Assembly: GCF_040717445.1 (NCBI RefSeq)
Contig: NZ_JBFEFL010000001.1
Span: forward strand, 1,240,001-1,304,000
Reading direction: 5' to 3'
DNA from: Qipengyuania sp. JC766
GTDB lineage: Bacteria > Pseudomonadota > Alphaproteobacteria > Sphingomonadales > Sphingomonadaceae
DNA length: 64,000 nucleotides
In this document: positions 1 through 64,000 of the stretch, piece by piece
How positions within the stretch are numbered: the stretch's first letter is position 1
How the letters are laid out: each line of letters starts with the position of its first letter
Translations under genes and position numbers: made by a program
The notes under the pieces: model-generated
The model's input: only the letters and a program-made list of their open reading frames with translations
What the model was told of the DNA's origin: nothing
Databases searched by the model: none

Positions 1-458
1 CGCTGACCGAAGCGATCATCGAGAGGCGCGAGAACCGCGAGGAGAACGAGGGCCGCACCGTCGCCCTCTACACTTCGATGGAAAGTGCCGTGGTGCGCGG
101 CGTGCCGATGCGGCTGGAGCGGATCGTCGAAAACCTGCTCGACAACGCCGTTTCCTTCTCCCCGCCCAAGGGCCAGATCGACGTGACGATCGCGATCCTC
201 GACGAAGTGGTCACCCTTTCGGTCAGCGACGAGGGGCCCGGCATCGGCGTGGAAGCGCGCGACAAGATCTTCGACCGGTTCCACTCCGATCGTCCGGAGG
301 CGGAGGACTTCGGCAATCACAGCGGCCTCGGCCTGGCGATCGCGCGGACCATCGCGGAAGCGCACGACGGGTCGCTGGAAGCGATCGATAGGCCTGACGG
401 CAAGCCGGGCGCCTGCCTCCTGCTGACCCTGCCGAACCCGCGCAAGGGCCGCGATTGA
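1..458 (+). CDS. chvG: ChvG-type sensor histidine kinase, C-terminal part (cut by window edge)
   Basis: The reading frame is open from base 3 to the TGA at 456-458, so this is the 3' end of a longer gene; the in-frame ATG at 78 is internal. The visible part is the ATP-binding domain of a histidine kinase: an N box (ENLLDNAVSFSPP), a G1 box (DEGPGIG), an F-box region (IFDRFHSDRPE) and a G2 box (HSGLGLAIA). The HSDRPE...FGNHSGLGL pattern is typical of alphaproteobacterial ChvG/ExoS, an inner-membrane kinase that phosphorylates ChvI in envelope and acid responses. The downstream RapZ-EIIA-HPr genes fit that locus. The dimerisation and sensor regions lie outside the window. Confidence 0.85.
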   Translation, partial: LTEAIIERRENREENEGRTVALYTSMESAVVRGVPMRLERIVENLLDNAVSFSPPKGQIDVTIAILDEVVTLSVSDEGPGIGVEARDKIFDRFHSDRPEAEDFGNHSGLGLAIARTIAEAHDGSLEAIDRPDGKPGACLLLTLPNPRKGRD

Positions 459-531
459 CGGGCCCACGCCATCCGCCCGCAAGGGTTAAGGGCCTTTATT
501 CATCCCGTCTCGTGGCGCACATCCGGTCGCG

Positions 532-1467
532 ATGATGCCCGATTCGCCATCCGATGACGATCCTCGCCAGCGTGTCCTGCTGGTCACGGGCCTTTCGGGC
601 GCCGGCAAGACCACCGCCCTGCGCGTGCTGGAGGACATGGGCTGGGAAGCGATCGACAACTTCCCCATCCGGCTTCTGGGGCGCCTCGTCGGCAAAGGGA
701 CCGAAAGTACCACGCGCGATCCGCTGGCGATCGGCTTCGATTCCCGGACCCGCGGCTTCGTGCCTTCCGCCGTCATAGACTCGGTCAAGCAGCTCGCCCG
801 GCGCGAGGACCTGCTGGTCACCACCCTGTTCCTCGACTGCGGCAGCGGCGAGCTTGAGCGCCGCTACAACGAGACCCGCCGGCGCCATCCGATGGCACAG
901 GGGCGTCCGGTGCGCGTCGGCATCCAGGCGGAGCGTGAACTGCTGGAGCCGCTGCGGCGCTGGGCCGACGCGGTGATCGACACGACCGACTTTTCCTCCA
1001 ACCAGCTGCAGCAGGCCGTGCGCGAGCAGTTCTCCGGCACCGCGCCGCAGGAAATGTCCGTCATCGTGTCCAGCTTCGGTTTCGCACGCGGCACACCGCC
1101 TCTTGCCGACCTCGTCTTCGACATGCGCTTCCTCGACAATCCGCACTGGGTGGAGGAACTGCGCGAGAAGACCGGGCTCGATCCGGAAGTGGGCGAACAC
1201 ATCGTGCAGGACGAGGCCTTCGACACCGTCTTCGGCCAGATCCGCGACCTCTTGCTGACACTGCTCCCGCGATACCGGGCGCAGGGGAAAAGCTACGTCA
1301 ACATCGCCTTCGGCTGTACCGGCGGGCGGCATCGCTCCGTCTTCACGGCGGAACGCATGGCGCAGGTCTTGCGCGAATCCGGCTTTTCGCCCACGGTCCT
1401 GCACCGCAATCTGGCTTCGCGCGCTGCGGACGAGATCGAACGACCTCAGCTTGGGCAAACTACCTAG
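532..1467 (+). CDS. rapZ: RapZ family nucleotide-binding protein
   Basis: This 311-residue protein is near the usual family length. It has a P-loop GLSGAGKT at residues 20-27 and the conserved MGWEAIDNFP and FGCTGGRHRSV blocks, the latter in the C-terminal domain. In enterobacteria RapZ is an RNA adaptor that controls GlmS through small RNAs; in alphaproteobacteria that role is not established, and linkage with PTS proteins suggests nitrogen-PTS signalling. ATGs at 532 and 535 are both possible starts and neither has a strong ribosome-binding site. The gene starts 73 bases after the histidine kinase; the HPr kinase gene often found between them is missing. Confidence 0.92.
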   Translation: MMPDSPSDDDPRQRVLLVTGLSGAGKTTALRVLEDMGWEAIDNFPIRLLGRLVGKGTESTTRDPLAIGFDSRTRGFVPSAVIDSVKQLARREDLLVTTLFLDCGSGELERRYNETRRRHPMAQGRPVRVGIQAERELLEPLRRWADAVIDTTDFSSNQLQQAVREQFSGTAPQEMSVIVSSFGFARGTPPLADLVFDMRFLDNPHWVEELREKTGLDPEVGEHIVQDEAFDTVFGQIRDLLLTLLPRYRAQGKSYVNIAFGCTGGRHRSVFTAERMAQVLRESGFSPTVLHRNLASRAADEIERPQLGQTT

Positions 1468-1485
1468 GACGTACTCCTTTTTCCC

Positions 1486-1899
1486 ATGATCGGATTGATC
1501 CTCGTCACTCACGGCCGGTTGGCCGAAGAATTCGTTCACGCCATGGAGCACGTGGTGGGCGGTCAGGATGCAATTGCCACGGTGTGCATCGGCCCGCAGG
1601 ACGACATGGAAGAGCGCCGCGGCGAAATCGCGTCCGCGATCGAGGCGGTCGACAGTGGCAGCGGCACGATCGTGCTGACCGACCTGTTCGGAGGCACGCC
1701 CAGCAATCTGGCGATTTCCCTGATGGAGCCCGGCCGGGTGGAAGTCATCGCCGGGATCAACCTGCCGATGCTGATCAGGCTGGCCGGCGCGCGCAAGGAA
1801 AACGACGTGCTGACGACGGTCCGCGCTGCGCGCGATGCGGGTCGCAACTACATCACCATCGCGTCTGAACTGCTCGGCGCGGATGCGGGGCGCGGATGA
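1486..1899 (+). CDS. PTS system mannose-type EIIA component
   Basis: This is a 137-residue stand-alone EIIA of the mannose family. The N-terminus MIGLILVTHG carries the phospho-accepting histidine at residue 9, and the family motif LFGGTPSNLAISL follows. No IIB or IIC transport partner is encoded nearby, so a regulatory role in a PTS phosphorelay fed by HPr is more likely than sugar uptake. It lies 18 bases after rapZ and overlaps the HPr gene by 4 bases (ATGA), indicating one operon with coupled translation. Confidence 0.92.
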   Translation: MIGLILVTHGRLAEEFVHAMEHVVGGQDAIATVCIGPQDDMEERRGEIASAIEAVDSGSGTIVLTDLFGGTPSNLAISLMEPGRVEVIAGINLPMLIRLAGARKENDVLTTVRAARDAGRNYITIASELLGADAGRG

Positions 1900-2174
1900 C
1901 GGCGGTCACGTGCACCGTCACGATCGTGAACCAGCGGGGCCTGCACGCCCGGGCCAGCGCGAAGTTCGTCGGTGAAGTCGCCGCCCTGCCCGAAGGGACC
2001 AGGGTCACCGTGTCGAAGGACGGAAGCGCCGCGCCCGGCGATTCCATCCTCGACCTGATGATGCTGGGCGCGGCCAAGGGTAACGAGGTGCAGATCGCGG
2101 TCGAAGGACCGGACGCGGACGCGGTTCTCGCCCGGCTGTGCGCGCTGGTCGAAGACGGGTTCGGCGAAGAGTGA
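1896..2174 (+). CDS. ptsH: HPr family phosphocarrier protein
   Basis: This 92-residue HPr carries phosphate between enzyme I (not in the window) and EIIA. The catalytic histidine is His17 in NQRGLHARASA. The regulatory serine region GDSILDLMMLG is kept, with Ser50 at the position phosphorylated by HPr kinase. That is notable because no hprK is visible between the histidine kinase and rapZ. The start overlaps the EIIA stop and the TGA overlaps the GTG of the next gene, so at least three genes are translationally coupled. Confidence 0.92.
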   Translation: MTAVTCTVTIVNQRGLHARASAKFVGEVAALPEGTRVTVSKDGSAAPGDSILDLMMLGAAKGNEVQIAVEGPDADAVLARLCALVEDGFGEE

Positions 2175-3007
2175 CCGACGGCCCGCGCGATTCCGACCGT
2201 CACCGCATCACCGGATTTTCCAACCCCACGGTCAAGTTCCTCCGATCCCTGCGGGACAAGAAGCATCGCAGACGCGCGGGCAAGTTCCTGGCCGAGGGGC
2301 TGCGGCTGCTGACCGACGCGCTGGAGACGGGCCGCGTGCCGGAAATGCTGGTGATGGCGACCGAGCGCGCGCCCCACCCTCTGCTCCGGACGCTGGAGCA
2401 GGAAGTGATTCGCGCCGGCGGGCTGGTGGTCGAGACGTCGGACGAGATCCTGTCCAAGATTACCGGCAAGTCCAACCCGCAGGCGGTGGCGGGGGTCTTC
2501 GCGGAATTCGATACCTCGCTCGCCGCAATCGACAGGCATTCCGCCGACATCTGGCTGGTGGCGCAGGCGCTGCGCGATCCGGGCAATCTGGGCACGATGC
2601 TGCGCACCGGCGATGCGGTGGGCGCCGGCGGCCTGATCCTGCTCGACGACTGCACCGATCCTTTCGCGGTCGAGGCCGTGCGCGCGAGCATGGGCGCGAT
2701 CTTCACCCAGCGGATCGCCCGCGCCCGGTGGGACGAGTTCCTCCCCTGGCTGCGCGGCGACGGCGAAGGCGGCGGGCAACTGGTGGCCGCCAGCCTGCGC
2801 GATGCGGTCCCCTATCGCGGCGCACCCTACCGCGCGCCCTGCTTCGTCATGGTCGGCAACGAGTCCCAGGGCCTGCCGGAGGAATACGAGGCGGCCTGCG
2901 ACCTGAGAGTGACGATGCCGATGCGCGGGCGCGCCGATTCGCTCAATGCGGCGATGGCGGCGGCGGTGCTGGCATACGAGGTGCTCGACACTCTGGAGCG
3001 CGCCTGA
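2171..3007 (+). CDS. TrmH/SpoU family RNA 2'-O-methyltransferase
   Basis: This 278-residue protein belongs to the SPOUT superfamily, which uses S-adenosylmethionine to methylate ribose in rRNA or tRNA. The three SpoU motifs are clear: LRDPGNLGTMLRTGDAVGA, MVGNESQGLP and the C-terminal SLNAAMAAAVLAYEVL. An N-terminal RNA-binding segment (ITGFSNPTVKFLRSLRDKK...FLAEG) matches the RlmB/TsnR type. I place the start at the GTG that overlaps the HPr stop (GTGA); an earlier in-frame ATG at 2138 would lie well inside the HPr gene. The RNA target cannot be told from sequence. Confidence 0.88.
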   Translation: MTDGPRDSDRHRITGFSNPTVKFLRSLRDKKHRRRAGKFLAEGLRLLTDALETGRVPEMLVMATERAPHPLLRTLEQEVIRAGGLVVETSDEILSKITGKSNPQAVAGVFAEFDTSLAAIDRHSADIWLVAQALRDPGNLGTMLRTGDAVGAGGLILLDDCTDPFAVEAVRASMGAIFTQRIARARWDEFLPWLRGDGEGGGQLVAASLRDAVPYRGAPYRAPCFVMVGNESQGLPEEYEAACDLRVTMPMRGRADSLNAAMAAAVLAYEVLDTLERA

Positions 3008-3096
3008 CGCTGCGCACAGGAGAGGCGGCGAGAAAAGGGTTTGTCTCGCGCGCTGCCGTGTTATTGCGACCCCGTTGCAACAAAAGGATACCCCCA

Positions 3097-3609
3097 ATGC
3101 GCACATATTTCCTCGCCGCGGCCCTTTGCGGAACCGCCCTCACCCTTTCCGCCTGTGGCGATACCACCGATGAATCGTCCGCCGACGCCACGATGACCGA
3201 CGCCGAGACCCCGGCCGCCGACGCCATGACGGGCGAAGCATCCACCATTCTCGACGCGAACAGCGCGACCGCGGAACAGCTGGCCGGTGCCGAAGGCGTT
3301 CCGGCCGCACTCGCCGAAGCGATCGTCGCGGGCCGCCCCTACGCCAGTGCCACCGCGTTCAACGCGATGCTCCTGGAAACCGTGTCCGAAGCCGAGGCCG
3401 AGGAAATCCGGACCAGCGTCTTCGTGCCGATCAACCTCAATTCGGCGAGCGAGGAAGACATCGCGCTCATCCCGGGTATGACCGACCGCATGATCGGCGA
3501 ATTCCTCGAATACCGTCCCTACGAGGACATGGCCGAATTCGACCGCGAGATCGGCAAGTATGTCGACGAGGCCGAAGTCGCCCGCCTGCGCAGCTACGTC
3601 ACTCTCTGA
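3097..3609 (+). CDS. Lipoprotein with two helix-hairpin-helix (ComEA-like) domains
   Basis: This 170-residue protein has a lipoprotein signal with lipobox LSAC (residues 17-20), so it should be membrane anchored outside the cytoplasm. A Thr/Ala/Asp-rich linker follows, then two ComEA-like helix-hairpin-helix units: residues about 50-105 (LDANSATAEQLAGAEGVPA) and 112-168 (INLNSASEEDIALIPGMTD). Such units bind DNA without sequence specificity in ComEA; the role here is unknown, and the acidic composition argues against strong DNA binding. Its end overlaps the convergent msrQ gene by 16 bases. No competence gene is adjacent. Confidence 0.8.
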   Translation: MRTYFLAAALCGTALTLSACGDTTDESSADATMTDAETPAADAMTGEASTILDANSATAEQLAGAEGVPAALAEAIVAGRPYASATAFNAMLLETVSEAEAEEIRTSVFVPINLNSASEEDIALIPGMTDRMIGEFLEYRPYEDMAEFDREIGKYVDEAEVARLRSYVTL

Positions 3610-4178
3610 CGGGCCTGCAAGGCCACCCGTACCAGTTCGACCACGGTCAGGATCGCGATGTGGATCCAGGCCGTGGTCGGATCGAAGGCCGACAGCACCC
3701 AGTGCACGAAGGTCAGGATCGCCGCGGGATAGACCAGGCGATGCAGTTTCTTCCAGGTCCGCTTCAGCCGCCGCACGGCGACATCGTTGGACGTGACGGC
3801 GAGCGGCAGGAACAACGCGAAGGCGAGCCAGCCGGTGAGCAGGTAGGTCTCGCCCAGTTCGGCCAGCACGGTCGCCACCGCGCCCTTGTGCCATAGGTAC
3901 ACCGCCAGGTGACCGGCCGCATAGGCGAAGCTGCCCACCCCCAGATCGCGCCGCCGGCGCATCAGCCAGGCAGTCCATTTGGCCCTGCGGAAGACCAGCC
4001 GGACGGGCGTGACCGCCAGTGTCGCCATGAGCAGCCAGGCCGCCCACTTGCCGCTGTCCTTGATCGCGTGGCCATAGCCGTAGGCGTCGGGCGTGAAGGC
4101 CCAGAGCCCGAGGATGGCGATCGCGGGGATGGCAAGGACCAGCCACAGCAGCGGACGTGAATTCAACGCGGATTTCAT
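3594..4178 (-). CDS. msrQ: MsrQ-like haem-binding membrane subunit (ferric-reductase-like domain)
   Basis: This protein of about 194 residues has roughly six hydrophobic helices and conserved histidines (YGYGHAIKD, AAGHLAVYLWHK, LHRLVYPAAILTFVHWV), matching MsrQ/YedZ. MsrQ is the inner-membrane haem protein that passes electrons to the periplasmic methionine-sulfoxide reductase MsrP. I chose the ATG at 4178 because GGAGG precedes it by 5 bases; an ATG 12 bases upstream has no such site. No msrP lies beside it, which is unusual since the two genes are normally paired. Confidence 0.8.
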   Translation of the reverse strand: MKSALNSRPLLWLVLAIPAIAILGLWAFTPDAYGYGHAIKDSGKWAAWLLMATLAVTPVRLVFRRAKWTAWLMRRRRDLGVGSFAYAAGHLAVYLWHKGAVATVLAELGETYLLTGWLAFALFLPLAVTSNDVAVRRLKRTWKKLHRLVYPAAILTFVHWVLSAFDPTTAWIHIAILTVVELVRVALQARQRVT

Positions 4179-4568
4179 GCCGTCCTCCATGCGACCGAAC
4201 CGACCGCTTGTCGCCCCCTGTTACCGCCGGCGGAGAGGCGGCGGTTGACACCGACCGGGGCCTTTTTCGAAACACCATCCCGCACCGTTTCCAGTCCCTC
4301 GAAGTCGGACCCTTCCGTGGGGCGGAGATATGGCGATGCCGGATTTTCGTTCACTGCCAGTGGGTTGCCTCGATTTTCTCAGACCATATCGACGAATGCC
4401 CGTCATCGGGTAGCGCCGCATTGAACCCCTTCCCCACCTCGGCGGTGTCACCTTCCAGGGAATGGTACCTTACGCCCGATCGCCGCAGCCGGGTTGGACC
4501 CAATATCGTCCACCCGGCCCGCGATACCCGCGTGGCTAGCAATTTCGCGGCATGTAGGACAGCGCGAC
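4179..4568. other. Intergenic region between rmuC and msrQ
   Basis: About 390 bases with no gene I can support. Both neighbours are read leftward, so this holds the end of the rmuC transcript and probably the msrQ promoter. A GC-rich inverted repeat (ACCGCCG at 4223-4229 with CGGCGGT at 4239-4245) could form a small hairpin in the msrQ leader. An open frame on the plus strand has no ribosome-binding site or recognisable protein and was set aside. Confidence 0.4.
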
Positions 4569-6020
4569 TTATTCCGCCGCCTCGCTGTCTTCCGCTTCGC
4601 TGAAATTGGACAGGCGGCGCGGCTGGTGGCCGATGGGGAGCGCTTCGGGCAGGTCCTTGGCGGACGTGTCGATGCTCAGCTTCTCGAAACGCTCGCCCGT
4701 GCGCCTCAGATTGGTGTCGAAACTCCCGACCAGCGCATCGAAGCTGGTGTTGGCCTTTCCAAGGTCCCGGCGCAGATTGCTCATGTGGCGAGCCACGACG
4801 CCCAATCGGTCGTAAAGCTCCTTGCCCAGTTTCGCGATCTCTTCCGCGTCGGCCTGTACGCCGGCCTGCCGCCATACCGTCGCCACGGTCATCGCGATCG
4901 ACATGAAGTTGAGCGGGCTGGACAGCACGACGTTGTGGCGCAGCGCGAAGTCCAGCAGGCCCTCGTCCTGCATCAGCGCCGCGTAGAGCACGTGTTCGCC
5001 CGGCACGAACATGACCACGAAATCGGCCGATCCGTCGACATTGTCCTGGTACCGCTTCGCGGCCAGCGCTTGGACATGGGTGCGCAGCTCGCGCGCGTGC
5101 TTGCGCAGCAATTCGTGCCGCTGTTCCTCGCTGTCCGCCTCGTTCGCTTCCTTGTAGGTGTTGAAGACGTTCTTCACGTCGACGATCAGCTTGCGCCCGC
5201 CCGGTATGTTGATGATCGCGTCGGGGCGCAGGTCCTGCCCGTCGGCCCCCTTGATCCCGACCTCGCGCTTGAAATCGGTCCGGTCGCGCAGGCCGCAGCT
5301 TTCGAGCAGGTTCTCGAACTGCAGTTCGCCCCAGTCGCCGCGCGCCTTGGTCGCGCCCTTCAGGGTCGTGGTGATGCGATTGGCGCCTTCCACGACCCGT
5401 TCCTGCCCGGCGCGGACCTCGCCGATCACGCCCTGCAGCTGGTGGTACGCTTCCGCCCGGTTCTTCTCGATCTCGTCGATCCGCCGGCGATAACGCTCCA
5501 GCGTCTCGCCCACAGGGCCGACCTTCTTCTCCAGTTCGGCGAGACTTTCCTTGTTGAGCGTCGCCAGGTGCGACTGCGCGCCTTCGAGGAACTTGGACTG
5601 CGCACCGGCCAGCATCTTCTCGCCGATCTCGTTGAACTTCGCCTGCAGCTTCTCCTCGGCTTCGACCAGCCGGGAAAGCTCGCGCTCGAAATGCTTCTCG
5701 CGCTCCAGATAGCGGTCCTCCGCCGCTTTCTCGCGCGCCGCGGCTTCGCTGCGGAAGGATGCGAGGTCGGCCCTGAGACCCTCGCGCTCGGTCCGCACCG
5801 CGTCGAGCTGCTCCGCCAGCGCGTCGGCACGCGCGGCACGGTCGCTCATGGTCGCGAGTTCGGGCGTCATGCGCGACAGCTTCTCCGCCAGATCCCGCGC
5901 CTCGGCATCGCGCTCCTTGTGCCGGGTCTTCCAGTCCGCGACCGGGCGCGAGCCGGCGAACCAGCCGAGCCCTCCCCCGACCAGCAGGGCGATGAGAATA
6001 TAGATTAGGTTGAGGTCCAT
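4569..6020 (-). CDS. rmuC: DNA recombination protein RmuC
   Basis: This 483-residue protein starts with a single membrane anchor (LIYILIALLVGGGLGWFAG), followed by a long coiled coil (about residues 30-200) and a nuclease-like RmuC domain (ARGDWGELQFENLLESCGL, PDAIINIPGGRKLIVDVKN). RmuC limits recombination at inverted repeats and is a predicted restriction-endonuclease-fold protein held at the membrane. The E-x-D-x-K arrangement (GELQFE then DAII...VDVK) is visible. The start ATG at 6020 has a GGGGA-like site upstream. It ends before a 390-base non-coding region and appears to be a single-gene unit. Confidence 0.92.
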   Translation of the reverse strand: MDLNLIYILIALLVGGGLGWFAGSRPVADWKTRHKERDAEARDLAEKLSRMTPELATMSDRAARADALAEQLDAVRTEREGLRADLASFRSEAAAREKAAEDRYLEREKHFERELSRLVEAEEKLQAKFNEIGEKMLAGAQSKFLEGAQSHLATLNKESLAELEKKVGPVGETLERYRRRIDEIEKNRAEAYHQLQGVIGEVRAGQERVVEGANRITTTLKGATKARGDWGELQFENLLESCGLRDRTDFKREVGIKGADGQDLRPDAIINIPGGRKLIVDVKNVFNTYKEANEADSEEQRHELLRKHARELRTHVQALAAKRYQDNVDGSADFVVMFVPGEHVLYAALMQDEGLLDFALRHNVVLSSPLNFMSIAMTVATVWRQAGVQADAEEIAKLGKELYDRLGVVARHMSNLRRDLGKANTSFDALVGSFDTNLRRTGERFEKLSIDTSAKDLPEALPIGHQPRRLSNFSEAEDSEAAE

Positions 6021-6060
6021 TTATCGTTTCCCCATTCAGCCGAGCCACCGCTGGGAGCTG

Positions 6061-6122
6061 AGACAATCATTTGTCTTTCCCGCTTTGGGGCTGGCGAATT
6101 AAGCCGCCAGCCCCGCAGCGGG
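6061..6122. repeat. Two adjacent inverted repeats (hairpins) between rmuC and a small ORF
   Basis: The first is AGACAA-TCAT-TTGTCT at 6061-6076, a perfect 6-bp palindrome about 40-55 bases before the rmuC start, where an operator could sit. The second is a long stem at 6079-6122: CCCGCT, a 2-base bulge, then GGGGCTGGCG, an 8-base loop, and the perfect complement. It begins right after the TGA of the small minus-strand ORF. Neither side carries a T run, so it is not a textbook intrinsic terminator, though it may still stop or protect the upstream transcript. Confidence 0.55.
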
Positions 6123-6278
6123 TCAGTTACAGCAATGAAAGGACAAAAAGTCTTTCACTGCCTCGGCTTCGGAAGAAAATCCCACAGCCGAACTATACAA
6201 GAATGCCTTTCCGTTGCCGGAAATTCGATGCCAATGGCATGCCGCATTCACCCACTGCAAAACGTAAGGCGGAACCAT
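6123..6278 (-). CDS. Possible 51-residue Cys/His-rich small protein
   Basis: A short frame starts at the ATG at 6276-6278 with a very strong ribosome-binding site (AAAAAAAGGAGAG ending 5 bases before the ATG). The predicted protein begins MVPPYVLQWVNAACHWHR, contains a CHWH motif at residues 14-17 and ends FHCCN. I recognise no family and see no signal peptide. Base and codon use are distinctly more AT-rich than the neighbours (TTT, TTG, TAT and AGT codons). It ends directly at a long hairpin. A copper-storage-like gene lies divergently about 220 bases away, so a metal-related role is possible but unproven. It could also be a leader peptide or chance. Confidence 0.4.
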   Translation of the reverse strand: MVPPYVLQWVNAACHWHRISGNGKAFLYSSAVGFSSEAEAVKDFLSFHCCN

Positions 6279-6318
6279 AGTGGCTCTCCTTTTTTTGCGA
6301 GTTGTGGGTGCTTCGGCG

Positions 6319-6360
6319 GGGGTCGTTCGGAAACGTAGCAGAGGCAGGGTCAACGACCCC
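6319..6360. promoter_or_regulatory. Overlapping inverted repeats in the region shared by the small ORF and the copper-protein gene
   Basis: GGGGTCGTT at 6319-6327 is the exact reverse complement of AACGACCCC at 6352-6360. The inner bases GACCC (6355-6359) can instead pair with GGGTC (6347-6351) across a 3-base loop. The two pairings exclude each other, as in an attenuator, or they may mark a regulator site. The region lies upstream of both the leftward small ORF and the rightward gene at 6496. The surrounding 6280-6495 is AT-rich and holds no other gene. Confidence 0.35.
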
Positions 6361-6495
6361 ACATATCTATCGCTTTTGTCCGAAACGGTTTGACCGCGTC
6401 AGCCTCTCATTGATGGATGAAACAAAAATAGAACGCAAGAGTACCGATGGAACAAATCCCCCGCCCCGTTCGCTCGGTCAGCGAAGGAGAAAATC

Positions 6496-6906
6496 ATGTC
6501 GATCAAGGAAATGATCCAGGACCACCCCGCGGTCGGGGACGATTACAACGACGAGCTGGGCGAGGCGGTCAAGCACGCCATGTACGGCGCGGCGATCATC
6601 AACAGCTGCGCCGATGCGTGCCTCGCGGAAGAGGACGCGAAGGACCGCGCCGAATGCGTGCGCCGGTGCCTCGATGCGAGCGATGCCTGTACCGCGTTCT
6701 ATCGCATGGGCAGCCGCCGGACCGGCGGCAATGTCGCGGCGATCAAGGCGATCGGCGCCGCCGCGATCATCGCCTGCGAACAGTGCCACGAGCTATGTTC
6801 GAAGCATGACGATCCGCACTGCAAGCGCTGCGCCACGATGTGCGAGGAAGTCATCCGCGACGTGAAGAAAGCGGTCCAGCTGATGTCGGAAAACCGCCAC
6901 GGCTGA
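6496..6906 (+). CDS. Four-helix-bundle copper-storage-like protein (Csp/DUF326 type)
   Basis: This 136-residue protein has 11 cysteines (38, 42, 54, 58, 65, 94, 97, 101, 109, 112, 116) spaced CxxxC or CxxC along predicted helices, the hallmark of Csp proteins that store many Cu(I) ions in a helix bundle. It has no signal peptide or twin-arginine motif, so it should be cytosolic, like Csp3. A strong ribosome-binding site (GAAGGAG) precedes the ATG. It is monocistronic and ends at a good intrinsic terminator. Copper binding is inferred from family membership. Confidence 0.82.
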   Translation: MSIKEMIQDHPAVGDDYNDELGEAVKHAMYGAAIINSCADACLAEEDAKDRAECVRRCLDASDACTAFYRMGSRRTGGNVAAIKAIGAAAIIACEQCHELCSKHDDPHCKRCATMCEEVIRDVKKAVQLMSENRHG

Positions 6907-6935
6907 ACGCCGCGCGGACATTCCGGTCCAGATGC

Positions 6936-6965
6936 AAAAAGCCCCGCACAATGGCGGGGCTTTTT
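6936..6965. terminator. Bidirectional intrinsic terminator between the copper protein and def
   Basis: AAAAAGCCCCGC, a 6-base loop and GCGGGGCTTTTT form a perfect 12-bp stem including the A/T flanks, giving a T run on both strands. It lies 30 bases after the plus-strand gene ending at 6906 and 5 bases after the end of def on the minus strand, so it can end both convergent transcripts. Confidence 0.9.
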
Positions 6966-6969
6966 CGTG

Positions 6970-7536
6970 TCAGGCGGCCTTGCGCAGCTTGTCGAGCTTC
7001 TTGAGCGCCATGTTGCGCTTCAGCCGGCTGAGGTGGTCGATGAACAGGATGCCTTCGAGGTGGTCCATCTCGTGCTGGATGCAGGTGGCCATCAGGCCGT
7101 CGAGGTTTTCCTCGTGCACCGTGCCGTTCAGGTCCTGATACCGCACGCGGCAGGTGGCGGGCCGGTCCACGTCGGCGAAGATGTCGGGCACCGAGAGGCA
7201 GCCTTCCTGGTAGGTCGCCAGGTCCTCCGCCGGGTCCAGGATTTCCGGATTGATGAAGATCCGCGGTTCCTTCTTCGTGGCCGGATGGGTGTGCTTGTGC
7301 CCGTTGTGCTCGCATTCCACCGGCGGCGCGTCGGGATCTTCGGGCTGGAGGTCGATCACCAGCACGCGCTTGGGCACGCCGACCTGGATTGCGGCGAGGC
7401 CGATGCCGGGGGCGTCGTACATGGTTTCGAACATGTCCTCGACGAGCGTCTTCAGCTCGTCGTCGAACTCGGTCACGGGTTCGGACACGGTCTTGAGCCG
7501 GGGGTCCGGCACTTCTAGGATTTCGCGGATTGCCAT
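6970..7536 (-). CDS. def: Peptide deformylase
   Basis: This 188-residue enzyme removes the formyl group from the initiator methionine of new proteins. All three metal and active-site motifs are present: GIGLAAIQVG (44-53), EGCLS (111-115, metal ligand Cys113) and HEMDH (155-159). Between them is a His/Glu-rich insertion (about residues 64-88, CEHNGHKHTH) that classical deformylases lack. I use the ATG at 7536; a TTG three codons upstream is less likely. Formylating fmt lies close by in the opposite direction, beyond recR. Confidence 0.96.
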   Translation of the reverse strand: MAIREILEVPDPRLKTVSEPVTEFDDELKTLVEDMFETMYDAPGIGLAAIQVGVPKRVLVIDLQPEDPDAPPVECEHNGHKHTHPATKKEPRIFINPEILDPAEDLATYQEGCLSVPDIFADVDRPATCRVRYQDLNGTVHEENLDGLMATCIQHEMDHLEGILFIDHLSRLKRNMALKKLDKLRKAA

Positions 7537-7596
7537 GGTGCGCAATTTAGGCCGGGCGGGCGCGGATTACAACTTCCCTGCTGCGCCGTCGCGCGG

Positions 7597-8193
7597 TCAG
7601 CCGAGCGGCCGGCGGGCGCGCAGGGCCTGCGCCAGCGTGCCCTCGTCCAGATAGTCCAGTTCCCCGCCCACCGGCAGGCCGTGCGCCAACTGCGTGATCC
7701 GCACCGGGTGGCCTTCCAGCCGTTCGGCGATGTAATGGGCGGTGGTCTGCCCTTCCAGCGTGGCATTCATCGCCAGCACCACCTCGTCCACTCCGCCGCC
7801 CGATACGCGTTCCAGCAGTTCGCCGATTGTCAGGTCTTCCGGCCGCACCCCGTCGAGCGCGGAAAGCTTGCCGCCGAGGACGTGATAGGTGCCGGAAAAC
7901 AGCTTTGCCCGGTCGAGCGCCCAGAGATCCGCCACGTCCTCCACGACGCAGATGGACTTCGCATCGCGGCGGGGATCGGCGCAGATGCCGCACGGATTGC
8001 GCGTGTCGACATTGAAGCAGATGTCGCATTCGACCAGCGTGTCGCGCACGGCGCCCAGCGCATCGAGCAATTGCGGCAACGCCTGTTCGCGCCGCTTGAC
8101 CAGCCACAGGACTGCGCGGCGCGCGCTGCGCGGTCCCAGCCCCGGCAAACGGGCCAGCGCGGCCGAAAGCTGCTCGATCTCTTGCGATGCCAT
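7597..8193 (-). CDS. recR: Recombination mediator protein RecR
   Basis: This 198-residue protein matches RecR length. It has an N-terminal helix-hairpin-helix ([14 protein letters not shown]), a four-cysteine zinc finger (C56, C59, C68, C71) and a Toprim domain starting at [14 protein letters not shown]. RecR works with RecF and RecO to load RecA at single-strand gaps. The ATG at 8193 gives the standard N-terminus MASQEIEQL; longer forms would run into the fmt start. It faces away from fmt across a 52-base shared promoter region. Confidence 0.96.
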
Positions 8194-8245
8194 GAGCCGG
8201 AAGATAGGGCCGGCGCGCACGTCACGAAAGGCTTGGCCGGTCCTT

Positions 8246-9151
8246 ATGCGCATCGTCTTCATGGGAACCCCGGAATTCGCGGTACCGACGCTGCGCGCGC
8301 TCGACCACGCGAACCACGCGATCATGGCCGTCTATACCCAGCCGCCCCGGCCGGCGGGGCGCGGCAAGAAGCTGCAGCCTTCGGCCGTCCAGCTCGAGGC
8401 GGAGACGCTGAGGATGGAGGTGCGCACCCCGAAATCGCTGAAGTCTGAGGAAGAACAGCAGCGTTTCGCCGCGCTGGAGGCGGATGTCGCGGTGGTCGCG
8501 GCCTACGGCCTGATCCTGCCGCAGGCGATCCTGGACGCGCCCCGCCATGGCTGCCTCAACGTCCATGCCTCCATCCTGCCCCGCTGGCGCGGCGCCGCGC
8601 CGATCCACCGCGCGGTGATGGCGGGCGATCCGACGACCGGTGTCACGATCATGCAGATGGAAGCGGGCCTCGACACCGGCCCCATGCTGGCGACCGTCCG
8701 CACGCAGATCGGCGACAAGACGACCGGCGAACTGACCGCGGAACTGGCGGAAAAGGGCGCGCAGCTGATGGTCGGCACGCTGCGCGACCTGAAGATCCAC
8801 GTTCCCGTGGCACAGGACGATGCCGACGCGACCTACGCGCCCAAGATCGACAAGGGGGAAGCGCGGATCGACTGGAGCAAGCCGGCGGACGAGGTGGTGC
8901 GGCACATCCACGGCCTCGCCCCCTTCCCCGGCGCCTGGTGCGAAATCGAGGGCGAGCGGGTCAAGATCCTGACGGCGGAACGCGCGGACGGAGCCGGAAC
9001 GCCCGGTGAAGTGATCGACGCGGACCTGGCGATCGCCTGCGGCGACGGGGCCGTCCGGCCGCTGACCGTCCAGCGCGCGGGCAAGCCGAAGACGGACCGG
9101 GCCGCATTCCTGCGCGGCCGGCCCGTGGCCGAGGGGACGCGGCTCGACTGA
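8246..9151 (+). CDS. fmt: Methionyl-tRNA formyltransferase
   Basis: This 301-residue enzyme formylates initiator Met-tRNA with 10-formyl-tetrahydrofolate. The N-terminus [16 protein letters not shown] and the catalytic signature [14 protein letters not shown] (107-120) with the downstream Asp at residue 143 are intact. The C-terminal OB-like tRNA-binding domain follows ([22 protein letters not shown]). The ATG at 8246 is the family start. It is divergent from recR and followed 24 bases later by a small lipoprotein gene. Confidence 0.97.
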
Positions 9152-9175
9152 TTTGCAACTGGAAGGGGGAAGTCC

Positions 9176-9616
9176 ATGAAAAAGCACAATATCGCTGTGG
9201 CCGTGGCCACGATCGCACTCACGGCCTGTTCGGCCGCGGGGGCACCCGACACCGGCGGCGCCGACGTGCCCGACGGGCTGATCAGCTGCGTGATGGACGA
9301 TTACGACGGCACGGGCGCTTCGGTCACCCAGCCCTTCCTGCTGATGGACGGCGCGGTGAAGCGATATGCCCAGACGCAGAACGTCGCTTTCGACCTGTGC
9401 GAGCCGGGACAGGAGAATTGCAGCCTCGGCATCGTGGACGGCAACATCGAAATGGACTGGACCGCGCCCTCGGGACACCGGTCGCAATATTCGGTCGATC
9501 TCGACGCGCTCACGATCGAGGCGCGCGAGGCGAAGCCGGGCGAGGAGCTGCGCGACATCGCGTTCGAAGGCCGGTGCGAGCGGCTGCCGCTTCCCGAAGG
9601 GCTGCAGACCCCCTGA
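9176..9616 (+). CDS. Hypothetical small lipoprotein
   Basis: This 146-residue protein has a clear lipoprotein signal: positive start MKKHN, hydrophobic core and lipobox LTAC (15-18). The mature part is acidic and contains four further cysteines (SCVMDD, DLCEPG, NCSLG, GRCER) that could form disulfides in the periplasm. I recognise no family. A purine-rich ribosome-binding site (GGAAGGGGGAA) precedes the ATG. It lies between fmt and truA in the same direction and may share their transcript. Confidence 0.75.
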   Translation: MKKHNIAVAVATIALTACSAAGAPDTGGADVPDGLISCVMDDYDGTGASVTQPFLLMDGAVKRYAQTQNVAFDLCEPGQENCSLGIVDGNIEMDWTAPSGHRSQYSVDLDALTIEAREAKPGEELRDIAFEGRCERLPLPEGLQTP

Positions 9617-9654
9617 CGGCTTGCGCGGCGGCCATGCTGGTGTAGCAGGCCGGC

Positions 9655-10431
9655 ATGACCCGGTTCGCGCTGACCCTGGAATTTGACGGTACGCCCTTCT
9701 TCGGCCTGCAGCGGCAGAAGGACGGGCCGAGCGTCCAGCAGTCGGTCGAGAACGCGGCCCATGCCGTCACGGGAGAGCGCGTCACGCTGCACAGCGCCGG
9801 GCGCACCGATGCCGGCGTGCATGCGCTCGCCATGCGCAGCCATCTCGACATCGCGAAGGACATGACGCCGTTCCGCCTGATGGAGGCGCTGAACGCGCAC
9901 CTGCGGCCCGATCCGGTGGCGGTGACCGATTGCCGCATCGTGCCGGACGACTGGCACGCCCGCTTTTCCTGCACCGGCCGCGCCTATCTCTACCGGATCG
10001 CCAATCGCCGCGCGCCACTGACGCTGGAGCGGGACCGCGCCTGGCTGGTGCCGCAGCCGCTCGACCACGAGGCGATGCATCGCGCGGCGCAGGCGCTGGT
10101 CGGGCAACACGATTTCACCACCTTCCGCTCCGCCCATTGCCAGAGCGACAGCCCGGTCAAGTCGCTCGACCGCATATCAGTACGGCGGGCCAAGAGCGAA
10201 TATGGGGGCGAACACGTGATAGTGGAAACCGGCGCGCGCAGCTTCCTGCACCACCAGGTCCGTTCCATGGTCGGGTGCCTCGCACTCGTCGGCATGGGCC
10301 GCTGGAACGAAGCGCGCATCGGCGAGGTTCTGGAAGCGAGGGATCGCCAGCAACTGGGGCTCAATGCCCCGCCGCACGGCCTGTATTTCGTACACGCACA
10401 CTACCCCGAGGAGGAGGAAACCCCATCATGA
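9655..10431 (+). CDS. truA: tRNA pseudouridine(38-40) synthase TruA
   Basis: This 258-residue enzyme converts uridines 38-40 of the anticodon arm to pseudouridine. The catalytic Asp52 lies in [11 protein letters not shown], and the family blocks [14 protein letters not shown] and [11 protein letters not shown] are present. The N-terminal block reads FFGLQRQ where most members have a tryptophan (GWQRQ). The stop overlaps the next gene's start (ATGA). Confidence 0.96.
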
Positions 10432-11540
10432 GCACCACCGGAAAGCAGATCTTCACCACGCTCGCAGCGGACGGCACGCTGACCGTCGAAGTCGCGGAAA
10501 CGACCTTCCCCGAACCGACCGGCAACCAGGTGCTGGTGAAGATGGAAGCGGCGCCGATCAATCCGTCCGACCTTGCCCTGCTGTTCGGTCCGGCCGACCT
10601 GGAGAACGCGCAGTACAGAGATGGCAAGATCGTCGCGACGATGCCGGAACCCTTCAACAGCGGCGCGCGCGGCCGCCATGGCCAGCGTCTGCCGGTCGGC
10701 AACGAAGGTGCCGGCGAAGTGGTCGCCGCCGGCGACAGCGACATGGCCCGCGCCCTCATCGGCAAGCGGGTGGCCTGCGTCCCGGGCAATGCCTTCAGCC
10801 AGTACGCCATTGCCGATGCCGGCATGTGCCTGCCGCTGGGCGACATTTCCAGCCGGGACGGCGCGAGTGCCTTCGTCAACCCGATGACTGCGCTGGGCTT
10901 CGTCGAGACCGCGCGCATGGAAGACCAGTCCGCGATCCTGCACACGGCCGCGGCCTCGAACCTGGGTCAGATGCTGGTCAAGATCTGCCAGGAGGACGGC
11001 GTTCCGCTGGTCAACATCGTGCGCCGGCAGGAACAGGCGGACATGCTGAAGGGCATGGGCGCGGAGCATGTCGTCAATTCCTCCGACGACGATTACCGCG
11101 AGCAGCTGCGCGCCGCGATCGACGCGACCGACGCCTATTTCGGCTTCGATCCGATCGGCGGCGGCAAGGCGGTGGACGAGGCGTTCAAGGCGATGGAGCA
11201 GGTCGCCGCGGGCAAGATGAAGGAATACAGCCGCTACGGCTCCAACCAGCAGAAGAAGATGTACATCTACGGACGGCTGGACCTCGGACCGACGATCCTG
11301 ACCCCGTCATACGGCTTCGGCTGGACGCTTTCGGGCTGGCTGCTGACCCCGTTCCTGCAGCAGGCGGGCGGCGAGACCATGATGCGCATGCGCCAGCGCG
11401 TGCTGGACAACCTCACCACCACCTTCGCCAGTTCCTACAAGCAGGAAGTCACGCTGGAAGGCATGCTGGAAAAGGACGCGGCGCTCGAATACCGGGCGAT
11501 GAAGACCGGCGAGAAATACCTGGTCGTCCCGCACGGATAG
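10428..11540 (+). CDS. Zinc-type alcohol dehydrogenase/quinone-oxidoreductase-like protein
   Basis: This 370-residue protein belongs to the medium-chain dehydrogenase/reductase superfamily: a GroES-like N-terminal half ([28 protein letters not shown]) and a Rossmann half ([18 protein letters not shown]). It lacks the cysteine set for structural zinc and the usual catalytic zinc ligands, so it is probably zinc-independent and NADPH-dependent, as quinone or enoyl reductases are. The substrate is unknown. GAGGAGGAGGAA precedes the ATG and the start overlaps the truA stop. Confidence 0.82.
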
Positions 11541-11549
11541 GGTCGGCGT

Positions 11550-12530
11550 TCAGCGCCGGTCGAATTCGGCCTGGACCTGCGCCGGATCGCGGATTCCGTC
11601 CGCGATCAGCAGCTTGACCAGCATCACGGCCTTTTGCGGATTGAGCGCGCGGGCGGCGACGAAGCGATTGGCTTCGTCCTCGCCCTCGCGGTCCACCAGC
11701 CCCTCGTCGGCGCGGCTCGCGCGGACGACCACGGTGCCGCCCTTCGCTCGCTCCGCCAGCAGGGTCCGGACCGCGTCGGGCATGTTCCCTTCCCCCACGC
11801 CCGCCACGACGATTCCCGCCGGGTCGGCCGAAAGCTGCCGCGCGACCGCATCGGCGCCGATGCCGGCGTGGATGTAGACCAGCGCGACATCGGGCAATGC
11901 GTCGTGCCAGCGGCGGCGGGCGTCCTCGCCTGTGCGCCAGGGCGCGCCGAACCAGTCCAGGCTGTGCGGAGTGACCATGCCCACGGCGTCGCGCGGGAAA
12001 CCGCGAAAGGCCTCGATCCCGCGGGTCGCCGCCTTGCGCACGTCGCGCGCGGCGAAGATCCGGTCTCCCATGCCGACCAGCACCCCGCGCCCGGCCGCCT
12101 CGGGATGCCCGGCGACGCGGACCGCGTTGGTGAAGTTGCGCAGGCCGTCCGACCCGACGGCATCGGCCGCGCGCATCGCGCCAACGAGCACGACGGGCTT
12201 GGTGCTCGGCAGCGTCTCGTCCAGCAGCAGCGCGGTTTCCTCCACCGTGTCGGTTCCGTGGGTGATCACGATGCCGTCGCATGCTGGGTCCGCCATCCCG
12301 GAGACCGTTTCGCGGTGCAACCGGTTCCAGACGTCCTGCCCCATGTTTTCCGAACCGATCGCCGCGATCTGGCGACCGGTCAGCTGCACGTCGAGCGCCA
12401 TCTCGCCCATCTGTTCGAGGAACGCCTCGATCGCGATCTGGCCGGGCCGGTAATCGCGCGCGGTGGGCGATCCGCCGGTTCCGGCAATGGTGCCTCCGGT
12501 GGCGAGGACGAGGATGCGGCTCTGGGTCAT
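11550..12530 (-). CDS. L-asparaginase family protein
   Basis: This 326-residue amidohydrolase has both signature threonines: ATGGTIAGTGG near the N-terminus (catalytic Thr14) and HGTDTVEETA (91-100). The block VLVGAMRAADAVGSDG holds the region around the second active-site triad. No signal peptide is visible, so it is probably cytoplasmic and converts asparagine to aspartate and ammonia. The start is the ATG at 12530, because the usual N-terminus begins there. It converges with the dehydrogenase gene. Confidence 0.9.
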   Translation of the reverse strand: MTQSRILVLATGGTIAGTGGSPTARDYRPGQIAIEAFLEQMGEMALDVQLTGRQIAAIGSENMGQDVWNRLHRETVSGMADPACDGIVITHGTDTVEETALLLDETLPSTKPVVLVGAMRAADAVGSDGLRNFTNAVRVAGHPEAAGRGVLVGMGDRIFAARDVRKAATRGIEAFRGFPRDAVGMVTPHSLDWFGAPWRTGEDARRRWHDALPDVALVYIHAGIGADAVARQLSADPAGIVVAGVGEGNMPDAVRTLLAERAKGGTVVVRASRADEGLVDREGEDEANRFVAARALNPQKAVMLVKLLIADGIRDPAQVQAEFDRR

Positions 12531-12614
12531 GCGCAAGGCCCTAGCCGCCATGCGCAAGGTGGCAATTGATTTTGGCCCGGATCACGCTATGTGCCCACCC
12601 TTCCGACATGGTCG

Positions 12615-12690
12615 GGGCGATTAGCTCAGTTGGTAGAGCATCTCGTTTACACCGAGAGGGTCGGCAGTTCGAGCCTGTCATCGCCCACCA
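12615..12690 (+). tRNA. tRNA-Val (anticodon TAC)
   Basis: A full cloverleaf: acceptor GGGCGAT paired with ATCGCCC, D arm TAGCTCAGTTGGTAGAGCA, anticodon stem TCTCG/CGAGA with loop TTTACAC (anticodon 12648-12650), and T arm with GTTCGAGCC. The 3' CCA is encoded. Confidence 0.97.
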
Positions 12691-12711
12691 TTTCCGGCCT
12701 TTTCCAAGCCG

Positions 12712-13287
12712 TCACTGGTCCGCGATTGCCGCCGCGATCGCCTCGCGCGCTTCCGCGCTCGACCAGTCGTAGTCGCCGGTCACGCGCCAGATTTCCGTCC
12801 CGTCCGGGCCGTAGAGCACGGTCGTGGGCAGGACGATATTGCCATAGGCCAGTGCCAGGCTGTTCGTCGGATCGACCCAGCGGGTCAGGTTGGCGAAGCC
12901 GAATTCCGCGAAATAGGCGTCCACTTTCGGGATGTCCGCTTCCACGTCCTGGCTGACGGTCAGGACGCGCAGATCGCCCTCCATGTCCCCGGCCAGCTCG
13001 TCCAGCAGCGGCATTTCCTTGCGGCACGGCGCGCACCATGTGGCCCACAGGTTCACCAGCAGCGGCCGGCCCTGCAGCGCGGCGGTGTTCACCGTGTCGC
13101 CATCGGGATCGACCAGCTCCGCGGCCGGCAGCAGGTCGCCCGCGCGGCTCGCGTCGATCTCTCCGGTTATGGGTGTGCTCGCCCGCTCGTCTTGCGCAGT
13201 GTCGGGCGGGCCATTATCGCACCCGGCCAGCGGGACAGTCAGGACGGCGAGTGTGAGCGAGACCAAGGGCAGCGAACGGGACGGCAA
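12712..13287 (-). CDS. TlpA-like thiol:disulfide lipoprotein
   Basis: This protein of about 191 residues has a lipobox LAGC (20-23) and a thioredoxin-like domain with active site WCAPC (Cys85, Cys88), followed by a cis-proline block (VLPTTVLYG). Such proteins keep periplasmic cysteines reduced, often for cytochrome c maturation; no such genes are nearby. No ATG lies between the signal region and the divergent argH. I favour the TTG at 13287, which has GGAG six bases upstream; a TTG at 13299 is an alternative. Confidence 0.85.
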
Positions 13288-13303
13288 GGCAGGCTCCAAC
13301 AGG

Positions 13304-14680
13304 ATGTGGGGCGGCAGGTTCGCACAGGGACCTAGCGCGGTCATGCGCGAAATCAACGCCTCCATTCCGTTCGACAAGCTGCTCTGGCGGCAGGACATCC
13401 GCGCCTCGCAGGTCCATGCCCGGATGCTGGCCGACCGGGGCATCATCTCGGCCGCCGACGCCGAGGCGATCCACGACGGGCTGGACACGATCGCGGACGA
13501 GTACGAGCGCGACGGCGTGCCCGAGGACTGGGACCTCGAGGATATCCACATGACGGTGGAAAGCCGCCTGACCGAGCTGATCGGACCGGCTGCCGGACGG
13601 CTGCACACCGCACGCAGCCGCAATGACCAGGTCGCGACCGATTTCCGCATGTGGGTGCGCGAGGCGAGCGACGCGGCCATCGCCGGGCTCGACGCCCTGC
13701 GCGCCGCGCTGGTGCGCCGGGCGGGCGAACATGCGGACAGCGTGATGCCCGGCTTCACGCACCTGCAGACCGCGCAGCCGGTGACGCTGGGTCACCACCT
13801 GCTCGCCTATTTCGAGATGACCGGTCGCGACCAGTCGCGCTTCGTCGACGCGCTCGACCGGGCGGACGAATGCCCGCTTGGCAGCGCCGCGCTCGCCGGG
13901 ACGGGTTTTCCGATCGACCGGCACCAGACCGCGCGCGAACTCGATTTCTTCGAACCGACCCGCAACAGCCTCGACGCGGTATCCGACCGCGACTTCGCAC
14001 TCGATTACCTGATGGCGGCCAGCCAGTGCGCGCTGCACCTGTCCCGCCTGGCGGAGGAAATGATCATCTGGGCCAGCCAGCCCTTCGGCTTCGTGCGGAT
14101 GCCGGACACGCTGAGCACCGGGTCCAGCATCATGCCGCAGAAGAAGAACCCGGACGCCGCCGAACTGGTGCGCGGCCATGCGGGCCGCATCGTCGGGTGC
14201 ACGACCGCGCTGATGGTGACGATGAAGGGCCTGCCGCTCGCCTATTCCAAGGACATGCAGGACGACAAACCTCCGGTCTTCGAAGCGGCGGCGCTGCTCG
14301 AGCTGTGTCTGGCCGCGATGACCGGCATGGTGGCCGAGTGCACGTTCGACACCGACCGGATGCGCGAGGCGGCGGAGCGCGGCTATGCCACCGCGACCGA
14401 CCTTGCCGACTGGCTGGTGCGCGAAGCCGACATCCCATTCCGCGAGGCGCACCATATCACCGGTGCCGCCGTGAAGCTGGCGGAACAGCGTCAGGTGGCG
14501 CTCGACCGGTTGCCGCTGGAAGACCTGCAGGCGATCGACGGGCGGATCGACGAACGCGTCTTCGCCGCCCTGTCGGTCGATGCGTCGGTCGCGTCGCGAG
14601 CCTCCTATGGCGGGACCGCGCCGGAACAGGTAAGGCAGCGCGTCGCCGAGGCGCGCGAGGCGCTGGGACTGGAGGACTGA
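13304..14680 (+). CDS. argH: Argininosuccinate lyase
   Basis: This 458-residue enzyme of the fumarase/aspartase superfamily makes arginine and fumarate from argininosuccinate. The signature loop [13 protein letters not shown] is intact, as are MWGGRF at the N-terminus, [13 protein letters not shown], and [13 protein letters not shown] with a catalytic histidine. The ATG at 13304 gives the standard start and is only 16 bases from the divergent TlpA gene. Its TGA overlaps the ATG of the next gene (TGATG). Confidence 0.97.
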
Positions 14681-14919
14681 TGCGAACTGCCCTGCTTCTG
14701 ACCGCCGCGCTGGCGCTGGCCGCCTGCGGCAGCAAGACCCAGCTGGAACCCGCCGCGGGCGAAAGCCTACCCGTGGCACCGCGCGGGGCCGACGCCCCGC
14801 CCGAAGCCGACGAACTCCTCGAACTCGATCCCCAGGCCGCGCCGGAGCGAAGCACCGAATTGCGCGAACGGTCCGAGGATCGCGAGGACGATCCTTTCGA
14901 CCTCCCGCCGCCAGAGTAA
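14680..14919 (+). CDS. lptM: LptM-like small lipoprotein
   Basis: A 79-residue protein with lipobox LAAC (residues 13-16) followed by CGSKTQLEPAAGESLPVAP, which resembles the N-terminal motif of LptM (CGxKGPL..P), a lipoprotein that helps LptD form correct disulfides in enterobacteria. The position between argH and lysA is the typical place for this gene. The rest is short, acidic and probably disordered. Identification rests on motif and context. Confidence 0.7.
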   Translation: MRTALLLTAALALAACGSKTQLEPAAGESLPVAPRGADAPPEADELLELDPQAAPERSTELRERSEDREDDPFDLPPPE

Positions 14920-14922
14920 GCC

Positions 14923-16185
14923 TTGGACCATTTCGCACTGAAGGACGGCGTCCTGCACGCCGAAAACGTCGCCCTGCCCCGCATCGCGCAGGAGGTGGGC
15001 ACGCCGGTCTACGTCTATTCGCGCGGCGCACTGGTCGCACAGGCGCGCGCGTTTCGTGACGCCCTGTCCGAACTCGACGATCCGCTGATCGCGTTCGCGG
15101 TCAAGGCCAACCCGAACCTTGCCGTACTGAACGTGCTGCAGCGCGAGGGATACGGGGCGGACGTGGTGTCCGGCGGCGAGATGCGCCGCGCGCTGACCGC
15201 CGGGATCGCGCCCGACAAGATCGTGTTTTCCGGGGTCGGCAAGACCCGGGCGGAACTGGAACTGGGGCTGGACGAGCGGATCGGGCAGTTCAACATCGAG
15301 TCGCGCGAGGAAGGCCACGAGCTCGCGGCGCTCGCGGCGGCGCGCGGGATCCGGGTCGATGCCTGCCTGCGCGTCAATCCGGATGTCGATGCGAAGACCC
15401 ACGAGAAGATCTCGACCGGGAAGGCGGAGAACAAGTTCGGCGTGCCGCTGTTGCGCGCACGCGAAGTGTTCGCCGAACTGGCCGCGCTCGACGGAATGAA
15501 CCTGCGCGGCGTGGCGATCCACATCGGCAGCCAGCTGAGCGACCTGGAGCCGCTGGAAACCGCCTTCGCCAAGATCGACACGCTTGTCGCGGACCTGCGC
15601 GCATCGGGCTTTGCGATCACCCATGTCGACCTGGGTGGCGGCCTCGGCGTGTCCTACCGCAAGGACGAGGTAGTCCCGACGCCGGCCGAATACGGCCGCA
15701 TGGTCGCACGAATGACGAAGGGCTGGGACGTGCGCCTGACCTTCGAGCCCGGCCGCCTGATCGCCGGCAATGCGGGTGTCCTCCTGACCCGCGTCGTGCG
15801 CGTGAAGCGAGGCGGCAACGGACCGCCTTTCGTCATCGTCGACGCGGCGATGAACGACCTCGCGCGCCCGGCCCTCTACGGCGCCTGGCACGATTTCGAC
15901 GCCGTCGAACCGAGCGGGGAGCGGATGACGGCGAACATCGTCGGCCCGATTTGCGAGACGGGCGACACCTTCGCCACCGACCGCGATTGCGACGCGCTGG
16001 AAAGCGGTGACCTGGCCGTGTTCCGGACCGCCGGCGCCTACGGGGCGAGCATGGCGAGCAGCTACAATTCGCGCGGCTTCGTGGCCGAGGTGCTGGTCGA
16101 CGGGGACAGGTACGCGGTCGTGGCGGACCGGATCGATGCCGCCGCGATCATGGACGCGGAGCGCGTGCCGGAATGGCTGGCATAG
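14923..16185 (+). CDS. lysA: Diaminopimelate decarboxylase
   Basis: This 420-residue PLP enzyme of the alanine-racemase fold makes lysine from meso-diaminopimelate. The PLP lysine is Lys61 in FAVKANPNLAVL; other blocks are GADVVSGGEM, HIGSQ, GGGLGVSY, EPGRLIAGNAG and the C-terminal GAYGASMASSYN. The start is a TTG at 14923, four bases after the lipoprotein stop; the N-terminus then matches the family. It overlaps the next gene by 13 bases. Confidence 0.97.
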   Translation: MDHFALKDGVLHAENVALPRIAQEVGTPVYVYSRGALVAQARAFRDALSELDDPLIAFAVKANPNLAVLNVLQREGYGADVVSGGEMRRALTAGIAPDKIVFSGVGKTRAELELGLDERIGQFNIESREEGHELAALAAARGIRVDACLRVNPDVDAKTHEKISTGKAENKFGVPLLRAREVFAELAALDGMNLRGVAIHIGSQLSDLEPLETAFAKIDTLVADLRASGFAITHVDLGGGLGVSYRKDEVVPTPAEYGRMVARMTKGWDVRLTFEPGRLIAGNAGVLLTRVVRVKRGGNGPPFVIVDAAMNDLARPALYGAWHDFDAVEPSGERMTANIVGPICETGDTFATDRDCDALESGDLAVFRTAGAYGASMASSYNSRGFVAEVLVDGDRYAVVADRIDAAAIMDAERVPEWLA

Positions 16186-16991
16186 GCAGCCTGCCCCTGT
16201 TCCACCGGATTGCGGGCACCCGCGTGGTGCTGGTGGCCGAAGGGGACATGGGCGATGCGAAGCGGCGCCTGATCGAACGGGCGGGCGGCATCCCCTGCGG
16301 CGAAGCCGAAGCGCATTACGCGAAGCTGGCCTTCGTCGCGCTGGACGATGCGAAGGACGCCGAAAAGGCGGCGCTGCGGCTGAAGCGGATGGGCCTGCTG
16401 GTCAACGTCGCCGACCGTCCGGAACTGTGCGACTTCACCACGCCCAGCATCCTCGACCGCGAGCCGGTGCTGGTGGCGGTCAGCACGTCCGGCGCTTCGG
16501 CGGGCCTCGCCAAGCAGCTGCGGCTGCGCCTGGAAACATTGCTGCCGCAATCGCTCGGCCGGCTGGCGACGCGGCTGAACGAGGAGCGCGAGCGCCTCCG
16601 TGCCCGCTGGCCCGACGGGCAGGAGCGTCGCGGTGCGCTCGACGCGGCGCTTACCTCCGGCGGACCGCTCGATCCGATGCAGGACGGGGCGGACGAGCGG
16701 TTCGATGACTGGCTTTCGGACACGGACCATGCCTCCGCGCCCGAGGTCCGGACGATAGAACTCGCCAGCGCCGACCCGGACGATCTGACCATCCGGCAGG
16801 CGCGGTGGCTGGGCACGGCGGACACGATCGTGCACGACCCGGACGTGCCCGCCGCCATCCTCGCGCGCGCGCGGGCCGATGCGGCGCGCATCCCGGCATC
16901 GGATCCGCGCGACCCGATGCCGGGCCTGACGGTTATCCTGCGGGGCCCGGATCAGGCGGCGAAGACGGCCGCCTCCTTGTCCGCGAAGTAG
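16173..16991 (+). CDS. Siroheme-synthase-like protein: precorrin-2 dehydrogenase domain plus degenerate SUMT fragment
   Basis: Residues 1-125 match the dehydrogenase/ferrochelatase half of CysG (Met8 type), shown by NVADRPELCDFTTPSIL and VAVSTSGASAGLAKQLR. The nucleotide-binding segment reads VVLVAEGDMGDAKRRL, without the usual glycine triplet. Residues about 191-240 resemble only the first 50 residues of a uroporphyrinogen-III methyltransferase (DPDDLTIRQARWLGTADTIV), but the GAGPGDP motif has become ELASADP and the rest of that domain is missing. A complete methyltransferase is encoded separately at 35162. It probably acts in siroheme synthesis. Confidence 0.75.
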   Translation: MAGIGSLPLFHRIAGTRVVLVAEGDMGDAKRRLIERAGGIPCGEAEAHYAKLAFVALDDAKDAEKAALRLKRMGLLVNVADRPELCDFTTPSILDREPVLVAVSTSGASAGLAKQLRLRLETLLPQSLGRLATRLNEERERLRARWPDGQERRGALDAALTSGGPLDPMQDGADERFDDWLSDTDHASAPEVRTIELASADPDDLTIRQARWLGTADTIVHDPDVPAAILARARADAARIPASDPRDPMPGLTVILRGPDQAAKTAASLSAK

Positions 16992-17938
16992 CGCGCCATC
17001 GCCTCCGCGGCATCGTCGCTCAAGGCGATGAAGGTGCGACGTTTGTCCATCTCGTCCGCTTCGCGCACCAGTATGCCGTCCTCCACCATCTGCGTGATCC
17101 AGCGCAGCGCGGTGGTCGGCGGCACGTGGGCGGCGATGCACAGGGACGTAACGGACACCCTGGTGTGTTCGGCCCGGGCGGCCGTCAGGTCGAGCAGCAT
17201 GTCCCACGCAGGATCTGCGAACAGCGCATCGTCGAACAGCGCCGCGCGCGAGCGTCGCTTGGCAATGACCTTGCGCACCAGCGCCGCGTCCGGCAGCGGC
17301 GGGCGCGGCTGGCGGATGTAGGCGCGATCTTCCCCGGCAGGCTTGAAAGCCGGGTCGGGCGAGCGGAACCGGAACGCCCCGCCATCGGCCGCAAGCCCCT
17401 GCGCATTCGCCAGTTCGAGCTGGCGGGCGAGCTGCCCCACCTGCTCCGTCAGGCGCAGCAGGCTGATCCGGTCCTCCTCCCCGAACTCGCGCAGGCGCGC
17501 GTCGGGTACGCGGGACAGGGCCCGGCCAAGCGCGACGACCCGGTCCCCCCGGCCAGGATCGACCAGCACGGGCGCCGCGCTGAGCGACAGGCAGCCGAAG
17601 ACCGCGTCGAGCGCGTCCAGCGTAGTCGAAACCAGCAGCCGCGCATCGCACCGGCCCGCGCGCATGTCCGCCCGTTCCAGCGCGGCCAGGCTGCGCGCAT
17701 CGTCCGCTGGGCAATCGACCAGCACGATATCGCCCAGCGCGCGTGCTTCCCCTTCCAGCAGCAGGTCCAGCCCGCCGACCTGCCCGACGCGCAATCCCGC
17801 CGCCAGCGCATCGTCGCGCATCTGGTCGCGCAAGGCCGGCCGGTCGGCGAAGACCGAAACGAACAGCGGCAGGCCGGCGGCATCGTTGGCGGCGTCCGCA
17901 ACCGTTTCGTTCACGGAATAATCGTACTGGGCCTGCAT
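16952..17938 (-). CDS. MarR-like winged-helix regulator with an N-terminal receiver-like region
   Basis: This protein of 328 residues has residues about 240-328 forming a winged helix (VSVTSLCIAAHVPPTTALRW, then the wing EADEMDKRRTFIALS), like MarR proteins. Residues about 20-140 look like a degenerate alpha/beta receiver fold (VSVFADRPALRDQM, DIVLVDCPADD, LLVSTT), and about 150-182 is a short coiled coil. The target is unknown. I chose the ATG at 17938 because AGGAG lies 7 bases upstream; that site sits inside a perfect hairpin (17945-17970). The 3' end overlaps the convergent siroheme gene by 40 bases. Confidence 0.75.
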   Translation of the reverse strand: MQAQYDYSVNETVADAANDAAGLPLFVSVFADRPALRDQMRDDALAAGLRVGQVGGLDLLLEGEARALGDIVLVDCPADDARSLAALERADMRAGRCDARLLVSTTLDALDAVFGCLSLSAAPVLVDPGRGDRVVALGRALSRVPDARLREFGEEDRISLLRLTEQVGQLARQLELANAQGLAADGGAFRFRSPDPAFKPAGEDRAYIRQPRPPLPDAALVRKVIAKRRSRAALFDDALFADPAWDMLLDLTAARAEHTRVSVTSLCIAAHVPPTTALRWITQMVEDGILVREADEMDKRRTFIALSDDAAEAMARYFADKEAAVFAA

Positions 17939-17944
17939 GGATCG

Positions 17945-17975
17945 ACTCCTGTTCTGGTATGAACAGGAGTAGAAC
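17945..17975 (-). promoter_or_regulatory. Perfect palindrome covering the ribosome-binding site of the winged-helix regulator
   Basis: On the minus strand ACTCCTGTTC, a 6-base loop (ATACCA) and GAACAGGAGT form a perfect 10-bp inverted repeat (17945-17970) that ends 6 bases before the start codon. The AGGAG ribosome-binding site lies wholly in the right arm, so in the transcript it would be paired. As DNA it is a good dimer site. The flank also gives GTTC-N7-GTTC (17961-17975), the form of the alphaproteobacterial LexA box. Whether it acts as RNA or as an operator is open. Confidence 0.6.
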
Positions 17976-18006
17976 AAAACGGGATCAGGTCAAGTTCCCG
18001 AATTCG

Positions 18007-18536
18007 TCAGGGGCGAATTTCTATCGGCGTCCCGTCGGGCACGGCGGACCACATTTCCTCGATCTCGGCATTGGTCACCGCGATGCAGCCGTCGGTCCAG
18101 TCGCCCGAAATGCGGTCCAGCGGCGATCCGTTGGGCTGGCCGTGGATGAAGATGTCGCCACCCGGGCTGCGGCCGACCGATTGCGCGAAGGCCCGGTCGC
18201 GCGCATCGGGATAGGAGATGCGCAGCGACAGGTGGTAGGCGCTGTTCGGGTTGCGCGTATCGATGGTGTAGCGGCCTTCGGGCGTGCGCTCGTCCCCTTC
18301 GAATTGCTTGTGGCCCTGCGGCGCATCGCCGAAGGCGATATCGCGATAGGTGCGCAGCGCCCGGCCTTCACGGAACAGGGTCAGCGTCCGGTCCGACTTG
18401 TCGACCAGCAGGAAGTCCGCCGTCTGCGTGAGCGGCGCGTCGGCCGCCTGCGGGGCCACCGCCTCGCGCGGGACGGGGCTGCATCCCGCGGCCAGCGCGA
18501 GCGGCAGAAGCCAGGAAAGGCGCCCGCCCCGCCGCA

Positions 18537-18537
<1 letters not shown>
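18007..18537 (-). CDS. L,D-transpeptidase (YkuD domain) lipoprotein
   Basis: This 176-residue protein has a lipoprotein-type signal (LLPLALAAGC) and a YkuD domain: substrate motif IHGQPNG and catalytic block SGDWTDGCIAVTNAE, with the nucleophile Cys in GCI. Enzymes of this type make 3-3 peptidoglycan cross-links or attach proteins to the wall. The start overlaps the purA stop (TGATG), so it is translated from the purA message. Confidence 0.88.
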
Positions 18538-19826
<1,289 letters not shown>

Positions 19827-20044
19827 ACTCGATCATCCTTCGTTACCCGCGCCTGGGGGAGACATGGACCGCATGGACCACTGTCCTGGAGCGAAAAACC
19901 GCGGGGGTCGTCATCACCGGCTCCGGCGCGGCGCTATGGCATGGGCGGGCCGTGTAGGAAACGCCTTTTCGGGCCAATATTCCGGCACGCGGCAGGGGAC
20001 ATAAATGCGCGCATGTGCGTTGGTCGGCAAAAGAAGGAGTTTGC

Positions 20045-20863
20045 ATGACCGACCAACCCACCCTCACCCTCAACGACGACCGCCAGATCCCGCAGCTGGG
20101 ATTCGGCACGTGGAACATCGACCCGTCCGAGGCGGCGCAGGCCGTCTCCACCGCGCTGGAAGCGGGATACTGGCTGGTCGATACCGCCGCGATCTACAAG
20201 AACGAGGAAGGCGTCGGCAAAGGCATCGGCGACTGGTCCGACATCTTCCTGCAGACCAAGATCTGGAACGAGAGCCAGGGATACGACCGCACGCTGAAGG
20301 CGGCGGACAAGTGCCTCGACCGGCTGGGCCGCGAACACGTGGACATGCTGCTGATCCACTGGCCGCAACCCGAGCGCGGCCTGTTCGTGGACACCTGGAA
20401 GGCGCTGATCGAACTGCGCGACCAGGGCAAGGCGAAGTCCATCGGCGTGTCCAACTTCCGCGAAGAAGACCTGAAGCGCATCGTGGACGAGACGGGCGTG
20501 GTCCCCGCGCTCAACCAGATCGAGCTGCACCCCAGCTTCCAGCAGCGCGACATGCGCAAGGTGCACGAGGAAATGGGCATCGTGACGCAGAGCTGGTCCC
20601 CGCTGGGACAGGGCGACACGATGAACGCCGATGCGATCAAGTCGCTGGCCGAGGAAACCGGCCAGTCGGCAGCCGCCATCGTCATCCGCTGGCACATCCA
20701 GCACGGCCTGTCGGTCCTGCCGCGTTCGACCAACCCGGATCACATCCGCGACAATTTCACCGCGCTCGATTTCGAACTGACGGATGAGCAGATGGCGAAG
20801 ATTGACGAACTGGATTCGGCCGACGGCCGGATCGGCCCGGAACCGGGCAAGTTCAACGACTGA
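20045..20863 (+). CDS. Aldo/keto reductase
   Basis: This 272-residue NADPH-dependent reductase is a (beta/alpha)8 barrel. The catalytic tetrad is complete: Asp46 and Tyr51 in WLVDTAAIYKNE, Lys72 in QTKIW and His105 in LLIHWP. The cofactor-binding C-terminal block VLPRSTNPDHIRDN is present. It most resembles 2,5-diketo-gluconate-reductase-like members; the substrate cannot be stated. GAAGGAG precedes the ATG. It lies on the plus strand between purA and hisZ, which are both on the minus strand. Confidence 0.9.
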   Translation: MTDQPTLTLNDDRQIPQLGFGTWNIDPSEAAQAVSTALEAGYWLVDTAAIYKNEEGVGKGIGDWSDIFLQTKIWNESQGYDRTLKAADKCLDRLGREHVDMLLIHWPQPERGLFVDTWKALIELRDQGKAKSIGVSNFREEDLKRIVDETGVVPALNQIELHPSFQQRDMRKVHEEMGIVTQSWSPLGQGDTMNADAIKSLAEETGQSAAAIVIRWHIQHGLSVLPRSTNPDHIRDNFTALDFELTDEQMAKIDELDSADGRIGPEPGKFND

Positions 20864-20896
20864 TCCCGAAAACCGGTTCTGGCAGGCGGCGGTGTC

Positions 20897-22000
20897 TCAG
20901 ATGAGGACCGCCGCTTCGCCGTCCAGCCGGTAGGAACAGCCCAGCGTCGCCGCATCGTCGCGGTCCGAGGTGGCGCCGACGGTGCGCCATCCTTCGGAGC
21001 GCAGCCTTGCGGCGGCTTTCGTATCGTGGCCCGGCGGGCAGAAGACGAGCTTGCGTGTTTCCGCCTCCGGCAGCACCGGCAGCAGCCGGTTGGCGTAGAG
21101 CGAGAAGCCGGTCGCCAGTTCGAAGGACCCGCGGATTCGGTAGGTGCCGCCGCGGCCCAGCGCCTCGCGCGCGCCCTTGGCGTAAAGCGTGAAGCCGAAC
21201 CAGCTCTGGTATTCGAAACCGTGCCGCTCGCTCGGGTCCAGCGTGATGCGCGCCCGGTTGCCGATACGGCTCGCCACGGTGCGCAGGCCCGCGATACGGC
21301 TGGAGAGCGCCCCGCCCGCGTCGATCGCCGCGAGCTGCTCGATCGCTTCATCGAACGGGCCGGCGGCATAGAGCAGCGGCAGGTAGGCCTCGCCGCCCGC
21401 ATCGCGCAGGCCGCCGGCGTCCTTGGTGTCCAGTTCGCGCCGCACCGCCGCACGCTGGTCATCGGCGAGCGGGAAGACGTTTTCGGACAGCACGTCCACC
21501 AGGTCGGGCAGGGTGAGGTCGATGGAAATGTCGCTGGCACCGGCGCGCTCCAGCGCCTCGATCGCGACCAGCGCGATCTCGCAGGCGGCGTCCACGCTGT
21601 CGCTGCCGATCAGTTCGGCGCCGATCTGGAGGCGCTGGCGCACCGGGTCCAGCTGGTCGCCCGCGATCCGCATGACCTCGCCCGCGTAGCACAGGCGCAA
21701 GGGGCGCGGCGCGTCGCGCAGGCTGGTCGCGGCGATGCGGCCAACCTGCACGGTCATGTCCCCGCGCAGCGCGAGCGTGCGCAGGCTGGCGGGATCGGTG
21801 AAGCGGAACAGGTCCTGCGCGCTGACTCCTTCCATGCGTTCGGTCATGGACCGTTCAAATTCCACCAGCGGCGGACGGACGCGGTCGTAACCGTGCATGT
21901 CCATCACGTGCAGCGCCTCGCGCATGGCGAGGGTGAGGATGCGGGCCTCTTCGGGCAGGCGGTCGGACAGGCCCTCGGGCAGGAGATCGTCTTGGGTCAT
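20897..22000 (-). CDS. hisZ: ATP phosphoribosyltransferase regulatory subunit
   Basis: This 367-residue protein is homologous to histidyl-tRNA synthetase catalytic domains (RPPLVEFERSMTERM, FRFTDPASLRTLALRGDMTVQVGR) but has no anticodon-binding domain. That is the HisZ form, which regulates the short HisG in the first step of histidine synthesis. hisG is not in the window. It is read in the same direction as serA upstream (85-base gap) and purA downstream. Confidence 0.88.
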   Translation of the reverse strand: MTQDDLLPEGLSDRLPEEARILTLAMREALHVMDMHGYDRVRPPLVEFERSMTERMEGVSAQDLFRFTDPASLRTLALRGDMTVQVGRIAATSLRDAPRPLRLCYAGEVMRIAGDQLDPVRQRLQIGAELIGSDSVDAACEIALVAIEALERAGASDISIDLTLPDLVDVLSENVFPLADDQRAAVRRELDTKDAGGLRDAGGEAYLPLLYAAGPFDEAIEQLAAIDAGGALSSRIAGLRTVASRIGNRARITLDPSERHGFEYQSWFGFTLYAKGAREALGRGGTYRIRGSFELATGFSLYANRLLPVLPEAETRKLVFCPPGHDTKAAARLRSEGWRTVGATSDRDDAATLGCSYRLDGEAAVLI

Positions 22001-22085
22001 TGCGCGCCCGCCCTAGCCGCGCCGCCATCCGCGCGAAAGCGGGAATGACGGCGGGCCGGGAAATGGGGCGCGAAAGGAGGCCGGA

Positions 22086-23672
22086 TCAGAACTCCAGCGG
22101 GATGACGGTCTTCACGCCTTCAAGCGCTTCGGCCCGGGCCACGATCTCGGGCGAGATCGGCTGGTCGACACTCAGCAGAACGACCGCTTCCCCGCCCGCC
22201 TCGCGCCGGCCGAGGTTGAAGTTGCCGATGTTGATGCCCGCCTCGCCCAACAGCGAACCGATGCGGCCGATGAAGCCGGGTGCGTCCTCGTTCACGACGT
22301 AGAGCATGTGCCCGTCGAGATTGGCCTCCACCCGCACGCCGAAGATTTCCACCAGCCGCGGCGCGTCGCTGCCGAACAGCGTGCCGGACACCGACCGGTC
22401 GCCTTCGCTGGTGCCCACGCCCACGCGCACCAGCGTGCTATAGGCGCCTTCGCGCTCGTTGCGGATCTCGCGCACTTCCAGCCCGCGTTCCTTGGCGAGA
22501 TAGGGCGCGTTGACCATGTTCACCGTGTCCGAATAGCGGCGCATGAAGCCCGCCAGCACGGCGCCGGTGATGGGCTTGCCGTTCAGCTGCGCGGCGGCGC
22601 CTTCGCGCTCCACGCTGATCTGCGTCAGGTTGCCGTGCGCCAATTGCCCGACCAGCGAGCCCAGCTTTTCAGCCAGCGCCATGTAGGGCCGCAGCTTGGG
22701 CGCTTCCTCGGCGCTGAGGCTGGGCATGTTGAGCGCGTTGGTGACGCCGCCGCTGACGAGGTAGTCGCTCATCTGCTCGGCCACCTGCAGCGCGACATTG
22801 ACCTGCGCTTCGGTGGTGGACGCGCCGAGATGCGGGGTGGAGACGAAACCCGGCGTGCCGAACAGCGGGCTTTCCTTGGCCGGTTCGGTCTCGAACACGT
22901 CGAGCGCCGCGCCCGCAACGTGCCCGCTGTCCAGCATGTCCTTGAGCGCGGCTTCGTCGATCAGGCCGCCGCGCGCGCAATTGACGATGCGCACGCCCTT
23001 CTTCGTCTTCGCCAGGTTCTCGCGACCCAGGATATTCCGCGTCTGGTCCGTCAGCGGGGTGTGGAGCGTGATGAAATCTGCGCGCGCGAGCAGTCCGTCG
23101 AGATCGACCTTCTCGATCCCCAGTTCCACCGCGCGGTCTTCCGTCAGGAAGGGATCGTAGGCGATGACCTTCATCCGCAGCCCCTGCGCGCGGCTGGCGA
23201 CGATGGAGCCGATATTGCCCGCGCCGATCAGGCCCAGCGTCTTGCCGGTCACTTCCACGCCCATGAAGTCGCTCTTGGGCCATTCGCCCGCCTGCGTGCG
23301 GCGGTCGGCGGCGGGGATCTGGCGAGCGAGCGCCATGATCATCGCTATGGCGTGTTCCGCCGTGGTGATCGAATTGCCGAACGGCGTGTTCATCACGACC
23401 ACGCCCTTCCCGCTGGCATAGGGGATGTCGACATTGTCGACCCCGATGCCCGCGCGGCCGACGACCTTGAGGTTGGTCGCGGCATCGAGGATGTCGGCGG
23501 TCACCTTGGTGGCAGAGCGGATGGCGAGGCCGTCATATTCGCCGATCACGGCTTTGAGTTCGTCCGGCGTCATGCCGGGCTTCACGTCCACCTCGCAGCC
23601 GCGCTCCTCGAAGATGGCGGCGGCCTGCGGGTCGAGCTTGTCGGAAATCAGGACTTTGGGTTTCTGGGACAC
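22086..23672 (-). CDS. serA: D-3-phosphoglycerate dehydrogenase
   Basis: This 528-residue long-form SerA catalyses the first step of serine synthesis. It has the catalytic domain (VVGRAGIGVDNVDI), an NAD-binding Rossmann motif (GLIGAGNIGSIVA), the catalytic Arg/Glu/His series (NCARGGLIDE, STPHLGAST), then an intervening domain and a C-terminal ACT domain (MLYVVNEDAPGFIGRIGSLL). The start is a GTG at 23672 with GAGGAG seven bases upstream; no ATG fits. It follows serC by 97 bases. Confidence 0.96.
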   Translation of the reverse strand: MSQKPKVLISDKLDPQAAAIFEERGCEVDVKPGMTPDELKAVIGEYDGLAIRSATKVTADILDAATNLKVVGRAGIGVDNVDIPYASGKGVVVMNTPFGNSITTAEHAIAMIMALARQIPAADRRTQAGEWPKSDFMGVEVTGKTLGLIGAGNIGSIVASRAQGLRMKVIAYDPFLTEDRAVELGIEKVDLDGLLARADFITLHTPLTDQTRNILGRENLAKTKKGVRIVNCARGGLIDEAALKDMLDSGHVAGAALDVFETEPAKESPLFGTPGFVSTPHLGASTTEAQVNVALQVAEQMSDYLVSGGVTNALNMPSLSAEEAPKLRPYMALAEKLGSLVGQLAHGNLTQISVEREGAAAQLNGKPITGAVLAGFMRRYSDTVNMVNAPYLAKERGLEVREIRNEREGAYSTLVRVGVGTSEGDRSVSGTLFGSDAPRLVEIFGVRVEANLDGHMLYVVNEDAPGFIGRIGSLLGEAGINIGNFNLGRREAGGEAVVLLSVDQPISPEIVARAEALEGVKTVIPLEF

Positions 23673-23769
23673 GGTCGGTCTCCTCGTCGTCCCGGTCGGG
23701 CCGGGATATGTCTGCACATCGGGGAAAGGGGCGCGCGGCCACGCGGACCGCGCGCGATAACTGGAAGGG

Positions 23770-24939
23770 TCAGGCGCCGGCCTTGACCTGGTGGTAGGCC
23801 CACTCGATCCAGGGCAGCAGGCGCTTCACGTCCTCCTGCTCGACCGTGCCGCCGCACCACACGCGCAAGGACGGCGGCGCGTCGCGATAGCCGTTGAAAT
23901 CGTACCCGACGCCGCGTTCCTCCAGCATCTTGACGATTGTCTTAGGCACGCCCGCCTTGTCCTCGTCGGACAGGCCATCGTACCACTCGCCCTGGAAGAC
24001 GAAGCACACGCCGGTGTTGGTCCGCTTGGCAGGGTCGGAGACCATGTTGCGCAGCCACGGCGTCGCCTCGATCCAGTCGGTCAGGACCTTCGCATTGGCG
24101 TCGGCCCGTTCGAACAGCGCGGTGCGCCCGCCGATCGACTTCGCCCATTCCAGCGCGGCGATGTAATCCTCGGTCGCCAGCAGGCTCGGCGTGTTGATCG
24201 TCGCGCCTTCGAAGATGCCGGTGTTGATCTTGCCGCCCTTCTTCATGCGGAACAGCTTGGGCAGCGGCCATTCGGGATCGTAGCTCTCGATCCGCTCCAC
24301 CGCCTTCGGGCTCAGGATCAGCATCCCGTGCTGCGCTTCGGAGCCCATCACCTTCTGCCAGGAATAGGTCGTGGCATCGAGCTTGGGCCAGTCCATCTCC
24401 TGCGCGAAGATGGCGCTGGTGGCATCGTTGATGGTGATGCCCTCGCGCCCTTCGGCCAGCCAGTCCGTGTCCGGGATACGCGCGCCCGACGTCGTGCCGT
24501 TCCAGGTGAAGACGACGTCGTTTTCCTGCGGGATCTGCGCAAGGTCGGGGATCTCCCCGTAATCGGCGTCCAGCACCTGCAGGCGGGGCAGCTTCAGCTG
24601 CTTCACCGCGTCCTGGATCCACACGTTGCCGAAGCTTTCCCACGCAGCGACCGTGGCCGGGCGCGCGGGATCGAGCATGCTCCACATCGCCGCCTCGATC
24701 GCGCCGGTATCGGACGCGGGCATGATGCCGACGAGGTAGTCGTCCGGGATGCCGAGCAGTTCCTTCGACAGGTCGATGGCGTATTTCAGCCGCGCCTTGC
24801 CCACCGCGGAACGGTGCGAACGGCCGAGCGATTCGGTGTGCAGCTTGTCGAGGGACCAGCCCGGGAACTTGACCGTGGGACCGGAAGAAAATTGCGGACG
24901 ATCCGGCTTCAGCGCCGGTTCGCTAACGTGTTCAGTCAT
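23770..24939 (-). CDS. serC: Phosphoserine aminotransferase
   Basis: This 389-residue PLP enzyme transfers an amino group to 3-phosphohydroxypyruvate. The N-terminal block RPQFSSGPTVKFPGW, the region around the PLP lysine (TYSWQKVMGSEAQHGML) and the phosphate-binding HRSAVGKARL fit the SerC type found in alphaproteobacteria. The ATG at 24939 has AAGGAGAG upstream. It heads the serC-serA-hisZ series and is divergent from the glycosyltransferase across a 170-base region that holds both promoters. Confidence 0.95.
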   Translation of the reverse strand: MTEHVSEPALKPDRPQFSSGPTVKFPGWSLDKLHTESLGRSHRSAVGKARLKYAIDLSKELLGIPDDYLVGIMPASDTGAIEAAMWSMLDPARPATVAAWESFGNVWIQDAVKQLKLPRLQVLDADYGEIPDLAQIPQENDVVFTWNGTTSGARIPDTDWLAEGREGITINDATSAIFAQEMDWPKLDATTYSWQKVMGSEAQHGMLILSPKAVERIESYDPEWPLPKLFRMKKGGKINTGIFEGATINTPSLLATEDYIAALEWAKSIGGRTALFERADANAKVLTDWIEATPWLRNMVSDPAKRTNTGVCFVFQGEWYDGLSDEDKAGVPKTIVKMLEERGVGYDFNGYRDAPPSLRVWCGGTVEQEDVKRLLPWIEWAYHQVKAGA

Positions 24940-25109
24940 GTATTCTCTCCTTGCAGAGAGCTCGCGCGGCGTTGGGACCGCGTGGCCCACATGCGGCCCT
25001 AGAGACGGCGCACGGCATGTCAAACGATCATTGCCGCGCGGTGGGGGATGGCAGGCGGGATAGCGCTTCGACCTCGCCAAAGCGCGCCGCAGCGCCTAGA
25101 TGCCGGAGC

Positions 25110-26264
25110 ATGGACGTGACCGACCTGCGCATCGCGCTCTTCAGCGGCAACTACAACTACACCCGCGACGGGGCCAACCAGGCGCTCAACCGGCTGGTGG
25201 GCACGCTGCTGGATCGCGGCGCAGCGGTGCGCGTCTATTCGCCCAAGGTGGCCGAGCCCGATTTCGAACCGACCGGCGACCTCGTGAACGTGCCCAACAT
25301 CCGCATGCCGGTGAAGGGGCGCGGGGAATACCGCCTGCCGACCGGCATCAACGACGAGGTGCGCGCCGACTTGGAAGCGTTCGCGCCCAACACGCTGCAC
25401 CTGTCCTCGCCCGATTTCGCCGCGCAGGCGGCGCTCAAATGGGCGCGCAAGCGGGACATCCCCGTGCTGGCGAGCGTGCACACCCGGTTCGAGACCTATC
25501 CGCGCTACTACGGGCTGGGTTTCCTGGAAGGCTTCGTCGAGGCGATGCTGCGCCGCTTCTATCGCAAGTGCGATGCGCTGGTCGCGCCGTCCGAAAGCCA
25601 GGTGCAGACCTTGATCGAGCAGCGGATGCATTCGGACATCTCGATCTGGTCGCGCGGGGTGGACCGCGCCGTGTTCGCCTCGGACAAGCGGGATCTCGAC
25701 TGGCGCCGCCAGCACGGACTCGCCGACGACGACGTGGCGATCGTCTTCCTCGGCCGGCTGGTCATGGAAAAGGGGCTGGAGCCGTTTGCCGACACGATCA
25801 TCGAACTGCGCAAGCTGCAGGCCCCGCACAAGGTGCTGGTGATCGGAGACGGGCCGGCGCGCGGCTGGTTCGAAAAGGCCTTGCCGGGCGGCATCTTCGT
25901 CGGCTTCCAGACCGGACCGGATCTCGGCCGGGCGCTGGCGAGCGGCGACATCTTCTTCAACCCGTCCGTGACCGAAACCTTCGGCAATGTGACGCTGGAA
26001 GCCATGGCCTGCGGCCTGCCGGTCGTGGCCGCCGGCGCGACGGGCAGCACCAGCCTGGTCCGGCCGGGACAGACCGGGACGATCGTTCCCGAAGGCACGC
26101 CGAAAGCGTTTGCCGCCGCCCTCGCCCCCTATTGCAACGACGACGCGCTGCGCCGCGCGCATGGACGGGCGGGCGAGGAACGCAGCAAGGAATTCAGCTG
26201 GGACGCGATCAACGACGCGGTGGCGCAGACCTACCTGCGCCTCCACGCCGAACGCGGCCGCTAG
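25110..26264 (+). CDS. Glycosyltransferase family 4 protein
   Basis: This 384-residue GT-B enzyme has an N-terminal acceptor domain (FSGNYNYTRDGANQALNRLV) and a C-terminal sugar-nucleotide domain with the E-x7-E signature (ETFGNVTLEAMACGLPVVA) and VFLGRLVMEKGLEPF. Related enzymes build glycolipids or polysaccharides; donor and acceptor are not evident here. The ATG at 25110 keeps the conserved N-terminus. Its stop meets the convergent membrane-protein gene with one base between. Confidence 0.88.
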   Translation: MDVTDLRIALFSGNYNYTRDGANQALNRLVGTLLDRGAAVRVYSPKVAEPDFEPTGDLVNVPNIRMPVKGRGEYRLPTGINDEVRADLEAFAPNTLHLSSPDFAAQAALKWARKRDIPVLASVHTRFETYPRYYGLGFLEGFVEAMLRRFYRKCDALVAPSESQVQTLIEQRMHSDISIWSRGVDRAVFASDKRDLDWRRQHGLADDDVAIVFLGRLVMEKGLEPFADTIIELRKLQAPHKVLVIGDGPARGWFEKALPGGIFVGFQTGPDLGRALASGDIFFNPSVTETFGNVTLEAMACGLPVVAAGATGSTSLVRPGQTGTIVPEGTPKAFAAALAPYCNDDALRRAHGRAGEERSKEFSWDAINDAVAQTYLRLHAERGR

Positions 26265-26265
26265 G

Positions 26266-26718
26266 TCAGCGCAGCACCCCGCGCCTCGCCATCGCGCGCG
26301 AATACAGGATCAGGAAAATCTCGATCGCGAAGATCGCGACCGTCATCACCAGTTGCAGCCCCGCCATAGACGTCCCGGGCATCGGGTCGCTGAACTGCAT
26401 CGAGAACGACGCGACCGTGCCGAGGAAACTCAGGATGAAAACGTAATAGGCGAAGCCCGACCGCAGCAGCAGCAGGATCGAACCCAGCACCGCCCCCCAG
26501 ATGCCGATCGCCCAGGCGAATTCGAACCACAGCGGACGGCTTTCGAAATAGGCGATCATGGTCTGCGTGCTGACACCGGTCATTTCCGCGGCCGCCGCCA
26601 GGTAATCGGCATTCGCCAGCTGCGTCTGGATATAGTCGTTGGCTCCGCCCGCGTGCCACAGCAGCGATACGATCCCCACGACCCACAGATGCCAGGGCGT
26701 TCCCCTACGTTCGTTCAT
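26266..26718 (-). CDS. Hypothetical four-helix inner-membrane protein
   Basis: This 150-residue protein has four hydrophobic segments: HLWVVGIVSLLWHAGGA, FEFAWAIGIWGAVLGSILL, YYVFILSFLGTVASF and LVMTVAIFAIEIFLILYS. A soluble loop (YIQTQLANADYLAAAAEM) lies between the first two. I recognise no function. A strong site (GGAGGG) precedes the ATG. It converges tightly with the glycosyltransferase gene, but nothing ties the two together functionally. Confidence 0.7.
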   Translation of the reverse strand: MNERRGTPWHLWVVGIVSLLWHAGGANDYIQTQLANADYLAAAAEMTGVSTQTMIAYFESRPLWFEFAWAIGIWGAVLGSILLLLRSGFAYYVFILSFLGTVASFSMQFSDPMPGTSMAGLQLVMTVAIFAIEIFLILYSRAMARRGVLR

Positions 26719-26921
26719 ATAACCCTCCCCTCCCGAAAGGTGATGCGACCGCGTGCAGGATACTCCCCTTCGCCGCGACCGCCAAACGCGTTAACGCTCG
26801 CGGGTCGGACGCGCGGAAAATTGACCTCGCTCACGAAGCCGCTCATGCTGAAGCTGTCGAAAGGGTCGCGCTTTTCGGGGACGGTCGGGGCCGGAACCAC
26901 CGAACGGATTGGGGGACACCG

Positions 26922-27491
26922 ATGGCGTTTTTCAGGATTTGCGCGATGGCTGCTTGTGTTCTGGCAGTGGGGCTGGCGGTCGCCCCGGCACCGGCCAGGG
27001 CGCAGACGAAGGACCAATGCGACGCGGCCTACCTGGCGATCTTCGATGCGCTGGACCATCGCGGTCCGAACAAGCCCTATGTCTCCGAAGAGGCGCAGGA
27101 ATGGGCGCTCGATTACCAGGGCCGGCACCGGCGGGGCGAATTGTGCGATACCCTGCCCCCCGGCTATCCACCTGCCGAGGATGCGGCCGAAGACCCTCTC
27201 GCGGCCATGCAGGAGGGTACCGCCGCCCTCAGATCGCTGGTCGCCGAAACGGCCTTCAAGTCCGGCATGGTCAATATCAGGGAAGGCTACCGCGAAGCGG
27301 GCATCGCCAGTTTCAAGAAAGCCTGCGACCTCGATCACGCCGACGGATGCTATGCCTACGCGACCTATCTTGGGTTGCAGATGAGCGACTTCGAGGCCCC
27401 CGAAGTGGTCGCCACCACCCAGAAGGCGTGCAGGTTGGGAAGTGAAGAGGCCTGCGAGTCCGAGCGCGAGCGCACCGGAGCCGCTCGATAG
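26922..27491 (+). CDS. Secreted protein with a Sel1-like repeat region
   Basis: This 189-residue protein has a Sec signal peptide (FFRICAMAACVLAVGLAVAPAPARA, cleavage after ARA near residue 27). The C-terminal part, from about residue 120, resembles Sel1/TPR-like repeats (REGYREAGIASFKKACDLDH and VATTQKACRLGSEEACE), with paired cysteines as in Cys-rich Sel1 proteins. It is probably periplasmic and involved in protein contacts; no more specific role is visible. The 200 bases before it show no other gene. Confidence 0.65.
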   Translation: MAFFRICAMAACVLAVGLAVAPAPARAQTKDQCDAAYLAIFDALDHRGPNKPYVSEEAQEWALDYQGRHRRGELCDTLPPGYPPAEDAAEDPLAAMQEGTAALRSLVAETAFKSGMVNIREGYREAGIASFKKACDLDHADGCYAYATYLGLQMSDFEAPEVVATTQKACRLGSEEACESERERTGAAR

Positions 27492-27575
27492 GGTCTTGCG
27501 TTAGGGCTGCCGGTTCGGTGGCCGCCCGCATCGATGCGATGGCCAAACGCATCGGCGCTCCCTACATCGCCCGCC

Positions 27576-28892
27576 ATGGCCGACCTCTTTGGCGACGATC
27601 TACCCCCGGCTGATGCCCCCGAGACCCGGCGCGAGGATGCGCCGCTGGCCGACCGCCTGCGTCCACGCGTGCTGGGCGAAGTGGTGGGGCAGGACCACCT
27701 GACCGGGCCGGAAGGCGCGATCGGGCGCATGGTCGCTGCGGGCAAGCTGTCCAGCATGATCCTGTGGGGCCCGCCCGGCACCGGCAAGACCACCATCGCG
27801 CGCCTGCTGGCCGACGCGGTGGGGATGCGGTTCGAGGCGGTCAGCGCCGTATTCAGCGGCGTCGCCGACCTCAAAAAGGCGTTCGCCGCGGCGGACAAGG
27901 CGGCCGCCGCGGGCCAGCGCACGCTGCTGTTCGTGGACGAGATCCACCGCTTCAACCGCGCGCAGCAGGACGGCTTCCTGCCCTTCGTGGAACGCGGCAC
28001 GGTGACGCTGGTCGGCGCGACGACGGAGAACCCCAGCTTCGCCCTCAACGCCGCGCTTCTAAGCCGGGCGCAGGTGCTGATCCTCGAACGGCTGGGCCAC
28101 CAGGCGCTCGGCCAGCTGCTCGACCGGGCGGAAGAGCTGGAAGGTGCCCTGCCCCTGACCGAACCGGCGCGCGATGCGCTGGTGGCGAGCGCGGACGGGG
28201 ATGGCCGGTTCCTGCTCAACCAGGCGGAAGTCCTGTACAACGCTCGCATTGGAGAACCGCTCGACCCGGCGGCGCTGGGCAGTTTCCTGCAGCGCCGGGT
28301 GGCCGTGTACGACAAGGATCGCGACGGCCATTACAACCTGATCAGCGCGCTTCACAAATCGGTGCGCGGGTCCGACCCGCAGGCGGCGCTCTATTACCTC
28401 GCCCGGATGCTGACCGCGGGCGAGGAACCGCGCTACGTCGCCCGGCGGCTGGTGCGCATGGCGGTGGAGGATATCGGCCTCGCCGATCCCAATGCGCTGG
28501 TGCAGTGCATGGCGGCGCGCGACACCTACGAATTCCTCGGCAGTCCGGAAGGCGAACTGGCGCTGGTGCAGGCGTGCCTCTACCTCGCCACGGCGCCCAA
28601 ATCGAACGCGGTCTACAAGGCGCAGAAGGCGGCCTTCCGCAGCGCGAAGGAAACCGGCAGCCTGATGCCGCCCGCCAATATCCTCAACGCGCCGACGAAG
28701 CTGATGAAGGATATCGGCTACGGCAAGGGCTACAGCTACGACCACGACGCGGACGAGGGCTTTTCCGGCGACGATTACTGGCCGGAGGAGATGGACGGGC
28801 AGACCTATTACGAGCCGGTCGAACGCGGCTTCGAACGCAAGATCCGCGAGCGGATGGCGTATTGGGACAAGCTGCGAAGCGAACGCGCGTGA
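27576..28892 (+). CDS. rarA: Replication-associated recombination protein RarA (MgsA)
   Basis: This 438-residue AAA+ ATPase has Walker A GPPGTGKTT, Walker B LLFVDEIHRFN and sensor block GATTENPSFALN, which are RarA/MgsA/WRNIP1 hallmarks. RarA acts at stalled replication forks together with SSB. The N-terminus MADLFGDDLPP (ATG at 27576) is typical. Its TGA overlaps the GTG of the following gene, so the two are co-translated. Confidence 0.95.
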   Translation: MADLFGDDLPPADAPETRREDAPLADRLRPRVLGEVVGQDHLTGPEGAIGRMVAAGKLSSMILWGPPGTGKTTIARLLADAVGMRFEAVSAVFSGVADLKKAFAAADKAAAAGQRTLLFVDEIHRFNRAQQDGFLPFVERGTVTLVGATTENPSFALNAALLSRAQVLILERLGHQALGQLLDRAEELEGALPLTEPARDALVASADGDGRFLLNQAEVLYNARIGEPLDPAALGSFLQRRVAVYDKDRDGHYNLISALHKSVRGSDPQAALYYLARMLTAGEEPRYVARRLVRMAVEDIGLADPNALVQCMAARDTYEFLGSPEGELALVQACLYLATAPKSNAVYKAQKAAFRSAKETGSLMPPANILNAPTKLMKDIGYGKGYSYDHDADEGFSGDDYWPEEMDGQTYYEPVERGFERKIRERMAYWDKLRSERA

Positions 28893-29779
28893 CGGTGCGC
28901 GGAGGCCGCTTCCGCCACTTCCTCGCCATCGACTGGTCGGGCGCGAAAGGCCAGCGCCAGAAGGGTATCGCGCTGGCACTCGCGGATGCCGCCGGCGGCC
29001 CGCCGGTGCTGGTCGAGCGCGGTCGCGCGTGGTCGCGGGCCGAAGTGCTGGATATCCTGCTGGACCTGCCGGACGATACGCTGGTCGGCATGGATCTGGG
29101 CATCGGATTGCCTTTCGCCGATTGCGGCGCCTACTTTCCCGGTTGGGCGAAAAGCCCGCCCGATGCGCGCGCATTGTGGGCGCTGGTGGACGCGGTCTGT
29201 GCCGGCGATCCCGACCTGACCGCCTCGAGTTTCGTCGAACATCCGTCGCTAAGCCCTTATTTCCGCAGGCAGGGCAACGGCGAAGGCGCGCATTTCCGCT
29301 GCGACGGGGCGGAGCACGGTCGCGGGCGTTTCCGCATCACCGAGCAGGCGCAGGCTGCCATGGGCTGCAAGCCCTACAGCAATTTCAACCTCGTCGGCGC
29401 GGCGCAGGTCGGCAAGTCCAGCCTGACCGGAATGCGCGTGCTCAACCGGCTGGCGGGCCGGGTCCCGGTATGGCCGGTCGATCCGCTGCCGGAGACGGGA
29501 TCGGTCATCGTGGAGATCTACACCACCATTGCCGCGATGGAGGCGGAACGGTCGAGCGGGCGCAGCAAGATCAGGACGTTCGAGGACCTGGACATCGCGC
29601 TGGCCGCGCTCGGCTCTCCGCCGGTCGGTGGATCGGGCGCGGTGACGGACCACGCCTCCGACGCGCTGCTGACCGCCGCCTGGCTGCGCAAGGTGGCGCA
29701 CGATCCGGCCCGCTGGGGCCCGCCCGGCCTGACCCCGCCCGTCGCCCGCACGGAGGGCTGGACTTTCGGCGCGATTTGA
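28889..29779 (+). CDS. Uncharacterised protein co-translated with rarA (possible RNase H-like fold)
   Basis: This 296-residue protein starts at the GTG overlapping the rarA stop. The N-terminal FLAIDWSGAKG and later VGMDLGIGLPF resemble the beta strands with acidic residues of RNase H-like (DUF429-type) proteins; the C-terminal AVTDHASDALLTAAWLRK carries Asp residues in a position compatible with that fold. This is weak inference from pattern only. No signal peptide or membrane segment is seen. The overlap suggests a role linked to rarA, perhaps in DNA repair. Confidence 0.6.
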   Translation: MTVRGGRFRHFLAIDWSGAKGQRQKGIALALADAAGGPPVLVERGRAWSRAEVLDILLDLPDDTLVGMDLGIGLPFADCGAYFPGWAKSPPDARALWALVDAVCAGDPDLTASSFVEHPSLSPYFRRQGNGEGAHFRCDGAEHGRGRFRITEQAQAAMGCKPYSNFNLVGAAQVGKSSLTGMRVLNRLAGRVPVWPVDPLPETGSVIVEIYTTIAAMEAERSSGRSKIRTFEDLDIALAALGSPPVGGSGAVTDHASDALLTAAWLRKVAHDPARWGPPGLTPPVARTEGWTFGAI

Positions 29780-29806
29780 GGCTAGCGGGCGCGTCTCCTT
29801 CGGGAC

Positions 29807-29879
<73 letters not shown>

Positions 29880-30012
29880 CCGAAACTGTGGGATGTTTGT
29901 TTTCCGCAGGCCCTCCGGCCTGCGATATCCTCGCGCCTTCGGCGCTGCGGGCGGGCGGTCGCCCTTGCGGTCGCTGGCGCGACCATTTTCTTCCTGGCCT
30001 ACAGCGTATCGC

Positions 30013-30471
30013 CTAACCCCGCCCGCGATAGCCGGGGACGCCCTGGTCGGGGACCCACAGGCCTTCGGGCGGCGGGCCGCTCTGCCAGAATACGTCGATC
30101 GGGATGCCGCCGCGCGGGTACCAGTAGCCGCCGATGCGCAGCCATTGCGGCTGCATCTCGTCCACCAGCCGCTGGCCGATGCCGACCGTCACGTCCTCGT
30201 GGAAGCCGTTGTGGTTGCGAAAGCTGCCGAGGAACAGCTTGAGGCTCTTCGATTCCACGATCGTTTGCGCAGGCGCGTAATCGATCACGAGATGGGCGAA
30301 ATCGGGCTGGCCGGTGACCGGGCAGAGCGAGGTGAATTCCGGCGCGGCGAAGCGCACTAGGTAGGTCGTTCCGCTGCGCGGGTTGGGCACGTAGTCGAGC
30401 TGCGCCTCGTCCGGCGATTGCGGAAGCGGCGTCTGCTTGCCGAGTTGCGTCGTGTTGAGTGTGTCGTTCAT
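30013..30471 (-). CDS. queF: NADPH-dependent 7-cyano-7-deazaguanine reductase
   Basis: This 152-residue unimodular QueF reduces preQ0 to preQ1 in queuosine synthesis. The catalytic block [15 protein letters not shown] has the nucleophilic Cys and the Asp, and the QueF motif [15 protein letters not shown] binds NADPH. The ATG at 30471 keeps a short N-terminal tail; upstream codons have no support. No other queuosine gene or preQ1 riboswitch is apparent nearby. Confidence 0.94.
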
Positions 30472-30574
30472 GCCGCGCTTGTGCCGCATCTCGCATGGAT
30501 GGCACAAGTCGTCAGTGGCCGGCGCGCCTTTCAGTGACTATTCAGGCGCGCAATCCCTTTCCCGTCGCGGTCCC

Positions 30575-31726
30575 ATGTTCGCCAGATACCTCCTCCTCAC
30601 CGTTTCCGCGCTGGCCGTCGTGCCGGCCGCCCACGCGCAGCAACAGCAATCGCCGGGCGGCTTCCAGCTGCCGCCCGATCCGACGCCCACGCCGACCTCG
30701 CGCGTGCAGGGGCCGGTCAATCCCGACACCGGGCAGGCCCCGCGCACGACCGAGACCGCCGCGCCGACACCCACGCCCAGCGCATCCGCGCCGGTGCGCC
30801 AGGCGCCCACGCCCGCCGCCACGCCGCGCGCCACGCAGACGGGTGGAACGCAGGCAGGAACGACGCGGACCCAGCCGACCACTGGCGCTGCGCGATCGCC
30901 CGCCCCCAATCCGGCGCAGACGGTGCCGCCCGCGATCCAGCCGACGATCGATCCGCTGGAATCCGCGCAGCCTGGGGACACGCCGGTAGCGACGCCCACG
31001 CCGACCGCGATGCCGAGCGCCGCGCTTCCCGACACGCCGGTCCCGTCCGAAGTGCCCGAACCGGCTGAGGCTGAGGAAAGCTGGTCCGGCTGGTTCGCGC
31101 TGCTGGCGCTCGCGGTCCTCGCCATCGGCGGGATCGCCTGGCTGCTGCGCCGCCGCAATGCGGGCCGCCCCGCGCCGACCATCGAGCGGCCGACACTGCG
31201 TCCCGAACCCGCGTCCGATACGTCCGCCGCCCCGCCTATTTCCGCGCCGGTTTCACCCATCCGGATCGAGGCGGAGGCGCTTTCGCTCAGCCGCAGCTTC
31301 GTCAACACGACGCTTTCCTACGCCATTACCATCCACAATCGCGGGCCGCGCGCGATCGAGGGCGTGCGGGTCAGCGCCGACATGACCACGGCGCATTCGA
31401 AAGTGCCGGTGGACCAGCAGCTGGCCGATCCCGCGACCACCCTGCCCGTGCTGACCGATATCGAGATGCTCCAGCCCGGCGCGGCGAAGCAGGCGCGCGG
31501 CGAGTTCCGTCTGCCGGTCAACGCCCTGCGCACCATCACGCAGGGCAATGCGCACCTCTATGTCCCGCTGCTGCGCCTCCGGGTCGAGGCTCCGGGGATG
31601 GAGCCGGTGGTCCGCACCTTCGTGGTCGGCATCCGCCAGCGCGGGCGGCAAAGCAAGCTGCTGCCCTTCCGGCTGGACGAGATGGCGCAGACCTACCGCG
31701 AAATCGGGTTGCGCCCGCTGACCTGA
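30575..31726 (+). CDS. Membrane-anchored protein with a Pro/Thr-rich extracytoplasmic region
   Basis: This 383-residue protein has a signal peptide (MFARYLLLTVSALAVVPAAHA), a low-complexity Pro/Thr/Ala stretch at about residues 30-165 (PTPTP, TPTPSAS, ATPTPTAMP), one membrane helix at 172-192 (WFALLALAVLAIGGIAWLLRR), and a C-terminal beta-rich domain from about 230 (SFVNTTLSYAITIHNRGPRAI) resembling an Ig-like fold. By the positive-inside rule that domain would be cytoplasmic. Function is unknown. Confidence 0.6.
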   Translation: MFARYLLLTVSALAVVPAAHAQQQQSPGGFQLPPDPTPTPTSRVQGPVNPDTGQAPRTTETAAPTPTPSASAPVRQAPTPAATPRATQTGGTQAGTTRTQPTTGAARSPAPNPAQTVPPAIQPTIDPLESAQPGDTPVATPTPTAMPSAALPDTPVPSEVPEPAEAEESWSGWFALLALAVLAIGGIAWLLRRRNAGRPAPTIERPTLRPEPASDTSAAPPISAPVSPIRIEAEALSLSRSFVNTTLSYAITIHNRGPRAIEGVRVSADMTTAHSKVPVDQQLADPATTLPVLTDIEMLQPGAAKQARGEFRLPVNALRTITQGNAHLYVPLLRLRVEAPGMEPVVRTFVVGIRQRGRQSKLLPFRLDEMAQTYREIGLRPLT

Positions 31727-31764
31727 CCTCGACGCGCGCGCGACCAGCGCCTAACGACGTCTGC

Positions 31765-32613
31765 ATGGACATGCTCGTATCCACCGACTGGCTGGCCGGA
31801 GAACTGGGCGCGGACGATCTGGTCGTCCTCGACGCTTCGGCCCACTTGCCCGATTCCGGCATCGATGCCGCCCGCGAATATGCCGCTGCGCACATTCCCG
31901 GGGCCCGCTTCCTAGACCTGCCCGGCTTCTTCGATCCGGAATCGCCGGTTCCCAAGGCCGTGCCCACCCGCCGCCAGTTCGAGGAGCGGCTGCGTTCGCT
32001 CGGCATCGCGGAGACCACGCGGGTCGTCCTCTACGATGCGAGCAAGCTGCGCAGTTCGGCCCGCGCCTGGCTGATCTTCGACCGCTTCGGTTTCGGCCGG
32101 GTCGCGATCCTCGACGGCGGGTTCGAGAAATGGCGGGCCGAGGACCGCCCCGTCGAAAGCGGCGAGCCGGAAACGAAGGCGGCCGAATACCGCTCCGAAA
32201 TCGACGTGCCCGAGGGCATCCGCAGCAAGGCGGAGATGCTGGAAAACTGCGAGACACGGGCGGAGCAGGTGGTGGATGCGCGCGATGCGGACCGCTTCAC
32301 CGCCGCGAGCGACGACGCGGTCCACGGCCTCGCCGGCGGTCACATCCCGGGCGCGCGCAACCTGTTCTTCCGCGACCTGCTGAACGCGGACGGCACCTTC
32401 AGGGAGCCAGACGCGCTGCGCCGCGCGTTCGAGGATGCCGGGATCGATCCGGCCGGCCCGCTGGTCGCCACCTGCGGGAGCGGCGTGACCGCATCGGTGG
32501 TCCTGTTCGCGCACCGCCTGCTCGGGCACGATCACGGCGCGCTCTACGACGGCAGCTGGGCCGAATGGGGCGCCGATCCGGAAACCCCCAAGGAAGGCGG
32601 GCCCGCGCTTTGA
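31765..32613 (+). CDS. sseA: 3-mercaptopyruvate sulfurtransferase (tandem rhodanese)
   Basis: This 282-residue protein has two rhodanese domains. The second holds the active Cys237 in the loop CGSGVTAS, the form seen in mercaptopyruvate sulfurtransferases; the first is inactive. The typical motifs HIPGARFLDLP and GGHIPGARNL occur in each half. It moves sulfur from mercaptopyruvate to thiols or cyanide. Its TGA overlaps the TTG start of the PLP lyase, so the two are coupled. Confidence 0.92.
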   Translation: MDMLVSTDWLAGELGADDLVVLDASAHLPDSGIDAAREYAAAHIPGARFLDLPGFFDPESPVPKAVPTRRQFEERLRSLGIAETTRVVLYDASKLRSSARAWLIFDRFGFGRVAILDGGFEKWRAEDRPVESGEPETKAAEYRSEIDVPEGIRSKAEMLENCETRAEQVVDARDADRFTAASDDAVHGLAGGHIPGARNLFFRDLLNADGTFREPDALRRAFEDAGIDPAGPLVATCGSGVTASVVLFAHRLLGHDHGALYDGSWAEWGADPETPKEGGPAL

Positions 32614-33821
32614 CCGACAAGACCGACAGGGAAAAGCGCACCGCCACGCGGCTGGTGGAAGCCGGGCGGCGCAAGGAATGGACCGGGCCGGTGGTCAATC
32701 CGCCGGTCTGGCGCGCGAGCACGCACCTCTATCCCGACACCAAGGCGCTGCGCAGCGGCCCCGCGCGCAACGAGGACGGACGCTTCTTCTACGGCCGCCG
32801 CGGCGGGCCCACGCAATGGGCGCTGGCCGACGCGCTGACGGAACTGGAGGCGGGCGCCGCCGGCACGGTGCTCTACCCCAGCGGTGTCGCGGCGATCGCG
32901 GGCGCGCTGCTGGCGGTGCTCGATCCGGGCGACGTGCTGCTGGTCACCGACAATGCCTACGATCCGACGCGGTCCATGGCGACCGGTCTGCTCAAGCGGC
33001 TGGGCGTGGAGACGCGCTTCTTCGACCCGCTCGACATCGACGGGTTCGCAGGCAGGTTCTGCGACCGGACGAAGGCGGTCATGCTGGAAAATCCCGGCAG
33101 CCTGACGATGGATGTCTGCGATGCGCCCGCGCTGGCGGAGATCGCCCGCCGCCACGGCGCGACCAGCATCATCGACAACACCTGGGCGACGGCACTGGGC
33201 TTCCCCGCGCTGGAAAACGGGATCGACATTTCGGTCATGAGCCTGACCAAGCATGTCGGCGGCCATTCCGACCTGCTGATGGGCAGCGCGAGCGCGGGCG
33301 AGCGCTGGTACCGCGAATTGCGCCGCACGGCGCAGGAGCTGGGCCAGGTAGTCTCCCCCGACGATGCGGCGCTGGCGCTGCGGTCCCTGCGCACCATGGG
33401 CCTGCGCCTGAAGGCATCGACGGCCGGTGCCGTGGCCGTTGCCGACTGGCTGCAATCCCGCCCCGAAGTGGCGCAGGTGCTCTGCCCACCCCTGCCCGGC
33501 GCGCCCGGCCATGACCTGTGGCAAAGCCAGTTCAAGGGCGGCTGCGGTCTGTTCAGCTTCGTCCTCGCCACGCAGGATGCCTCCGCCCGTGCGGCACTGA
33601 TCGACGCGCTGGACCTCTTCGGCATCGGCTTCAGCTGGGGCGGGTTCGAAAGCCTCGCGATTCCCTTCGACGCGGGCACCATGCGCACGGATTCGCCCTG
33701 GCCGCCCGAAAGCTGGCCCGGTGGCGCGACGCTCGGCATTCGTCTATCGATCGGGCTCGAAGACCCCGAAGACCTGATCGCCGATCTCGAACGGGGCTTC
33801 GCGGCGATGGAGCGCGCATGA
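32610..33821 (+). CDS. metC: Cystathionine beta-lyase (Cys/Met metabolism PLP enzyme)
   Basis: This 403-residue PLP enzyme of fold type I has the phosphate-binding and tyrosine region FFYGRRGGPTQWAL, the Asp that pairs with the pyridine nitrogen in SIIDNTWAT, and the PLP lysine in SLTKHVGGHSD. It fits the alphaproteobacterial MetC type, which makes homocysteine from cystathionine. The start is a TTG overlapping the sseA stop. The stop overlaps the ATG of the MscS gene (ATGA). Confidence 0.88.
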   Translation: MTDKTDREKRTATRLVEAGRRKEWTGPVVNPPVWRASTHLYPDTKALRSGPARNEDGRFFYGRRGGPTQWALADALTELEAGAAGTVLYPSGVAAIAGALLAVLDPGDVLLVTDNAYDPTRSMATGLLKRLGVETRFFDPLDIDGFAGRFCDRTKAVMLENPGSLTMDVCDAPALAEIARRHGATSIIDNTWATALGFPALENGIDISVMSLTKHVGGHSDLLMGSASAGERWYRELRRTAQELGQVVSPDDAALALRSLRTMGLRLKASTAGAVAVADWLQSRPEVAQVLCPPLPGAPGHDLWQSQFKGGCGLFSFVLATQDASARAALIDALDLFGIGFSWGGFESLAIPFDAGTMRTDSPWPPESWPGGATLGIRLSIGLEDPEDLIADLERGFAAMERA

Positions 33822-35068
33822 GCTTGCCAAGCAATCCCGCCCAGGCCGTGATCGACGCGGCGGAGGCCGATACCGCGCCGGCGGACGAACCGACCGCGGT
33901 CCCGCTGCGCGATCCGGAAACGGGCGATCCGCTGCTGGACCCCGATACGGGCGAGCAGCTGCGCGGCATCCCGGACGAACAGCCGACGCAGTTCCTGGAC
34001 CCGGACACGGGCGAGGTGCTGCTGGACGCCGACACCGGCGAGCCCCTGAGTGCCATTCCCGAAGTCGCCGCCTCCCCCACGCCGACGCCCACAGAGACCG
34101 CGACGGAGGCACTGACCGCGTCCGACGATATCCGGGAATCCTTCAGCGAACGGAGCGAGGCGGCCGGGAACCTGATCGAACGGCTGGACGGGCTGGCGAT
34201 CGACCTCGGCACGTTCCACGTATCCCTGTGGGACGTCATCATCGTGTTCCTGGTCATCGGGGGCGTCGCCACCGGTGCGTATCTGGCGAGCAAGCTGCTC
34301 CACTCGGTGCTCAAGCGGGTGACCAAGCTCGACATGACGCGCCGGCTGCTGGCGGAAAAGATCATCAGCCTGGGTGTCTGGGCGCTCGCCTTCCTCATCG
34401 GCATCAATTTGCTGGGCATCGACCTGACGGCGCTGGCGGTCTTCTCCGGTGCCTTCGGCCTCGCCATCGGTTTCGGCCTGCAGAAGACCTTCGGCAACCT
34501 CATCGCCGGGATCATCCTGCTGATGGACAAGTCGATCAAGCCGGGCGACGTGATCGTGACTGCCGATGCGGCGGGCAATTCCGTCTTCGGCCAGATCCGC
34601 AAGATCGGCGTGCGCGCGGTGTCCATCATCACCCGGGACCAGAAGGAATATCTGATCCCGAACGAGAACCTGATGATCAATCAGGTCGAGAACTGGTCCT
34701 ATTCCAGCAAGAACGTGCGGATCCAGGTGCCCGTCGGCGTCAGCTACAATGCCGACATGAAACAGGCCGAGGAACTTATGCTGGAAGCGGCCAAGGGCTG
34801 TTCGCGCGTCCTGAAGACGCCGCCGCCGGTGGTGTGGATGGCCGGATACGGGGAAAGCTCGGTCGATTTCGTGATCCATTGCTGGATCGACGATCCCGAA
34901 AGCGGCGTCGGCAACGTGCAGTCCGAAGTGCTGAAGAACCTCTGGCACCTGTTCGTGGAACACGACGTCGAAATCCCCTTCCCGCAGCGCGACATCAACC
35001 TGCGCAGCAACGAGGCGTTCGAGCAGCTGACGGCCGCCATCGCGCAGCGGATCAACAAGGACGGCTGA
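33818..35068 (+). CDS. MscS-family mechanosensitive channel with N-terminal acidic repeats
   Basis: This 416-residue protein contains three membrane helices at about 138-160, 182-201 and 203-222; the last leads into the pore helix (AFGLAIGFGLQKTFGNLIAG), followed by the MscS beta domain (IKPGDVIV, YLIPNENLMINQVENWSY). These channels release solutes on hypo-osmotic shock. The first 100 residues are unusual: four copies of a 9-residue acidic repeat (32-40, 41-49, 61-69, 70-78; consensus DPDTGExLL) and a Pro/Thr linker, with no signal peptide. It is translationally coupled to metC. Confidence 0.9.
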   Translation: MSLPSNPAQAVIDAAEADTAPADEPTAVPLRDPETGDPLLDPDTGEQLRGIPDEQPTQFLDPDTGEVLLDADTGEPLSAIPEVAASPTPTPTETATEALTASDDIRESFSERSEAAGNLIERLDGLAIDLGTFHVSLWDVIIVFLVIGGVATGAYLASKLLHSVLKRVTKLDMTRRLLAEKIISLGVWALAFLIGINLLGIDLTALAVFSGAFGLAIGFGLQKTFGNLIAGIILLMDKSIKPGDVIVTADAAGNSVFGQIRKIGVRAVSIITRDQKEYLIPNENLMINQVENWSYSSKNVRIQVPVGVSYNADMKQAEELMLEAAKGCSRVLKTPPPVVWMAGYGESSVDFVIHCWIDDPESGVGNVQSEVLKNLWHLFVEHDVEIPFPQRDINLRSNEAFEQLTAAIAQRINKDG

Positions 35069-35161
35069 CAGGCGCGGCGTACAGCCGTCCGATAGCTCAG
35101 CTTCGCGCGTCCCTATCCATTCTCGTTGGCGTGGGCGGGCCTCGCGCCGCATCTTGCCGCC

Positions 35162-35932
35162 ATGGCACAGGAAATCACCAGGACGGGGACCATCCACCTC
35201 GTCGGCGCAGGTCCGGGCGATCCCGACCTGCTGACGCTGCGCGCCGCGCGGCTGATCAAGATGGCGCGGATCATCGTCCATGACGGGCTGGTCGATCCGG
35301 CCATCCTCGCCATGGCACGGCCCGATGCGCGGCTGGTCTCGGTCGCCAAGAAGCGCGCGCACCATACCCTGCCGCAGGAAGACATCTGCGCCCTGCTGGT
35401 GCGCGAAGCGCGCGCCGGACACGATGTCGTCCGGTTGAAGGGCGGCGATCCGCTGGTCTTCGGGCGCGGCGGGGAAGAGGCCGAAGCGGCCCATGCCGCC
35501 GGCGTGCCGGTCCAAATCGTGCCCGGCATCAGCGCCGCCAACGGCGCGGCGGCCGCGGCGCAGATCGCCCTCACCCATCGCGATGCGTCCAGCATCGTCA
35601 GCTTCGTGGCCGGCCAGTGCAAGGGCCTGTCGGACCAGGACTGGGCGGGGCTTGCCGGGAAGGGCCGCACGCTGGTCATCTACATGGGTGTGAAGACCGC
35701 GCCGCAGATCGCCGACAAGCTGATGGAGGACGGCCTTGCGCCGGACATGCCCGTCGCCGTGATCGAGAACGCCGCGCGCCCGCAGATGCGGGTCCTGCGC
35801 GGACTGCTGGCGGGCCTTCCCGACCTCGTCACGCGCGAGGACGTGCAGAGCCCCGCGCTGATCGTGATCGGCGAGGTTACCGCGCGCGGCGACGTGCAGG
35901 TGGCGCGGACAGCGCACGAGGCGGTGACATGA
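35162..35932 (+). CDS. cobA: Uroporphyrinogen-III C-methyltransferase
   Basis: This 256-residue SUMT adds two methyl groups to uroporphyrinogen III, giving precorrin-2 for siroheme. The S-adenosylmethionine site VGAGPGDPDLLT (residues 14-25), VRLKGGDPLVFGRGGEE and VPGISAANGAAA are all intact. It heads a gene set for sulfite reduction, which needs siroheme, and starts 93 bases after the channel gene. I saw no clear promoter or regulator site in that gap. It supplies the methyltransferase activity that the protein at 16173-16991 seems to have lost. Confidence 0.94.
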   Translation: MAQEITRTGTIHLVGAGPGDPDLLTLRAARLIKMARIIVHDGLVDPAILAMARPDARLVSVAKKRAHHTLPQEDICALLVREARAGHDVVRLKGGDPLVFGRGGEEAEAAHAAGVPVQIVPGISAANGAAAAAQIALTHRDASSIVSFVAGQCKGLSDQDWAGLAGKGRTLVIYMGVKTAPQIADKLMEDGLAPDMPVAVIENAARPQMRVLRGLLAGLPDLVTREDVQSPALIVIGEVTARGDVQVARTAHEAVT

Positions 35933-36225
35933 AAATCCTGACCGGAAACGACCTCAAGACTGGCGCGGTGGTCTGGTGGACCGGCAGCGAATGGTCGCTG
36001 CATGTGGAGGACGCCGCCGATGTCGGCGACCGGGCGGACGAGATCGCGCGGCGCGAGGAAGCCGCGCGGCGCGTCAACGTCCCCTACGCGATCGACGCCG
36101 AGCTGCACGAGGGCCACCCGCGCCCCGCGCATATCAAGGACCGCGTCCGCGCGCTGGGCCCCACCGTGCGCCCCGACCTGACTCTCAAACCGGCCGATCC
36201 CGAAATCGGCAACTGGGTGATCTGA
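35929..36225 (+). CDS. DUF2849 family protein
   Basis: This 98-residue protein begins MKILTGNDLKTGAVVWW and continues with SLHVEDAADV and VPYAIDAEL, which I recognise as the DUF2849 family that usually sits before sulfite reductase in alphaproteobacteria. Its biochemical role is unknown. It overlaps cobA by 4 bases and the reductase start by 1 base, so it is probably made together with the reductase and may help its assembly or electron supply. Confidence 0.82.
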   Translation: MKILTGNDLKTGAVVWWTGSEWSLHVEDAADVGDRADEIARREEAARRVNVPYAIDAELHEGHPRPAHIKDRVRALGPTVRPDLTLKPADPEIGNWVI

Positions 36226-37856
36226 TGTACAAGTACGACCAGTACGACCAGGCGATGGTCGATGCCCGCGTGGAGGAATTCCGCGACCAGGCGAACCGCC
36301 GCCTCGAAGGAAAGCTGACCGAGGACCAGTTCAAGCCGCTGCGGCTGATGAACGGGCTCTATCTCCAGCTGCATGCCTACATGCTGCGCGTGGCGATACC
36401 CTACGGGACGCTCGACAGCCGGCAAATGCACGCGCTGGCGGACATCGCGGACAAGTACGATCGCGGATACGGGCACTTCACCACGCGCCAGAACATCCAG
36501 TACAACTGGATCAGGCTGGAAGACGCGGCCGACATCCTGGCGGACCTCGCCAAGGTGGAAATGCACGCGATCCAGACCAGCGGTAACTGCATCCGCAACA
36601 TCAGTTCGGACCATTTCGCAGGCGCCGCGGCGGACGAGATCGTCGACCCGCGCCCCTATGCCGAACTGCTGCGTCAGTGGTCGAGCTTCCACCCGGAATT
36701 CAGCTACCTGCCGCGCAAGTTCAAGATCGCGGTGATCGCCAGCGACACCGACCGTGCCGCGATGCGTCTGCACGATATCGGCATCAACATCGTGCGCAAT
36801 GATGCCGGGGAATTGGGCGCGGCCTTCTATGTCGGCGGCGGCATGGGCCGCACCCCGATGATCGCCCCGCTGATCCGCGACTTCGTGCCGCTGGACCAGT
36901 TGGTCACCTACGCCGAGGCGTGCCTTCGCGTCTACAACCGCCACGGACGGCGCGACAACAAGTACAAGGCGCGCATCAAGATCCTCGTCCACGAAATGGG
37001 CGCCGAGGAATACGCCCGGCAGGTGGAGGAGGAATTCGCCCACCTGCTGGAACAGGGCGTGGAACCGCCGCTTGCGGAACTGGAGCGGATCGGGGGCTTC
37101 TTCGTGGCGCCGGATTTCGAGGACGGGCCGAAGACAATCGACCGGTCCGATCCGGGCTTCGCGCTCTGGGTCGATCGCAACACGGTGCGCCACCGGAACG
37201 ATGCTTACGTCAGCGCGGTCGTCAGCCTGAAGCCCGTCGGCGGAATCCCGGGCGATGCTACCGCCGATCAGATGCGCGTCATGGCGGATCTGGCCAAGGA
37301 ATACAGCTTCGACGAATGCCGCGTGATGCACACGCAGAACATCGTCCTGCCCCATGTGCGCATCGCGGACCTCCACGCGCTGTGGACCCAGCTGGACGAA
37401 GCGGGCCTGGCCGAACCGAATCTCGACCAGGTGGACGACATCATCGCCTGCCCGGGGCTCGATTATTGCAGCCTCGCCAATGCGCGCTCCATCCCGATCG
37501 CGCAGAGAATCTCGGAGCGGTTCGTCGCCAACGGGATGCGCGATACGCTGGGCGAGCTGAAGCTGAAGATCTCCGGTTGCATCAACGCCTGCGGCCATCA
37601 TCACGCGGGCCATATCGGCATCCTCGGCGTCGACCGGAAAGGCGTCGAGAATTACCAGCTGTTGCTGGGCGGGAGCGAGGCGGAGGATGTGAGCCTCGCC
37701 AAGATCACCGGCCCCGGCTTCGACGAGGCGGGTATCGTGGATGCGGTCGAAACGGTGTCGAACGTGTACCTTCGCGAAAAGCGCGACATCGAGCGGTTCA
37801 TCGACACCTACAGGCGCATCGGAATGGCCCCTTTCAAGGAGGCGCTCTATGGCTGA
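36225..37856 (+). CDS. cysI: Sulfite (nitrite/sulfite) reductase haemoprotein
   Basis: This 543-residue siroheme/[4Fe-4S] enzyme has two ferredoxin-like halves. The cluster-binding cysteines are C409 and C415 (ACPGLDYC) and C452 and C456 (GCINACGHHH); FTTRQNIQYNW and TSGNCIRNI line the siroheme site. It reduces sulfite to sulfide with six electrons. No flavoprotein CysJ is encoded nearby, so ferredoxin is a likely donor. It overlaps the next gene by 8 bases. Confidence 0.93.
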   Translation: MYKYDQYDQAMVDARVEEFRDQANRRLEGKLTEDQFKPLRLMNGLYLQLHAYMLRVAIPYGTLDSRQMHALADIADKYDRGYGHFTTRQNIQYNWIRLEDAADILADLAKVEMHAIQTSGNCIRNISSDHFAGAAADEIVDPRPYAELLRQWSSFHPEFSYLPRKFKIAVIASDTDRAAMRLHDIGINIVRNDAGELGAAFYVGGGMGRTPMIAPLIRDFVPLDQLVTYAEACLRVYNRHGRRDNKYKARIKILVHEMGAEEYARQVEEEFAHLLEQGVEPPLAELERIGGFFVAPDFEDGPKTIDRSDPGFALWVDRNTVRHRNDAYVSAVVSLKPVGGIPGDATADQMRVMADLAKEYSFDECRVMHTQNIVLPHVRIADLHALWTQLDEAGLAEPNLDQVDDIIACPGLDYCSLANARSIPIAQRISERFVANGMRDTLGELKLKISGCINACGHHHAGHIGILGVDRKGVENYQLLLGGSEAEDVSLAKITGPGFDEAGIVDAVETVSNVYLREKRDIERFIDTYRRIGMAPFKEALYG

Positions 37857-38283
37857 TATCCTGCGCTACCGCGACAACGAACCCGTCGGCCACCCCGCCG
37901 TGACCGTCGACGCCTTCCTCGACCAGAGCGACGCCGAAGCCGTCCGCATCGAACCGGGCGACGACGCGCGCGACCTCCTGCCGCACCTCGATCGTATCGC
38001 ACTGGTGGAGATCAACTTCCCCTCCTTCGGCGACGGCCGCGGCTATTCCGCCGCCCGCATCCTGCGCGAAGCCGGCTTCACAGGAGAAATCCGCGCGGTG
38101 GGCGACGTGCTGGTGGACCAGATCGCCTACATGCGCCGCTGCGGGTTCGACGGGTTCGATCCCGACAGTCCGCTGGACCCGGCCGACGTCGAAGCGGCGC
38201 TGTCGCGCTGGCCGGACGTCTATCAGCCCGCCGCGGACGACCGCACCCCCATCTGGGCGAAGCGCCACGGGGCGGCGGCATGA
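37849..38283 (+). CDS. DUF934 family protein
   Basis: This 144-residue protein carries the DUF934 blocks VEINFPSFGDGRGYSAARIL and AVGDVLVDQIAYMRRCGFD. The family almost always lies beside cysI or cysH in proteobacteria but has no proven activity; a role in sulfate assimilation is inferred from that linkage. It overlaps cysI by 8 bases and cysH by 4 bases. Confidence 0.88.
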   Translation: MADILRYRDNEPVGHPAVTVDAFLDQSDAEAVRIEPGDDARDLLPHLDRIALVEINFPSFGDGRGYSAARILREAGFTGEIRAVGDVLVDQIAYMRRCGFDGFDPDSPLDPADVEAALSRWPDVYQPAADDRTPIWAKRHGAAA

Positions 38284-39047
38284 ACCAGCTACGCGCGATT
38301 GACCGACTCGAAACCGCGCCGCGCCACACGGAACAGGACGCGATCCGCCTGAATCGCCAGTTCCGCGGTTCCGACACGGACGAGATGCTGCGCGCCGTGA
38401 TCGAGGACGGCATTGCAGGCGACGCCGCGATCGTCTCCAGCTTCGGAGCCGAGAGCATCGTGCTGCTGCATCTCGTCACGCGGGTCGCGCCCGATATTCC
38501 CGTGCTGTTCCTCGAGACGGGCAAGCATTTCCCTGAGACGCTCGCCTATCGCGACGAGGTCGCCGAAAGGCTCGGCCTCAATCTCGTGAACCTCCATCCC
38601 GATTTCGACGAACTGGCGGCAAAAGACGAAACCGGCCTGCGCTGGTCCTACGACCCAGACGGATGCTGCGAGATCCGCAAGGTCAAACCGCTGACCCGCG
38701 CGCTGATCGATTACGAATCCACCTTTACCGGGCGCAAGGCGTACCAGAATTCGGGCCGCGCCACCCTGCCCCGGTTCGAGATCGACACGTCGGACGCCAT
38801 GGGGCGGCTCAAGATCAATCCGCTGATCGACTGGGACGCCAGCCATATCGAGGGTTACCTGATCCAGCACGACCTGCCGCGCCACCCGCTGGTGGCACTG
38901 GGATATCCCTCCATCGGCTGTTCGCCCTGCACCACCAAGGTCGCGCCGGGCGAGGATCCGCGTTCGGGCCGCTGGAAAGGCTGGGACAAGACCGAGTGCG
39001 GCATCCACCAGCCGGGCACCGACGAGGCCGACCAGCCCTATTTCTGA
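38280..39047 (+). CDS. cysH: Phosphoadenylyl/adenylyl-sulfate reductase
   Basis: This 255-residue enzyme reduces activated sulfate to sulfite. The adenylyl-binding motif SSFGAESIVLLHL is followed by both cysteine pairs of the [4Fe-4S] type (Cys129-Cys130 in DGCCEIRK; Cys214 and Cys217 in GCSPCT) and the catalytic C-terminal cysteine (KTECGIH, Cys240). The cluster-bearing form generally uses APS directly. It completes the reductive half of the pathway with CysI. Confidence 0.94.
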   Translation: MNQLRAIDRLETAPRHTEQDAIRLNRQFRGSDTDEMLRAVIEDGIAGDAAIVSSFGAESIVLLHLVTRVAPDIPVLFLETGKHFPETLAYRDEVAERLGLNLVNLHPDFDELAAKDETGLRWSYDPDGCCEIRKVKPLTRALIDYESTFTGRKAYQNSGRATLPRFEIDTSDAMGRLKINPLIDWDASHIEGYLIQHDLPRHPLVALGYPSIGCSPCTTKVAPGEDPRSGRWKGWDKTECGIHQPGTDEADQPYF

Positions 39048-39059
39048 GCGCTGCGCGGC

Positions 39060-39971
39060 CTAGAGCCAGCGCACCTGCCGGTACCATTCGGCCGTATCGC
39101 GCAGGCCCTTGCGCGGTGGCACCTGCGGCCGCCAGATCGCTTCGGGCACGGCGCGCCGCGGGCTCACGACCCAGTCTGGATGGACGAGATAGCTCGCCCG
39201 GTCGGTCGTCAACCGCGCCCGCGCCCCGCGTATCCGCTCGTCCAGATGGGCCGCCAGTCTCAGCGCCCAATCCGGCAAATGCAGCACGGCGGCCTTGCTG
39301 CCGACCGCCCAGCTGATCGTGCGGGCCAGGTCGCCATGCGTCCAGCCACCGGCGCGGCCGTCGTCCGGCTCGAAGATCGCATGCGTCGTCTCCTCGCGGG
39401 AGGGAACGAGATCGAGCAACAGTCGGGCGAGATCCTCGACATGGATCAGCGAACTGCGCCCCCGCTTCGAAGGCACCGGGATGACACGCTTCTGCGCCGC
39501 CTTGAACATCTCGAGATAGTCGCGGTCACGCGGGCCGTAGACGCCCGGCGGGCGCACGATGGTCCAGTCCATGCCGCTGGCCGCCACGATCCGTTCCGCC
39601 CGTGCCTTGGACCCGCCATAGGCTGAGAGGAGCGGTTCGCGCGCGGCGAGCGAGCTGACGAAAATGAACCGCCTGACCCCTGCGCCCTTCGCCGCTTCGA
39701 CCAGGTTGAGCGTCCCGGTCACATTGGCGATTTCCATGTGTTCCGGTTTACGCGCGGTGGTCAGGCCGGCGATGTGGATTACCGTTTCCGCACCGGCCAC
39801 GAAATCGTCGAGAACGAATTTCTCCGCCAGCCCGCCCTGGACCCAGTCGAAATCGAGCCGGCTTTCCGGCGGATTGCGCGCCAATACCCGAGCGGTTTCC
39901 CCGCGTTCTTCCAGCAGGTCGAGCACGGCCTGCCCCACGAACCCCGTTCCCCCGGTGATCGCGACTGTCAT
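39060..39971 (-). CDS. NAD(P)-dependent epimerase/dehydratase family protein
   Basis: This 303-residue extended SDR-like protein has N-terminal motif GGTGFVGQAV, the IHIAGLTTARK strand, and a reduced active site (SAYGGSKARAE, with Tyr and Lys spaced YxxxK). Residues YGPRDRDYLEMFKAAQ are typical of the atypical SDRs. It has an extra C-terminal part; the substrate is unknown. The start at 39971 overlaps the proB stop, so the two share a message, though a role in proline synthesis is not implied. Confidence 0.82.
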   Translation of the reverse strand: MTVAITGGTGFVGQAVLDLLEERGETARVLARNPPESRLDFDWVQGGLAEKFVLDDFVAGAETVIHIAGLTTARKPEHMEIANVTGTLNLVEAAKGAGVRRFIFVSSLAAREPLLSAYGGSKARAERIVAASGMDWTIVRPPGVYGPRDRDYLEMFKAAQKRVIPVPSKRGRSSLIHVEDLARLLLDLVPSREETTHAIFEPDDGRAGGWTHGDLARTISWAVGSKAAVLHLPDWALRLAAHLDERIRGARARLTTDRASYLVHPDWVVSPRRAVPEAIWRPQVPPRKGLRDTAEWYRQVRWL

Positions 39972-41101
39972 GCCCGCACCAGATGATCGCGGTGAATGAC
40001 TGCGGCGCGCGGCGTGTAGCCGAGCCGCGCGGCCTGGTCCTCGTCTTTCAGGCCGCGGATGGCGCGACATTCCTCGCTCGAATACTCGACCAGCCCCTGG
40101 CCCAGGCGCTCGCCCCCGGGCCCTTCGATGGCCACGAGGTCGCCTCGCTCGAAGTCTCCTTCCACCTGCGTTACGCCAGCGGCGAGCAGGCTGGCACGAT
40201 CGGCCAGCGCCGCGGCACAGCCGGCATCGACGCGCAGCTTACCGGCGACGGACAACCGCCCGCCCAGCCATGCCTTGCGGGCATTGTCGCGGCGACGCGG
40301 AAGGAACAGCGTCCCCGTACCGGCCTCCCGCGCTGCGCCGATCGGCGCATCGGGCCGGCCGTCCACGATGGCAAGGGCGATGCCCGCCCGCCCGGCGATC
40401 CGTGCGGCTTCCACTTTTGCGATCATGCCGCCCGTCCCCACGCCCGAAGCGGACGTGCCCGACGCCATGGCGAGGATGTCAGGCGTGACGCCTTCGACCA
40501 CCGGCACGCGGCGCGCGCCGGGTTCCCCCGGATGCCGGTCGTACAGGCCATCAACATCGGACAGCAGCACCACCGCCTGCGCCTGTGCAGCCTGCGCAAC
40601 GCGCGCGGCGAGGCGATCGTTGTCGCCGAAACGGATTTCCTCTGTCGCAACACTGTCATTCTCGTTGACGACGGGGACCGCGCCTTGTTCCAGCAAACGG
40701 CCCAGAGTGGCCGAAGCATTGAGATAGCGGCGGCGATCCTCGAGGTCGCCCAGCGTCACCAGCATCTGCGCGGCGACCAGTCCGTGCGCATCCAGCGAGC
40801 GGGACCAGAGCCGGGCCAGTTCGACCTGCCCGACAGATGCCGCAGCCTGCGCGTCGGCGAGGCTGCCACGGCCGCCCGCGGGCAATCCCAGTCGCTTCGC
40901 CCCAAGCGCGATCGCACCCGAACTGACGACGATGACGTCCCGCCCCGCCTGGCGGAAGGTGGCGATTTCACCGGCGAGTGCCGCCAGCCACTGGTCCCGC
41001 GCCGTGCCGTCGCGCACCAGAAGCGCGGACCCGACTTTCACGACCAGACGCCCCGCCTGCGCAGGTTCGAGAAGCGCGGACAGGGTGTGCGGGGCCGACA
41101 T
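39968..41101 (-). CDS. proB: Glutamate 5-kinase
   Basis: This 377-residue enzyme phosphorylates glutamate in the first step of proline synthesis. The amino-acid kinase domain (VVKVGSALLV, VSSGAIALGAKRLG, VVNENDSVATEEIRFGDND, GTGGMIAKVEAA) is followed by a C-terminal PUA domain (GDLVAIEGPGG). The start is the ATG at 41101, just after the obgE stop; the TTG at 41107 overlaps that stop. proA is not in the window. Confidence 0.95.
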   Translation of the reverse strand: MSAPHTLSALLEPAQAGRLVVKVGSALLVRDGTARDQWLAALAGEIATFRQAGRDVIVVSSGAIALGAKRLGLPAGGRGSLADAQAAASVGQVELARLWSRSLDAHGLVAAQMLVTLGDLEDRRRYLNASATLGRLLEQGAVPVVNENDSVATEEIRFGDNDRLAARVAQAAQAQAVVLLSDVDGLYDRHPGEPGARRVPVVEGVTPDILAMASGTSASGVGTGGMIAKVEAARIAGRAGIALAIVDGRPDAPIGAAREAGTGTLFLPRRRDNARKAWLGGRLSVAGKLRVDAGCAAALADRASLLAAGVTQVEGDFERGDLVAIEGPGGERLGQGLVEYSSEECRAIRGLKDEDQAARLGYTPRAAVIHRDHLVRA

Positions 41102-41103
41102 TG

Positions 41104-42165
<1,062 letters not shown>

Positions 42166-42272
42166 TCAGGTAAAGAATTTCACGGGCCCGGGGGAGTCCT
42201 GTTTTCCCGCGCGGCGCCGCGACGCGGGGAAATGCCGTTCCGGCGAACCGATCGTGCTGCTGGACGGTTACC

Positions 42273-42348
<76 letters not shown>

Positions 42349-42478
42349 GTCCAGGTCTGGATCGCATCGGCAGGTGTCCCCGCACGAAGCGAGGGCGCGC
42401 CTTAGCGAACGCACAGGTGGCTGCAAAGCACAAATTTGCGCAGCCGGCGCAAAGGCGCCGAAAGCGGGGCGACGCGGA

Positions 42479-43537
42479 TCAGTTCGCCTCGCCGCCCGTG
42501 CCGTCCTGCGCTTCCTCGCTGCCGGTAAAGACCGGTTCCGCGTCGGGCACCTGGCTGGTCACCGCCGGTCCGAAACCCGGGACCGGAACGGTCTCGTCAG
42601 GCTGCACGGCCGGATCGGCGGACTGGTCGCCGGTGCCGTCCTGGAAGACGATCGCGGACTGCCTGTCATCGACGGCAGGCTGGACACCGTAGGTCGCCGG
42701 AGCAGCGACGCTGACCTGGCTGGCCGTTCCGACGGTGTTGCCGCCGATGGAAACAGGGGCGTATCCGCCCGTCTGCAGGCTCGCCGTGTCGATCTGCGCG
42801 GCCGAGCCGGCAAGTTGCGGCTGGAGCGAGTAGCTGCGCAGCGGCGGAGCATATTTCGCGTCCCATGCCGCGACTTCGCGCAGCCAGCGTTCGTAATCGG
42901 TATAGAAATTGTCGAACACCTGCTCGAACTGCGGCAGGCTGCGTGCGGCAAAGGCTTCCATCGCCGTGCGGCCTTCGACTGCGTTGCTATCCGCATCCAT
43001 CGCCACTTCCAGCGCGGTCCGGCAGAATTCGTGCTTCACCGTGGGCAGCGCGAAATAGTTGTAAACCCGCGTCAGGTAGGAATCCATCGCCGGCACGTAG
43101 TCGTTCGCATACTGCTCGCGGAATTCGCCTTTCACCAGATTGTAGGTGCCGGAATAGGTCTGGCGATTGCGTTCGAGCAGCGAATTGTAGCTGTCGATCA
43201 GTGTCGCATATTGCGGCTCCACGCAGCTCAGCACGGCGACGTTGAGCGCCGAGCGCACGTTCCAGATCGTCTGGGGGGTCGACAGGCCGTAATTGACCGT
43301 GCGGCGCAGGCCGTCGGGTCCGCGCTGCGGCACGAACATGTTGCCGACTGCACCGCCGGGCGAAACGGGTCGCGCCGGGACGTATTCGACGACCGGCGGC
43401 GGCGGTGGTGGCGGGGGTGGCGGAGGAGGCGGCGGCGGAGGCGTCGTGGCGCATGCGGCGAGCGCGGCCGCACCGACCGCGACGGTCGTGATCCTCAACG
43501 CCAGGGGTTTTCTCGTTTCGGTTTTTCCGGCGGCCAT
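42479..43537 (-). CDS. Proline-tract lipoprotein of unknown function
   Basis: This protein of about 352 residues has a lipobox LAAC (residues 26-29) and, after two threonines, a run of 16 prolines (33-48). The folded middle (about 60-240) is rich in Tyr, Asn and helix and carries several cysteines (VLSCVEPQY, HEFCRTALE); the C-terminus is low complexity. The polyproline run could act as a spacer from the outer membrane. No family is recognised. I chose the ATG at 43537; it follows an upstream terminator and has AGAGGA before it. Confidence 0.65.
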   Translation of the reverse strand: MAAGKTETRKPLALRITTVAVGAAALAACATTPPPPPPPPPPPPPPPPVVEYVPARPVSPGGAVGNMFVPQRGPDGLRRTVNYGLSTPQTIWNVRSALNVAVLSCVEPQYATLIDSYNSLLERNRQTYSGTYNLVKGEFREQYANDYVPAMDSYLTRVYNYFALPTVKHEFCRTALEVAMDADSNAVEGRTAMEAFAARSLPQFEQVFDNFYTDYERWLREVAAWDAKYAPPLRSYSLQPQLAGSAAQIDTASLQTGGYAPVSIGGNTVGTASQVSVAAPATYGVQPAVDDRQSAIVFQDGTGDQSADPAVQPDETVPVPGFGPAVTSQVPDAEPVFTGSEEAQDGTGGEAN

Positions 43538-43622
43538 TCCAAGCGGTTCCTCTCGCATATCGGAAACATAGGCGACCAGCATTGCGCTGGCCTGAAGCGG
43601 CACCTTAACCGCTGGATTCGGC

Positions 43623-43660
43623 AAAGAAAATGCCCGGAATGCTTTTGGCATTCCGGGCAT
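43623..43660 (-). terminator. Intrinsic terminator of the Bax-inhibitor-1 gene
   Basis: On the minus strand ATGCCCGGAATGC and GCATTCCGGGCAT form a perfect 13-bp stem with a 5-base loop (CAAAA), followed by TTTTCTTT. It lies 31 bases after the stop of the gene ending at 43691. On the plus strand CGTCGTTTTT follows, so it might also work in that direction. Confidence 0.88.
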
Positions 43661-43690
43661 CGTCGTTTTTCGGTCTGTCCGCTGTCTCGT

Positions 43691-44437
43691 TTATTCCCGG
43701 TTACCCAGGAACTGCAGCAGGAACATGAACATGTTGATGAAGTCGAGATACAGGCTGAGCGCGCCCAGGATGATCGACTTCTGCGCCCAGTCGGTGCCGC
43801 GGAACACGAAGTATTCCCGCTTCAGGCGCTGTGTATCGTAGGCCGTGAGACCGGCGAAGATCAGGACGCCGAGCGCGGCGATCGCGAGTTCGAGACCGGC
43901 CGAACCGATCAGGAAGGCGTTGAGCAGGCTGGCGATGATCAGGCCGACGACACCCATGATCAGGAAGCTGCCCATGCCGGACAGGTCCTTTTTCGTGGTA
44001 TAGCCGTACAGGCTCAGGCCCGCGAAGGCACCGGCGGTGGCGAAGAACGTCACCGCGATCGAGCCGGGTGCGTAGATCAGGAAGATGGTGGACAGCGCGA
44101 GGCCCATGACCGCCGCGTAGGACCAGAACATCACCTGCAGCGCGCCGGCGCTGAACTTGCGTGCGCCAAAGCTCATCAGCAGCACGAAGGCCAGCGGCGA
44201 AAGCGCGATCACGAACCAGATGCCGCTGTTGACCAGCGCGCCCGTGATGCCGCTCGCCACTGATGCCAGCGCAACCACGCCGGTCAGCAGTACGCCGAGC
44301 CCCATGTAATTGTAGATCGAGAGCATGTGCTTGCGCAGGCCCTCGTCATGCACCATGCCATCGGCGATATCGCCGCGCGTCCCGGGCATGGGATTGAACC
44401 CGGTGCGCTGCTGGCTCCTCTCGTTCCAGTCTGCCAT
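43691..44437 (-). CDS. Bax inhibitor-1/YccA family membrane protein
   Basis: This 248-residue protein has seven predicted membrane helices and the family features FINMFMFLLQFLGNRE at the end, the loop aspartates in LTAYDTQRLK, and the N-terminal YNYMGLGVLLTG. Family members are pH-sensitive calcium leak channels or modulators of the FtsH protease; the role in this organism is not known. It has its own terminator and a 180-base upstream region in which I see no other gene, so it is probably transcribed alone. Confidence 0.9.
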   Translation of the reverse strand: MADWNERSQQRTGFNPMPGTRGDIADGMVHDEGLRKHMLSIYNYMGLGVLLTGVVALASVASGITGALVNSGIWFVIALSPLAFVLLMSFGARKFSAGALQVMFWSYAAVMGLALSTIFLIYAPGSIAVTFFATAGAFAGLSLYGYTTKKDLSGMGSFLIMGVVGLIIASLLNAFLIGSAGLELAIAALGVLIFAGLTAYDTQRLKREYFVFRGTDWAQKSIILGALSLYLDFINMFMFLLQFLGNRE

Positions 44438-44621
44438 CTGAGATCAAAGCTCCGTTTATGATCGGACCGGAAATCGGCCGCGATGTTCCAGGTAATATCG
44501 CCGTTTCACCGGCGGTTTTCAAGGGAAACCGGCGAGTAAATAAGTCTCGCCCGGTTAACGCCCGGTCAAGCCGATCAGCCCCATCCTGTCCGCTTGGCGC
44601 CGTTTTTCCGGCGGCTCCCGG

Positions 44622-45125
44622 TCAGGCTTCGCCGACGGCGTCCACCATGGCATTGTCGAGCGCGTCGTACGGATCCTTGTCCCCCCAGAGCACGAACTGG
44701 AAGGCGGGGTAGAACCGGTCGCATTCCTCGACCGCGTTCTCGATCAGCGCCTGCGCCTGCGACAGGCTGAGCAATCCCTCGTCGCCCAGCAATGCACCGT
44801 GGCGATAGACCAGCATGCCGCCCTGCGACCAGATATCGAAATGGCCCAGCCACATCTGTTCGTTGACCAGTGCCAGCAGTTCGACCGCCTTCTGCCGGCG
44901 CGATTTCGGCACGCGCACGTCCGGCAGGCAGAGCAGTTGCAGGACGTTGTCCTCGCCTCGCCAGATCACGCGCATCTGGTATTTCGCCCAGCTGCCCTGG
45001 ATTTCGCCCGACAGTTCCCCGTCGACCTGCTCGAATGCCCACCCCCGCGCCTCGAACAGCGCGGCGAGCATTTCCACCGGTTCGGCTTCGTCGGAAACGG
45101 CAAAGCGGCCCGTCGACGTGTTCAT
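44622..45125 (-). CDS. YbjN domain-containing protein
   Basis: This 167-residue cytoplasmic protein resembles YbjN (TCP-1-like chaperone fold related to type III secretion chaperones): LAALFEARGWAFEQVDG, GEDNVLQLLCLPDVRVP and VNEQMWLGHFDIWSQGGML. Its function is unproven; in enterobacteria YbjN affects motility and stress. The ATG at 45125 starts the conserved part. It lies between the SPOR-domain gene and the Bax-inhibitor-1 gene. Confidence 0.8.
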   Translation of the reverse strand: MNTSTGRFAVSDEAEPVEMLAALFEARGWAFEQVDGELSGEIQGSWAKYQMRVIWRGEDNVLQLLCLPDVRVPKSRRQKAVELLALVNEQMWLGHFDIWSQGGMLVYRHGALLGDEGLLSLSQAQALIENAVEECDRFYPAFQFVLWGDKDPYDALDNAMVDAVGEA

Positions 45126-45254
45126 GAATTGGTCCCGTTCGTCATCGGGACCCAGATGGCGCGGCAGGGGCGAGCGACGCAATCGCCGGCCCGCTCGCGC
45201 TTGGGGAGAACCGATATCCCCTGTGCAAATCGTGTGCAAAAGCAGCCGCTTCGC

Positions 45255-46844
45255 TCAGCGGATCGGGTCGACCGTCTCGCCTTCGGGACTGGTGTAGATG
45301 AACCCCTCGATCCCCGCCTCGGCCAGCGCATTGAGCGCCGTGCGCGCCGCCCGTGCGTCGGCATAGGGCCCCGCCAGGAGGCGATGGGATTCACCCCAGA
45401 CGGCGGTATGGCCGGATACCTTGCCCAGCACTTCGGGTGCCTGGCGGCCGAACCGGCGCCAGTCGAAGGCGAGCCGGTCGCGCTCCCTGCCCGTGGCCAC
45501 CTGGACCCAGATGCGCGAGGGATCGGTCACCGGCTCCGGCTCGGCAGGCGCCTTCTCGCGCGGGGGTTCGATGCGGGTGATGTCCACCCGGCCAGGACGC
45601 GCCTGTGTGGACGTTGCCGGCACGACTGCGAGGTCGGCAAAGGCGTCCGCGACCGATGCATTGTCGGGCACTTGCGGTTCGGCGGCCGCAACCGTGCTGG
45701 TGACGCCCGGTCCCGTCGAGCCAGCGACCCGCGCGAGATCGAAGCCCGGACCGATGGCCTCGGGCGCGCGGGCGGTATCGGCGCGCTCCACCGCTTGCGA
45801 GGTCGCCGCCTCCAGACCCGCTTCGGGGATCGCGACCGCGACTTCGGCGGCCGGGATTTCGGCCACGGCCGGCGGAGACACCGTTTCCGCTTGCGCTGCG
45901 ACCGCCGGTAACGAGCTCTCGCCGGTCGCTACCGCAACGGGCTCGACGGCGGCGAGCTCGGCCTCGCCGAAAGCGGGGCCCGAAGGCGTCAGGCGCCGGT
46001 CGGCGTTCCGAGCGATCGCACTGTCGGGCCGGTATTGCGCGATCTGCGGCGCGTCGGTTCCGATCTGCGCCGTGCGCGGAAAGATGCCCAGATTGGCAGC
46101 CGCGGCCTGCTGTGCCTTGGTGAGGCGCGGCATGTATTGCAGGTAGGGCGCGATCCGCGCGGCCAGTTGCCGCGGCATGGCCGCCTCCGCGATGGCGACC
46201 GATTCCACCGCATCGCCCATGATCGCCATCGAAAACGCCCGTGCCCGCGTGGCGGCGGGATCCCCGCGCGAAGCGAGCGGCGCAAGTGTCGAGCGGGCCG
46301 CGTCACGGTCGCCGGAAATGGCGAGGCTGACGGCCAGCCGGCTGCGGATCAGCGGATCGTCTTGCGCCTGCAGCGACCGGCGATATTCCTGCTGCGCGGC
46401 CAGATTGTCGCCGACGAGGTCGTAGGCAAGGCCCTGGTCGCCGGTGAACGCGTCGACCAGCAGGGAGGCACCTTCGGTCCGGAAAAGCTCGATTGCCCGC
46501 AGCGGTTGGTTGAGACGGGCGAAGGCGGAGGCAAGGCCGCGCGCCGCCCGCACGTCACCCGGCACGATATTGCGGGCGCGGGTGAAGTAGCCGACCGCTT
46601 CGGCCGCATTGTCCAGCGCCAGCGCGGCGGTGCCGGCATCGATCAGTGCGTTGACGTTCTGCGGATCGCGCGAAAGCCGGATGGTCGCGCTGCGAAGCTG
46701 CGTTTCCATCTCCGCCTGGCGGGCGATCGCATCGATCGCAGGTCCGGCAGGATCGGCCTGCGCCCACGCAACCGCCGGGCCGGCAAGCGCGACAACGCCC
46801 GCAAGCCCGATTGCTGCAATTCGCAAGGTCATGACGTGTCCCAT
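45255..46844 (-). CDS. TPR and SPOR domain protein
   Basis: This protein of about 529 residues has a signal peptide (LRIAAIGLAGVVALAGPAVAWA), TPR repeats at about 50-200 (LIDAGTAALALDNAAEAVGY, LASAFARLNQPLRAIELF), a low-complexity Ala/Val/Glu linker and a C-terminal SPOR domain (WVQVATGRERDRLAF...LLAGPYADARAARTAL). SPOR domains bind denuded septal peptidoglycan, and its position just after ftsZ fits a division role. The ATG at 46844 has AGGAG four bases upstream; 46832 is an alternative. Confidence 0.85.
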   Translation of the reverse strand: MGHVMTLRIAAIGLAGVVALAGPAVAWAQADPAGPAIDAIARQAEMETQLRSATIRLSRDPQNVNALIDAGTAALALDNAAEAVGYFTRARNIVPGDVRAARGLASAFARLNQPLRAIELFRTEGASLLVDAFTGDQGLAYDLVGDNLAAQQEYRRSLQAQDDPLIRSRLAVSLAISGDRDAARSTLAPLASRGDPAATRARAFSMAIMGDAVESVAIAEAAMPRQLAARIAPYLQYMPRLTKAQQAAAANLGIFPRTAQIGTDAPQIAQYRPDSAIARNADRRLTPSGPAFGEAELAAVEPVAVATGESSLPAVAAQAETVSPPAVAEIPAAEVAVAIPEAGLEAATSQAVERADTARAPEAIGPGFDLARVAGSTGPGVTSTVAAAEPQVPDNASVADAFADLAVVPATSTQARPGRVDITRIEPPREKAPAEPEPVTDPSRIWVQVATGRERDRLAFDWRRFGRQAPEVLGKVSGHTAVWGESHRLLAGPYADARAARTALNALAEAGIEGFIYTSPEGETVDPIR

Positions 46845-46918
46845 CTCGCTCCTGGCCGGGCGGCTCTTGCGCCCGGTGCCAGCATTCACATCGCGACGAA
46901 ACCTGCCCTGAACGCGCC

Positions 46919-48535
46919 CTACTGGTTGTTCTGGCGCCCGAGGAAGCGCGGGATGTTCAGCGCACCGTCGTCGCCATCCTCGTCGTCCTCGTCCTCCTGC
47001 GCGGTGTTGGATCCGCGCGAGAGGTTCGCCATGCGTTCGAACAGCGTCGTGCCCGACCCGACGGAAGGCGCACCGCCGGCCTTGCCGGCACCGCCTTGCG
47101 AATTGCCGCCGCCTGTCTGTGCGCGAACCGGCTCGTTCGCTTCGGCGAGGCGATCGGCATCGAGCAGCAGCTCGTCCTTCTCGCCCGAACCGTCACCGGC
47201 AGTGCTGCCGCCACGATCCGCGGCGTAACCGTCTTCCTGTCCGACCGAGGAATGACCGCGATCGTCCGTGGCAGCGCCGACTACCGGACCTTCCTCGAAC
47301 TCGTCATCCTCTTCGGGACGACGCAGGCCGGCGAGCGGATCGACGATCTCGTCGACATCGTCCTGCTCGTCCTCGTCATGGTCTTCGTAGGCCTTGGGAA
47401 TGGCACCCATGCCCGACAGGCCGCCGACGCCCCGGGGCGCTTCGGTCGCTTCTTCCTCGATCTCGTGATCGTCCTCGTCCGTGAGTTCGAGAACGGGCCG
47501 CTTGGCCGCCGCTGCCGGAGCGGGCGCGGCTTCGCGCACAGGCTGCGGCGCCGGTGCGCGCGAGGATTCCCGCGCATCGATACCGGTCGCGACGACGGAC
47601 ACGCGGATTTTGCCTTCGAGGTCGGGATTGAATGCCGAACCCCAGATGATGTTGGCATCCTCGTCCACCAGGTCGCGGATATGGTTCGCCGCCTCGTCCA
47701 CTTCGAGCAGCTTCATGTCCTCGCCGCCGATGATCGAGATGATGACGCCCTTCGCGCCCTGCATCGACACGCCGTCGAGCAGCGGGTTCGCGATCGCCTT
47801 TTCGGCGGCCGCCAGCGCGCGGCTTTCGCCTTCGGCTTCGCCCGTGCCCATCATCGCCTTGCCCATTTCCTCCATCACCGACTTCACGTCGGCGAAGTCG
47901 AGGTTGATGAGGCCCGGCATGACCATGAGGTCGGTGATCGAGCGGACGCCCTGCTGAAGCACTTCGTCGGCCAGCTGGAACGCTTCCTTGAAGGTCGTTT
48001 CCGCCTTGGCGACCAGGAACAGGTTCTGGTTCGGAATGACGATCAGCGTATCGACGTGCTTCTGCAGTTCCTCGATGCCCGCTTCGGCGGCGCGCATGCG
48101 GCGCGTGCCTTCGAACAGGAACGGCTTGGTCACCACGCCCACGGTCAGGACGCCCTTGCGCCGCGCGGCTTCGGCCACGACCGGCGCTGCGCCGGTGCCG
48201 GTGCCGCCGCCCATACCCGCGGCGATGAAGCACATGTTCACCCCGTCCAGCAGTTCCTCGATCGCATCGACCGTTTCTTCGGCCGCGGCTTTGCCCACTT
48301 CGGGACGCGCGCCTGCGCCGAGGCCACCGGTGATGTCGGGGCCGAGCTGGATGCGCGTGTCGCAGGCCGCCGTGTTGAGCGCCTGCGCATCGGTGTTCGC
48401 CACGACGAACTCGACACCCTCGATCTCGGCCGCGACCATGTTGGCCACTGCATTGCCGCCGGCGCCACCGATACCGATGACGGTAATGCGCGGACGCAGT
48501 TCGTCCGAAGCGGGAGGGCCGATATTGATGCTCAT
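46919..48535 (-). CDS. ftsZ: Cell division protein FtsZ
   Basis: This 538-residue tubulin-like GTPase forms the division ring. The GTP-binding tubulin signature GGGTGTG lies at residues 109-115. The globular domain ends near residue 325; a long acidic disordered linker follows (about 330-520), as in other alphaproteobacteria, then the C-terminal partner-binding peptide [17 protein letters not shown] precedes the ATG. The 123-base gap before it holds a consensus DnaA box. Confidence 0.98.
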
Positions 48536-48607
48536 GTGCTAGTCCCTTCTGGGCGAATGCAGCTTGCCGTTAAGAAAAATCGATTTGCCATAGAAACGAA
48601 CCGCTAG

Positions 48608-48633
48608 TTATCCGCCGGCATCGTTTATCCACA
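48608..48633. promoter_or_regulatory. DnaA box pair upstream of ftsZ
   Basis: TTATCCACA at 48625-48633 is a perfect match to the strong DnaA box. A second, weaker copy in the same orientation, TTATCCGCC (7 of 9), lies at 48608-48616. Both fall in the 123-base ftsA-ftsZ gap. In Caulobacter DnaA activates ftsZ transcription, so this may be a regulatory site; no promoter elements were identified with confidence. Confidence 0.6.
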
Positions 48634-48658
48634 ATACTTAGCGGCACGCTTCACGACC

Positions 48659-49939
48659 TTAAAAGTTGGCCTTCATGGCCCTGAACAGGCGCTGGACCAC
48701 GGACCACAGGCCGGGCCGTATCACGTCCTGGTATGCCGGGTCGACCCGGCGAATGTCGATCGGGTCTTCCGCCGCGTAAAGGCAGATCCCGGTCAGCGTC
48801 GCGAAACCGGGATGCGCATGCGCTTCGGGCAATCCGCGGAGCGACGGCGGCTTGGCAATGCGGACCGGGCGGCCGAGCGCGCTCTGCGCGAAATCCGCGA
48901 TCCCGGCCAGTTCCGATCCCCCGCCGGTCAGCACGACCTGGCCGGAGACGAGGCCGGTGAAGCCCAGTTCCTTCAGCGCGCGCCCGGTTTCGTCCGTCAG
49001 GTGGGCGAGCTGTTCGGTCACGACCGACACCAGCTGCGCGCGCGAGATGCGGTTCTGTTCGTCCGCGCCGCGCGCTTGCCCGTCGGCCGCGCTTTCGTCC
49101 GGACCCAGCAGCGGGATCATTTCCCGATGATCGCTCGGCGCGGCGATCGCGGACCCGGACACGCATTTCAGGCGCTCCGCCTGGAAACGCCGGATGCCGA
49201 AGGACGATGCGATGGCGTCGGTGATATCGCTGGAGCCGAACGGAATGCTCTTGAGCCCGAGCAACATTCCGGCGGCGTAGACGCTCACATTGGTGACATC
49301 GCCGCCGATCTCGACCAGCGCAGTGCCCAGTTCGCGTTCTTCGGGCGTCAGGCTCGAATGGCCCGCCGCGATCGGGGTCGCGACCACGCTTTCCACTTCA
49401 AGGTGCGCGTTCTGGACCGCTTCGATCAGGTTGCGGACGGGTGCGCTTTCGGCCAGCATCACGTGGATGTCGACGCCCAAGTGCTCGGCATGGAGGCCGG
49501 ACGGGTTGGCGACGCCATGCGCCCCATCGAGCGTGTAATGCGCGGGCTGCGCGTGCAGGACCATCCGCCCGTCGGGCTGGATCGTCTCGCGCGCGACCAG
49601 CAGCAGCTGCTCGATATCCTCGTCCTCGATCCGGCGGCCGCCGATCTCGATCTCGACCTTGGCGATGCGGCTTTCCAGGCCCGCGCCGGTGCAGCCGACC
49701 CAGACGCTGGAGACGTTCGTGCCCGCCATGCGCTCGGCCCGCTCCACCGCGTCACGGATGGCATGGGTGGCGGCGGCCATGTCGGTCACGTAACCGCGCT
49801 TGATCCCCTGGCTGGCCCGGTGACCGGAGCCCAGGACAACCAGTTCGTCCGTTTCCGTCAGGCCCATGATCATCGCCGAAATGCGGAAGGAGCCGACATT
49901 CACGGCCCCGAACACGCGCGCTATGCGAGGCGTCGCCAT
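48659..49939 (-). CDS. ftsA: Cell division protein FtsA
   Basis: This 426-residue actin-like ATPase anchors FtsZ filaments to the membrane. The actin-family blocks FGAVNVGSFRISAMI (phosphate 1), LVEIGGDVTNVSVYAAG (phosphate 2) and VVLTGGGSELAGI (adenosine) are present, and the C-terminus (LWSVVQRLFRAMKANF) is a membrane-binding amphipathic helix. Its ATG overlaps the ftsQ stop (TGATG). Confidence 0.96.
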   Translation of the reverse strand: MATPRIARVFGAVNVGSFRISAMIMGLTETDELVVLGSGHRASQGIKRGYVTDMAAATHAIRDAVERAERMAGTNVSSVWVGCTGAGLESRIAKVEIEIGGRRIEDEDIEQLLLVARETIQPDGRMVLHAQPAHYTLDGAHGVANPSGLHAEHLGVDIHVMLAESAPVRNLIEAVQNAHLEVESVVATPIAAGHSSLTPEERELGTALVEIGGDVTNVSVYAAGMLLGLKSIPFGSSDITDAIASSFGIRRFQAERLKCVSGSAIAAPSDHREMIPLLGPDESAADGQARGADEQNRISRAQLVSVVTEQLAHLTDETGRALKELGFTGLVSGQVVLTGGGSELAGIADFAQSALGRPVRIAKPPSLRGLPEAHAHPGFATLTGICLYAAEDPIDIRRVDPAYQDVIRPGLWSVVQRLFRAMKANF

Positions 49940-50838
49940 CAGCTACCCTCCCCTTCACCGATGCGGTCGCCGTCCCGCGTGAGCATGTAGACCCGGCCCG
50001 GCGCGCGCATGTCGAAGCGCGCGACCCTGCCGCCCAGAAGGCGCTGGCGCCCGTCGAGCTTGGCGAAGGAGACGAGCGCGCTGGCCGCCTCGTCCGAGCC
50101 TTCGGGCATGGCCAGCACCTGGTCGGTCTTGAAGGTCAGGTTCCAGCGGCGGTTGCCGATCCATTCGGCTTCGACCACCTGCGGTTTGAGCGCGGGCGCC
50201 GCATCGAGCAGTTCGCCCAGCGCCACGACCTGCTTGCGCGCACCCATGCCGGACACGATCAGCATGCCCTTGGCGTTCTCGGCGGAAATCGGTTCCAGCT
50301 CCTCGCCGGTCTCGTCGATCAGGACCAGCCGGTCGGGCTTGCGCAGCACGGCGTGCGGCTCGCGTTCGACGATGTCGACCAGGATCGTGTCGGGCAACTG
50401 GCGCGAGACGCGCGCGTCCTTCACCCAGCTCAGTTCGACCACCTCGCTGCGGATCGCTTCCAGGTCGACCAGCGGCATCGGGGTCTCGCGGGCGGACAGG
50501 ACCCGTTCGTAGACGCGCAACTCGTTGATCCGGTCGACGCCGGTAACCTGCACGCGCTGGACCTCGAAACCGGAATCGGACGCCCAGACCGCCATCTGCG
50601 CCTGCGCCATCGCAGGCACGCCGGCGAGCGATGCGACCAGCCATGCAAGGCCGCCCGCCACGGCCAGAATCACGACCAGGAACGCCTTTTGCAGCTGTTC
50701 CTCGGTGAAGGGCAGGATCGCGACCAGCTGGTCGGTCAGCCCCATCGTCTTCGCCTTCGCGCGCCGCGCGGTCGTCGCGCGCTTGCGCTGCGCGGTCGAA
50801 CGGCGTGCGCTGGTCGGCTTGCGCTTGACCCTAGCCAT
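49939..50838 (-). CDS. ftsQ: Cell division protein FtsQ
   Basis: This 299-residue bitopic membrane protein joins early and late division proteins. It has a basic cytoplasmic tail (ARVKRKPTSARRSTAQRKR), one membrane helix (FLVVILAVAGGLAWLVASLAG), a POTRA domain (VQRVQVTGVDRINELRVYERV) and the beta domain (GGRVARFDMRAPGRVYM). The ATG at 50838 overlaps the ddl stop. Confidence 0.93.
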   Translation of the reverse strand: MARVKRKPTSARRSTAQRKRATTARRAKAKTMGLTDQLVAILPFTEEQLQKAFLVVILAVAGGLAWLVASLAGVPAMAQAQMAVWASDSGFEVQRVQVTGVDRINELRVYERVLSARETPMPLVDLEAIRSEVVELSWVKDARVSRQLPDTILVDIVEREPHAVLRKPDRLVLIDETGEELEPISAENAKGMLIVSGMGARKQVVALGELLDAAPALKPQVVEAEWIGNRRWNLTFKTDQVLAMPEGSDEAASALVSFAKLDGRQRLLGGRVARFDMRAPGRVYMLTRDGDRIGEGEGS

Positions 50839-51799
50839 CGGCCCCCTCCTTCGCATGCACCCGCAATGCTTCCGCCACGATCGCCTCCACCAGCGTCGGA
50901 TAATCCATGCCGACATGCGCGGCCTGTTCCGGAACCAGGCTGAGCGGCGTCATGCCGGGCTGGGTGTTGGTTTCCAGCACGAACAGGCCGTCGACGCCCT
51001 GCTCGTCGTCCCAGCGGAAATCGGTGCGGCTCGTGCCCTTGCATCCCAGCGCCGTGTGACAGCGGACCGCCAGTTGCAGACACGCCTGCTCGATTTCTTC
51101 CGGCAGTTGCGCGGGACAGATGTGGTCGGTCATCCCGTCGGTATACTTGGCGTCGAAATCGTAGAAGCCGCTCTTGGGCTTCAGCTCGGTAACCGCCAGC
51201 GCGCGCGGGCCATCCGGACCGTCGATCACGGCGGAGGTCAGCTCGCGCCCGCGGATGAAGGGTTCGGCCAGCAACTGGCGGAATTCCTGCCACGGCCCGG
51301 CCGCATCGCGGCGGATCGGATTGCCGTAATTGCTCTCGTCGGTCACGATCGCCACGCCGACGGAGGAGCCTTCGTTGACGGGCTTCAGCACATAGGGGCG
51401 CGGCAGCGGATCGCCGTCATAGAGGCTCTCGCTCGCCACGATCCGCCCGCCGGGCATCGGCACGCCCTTGGGCACCAGCAACAGCTTGGTCAGTTCCTTG
51501 TCGATCGCGATTACCGAGGTGGCCAGGCCCGAATGGGTATAGGGCACGCCCATTAGGTCGAGCATGCCCTGCACCGTGCCGTCTTCGCCCGGAACGCCGT
51601 GCAGCGCGTTGAAGACCACATCCGGCGCGGCTTCCGCGATGCGCGCGGCGACGTCGCGGTCCATGTCGATCCGGGTCACGCGATGGCCGCGGCTTTCCAG
51701 CGCCTTCGCAACGCCCTCGCCTGACATGAGGCTGACGGGTCGTTCGTTCGCCCAGCCGCCCATCAGGACCGCAACGTGCCATGTCCGCGCGTCCGTCAT
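50831..51799 (-). CDS. ddl: D-alanine--D-alanine ligase
   Basis: This 322-residue ATP-grasp enzyme makes D-Ala-D-Ala for the peptidoglycan stem. Motifs: FNALHGVPGEDGTVQG, YVLKPVNEGSSVGV, and metal ligands in the final FVLETNTQPGMTPLSL. The ATG at 51799 overlaps the murB stop by 4 bases (ATGA). Confidence 0.97.
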   Translation of the reverse strand: MTDARTWHVAVLMGGWANERPVSLMSGEGVAKALESRGHRVTRIDMDRDVAARIAEAAPDVVFNALHGVPGEDGTVQGMLDLMGVPYTHSGLATSVIAIDKELTKLLLVPKGVPMPGGRIVASESLYDGDPLPRPYVLKPVNEGSSVGVAIVTDESNYGNPIRRDAAGPWQEFRQLLAEPFIRGRELTSAVIDGPDGPRALAVTELKPKSGFYDFDAKYTDGMTDHICPAQLPEEIEQACLQLAVRCHTALGCKGTSRTDFRWDDEQGVDGLFVLETNTQPGMTPLSLVPEQAAHVGMDYPTLVEAIVAEALRVHAKEGADG

Positions 51800-52773
51800 G
51801 GCCTGCCCACCCGCTTGATTTCCCATTCCAGGGTGATGCCCGAATTCGCGTAGACGCGCGCTTTCACTTCCTCGCCCAGCCCTTCGATGTCGGCGCTGGT
51901 CGCATCGCCCGTGTTGATCAGGAAATTGGTGTGCTTCTCGCTCACCTGCGCGCCGCCCAGGGTCAGCCCGCGGCATCCGGCCGCGTCGACCAGTTGCCAT
52001 GCCTTTTCGCCCGGTGGGTTCTTGAAGGTCGAGCCGCCGGTCTTGGTGCGGACGGGCTGCGATTCCTCGCGCGCCTTGGCGATGCGCTCCATTTCCGCGC
52101 CGATCGCCTGCGGATCGCCCGGTTCGCCGCGAAAGCGCGCCGTCACCACGATCGCGCCTTCGGGAAGCGCCGAATGGCGGTAGCTGTAATCCAGATCCTC
52201 CGCCGGCAGGGTGAAATAGCGGCCATTGGGCATGACCACGTCGCAATCGACCAGCACGTCCGCGACCTCGCGGCCGTAGGCGCCGCCGTTCATGCGCACC
52301 AAGCCGCCGACGGTCCCGGGAATGCCGCGCAGGAATTCGAGCCCCGCGATGCCGGCATCGCGCGCGGTCGATGCGACCAGTACGCCATGCGCGCCCGCGC
52401 CGCAGGACACGATGCAGTCGTCCCCGGCGTCCACCCCGGCGAATGCCTTGCCCAGCTTCACCACCACGCCCGGCACGCCGCCGTCGCGGATGATGAGGTT
52501 CGATCCGAGGCCCAGCGCCATGATCGGCAGTTCGCCGCCCAGCCGCTCCACGAAGGTGCGCAAATCGTCGAGGTCGGCGGGTTCGAACAGCCAGTCCGCC
52601 GCGCCGCCGCTCTTGAACCAGACGAGCTTGGCGAGCGGCGCATCGGGCGTCACCTTGCCGCGAATGCCGTGCGTCGGGACCGGGGCGCCCACGGCGCCTT
52701 CCACCTCGACTTCGGCATCGGGCGCGCCGCCTTCGTCCAGCATCGGCCAGTCGTCGGGCTGCATCATGCTCAT
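51796..52773 (-). CDS. murB: UDP-N-acetylenolpyruvoylglucosamine reductase
   Basis: This 325-residue FAD enzyme makes UDP-MurNAc. The FAD-binding blocks [14 protein letters not shown] and [11 protein letters not shown] and the catalytic regions YSYRHSAL and [10 protein letters not shown] match the type I family. An N-terminal 30-residue acidic extension precedes the conserved part ([16 protein letters not shown]). The ATG at 52773 gives a 4-base overlap with murC; codons 3 and 4 are also ATG. Confidence 0.95.
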
Positions 52774-54179
52774 GCGCCGCGCTCCTGCGCGATAAGCGCG
52801 GGCAGTTCCGCCGCCCAGCGGGTGATGTCGCCCGCGCCAAGGCATACGACGATGTCCCCGGGCTCGATGGTCCCGGCCAGTTCGCGCGCCAGCTCCTCGC
52901 GGTCCGCGACCGTGGCCGCCCGGCGATGGCCGCGCTCCTTCAGTCCGGCGACAAGCGCTTCGGCCGTCGCGCCCTCGATCGGGTCCTCGCCCGCCTCGTA
53001 AACGGGGGTGACATAGGTGATGTCGGAATCGTTGAAGGCCGTCTGGAAGTCTTCCATCAAATCGTTGAGGCGCGTGTAGCGATGCGGCTGCATGACGGCG
53101 ATGACGCGATTGGTCGCCGCCTCGCGCGCCGCGCCCAGCACCGCGCGGATTTCGACCGGGTGATGGGCGTAATCGTCGATGATCGTGGCACCCGCCGCCT
53201 CGCCGGTCTTCGTGAAGCGGCGCTTCACCCCGTCGAACTGGCGGAAGCCGGTGCGGATCGTATCCTCGTCGATGCCCATTTCCAGCGCCACGGCAACGGC
53301 CGCCAGCGCGTTCTGGACGTTGTGGCGGCCCGGCATGGGCAGTTCGATATCGGCAATCCGGCGCTGTTCCCCGTCGCGTTCGTGCAGCACGGCGTCGAAC
53401 ATGCTCATCCCGCCTTCGTAGCGCACGTTTTCCCCGCGCAGGTCGGCCTGGGCGGAAAAGCCGTAGGTCAGGATGCGCCGGTCGCGCACCTTGGCGATCA
53501 CGCTTTGCACTTCGGGGTGGTCGACGCACAGGATGGCGACGCCGTAGAACGGCACGTTCTCGATGAAATCGACGAAGGCCTGCCGCACCGCGTCGAAGCT
53601 ACCGTAATGGTCGAGATGTTCGGGATCGATATTGGTGACGATGGCGATCTGGCCGTCCAGCCGCAGGAAGCTGCCGTCGCTCTCGTCCGCCTCGACCACC
53701 ATCCACTCGCTGTCGCCCAGCCGCGCGTTGGAACCGAACTGGTTGATGATCCCGCCATTGATGACCGTCGGATCGACATTGCCGGCGTGAAGCAGCGTGG
53801 CGACCATGCTGGTGGTGGTCGTCTTGCCGTGCGTGCCCGCGACGGCGACGGTACGCTTCAACCGCATCAGTTCCGCCAGCATTTCCGCACGGCGAACCAC
53901 GGGAATGCGGTTTTCCAATGCGCAGACGACTTCGGGATTGGTCCGCTTCACCGCGGTGGACGTCACGATGACCGCGGCGCCTTCCACGTTCTCGCGCTCC
54001 TGCCCGATCTTCACCGAGATGCCGAGCGAGCGGAGGCGTTCCACCGTCGGGCTTTCGCGCAGGTCGCTGCCCTGCACGGTGTAGCCCAGATTGTGCATCA
54101 CTTCCGCGATGCCGGACATGCCGATCCCGCCGATGCCGACGAAATGGATCGTGCCGATATCGGTGCCGACGCCGGTCAC
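52770..54179 (-). CDS. murC: UDP-N-acetylmuramate--L-alanine ligase
   Basis: This 469-residue Mur ligase adds L-alanine to UDP-MurNAc. Motifs: [17 protein letters not shown] at the N-terminus, ATP loop GTHGKTTTT (115-123), EADESDGSF and [10 protein letters not shown]. The start is a GTG at 54179 that overlaps the murG stop (GTGA); the family N-terminus begins there. Confidence 0.97.
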
Positions 54180-55372
54180 TGCGCGCTCTCCTTCGCGGCG
54201 CCCTGCCCCACGGCCGCGCCCTGCGTCGCGCCGCGCGCATTGTTCGCGCCCACGCGGATAACGTCCATCATGGCATCGCCGCCGAAGCTCTCGACCAGGT
54301 CGGCAAGGTCCTGCGCCGCTTTCGGCCGGCCGCAGTTCCACGCCGCGTGGGCCGCGGTCGCCAGCGTCTGTGGCTTCTGCGCCATCGCCTGGATCTGCTT
54401 GGCCAGTTCCTTGGCCGTGAACTGTTCCTGCCGGATCATCCGCGCCCCGCCCGCCTTCGCCACTTCCTTGGTGTTGAAGGACTGGTGATCGTCGGTCGCG
54501 ATCGGCAGCGGGATCAGGATCGCCGGGCGACCCACGGCGGTCAGTTCTGCGATGGTGGATGCGCCGGCGCGGCCGATGAACAGGTGCGCATCGGCCAAGC
54601 GCGATGCCATGTCCTCGAAATAGGTGCCCAGTTCGGCCGGGATGTCGTGGTCGGCGTAGCGCTTGCGCACCGCGTCGATATCCTCGGGCCGGCACTGCTG
54701 GGTGATCTGCAACCGCGCTCGCAGCGCCGGCTGGAGCATGGCGAGCCCGTCCGGCACCACTTCAGACAGGACGCGTGCGCCTTGGCTGCCGCCCGTCACC
54801 AGCACGCGCAGCAGTCCGTCCTCGGTAAAGGCGGGGAACGGTTCCTCGCGCAATTGCAGGACTTCGGACCGCACCGGATTGCCGACCAGCGCGACCTTGT
54901 CCCGGTGCTTGTCCGCCAGCCGCTCGATCTCGGGATAGGCGGTGGCGATCGCCTGCACCCTGCCGGCCAGCAGGCGGTTGACCCGGCCCAGCACGGCGTT
55001 CTGTTCGTGCACGACGCTGGGTATCTTCGCAGAGGTGGACGCCAGCAGAGCGGGCAGCGCGGGGTACCCGCCGAAGCCTATGACGGCGCTGGGCTGGAAG
55101 CTTTCGAACAGACGCAGCGCCATGCTGCGCCCCTTGAGCACCGCGCGAAGCCCCTTGATCCACTGGATCGGGTTCTTGCCGAAGCGACCGGCGGGCAAGA
55201 CGTGCGCAGGAAGGAAATCGGGCTTGCCCGGGATGGCCGCGCCGCGCTCGTCCGTGATCAGCGCCACGTGATGGCCGCGCCGTTCCAGCTCGGTCGCCAG
55301 TGCGAAGGCGGGAATGATATGGCCGCCGGTGCCGCCAGCGGCGAGCACGTAATGGCGGTTCGGGCCGGTCAT
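54176..55372 (-). CDS. murG: UDP-GlcNAc:lipid I N-acetylglucosaminyltransferase
   Basis: This 398-residue GT28 enzyme makes lipid II at the inner face of the membrane. The N-terminal loop [30 protein letters not shown] and the GT-B C-terminal block [25 protein letters not shown] with the Gln-Ser in DDHQSFN are all present. A C-terminal tail of about 30 residues past the domain is Ala/Gln rich. The start overlaps the ftsW stop (ATGA). Confidence 0.96.
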
Positions 55373-56613
55373 CGGGGACTTCCTTCCTTCTCGGCCTTCG
55401 TCCCCAGGAGAACCTTCAGCCCGGGCGTCTCGCGCGTCAGGAACGGGTTGCGCCGGGTGATGGCAAGGAGAAGGCCCACGGTCACGCAGGTCGCGACCGT
55501 AGAGGACCCGCCATAGGATACCAAGGGCAGCGTCATGCCTTTCGACGGGAAAAGCTGCAGGTTGACGAGCATGTTGATGAAGGCCTGCCCGCCCAGCTGC
55601 GCGGTAAGGCCTGCGCCGGCCAGCAGCGCGAAAAGGTTCTCCTCGTCCGCCAGCCGTACCAGCACGCGGACCACGATGGCGAGGAACAGGGCGACGATCA
55701 CGGCGCAAGCGAGCAGGCCGAATTCCTCGCCCACGACCGAGAAGATGTAATCGGTATGCGCTTCGGGCAGCCGCATCTTGCGGATACCGAGGCCGTAGCC
55801 GGTGCCGGTCCAGCCGCCCGACAGCAGCGTGCGCTGCGCCAGGTCCACCTGGTCGTAGGCAGTGCCGCCGGCAAAGAAGCTGTCGATCCGGTTGCGGGCG
55901 TTGTCGTAGAAGAAATAGGTCAGCGTCACGCCCGACAGGCCGCCGACGATGATCCCGGCGATCTTCTTCATCGCGACGCCCGACAGCAGGATCAGCGTGA
56001 ACCAGACGCCGCCGAACAGCATGGTGTCCCCGAAATTGGGCTGCAGCATCAGCAGCGCTCCGACGAGCGCCATCACCGCGCCGGTCGCCCACGCCACCGG
56101 CAGGTCGGGATCGCGGATGCGCCAGGACAGGATCCACGCGAGCAGGATCGCGAAACCCGGCTTCAGGAATTCGGACGGCTGCAGGGTCAGGCCGAACTTC
56201 AGCCAGCGCCGCGCGCCGTTCACCTCGTGACCGATGCCCGGAATGATGACCGGGATCATCAGGACCACCATCGCGAAGGCCAGCAGGATTCCGATCCTGC
56301 GCGCATCCTCGCGCTGCAGGAAGGACAGGCCCAGCATCGCCATGACGCCGATCGCGGTCCATCGGAGGTGCGCCCAGTAGAAATAGAGCGGATCGAGCGC
56401 TTCATCCGCAGTCGAAAGGCGCGCCGCGGTGGCAGGCGAACCGGCGGAAACCGCGACCGTGCCGATCAGCATCAGGACCAGCACGAGGCCCAGCAGCACC
56501 CGGTCCACTTCCCGCCACCACACGCGCAGCTCGTTCCAGAAGGACCGGTGGCGCGGCCTGCCGCCCACCCGGTTGTCGGTCCGCCGCGGGATGTACGGCT
56601 GCGTCGCGCTCAT
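55369..56613 (-). CDS. ftsW: SEDS glycan polymerase FtsW
   Basis: This 414-residue polytopic SEDS protein polymerises septal peptidoglycan with FtsI. It has about ten membrane helices, the motif HEVNGARRWLKFG, LQPSEFLKPGFAILLAW and the C-terminal MTLPLVSYGGSST, with HTDYIFSVVGEEFG holding the conserved acidic loop. The cytoplasmic N-terminus is basic. It is coupled to murD by a 4-base overlap. Confidence 0.96.
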   Translation of the reverse strand: MSATQPYIPRRTDNRVGGRPRHRSFWNELRVWWREVDRVLLGLVLVLMLIGTVAVSAGSPATAARLSTADEALDPLYFYWAHLRWTAIGVMAMLGLSFLQREDARRIGILLAFAMVVLMIPVIIPGIGHEVNGARRWLKFGLTLQPSEFLKPGFAILLAWILSWRIRDPDLPVAWATGAVMALVGALLMLQPNFGDTMLFGGVWFTLILLSGVAMKKIAGIIVGGLSGVTLTYFFYDNARNRIDSFFAGGTAYDQVDLAQRTLLSGGWTGTGYGLGIRKMRLPEAHTDYIFSVVGEEFGLLACAVIVALFLAIVVRVLVRLADEENLFALLAGAGLTAQLGGQAFINMLVNLQLFPSKGMTLPLVSYGGSSTVATCVTVGLLLAITRRNPFLTRETPGLKVLLGTKAEKEGSPR

Positions 56614-57965
56614 CGTGGAGCCCCTCCGACAGGGCCGAAATCGGCCGGATCGCAGTCGGTCACTTCGGCCACGATCTTGCGGAAATGCTCGCCCCGCTTC
56701 TCGAAATCGCGGAACTGGTCGAAGCTGGCGCAGGCCGGCGACAGCAACACCACCTCGCCTGTCTTCGCCTTCGCCGACGAGCGCTGCACAGCCTCGCACA
56801 GCAGCTCGCACGGCTCCACCGGCACCCGACCGGTCAGGAGAGCGGCAAAGGCGGGGCCGGCCTCGCCGATCGTGTAGGCGCAGGCAACATTGCCCAGCTG
56901 CGCCTCGCACTCGCCCAGCCCTTCCTCCTTCGCCAGGCCACCCAGGATCCAGTGAATGCGCGGATCGGGATCCGCCGGATAGGCAGCCAGCGCGGGCGCG
57001 GCAGAGGCGGTGTTGGTCGCCTTGCTGTCGTTGACGAAGGTCACGCCGTCCTTCTCGCACACCACTTCCATGCGGTGCGGCAGGCCGCCGAAGGACCGCA
57101 GCGCGGGCTCCCACGCGGCCCGGTCGACGCCGATCGCTTCGACCAGTGCGATAGCCGCCGCGGCGTTTTCCAGATTGTGCGGCCCGGCAAGCGCGGGCCA
57201 GTCGGGCTGCAACTGAGCGTAGGATTGCGGCGTCAGGCGCACGGCGCGCTCTGCGCCGCGACGCGCCTCTTCCGCCAGTCGCACCGCTTCCGTCGGCGCG
57301 TCCCCGGCGCCGAACGCGGCGAACTGGCCGACATTCTGCATCGCGAACAGGCGGGCCTTGGAAAAGCAGTACGCCTCGAAGCCGTCATACCGGTCGAGAT
57401 GGTCGGGCGTGATGTTGAGCAGCGCCGCCGCGTCGCAGGCGAGCGAGCGGGTGAGATCGATCTGGTAGCTCGACAGTTCGAGGACATAAACCCCGCCTTC
57501 AGGCAGCGGATCCTCGCCCAGGATCGGTACGCCGATATTGCCGCCCATCCGCACGGGCACGCCCGCCTCATCGAGGATGTGGGTCACGAGCGCGGTCGTG
57601 GTGGACTTGCCGTTCGTCCCGGTGATGCCGACCACCCGATGGGCCGGCAGCGACTGGCGCGCCTGCGCGAACAGTTCGATATCGCCGATCACCGGTACGC
57701 CGAAACGCTCCGCATGGGCGGTGATAGGGTGGGTGTTGAGCGGCACGCCCGGGGAAACGACGAGGCCGTCGAAGGCCGTGAGATCCGTTTCGAGCGGATC
57801 GGCGAGCGTGCAGCGTCCTTCGAAAGGCGCACGGGCCACATCCTGCCGGTCCCACGCGGTAACGTGCGCCCCGCTCGCCAGCAGCGCTTCGGCCGCAGCC
57901 GCGCCGGAACGCGCCAGCCCGAGGACGGCGTAGCGCTTGCCGGCGAAGACGGGCGAGACGATCAT
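56610..57965 (-). CDS. murD: UDP-MurNAc-L-alanine--D-glutamate ligase
   Basis: This 451-residue Mur ligase adds D-glutamate. The ATP loop GTNGKSTTT lies at 116-124, with [22 protein letters not shown] and PHRMEVV downstream and [11 protein letters not shown] in the third domain. The ATG at 57965 overlaps the mraY stop; sequence further upstream in this frame lies antisense or out of frame to mraY and murF and is not part of the gene. Confidence 0.97.
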
Positions 57966-59032
57966 CGCAGCTTGAGCGTCGCCAGACCGGCGAGCGCGAG
58001 CACGATCGCGACGATCCAGAAACGGATGACCACGGTGCTTTCCGCCCAGCCCTTCTGCTCGAAATGATGGTGGATCGGCGCCATGCGGAAGACCCGTTTG
58101 CCGGTACGCTTGAACCAGAAGACCTGGATGATGACCGAAAGCGCCTCCATCACGAACAGCCCGCCCACGATGCCGAGGACGATCTCGTGGTGGCTGGCGA
58201 CGGCGATCGCGCCCAGCGCCCCGCCGAGTGCGAGGCTTCCGGTATCGCCCATGAAGACGGCGGCAGGCGGCGCGTTGAACCACAGGAAGGCGAGACACCC
58301 GCCCATGATCGCGCCGCAGAATATCGCCAGTTCGCCGGCCCCTTCCACGTGGGGGATGCCGAGATACTCGGAGAAGTCGGCGCGGCCCACGAGATAGGCG
58401 ATGAGCGCGAACGTGCCCGCCGCGATCACGACCGGCATCGTCGCAAGGCCGTCCAGCCCGTCGGTCAGGTTCACCGCATTGCCCGCACCCACGATCACGA
58501 AAGCCGCGAACACGTAATAGAACGGGCCCAGCGGGATCGACACGTCGGACAGGAAGGGGACGTAGAGGTTCGTGTTGATCTGGCTGACGATGATGTAGGA
58601 CGCGATGCCCGCGACGGTGAATTCGAGCAGCAGCCGGACCCGGCCAGACACGCCCTTGTGGCTGCTCTTCGAGACCTTGTCGTAATCGTCCATGAAGCCG
58701 ATCAGGCCGAAGCCCGCGGTCACCGCGAGGCAGGCCCAGACGAACGGACTGCTGAGATCCATCCAGATCAGCAGCGATGCGACGAGCGAGATCAGGATCA
58801 TCAGCCCGCCCATGGTCGGCGTACCCCGCTTGGCGAGATGGGTCTGCGGCCCGTCCTCGCGGATCGGCTGCCCCTTGCCCTGGCGCACGCGCAGCATGTT
58901 GATGAAGCGGGGGCCGATCACGAGGCCGATCAGCAACGCCGTGATCAGCGTCGCGCCGGTCCGGAATGTCTGGTACCGCACGAGATTGAAAATCCCCGCG
59001 AAATCCAGCCATTCGGCAAGCAGATAGAGCAT
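57962..59032 (-). CDS. mraY: Phospho-MurNAc-pentapeptide transferase MraY
   Basis: This 356-residue enzyme with about ten membrane helices makes lipid I from UDP-MurNAc-pentapeptide and undecaprenyl phosphate. Active-site blocks: [25 protein letters not shown] (Asp pair), [13 protein letters not shown] and the MAPIHHHFE histidines. It sits 18 bases after murF. Confidence 0.98.
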
Positions 59033-59050
59033 GCTGCGGTCCCGACCCGT

Positions 59051-60505
59051 TCAGTTCGCGCCCGTCAAGCGGGCCACCAGCGCTCCGAGGCCGACCGAGT
59101 TGGAGCCCTTGACCAGCACCGCGTCCCCGGCGGTCAGCCCGTATTCCTCCAGCGCCTCGATCGCATCGGCCGCACTTGCGCAATGCGCGAAGGTCCCGCC
59201 ATTGCCAAGGACCGCCGCCGCCTCTTTCCCCAAATGGCGATAGAGCGGGCGCATTTCCTCGCCCACCAGCACCACGTGATCGATGTTCGCGGCCCCGATC
59301 GGCTCGGCCAGCTGTTCGTGGAACCGGGCGGAGAAATCGCCCAGCTCCTTCATCGCGCCCAGCACGGCGATCCGCCGCCCCGCCGGGGTCTGGCCCAGCT
59401 GGCGCAGGGTCGCGCGCATGGAAGCGGGATTGGCGTTGTAGCTTTCGTCGATCAGCGTCGCCTTGCCGCCCGGCACTTCGATCCGGTGGCGCGCGCCGCG
59501 GCCCTTCAGACCGCCCATCTCGGCCAGCGCGAGGCCCGCCGCGGCAAGGTCCCCGCCCGCGGCATGGACCGCCGCCATCACGCACAGCGAATTGTCGATC
59601 CAGTGTTCGCCCGGCTCCGACACGGAATAGCAGAGCCGCGTCCCGTTCAGTTCGGCCGTGACCAGCGCCCCGCCATGCCCCTGCGGGATGGCATCGAGCA
59701 GCCGCATGTCCGCATCCGGACCGCGCCCGAAGGCACAGATCTTCGCGCCGGCGGCGAGGGCATGATCGCGCAGGCGCGCGAAATGCGGGCTGTCGGCCGG
59801 AATGACGGCAATGCCCCCTTCGCCCAGACCGCCGAAGATTTCCGCCTTCGCATCGGCGATCGCCTCTTCGGAGCCGAGGTTCTCGATATGCGCGGGCGCG
59901 ATGGTGGTGACCACCGCCACGTGCGGCTGCACATGGCCCGTCAGCACGTCGATCTCGCCGGCGTGGTTCATTCCCATCTCGAACACGCCGTAACGGCTGC
60001 GCGCGGGCATCCGGGCAAGGCTGAGCGGAACGCCGACATGGTTGTTGTAGCTGCGGACCGAACGGTGCGCCGCCCCGCGCGACGACCGGTCGAGCGCGGC
60101 GAAGATCGCTTCCTTGACGCCCGTCTTGCCGACAGAGCCCGTCACGCCGATGCGAACCGCATCCGCCCGCCGGCGCGATGCCGCGGCCAGCGCGTGCAAC
60201 GCGGCCGTGGTGTCCGCCACGCGCACATGCGGATAGGGCACTTCGCGGTCGACCAGCGCGGCGGCCGCGCCATTGGCAAACGCCGCTTCTAGGAACCGGT
60301 GGCCGTCCATCGCTTCCCCGCGCAGCGCCACGAAAAGGTCCCCTTCGCGCACGTCGCGCGAGTCCATTTCCACGCCCGAGACCTGGAAGGACCCGCTGGC
60401 GACGCCGCCGGTCGCCTCCGCGATGGCTGCGGCATCCCACAGCGCCAGCGGCAGCAGGTCGCGATCGTCCTCGGGCCAGGTCTGCAGCAATGCGTGCGCC
60501 ATCAT
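59051..60505 (-). CDS. murF: UDP-MurNAc-tripeptide--D-alanyl-D-alanine ligase
   Basis: This 484-residue Mur ligase adds the D-Ala-D-Ala made by Ddl. Motifs: GVEMDSRDVREGDLFVAL at the N-terminus, ATP loop GSVGKT (123-128), FEMGMNHAGEI and DESYNANPASMRA. Two consecutive ATGs open the gene; the first, at 60505, overlaps the murE stop by 4 bases. Confidence 0.97.
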   Translation of the reverse strand: MMAHALLQTWPEDDRDLLPLALWDAAAIAEATGGVASGSFQVSGVEMDSRDVREGDLFVALRGEAMDGHRFLEAAFANGAAAALVDREVPYPHVRVADTTAALHALAAASRRRADAVRIGVTGSVGKTGVKEAIFAALDRSSRGAAHRSVRSYNNHVGVPLSLARMPARSRYGVFEMGMNHAGEIDVLTGHVQPHVAVVTTIAPAHIENLGSEEAIADAKAEIFGGLGEGGIAVIPADSPHFARLRDHALAAGAKICAFGRGPDADMRLLDAIPQGHGGALVTAELNGTRLCYSVSEPGEHWIDNSLCVMAAVHAAGGDLAAAGLALAEMGGLKGRGARHRIEVPGGKATLIDESYNANPASMRATLRQLGQTPAGRRIAVLGAMKELGDFSARFHEQLAEPIGAANIDHVVLVGEEMRPLYRHLGKEAAAVLGNGGTFAHCASAADAIEALEEYGLTAGDAVLVKGSNSVGLGALVARLTGAN

Positions 60506-61971
60506 GCCGCTCCTTCGGCCGCGGCGCATTCGCGCGCAACCTGAACATCGTCGAATGGCAAGACCCGCATATTCTCTCCGCTACCGATGATCTGTCCCTG
60601 TTCGTGCCCCTTGCCCGCGATCAGCACGATGTCCTCCGCCCGTGCTTCGGCAATCGCCGCGGCGATGGCATCGCGACGGCCGCCGAACTCGCGGGCGTCC
60701 GGCGCACCGCGCAGGACTTCGGCGCGAATGGCGGCGGCATCTTCCCCGCGCGGATTGTCGTCGGTCACGATGACGACGTCCGAATGGCGCGCGGCCGCCT
60801 CGCCCATCGGGGCGCGCTTGCCCGCATCGCGGTCGCCGCCCGCACCGAACACGGTGATGAGGCGGCCAGCGGCATGGGGCTTCAGCGCCAGGATCGCCGC
60901 TTCCAGCGCGTCAGGCGTGTGGGCGTAGTCGATATAGACCGGCGCGCCGACCGGGGCGATGACGGCCCGTTCCAGCCGTCCACGCACGGGCTGCAACCGC
61001 CCAAGGTTCTCGAACGTGCGTCCCGCGTCGCCGCCGGTCGCAATGACCAGCGCCGCCGCGGTCAGGGCGTTCGCAACCTGGTACGCCCCGATCAGCGGCA
61101 GGCGCAGCGTGCGCTCAGCGCCGTCATAGGCGATCCGTAAATCCTGCCCCAGCTGGGTCGGGGTGCGGCCCAGCAGGCGGATAGTCCCGCCCTTCTCGCC
61201 CACCGTCAAAACGTCCAGCCCGCGCGCCTTCGCGTGTTCGATCGCGCGGTCCGACCAGACATCCGTATCGGTCCAGATCACCGCCTTCGCGCCGTCGGTC
61301 ACGACCTCGTCGAACAGGCGCATCTTGGCGGAGAAATAATCCTCCATGTCCGCGTGGTAGTCGAGGTGGTCGCGGCTGAAATTGGTGAATGCCGCCGCGG
61401 CGACGGCCAGCCCTTCGTTGCGGTACTGGCTAAGGCCGTGGCTGGACGCCTCGTAGGCGACATGGGTCACGCCTTCGCGTGCCAGACCACTCATGTTGGA
61501 CAGGAAAGTCACGATGTCGGGCGTGGTGAGGCCGGTGGACACGCTCTCGTCCGGCGTGGTGACGCCCAGCGTTCCGATGCTGGCGGCGCGTTCGCCCGCC
61601 ATCCGCCACAGCTGGCGGGTCATTTCCACCGTCGATGTCTTGCCGTTGGTGCCGGTCACCGCCACGATCGTGCCCGGTACCGGCCGGAAATACTGCGCCG
61701 CCAGCGCCGCGAAGGTGCGGCGCGGCTCGTCGCTCGCGATATGGACCGCGCCTTCGACCGTGGCCCCGGGCCGCGCGACGATCGCCGCCGCCCCGCCCTT
61801 CACGGCCGCGTCGATGAAATCCTCGCCGTCGAAGCGCGCTCCGCGAAAGGCGCCGAAGACAGTGCCCGGCGCGACCTTGCGGTGGTCGATCGCGAAGCCT
61901 GTGACCTGCGCGCCGCCGGCATCCTGCGCCAGCGAAAGGCCGGCCTTGCGGGCAAGTTCTTCCAGCCGCAT
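60502..61971 (-). CDS. murE: UDP-MurNAc-L-alanyl-D-glutamate--meso-DAP ligase
   Basis: This 489-residue Mur ligase adds the third stem residue. The ATP loop GTNGKTST lies at 107-114 and the DNPR motif (VTDDNPRGED) indicates meso-diaminopimelate rather than lysine, consistent with a Gram-negative wall. YEASSHGLSQ and VYIDYAHTPDALE are also clear. The start overlaps the ftsI stop by one base. Confidence 0.97.
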   Translation of the reverse strand: MRLEELARKAGLSLAQDAGGAQVTGFAIDHRKVAPGTVFGAFRGARFDGEDFIDAAVKGGAAAIVARPGATVEGAVHIASDEPRRTFAALAAQYFRPVPGTIVAVTGTNGKTSTVEMTRQLWRMAGERAASIGTLGVTTPDESVSTGLTTPDIVTFLSNMSGLAREGVTHVAYEASSHGLSQYRNEGLAVAAAAFTNFSRDHLDYHADMEDYFSAKMRLFDEVVTDGAKAVIWTDTDVWSDRAIEHAKARGLDVLTVGEKGGTIRLLGRTPTQLGQDLRIAYDGAERTLRLPLIGAYQVANALTAAALVIATGGDAGRTFENLGRLQPVRGRLERAVIAPVGAPVYIDYAHTPDALEAAILALKPHAAGRLITVFGAGGDRDAGKRAPMGEAAARHSDVVIVTDDNPRGEDAAAIRAEVLRGAPDAREFGGRRDAIAAAIAEARAEDIVLIAGKGHEQGQIIGSGENMRVLPFDDVQVARECAAAEGAA

Positions 61972-63725
61972 CAGTCCACGTCCCCGACCAGCGGCTTCAG
62001 GTCGCTGATATCGACATCGTGGCCGGTGTCGGGCTGGACGCCCAGCAGCGGACCGATGCGCGGCACCAGCTGGCCCACGATGGGCGCGGCGTTCCAGGCG
62101 GCGGTCCGCTGGAACGAGCTGGCAGTGGTCCCGCGCGGTTCGTCCAGCATGGCGACGACCACGTAGCGCGGCTTGTCCATCGGGAAAGCGGCGGCAAAGG
62201 TCGAGATCAACGAGGATTCGCGATAGCCGCGCACGCCCGGCTTTTCGGCGCTGCCGGTCTTGCCGCCCACGCGATAACCGGGCGCATCGGCTTTCTTGCC
62301 GGTGCCGTAGATCGTGATCATGCGCAGCAGCTGGCGCATGCGCGAGCTGGTCGATTCCTTGAACACGCGCCGGCCCTTCGGCGCCTTGCCCGGATCGAGC
62401 CGGTTGAGCGTCGCCGGGCGCCACAGGCCGCCATTCACCATGGCGGCATAGGCACTGGCCAGATGGAGCGGGGTCACCGCAACGCCGTGGCCGTAGCTGA
62501 CGGTCATGTTCTTGATCCGCGACCACTTACCGCCTTCCCAGATCGGCTTTCCGCGACCGGGCAGTTCGATATAGGGCCGCTCGCTCATGCCGAGATCGAC
62601 CAGCGTGCGCTGCAGCCGCGCCTGCCCCATCTCGTCGGCAATGCGGGCGGTCACCGTGTTGGAGGAATGGATCAGCGTCTGCGGCACGTTGAGCGAATTG
62701 CCGAGGAAGTGGCTGTCGCGCAGCGTGCGGCCCTGCACCTGCACGGGCGCGGCGTTCCAGGGCCGGCCCAGATCGCGCACGACGCCCGCGTCGATCGCGG
62801 CGGCCACGGTCAGCGGCTTGAAGGTGGAACCCAGCTCGTAAACCTGGTTGGTGACGCGATTGAAGGCCTTGGGAACGCCGCCTTCGGCGGCTTCCTCGTC
62901 GGGCAGCATGAGATCGTGCGCGACGACCTTGTTGGGATCGTATTCGGGGAGCGAGGCGAGCGCCATCACTTCGCCGGTGTCCACGTCCAGCACGATGCCG
63001 GCCGCGCCCTTGGCGTCCACCGCCAGCATGCCGCGGCGCAGTTCGTCCTCCAGCGCACCCTGGACGCGCATGTCGATCGACAGGGCGACCGGATGATCGC
63101 GCAGGTCGGGATCGGTCAGGCGTTCTTCCAGCACCCGCTCCATGCCGGCCCGGCCGATCCCGTCGCGATCGACGTAGCCCAGGACATGCGCGCCGAGCGA
63201 ACCTTGGGGATAATGCCGCTCCGTCTCCTGCGGCAGGTTCAGCGCGGGCTCGCCCAGATCGTGAATCCGCTCGGCATCTTCGGGCAGGACCCGGCGGCGC
63301 AAATATCCCGCCCGTCCGGACGCCAGCTTCGCGGCGGTGACCTCGATATCCATTTCCGGGAAGATCGCATTCAGGCGGACGGCGACTTCGCGCGGGGACC
63401 GGACCAGCGGGGCTTCCCCTTCGCCCAGCGCCGTCGGATCGAACCACAGCGCGTAGGCGGGGAAAGCGCGGGCCAGCGGATAGCCGTTGCGATCGGTCAG
63501 TTCCCCGCGCGGCGGCAGCAGCGCCTCTTCCAGGGTTGTGGCCGCGATCGCGCGCTCGGAAAAGCCGAAGGACCCGATCTTAATCAGCGCCACCATCGCG
63601 ACCAGCGCAAAACCGGACGCGACCAGCAGGATGCGCTGGCGCGCGACCAGCAACAGGCTGCGCCGCTCGGTCACGCGGTCGGCGCGGCCGGCGGAAATCG
63701 TGGTGCTGACGGACACGGCGTTCAC
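61971..63725 (-). CDS. ftsI: Division-specific transpeptidase FtsI (PBP3)
   Basis: This 584-residue class B penicillin-binding protein cross-links septal peptidoglycan. It has a short cytoplasmic tail, one membrane helix (ILLVASGFALVAMVALIKI), a pedestal domain and a transpeptidase domain with STFK (nucleophile Ser300), the SSN motif in LIHSSNTVTA and KTG in GGKTGSAEKPG. The start is a GTG at 63725 that overlaps the upstream gene's TGA. Confidence 0.96.
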   Translation of the reverse strand: MNAVSVSTTISAGRADRVTERRSLLLVARQRILLVASGFALVAMVALIKIGSFGFSERAIAATTLEEALLPPRGELTDRNGYPLARAFPAYALWFDPTALGEGEAPLVRSPREVAVRLNAIFPEMDIEVTAAKLASGRAGYLRRRVLPEDAERIHDLGEPALNLPQETERHYPQGSLGAHVLGYVDRDGIGRAGMERVLEERLTDPDLRDHPVALSIDMRVQGALEDELRRGMLAVDAKGAAGIVLDVDTGEVMALASLPEYDPNKVVAHDLMLPDEEAAEGGVPKAFNRVTNQVYELGSTFKPLTVAAAIDAGVVRDLGRPWNAAPVQVQGRTLRDSHFLGNSLNVPQTLIHSSNTVTARIADEMGQARLQRTLVDLGMSERPYIELPGRGKPIWEGGKWSRIKNMTVSYGHGVAVTPLHLASAYAAMVNGGLWRPATLNRLDPGKAPKGRRVFKESTSSRMRQLLRMITIYGTGKKADAPGYRVGGKTGSAEKPGVRGYRESSLISTFAAAFPMDKPRYVVVAMLDEPRGTTASSFQRTAAWNAAPIVGQLVPRIGPLLGVQPDTGHDVDISDLKPLVGDVD

Positions 63726-64000
63726 TGGCTCAGCTCCGCGCTGGGAATGGCAAGGGGCCGGTTGGCCGAAAGCCGCTCCGCCAAGGTGGTGGACCGGGGC
63801 ATGGCGCCCAACGGGGACCGCTCGGAGCCACGCTCGCTTTCGTCGCCGGACGCATTTTCGGCGCCGGAGGGCGCGGCCTGCTCGGTATTCTGAGCGACGC
63901 GGATCGGTTCGGGCGCGCCGGGACCGCGCGGCTCGCCCAGATTGGCCAGTTCGCGCTCGTGTTCGAGGTAATTGCCCGCGGCCGGTGCCTCGTAACCGAA
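63722..64000 (-). CDS. ftsL: Probable FtsL-like protein, C-terminal part (cut by window edge)
   Basis: The frame stays open to the right window edge, and about 92 C-terminal residues are visible, beginning FGYEAPAAGNYLEHERELAN and ending RPLAIPSAELSQ. The position directly before ftsI, with GTGA overlap, is where ftsL lies in dcw clusters. The visible part lacks the membrane helix and coiled coil that would prove it; it is low complexity, charged and rich in Pro, Gly and Ser, likely a disordered periplasmic tail. The name rests on position. Confidence 0.6.
   Translation of the reverse strand, partial: FGYEAPAAGNYLEHERELANLGEPRGPGAPEPIRVAQNTEQAAPSGAENASGDESERGSERSPLGAMPRSTTLAERLSANRPLAIPSAELSQ

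Follow-up and report, generated by a model that had tools for sequence, protein, structure and literature searches.

The locus examined lies on the minus strand of the 64-kb window (the window being the whole stretch of DNA that was analysed) and comprises a gene encoding a predicted winged-helix regulator, its upstream region, and a preceding gene of the YkuD L,D-transpeptidase family. The features considered are as follows, in window coordinates:

16955 to 17938, minus strand: regulator coding sequence, 328 amino acids, with a predicted receiver-fold domain (residues ~24-142), coiled-coil helix (154-181) and MarR-like winged helix (~218-327)
17945 to 17970, no strand assigned: perfect 10-bp inverted repeat with a 6-base loop, not kept in relatives
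17946 to 17950, minus strand: Shine-Dalgarno sequence AGGAG, 7 nt before the ATG and entirely inside one arm of the hairpin
17957 to 17960, minus strand: predicted transcript start region, in the hairpin loop, placed by the geometry of the -35 and -10 hexamers
17961 to 17975, minus strand: LexA-type box GTTCTACTCCTGTTC (GTTC-N7-GTTC), assigned by motif match and conservation
17966 to 17971, minus strand: putative -10 hexamer TACTCC, 16 nt after TTGACC and inside the N7 spacer, a weak match to consensus
17983 to 17986, minus strand: degenerate third half-site GATC, 11 bp upstream of the box
17988 to 17993, minus strand: -35 hexamer TTGACC
18007 to 18537, minus strand: upstream gene of the YkuD L,D-transpeptidase family, in the same direction, ending 13 nt before the -35 hexamer

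The ATG start of the regulator at 17938 is supported by homologs; a longer reading frame, opening with TTG, would have its start a short way upstream of the LexA-type box. The convergent gene on the plus strand (16173-16988) is similar to the N-terminal portion of sirohaem synthase and has a weak and partial methylase-domain match. MarR-type profiles gave only weak sequence matches to the regulator, with a Pfam MarR score of 19.1 bits, below the cut-off of 24.6, and similarity was present at the level of the fold. In the AlphaFold2 model (37 homologs; mean pLDDT 84.8, pTM 0.51) the chain folds into a (beta-alpha)5 domain followed by a long helix and a winged helix, and Foldseek matched the N-terminal part to receiver domains (FleR receiver, TMt 0.72; CheY, TMt 0.77) and the C-terminal part to the structures of the MarR proteins HosA, HpaR and MepR. 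Asp75, at the end of strand 3, Cys76, and Thr105, which follows strand 4, are invariant, and Asp32 is nearly so. A complete phosphorylation site was not found, since position 127 after strand 5 is Asp or Asn in most sequences in place of the usual Lys, and conventional phosphorylation of the product may thus not take place. Homologs were detected in 239 of the 249 Sphingomonadaceae genomes searched, whereas a search of 86 genomes across the class at E <= 1e-20 gave matches only in two Sphingomonadaceae and in 0/84 genomes from other alphaproteobacterial families. No description of the gene was found in the literature searched, which did not extend to the 2004 comparison of LexA regulons across proteobacteria cited in PMC1839093, where the gene may already be mentioned.

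The preliminary description of this region drew attention to the inverted repeat, and its geometry was borne out by the sequence. On the minus strand the sequence reads TTGACCTGATCCCGTTTTGTTCTACTCCTGTTCATACCAGAACAGGAGTCGATCCATG (GTTCTACTCCTGTTCATACCAGAACAGGAGTCGATCCATG), and the repeat consists of the perfectly pairing arms ACTCCTGTTC (17970-17961) and GAACAGGAGT (17954-17945) around the loop ATACCA (17960-17955), and is separated from the ATG by a gap of 6 bases; AGGAG does indeed lie wholly within one arm, at 17950-17946. In the window, perfect repeats of 10 bp with a loop of 3-10 bases occur at ~4 distinct places; eight simulated sequences of 64 kb gave raw counts of 0-8 (mean 2), indicating that the repeat itself is not rare and is notable for its position alone. 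The same scan returned further perfect inverted repeats, of at least 10 bp, at 6936-6938 and 43631-43633 of the window.

The same bases contain a GTTC-N7-GTTC direct repeat at 17975-17961, as the preliminary description had also pointed out. The motif of Caulobacter LexA has been given as GTTCN7GTTC (PMC12700426) and its consensus as (T/A)TGTTC(N6)TGTTC (PMC13384398), and the site here fits both, the box plus two bases (TTGTTCTACTCCTGTTC, 17961-17977) being one of nine perfect (W)TGTTC-N6-TGTTC sites in the genome; the reversed control gave 0. Conservation of the box was examined in 100 distinct homologous loci. GTTC-N7-GTTC is exact in 89 of these, and several of the non-exact loci carry a box with one mismatch in the same place (e.g. 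L013, L021 and L100). In control windows of 220 nt, taken further upstream and inside the gene, no box was found, and on the opposite strand the frequency was 5%. Some relatives lack the box, e.g. L164, L169, L170 and L176.

Further conserved positions indicate that the box overlaps a promoter. In 85/100 loci the sequence TTGAC begins precisely 18 nt ahead of the box, and a 16-nt spacer from this -35 hexamer would place the -10 hexamer inside the N7 and the transcript start in the loop of the hairpin. A simple scan for sigma-70 promoters and terminators found no site. In the 83 promoters showing the full pattern, a set whose half-sites and TTGAC are invariant by the way it was chosen, the N7 varies but has T as its last base in 96%, and the TTT preceding the box is kept at more than 90% at each position. 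The N7 at this gene is mostly YACTCCT or TCATCCT, with TACTCCT and TCATCCT the commonest forms. Upstream of the box, GATC occupies the position of the third half-site in 42/89 loci of this gene, and its C is present in 96% of the aligned promoters. At 26/28 of the lexA promoters (L119, L214-L242), GTTG or GTTT is present 11 bp ahead of the box, while no third half-site of this kind was seen at the recA promoters; as a matter of speculation, LexA may contact three half-sites at the promoters of this gene and of lexA.

The inverted repeat, on the other hand, behaves quite differently from the box across the same loci. An 8-bp version occurs at the same place in just two of the 99 other loci (L066 and L067), most loci having repeats of 3-5 bp nearby; a 9-bp repeat in L029 lies elsewhere, and the 10-bp repeat is seen in this species only. 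These data bear directly on the suggestion, made in the preliminary description, that the hairpin blocks ribosome access to the gene's own transcript in the manner of a thermosensor or other translational switch. As RNA the structure is strong, with a fold of -21.4 kcal/mol (z -2.65) for 17975-17900 and the whole of AGGAG inside it. However, the helix masking the ribosome-binding site is neither conserved nor covarying among the 100 loci, and the conserved promoter places the predicted start within the loop, so that the 5' arm would be promoter DNA and the main transcript unable to form the hairpin. A switch of this sort is accordingly regarded as extremely unlikely. The second suggestion, that the winged-helix protein binds the repeat as a dimer and regulates its own synthesis, fared little better. 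MarR-like dimers frequently bind palindromes near their own promoters, and the repeat here is both perfect and located at the predicted start site; yet the palindrome is not kept upstream of the orthologs, an argument against a dimer operator for autoregulation here, the bases that are conserved form a direct repeat plus a -35 hexamer with no dyad, and the same direct repeat precedes lexA and recA. Autoregulation through this palindrome is thus considered very unlikely, and both the RNA switch and the palindromic self-operator were rejected on the grounds of conservation and promoter geometry. The hairpin appears instead to be mostly a local coincidence, which arises because CTCCTGTTC of the box happens to complement the leader containing AGGAG.

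A role for the hairpin in RNA reading through from upstream was also considered, whereby ykuD-derived RNA would carry the full hairpin and go untranslated whereas an SOS transcript started in the loop would be translated freely. Such an arrangement is compatible with LexA control and could hold in addition to it, although we judge it improbable. The ykuD gene is immediately upstream in the same direction, and the full hairpin requires an RNA start upstream of 17970; RNA from 17957 folds weakly and no better than shuffled sequences (z 0.61). Complementarity between box and leader was 5.15 nt as against 4.84 nt in permuted pairs (0/500 permutations), a comparison uncorrected for relatedness. Conversely, the long repeat is missing from nearly all relatives, and pairings of 8 or more numbered 5 against a mean of 3.2, a count reached in 19% of permutations and hence not significant. 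Selection for pairing between box and leader was rejected as a separate proposition, the small excess over permutation being unconvincing because permutation ignores the relatedness of the loci.

The genome contains one full-length lexA and one recA, with a box upstream of each (contig positions 620727-620741 and 392042-392056, respectively), and in the family genomes a box is found ahead of lexA in 28/30 loci and ahead of recA in 26/30. The N7 at this gene is unlike that of lexA (YGCATTC) and closest to that of recA; indeed, two exact 15-mers, GTTCCACTCTTGTTC and GTTCTACTCTTGTTC, are common to recA boxes and to the boxes of this gene in relatives. Elsewhere in the genome, boxes stand in front of the genes encoding MmcB (L143), an S24 peptidase (L124) and a RadA-like ATPase (L133), and a box was also noted before a gene read by eye as imuA (L136; no Pfam match). 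The genes near the remaining eight perfect (W)TGTTC-N6-TGTTC sites (G000:C1 231836, 352408, 411418, 819023, 824649, 1035282, 2022679 and 2105946) include those for a GH19 chitinase-like protein, an S24 peptidase, DUF3072 and a VOC-like protein (by eye), and are candidate members of the SOS regulon.

Another regulator that uses GTTC half-sites could conceivably recognise the direct repeat. Of the 41 matches that the composite pattern TTGAC-N13-GTTC-N7-GTTC gave in 119 family genomes, 33 lie at this gene (the reversed pattern gave 4), and this near-uniqueness makes a gene-specific factor thinkable. Against this, identical half-sites with the same 11-bp period are found at lexA and recA, some relatives have 15-mers identical to those of recA, and the repeat fits the published alphaproteobacterial LexA motif (PMC13384398, PMC12700426); a different regulator is therefore deemed unlikely. 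Since the composite pattern is nearly confined to this gene it defines no wider regulon, and a regulon specific to this promoter type was rejected.

The SOS control that the preliminary description had raised as a third option is, by comparison, strongly supported by comparative genomics. A promoter with a built-in LexA site that is conserved across the Sphingomonadaceae suggests that DNA damage probably induces the gene, and from these comparisons it is considered highly likely that LexA represses this promoter and that damage induces the regulator gene. The conserved element would then be a sigma-70-type promoter whose -10 hexamer is flanked by the two half-sites of a LexA operator of the alphaproteobacterial type. 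In undamaged cells, LexA positioned on the -10 hexamer would block RNA polymerase; upon damage, RecA-stimulated self-cleavage of LexA would free the promoter, and the regulator would be made from a short leader of ~20 nt that starts within the loop of the repeat, the hairpin being absent from this main transcript. The product would act, presumably, as a second-tier transcription factor.

Among homologs of less than ~50% identity the forward box is mostly missing. Reading of the upstream regions of L144-L163 revealed GAAC-N7-GAAC near the start codon in 7/20 (L146, L149, L150, L154, L155, L157 and L161), and it was found also in L272, L273 and L279, L272 and L161 being one and the same place; many others are without it. 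Since GAAC-N7-GAAC is the same operator on the other strand, its presence in this minority of distant homologs suggests that LexA control may have been kept or regained via promoter change in part of the family. The upstream regions of L146-L163 also contain recurrent TCC-N4/5-GGA-like palindromes, as judged by eye, e.g. TCCGTTTTGG and CTCCAAAATGGAG, often in several copies, and these are possibly another operator. More tentatively, the LexA-controlled receiver-fold winged-helix factor might constitute a family-wide second tier of the SOS response that relays damage to a regulon of its own in the Sphingomonadaceae, with the link kept even where the operator is flipped in distant homologs; this wider proposal, drawn from sequence comparison, is possible rather than probable.

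The analysis predicts SOS membership for a regulator carried by nearly all of the Sphingomonadaceae genomes sampled, and a specific second-wave regulon thereby becomes open to testing in a group whose SOS network seems to have received little study. A further lesson is how a LexA box adjoining a ribosome-binding site can yield an eye-catching but accidental hairpin.

With respect to known systems, the site resembles the LexA operators of alphaproteobacteria such as Caulobacter in being a direct repeat of 11-bp period that fits the consensus perfectly, lies within a promoter and is also present here at lexA and recA (PMC12700426, PMC13384398). It differs from the Caulobacter operators in that its target is an undescribed regulator, in the putative -10 hexamer within the N7 and the fixed distance of 18 nt to TTGAC, and in the degenerate third half-site GATC 11 bp upstream. 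The placing of a transcription factor under LexA control, predicted here, has a counterpart in HigX of Caulobacter, a transmembrane factor of one lineage that is reached via the higBA promoter (PMC13384398), whereas the present box lies in the gene's own promoter and is kept across the family. At the level of the protein, the predicted (beta-alpha)5 fold with invariant Asp75 and Thr105 is shared with receiver-domain response regulators, from which the product departs in having Asp or Asn at position 127 instead of the usual Lys and an output domain that is MarR-like. Similarly, the C-terminal winged helix resembles those of HosA, HpaR and MepR, although the sub-cut-off Pfam score and the N-terminal receiver-like domain set the protein apart from MarR-family regulators.
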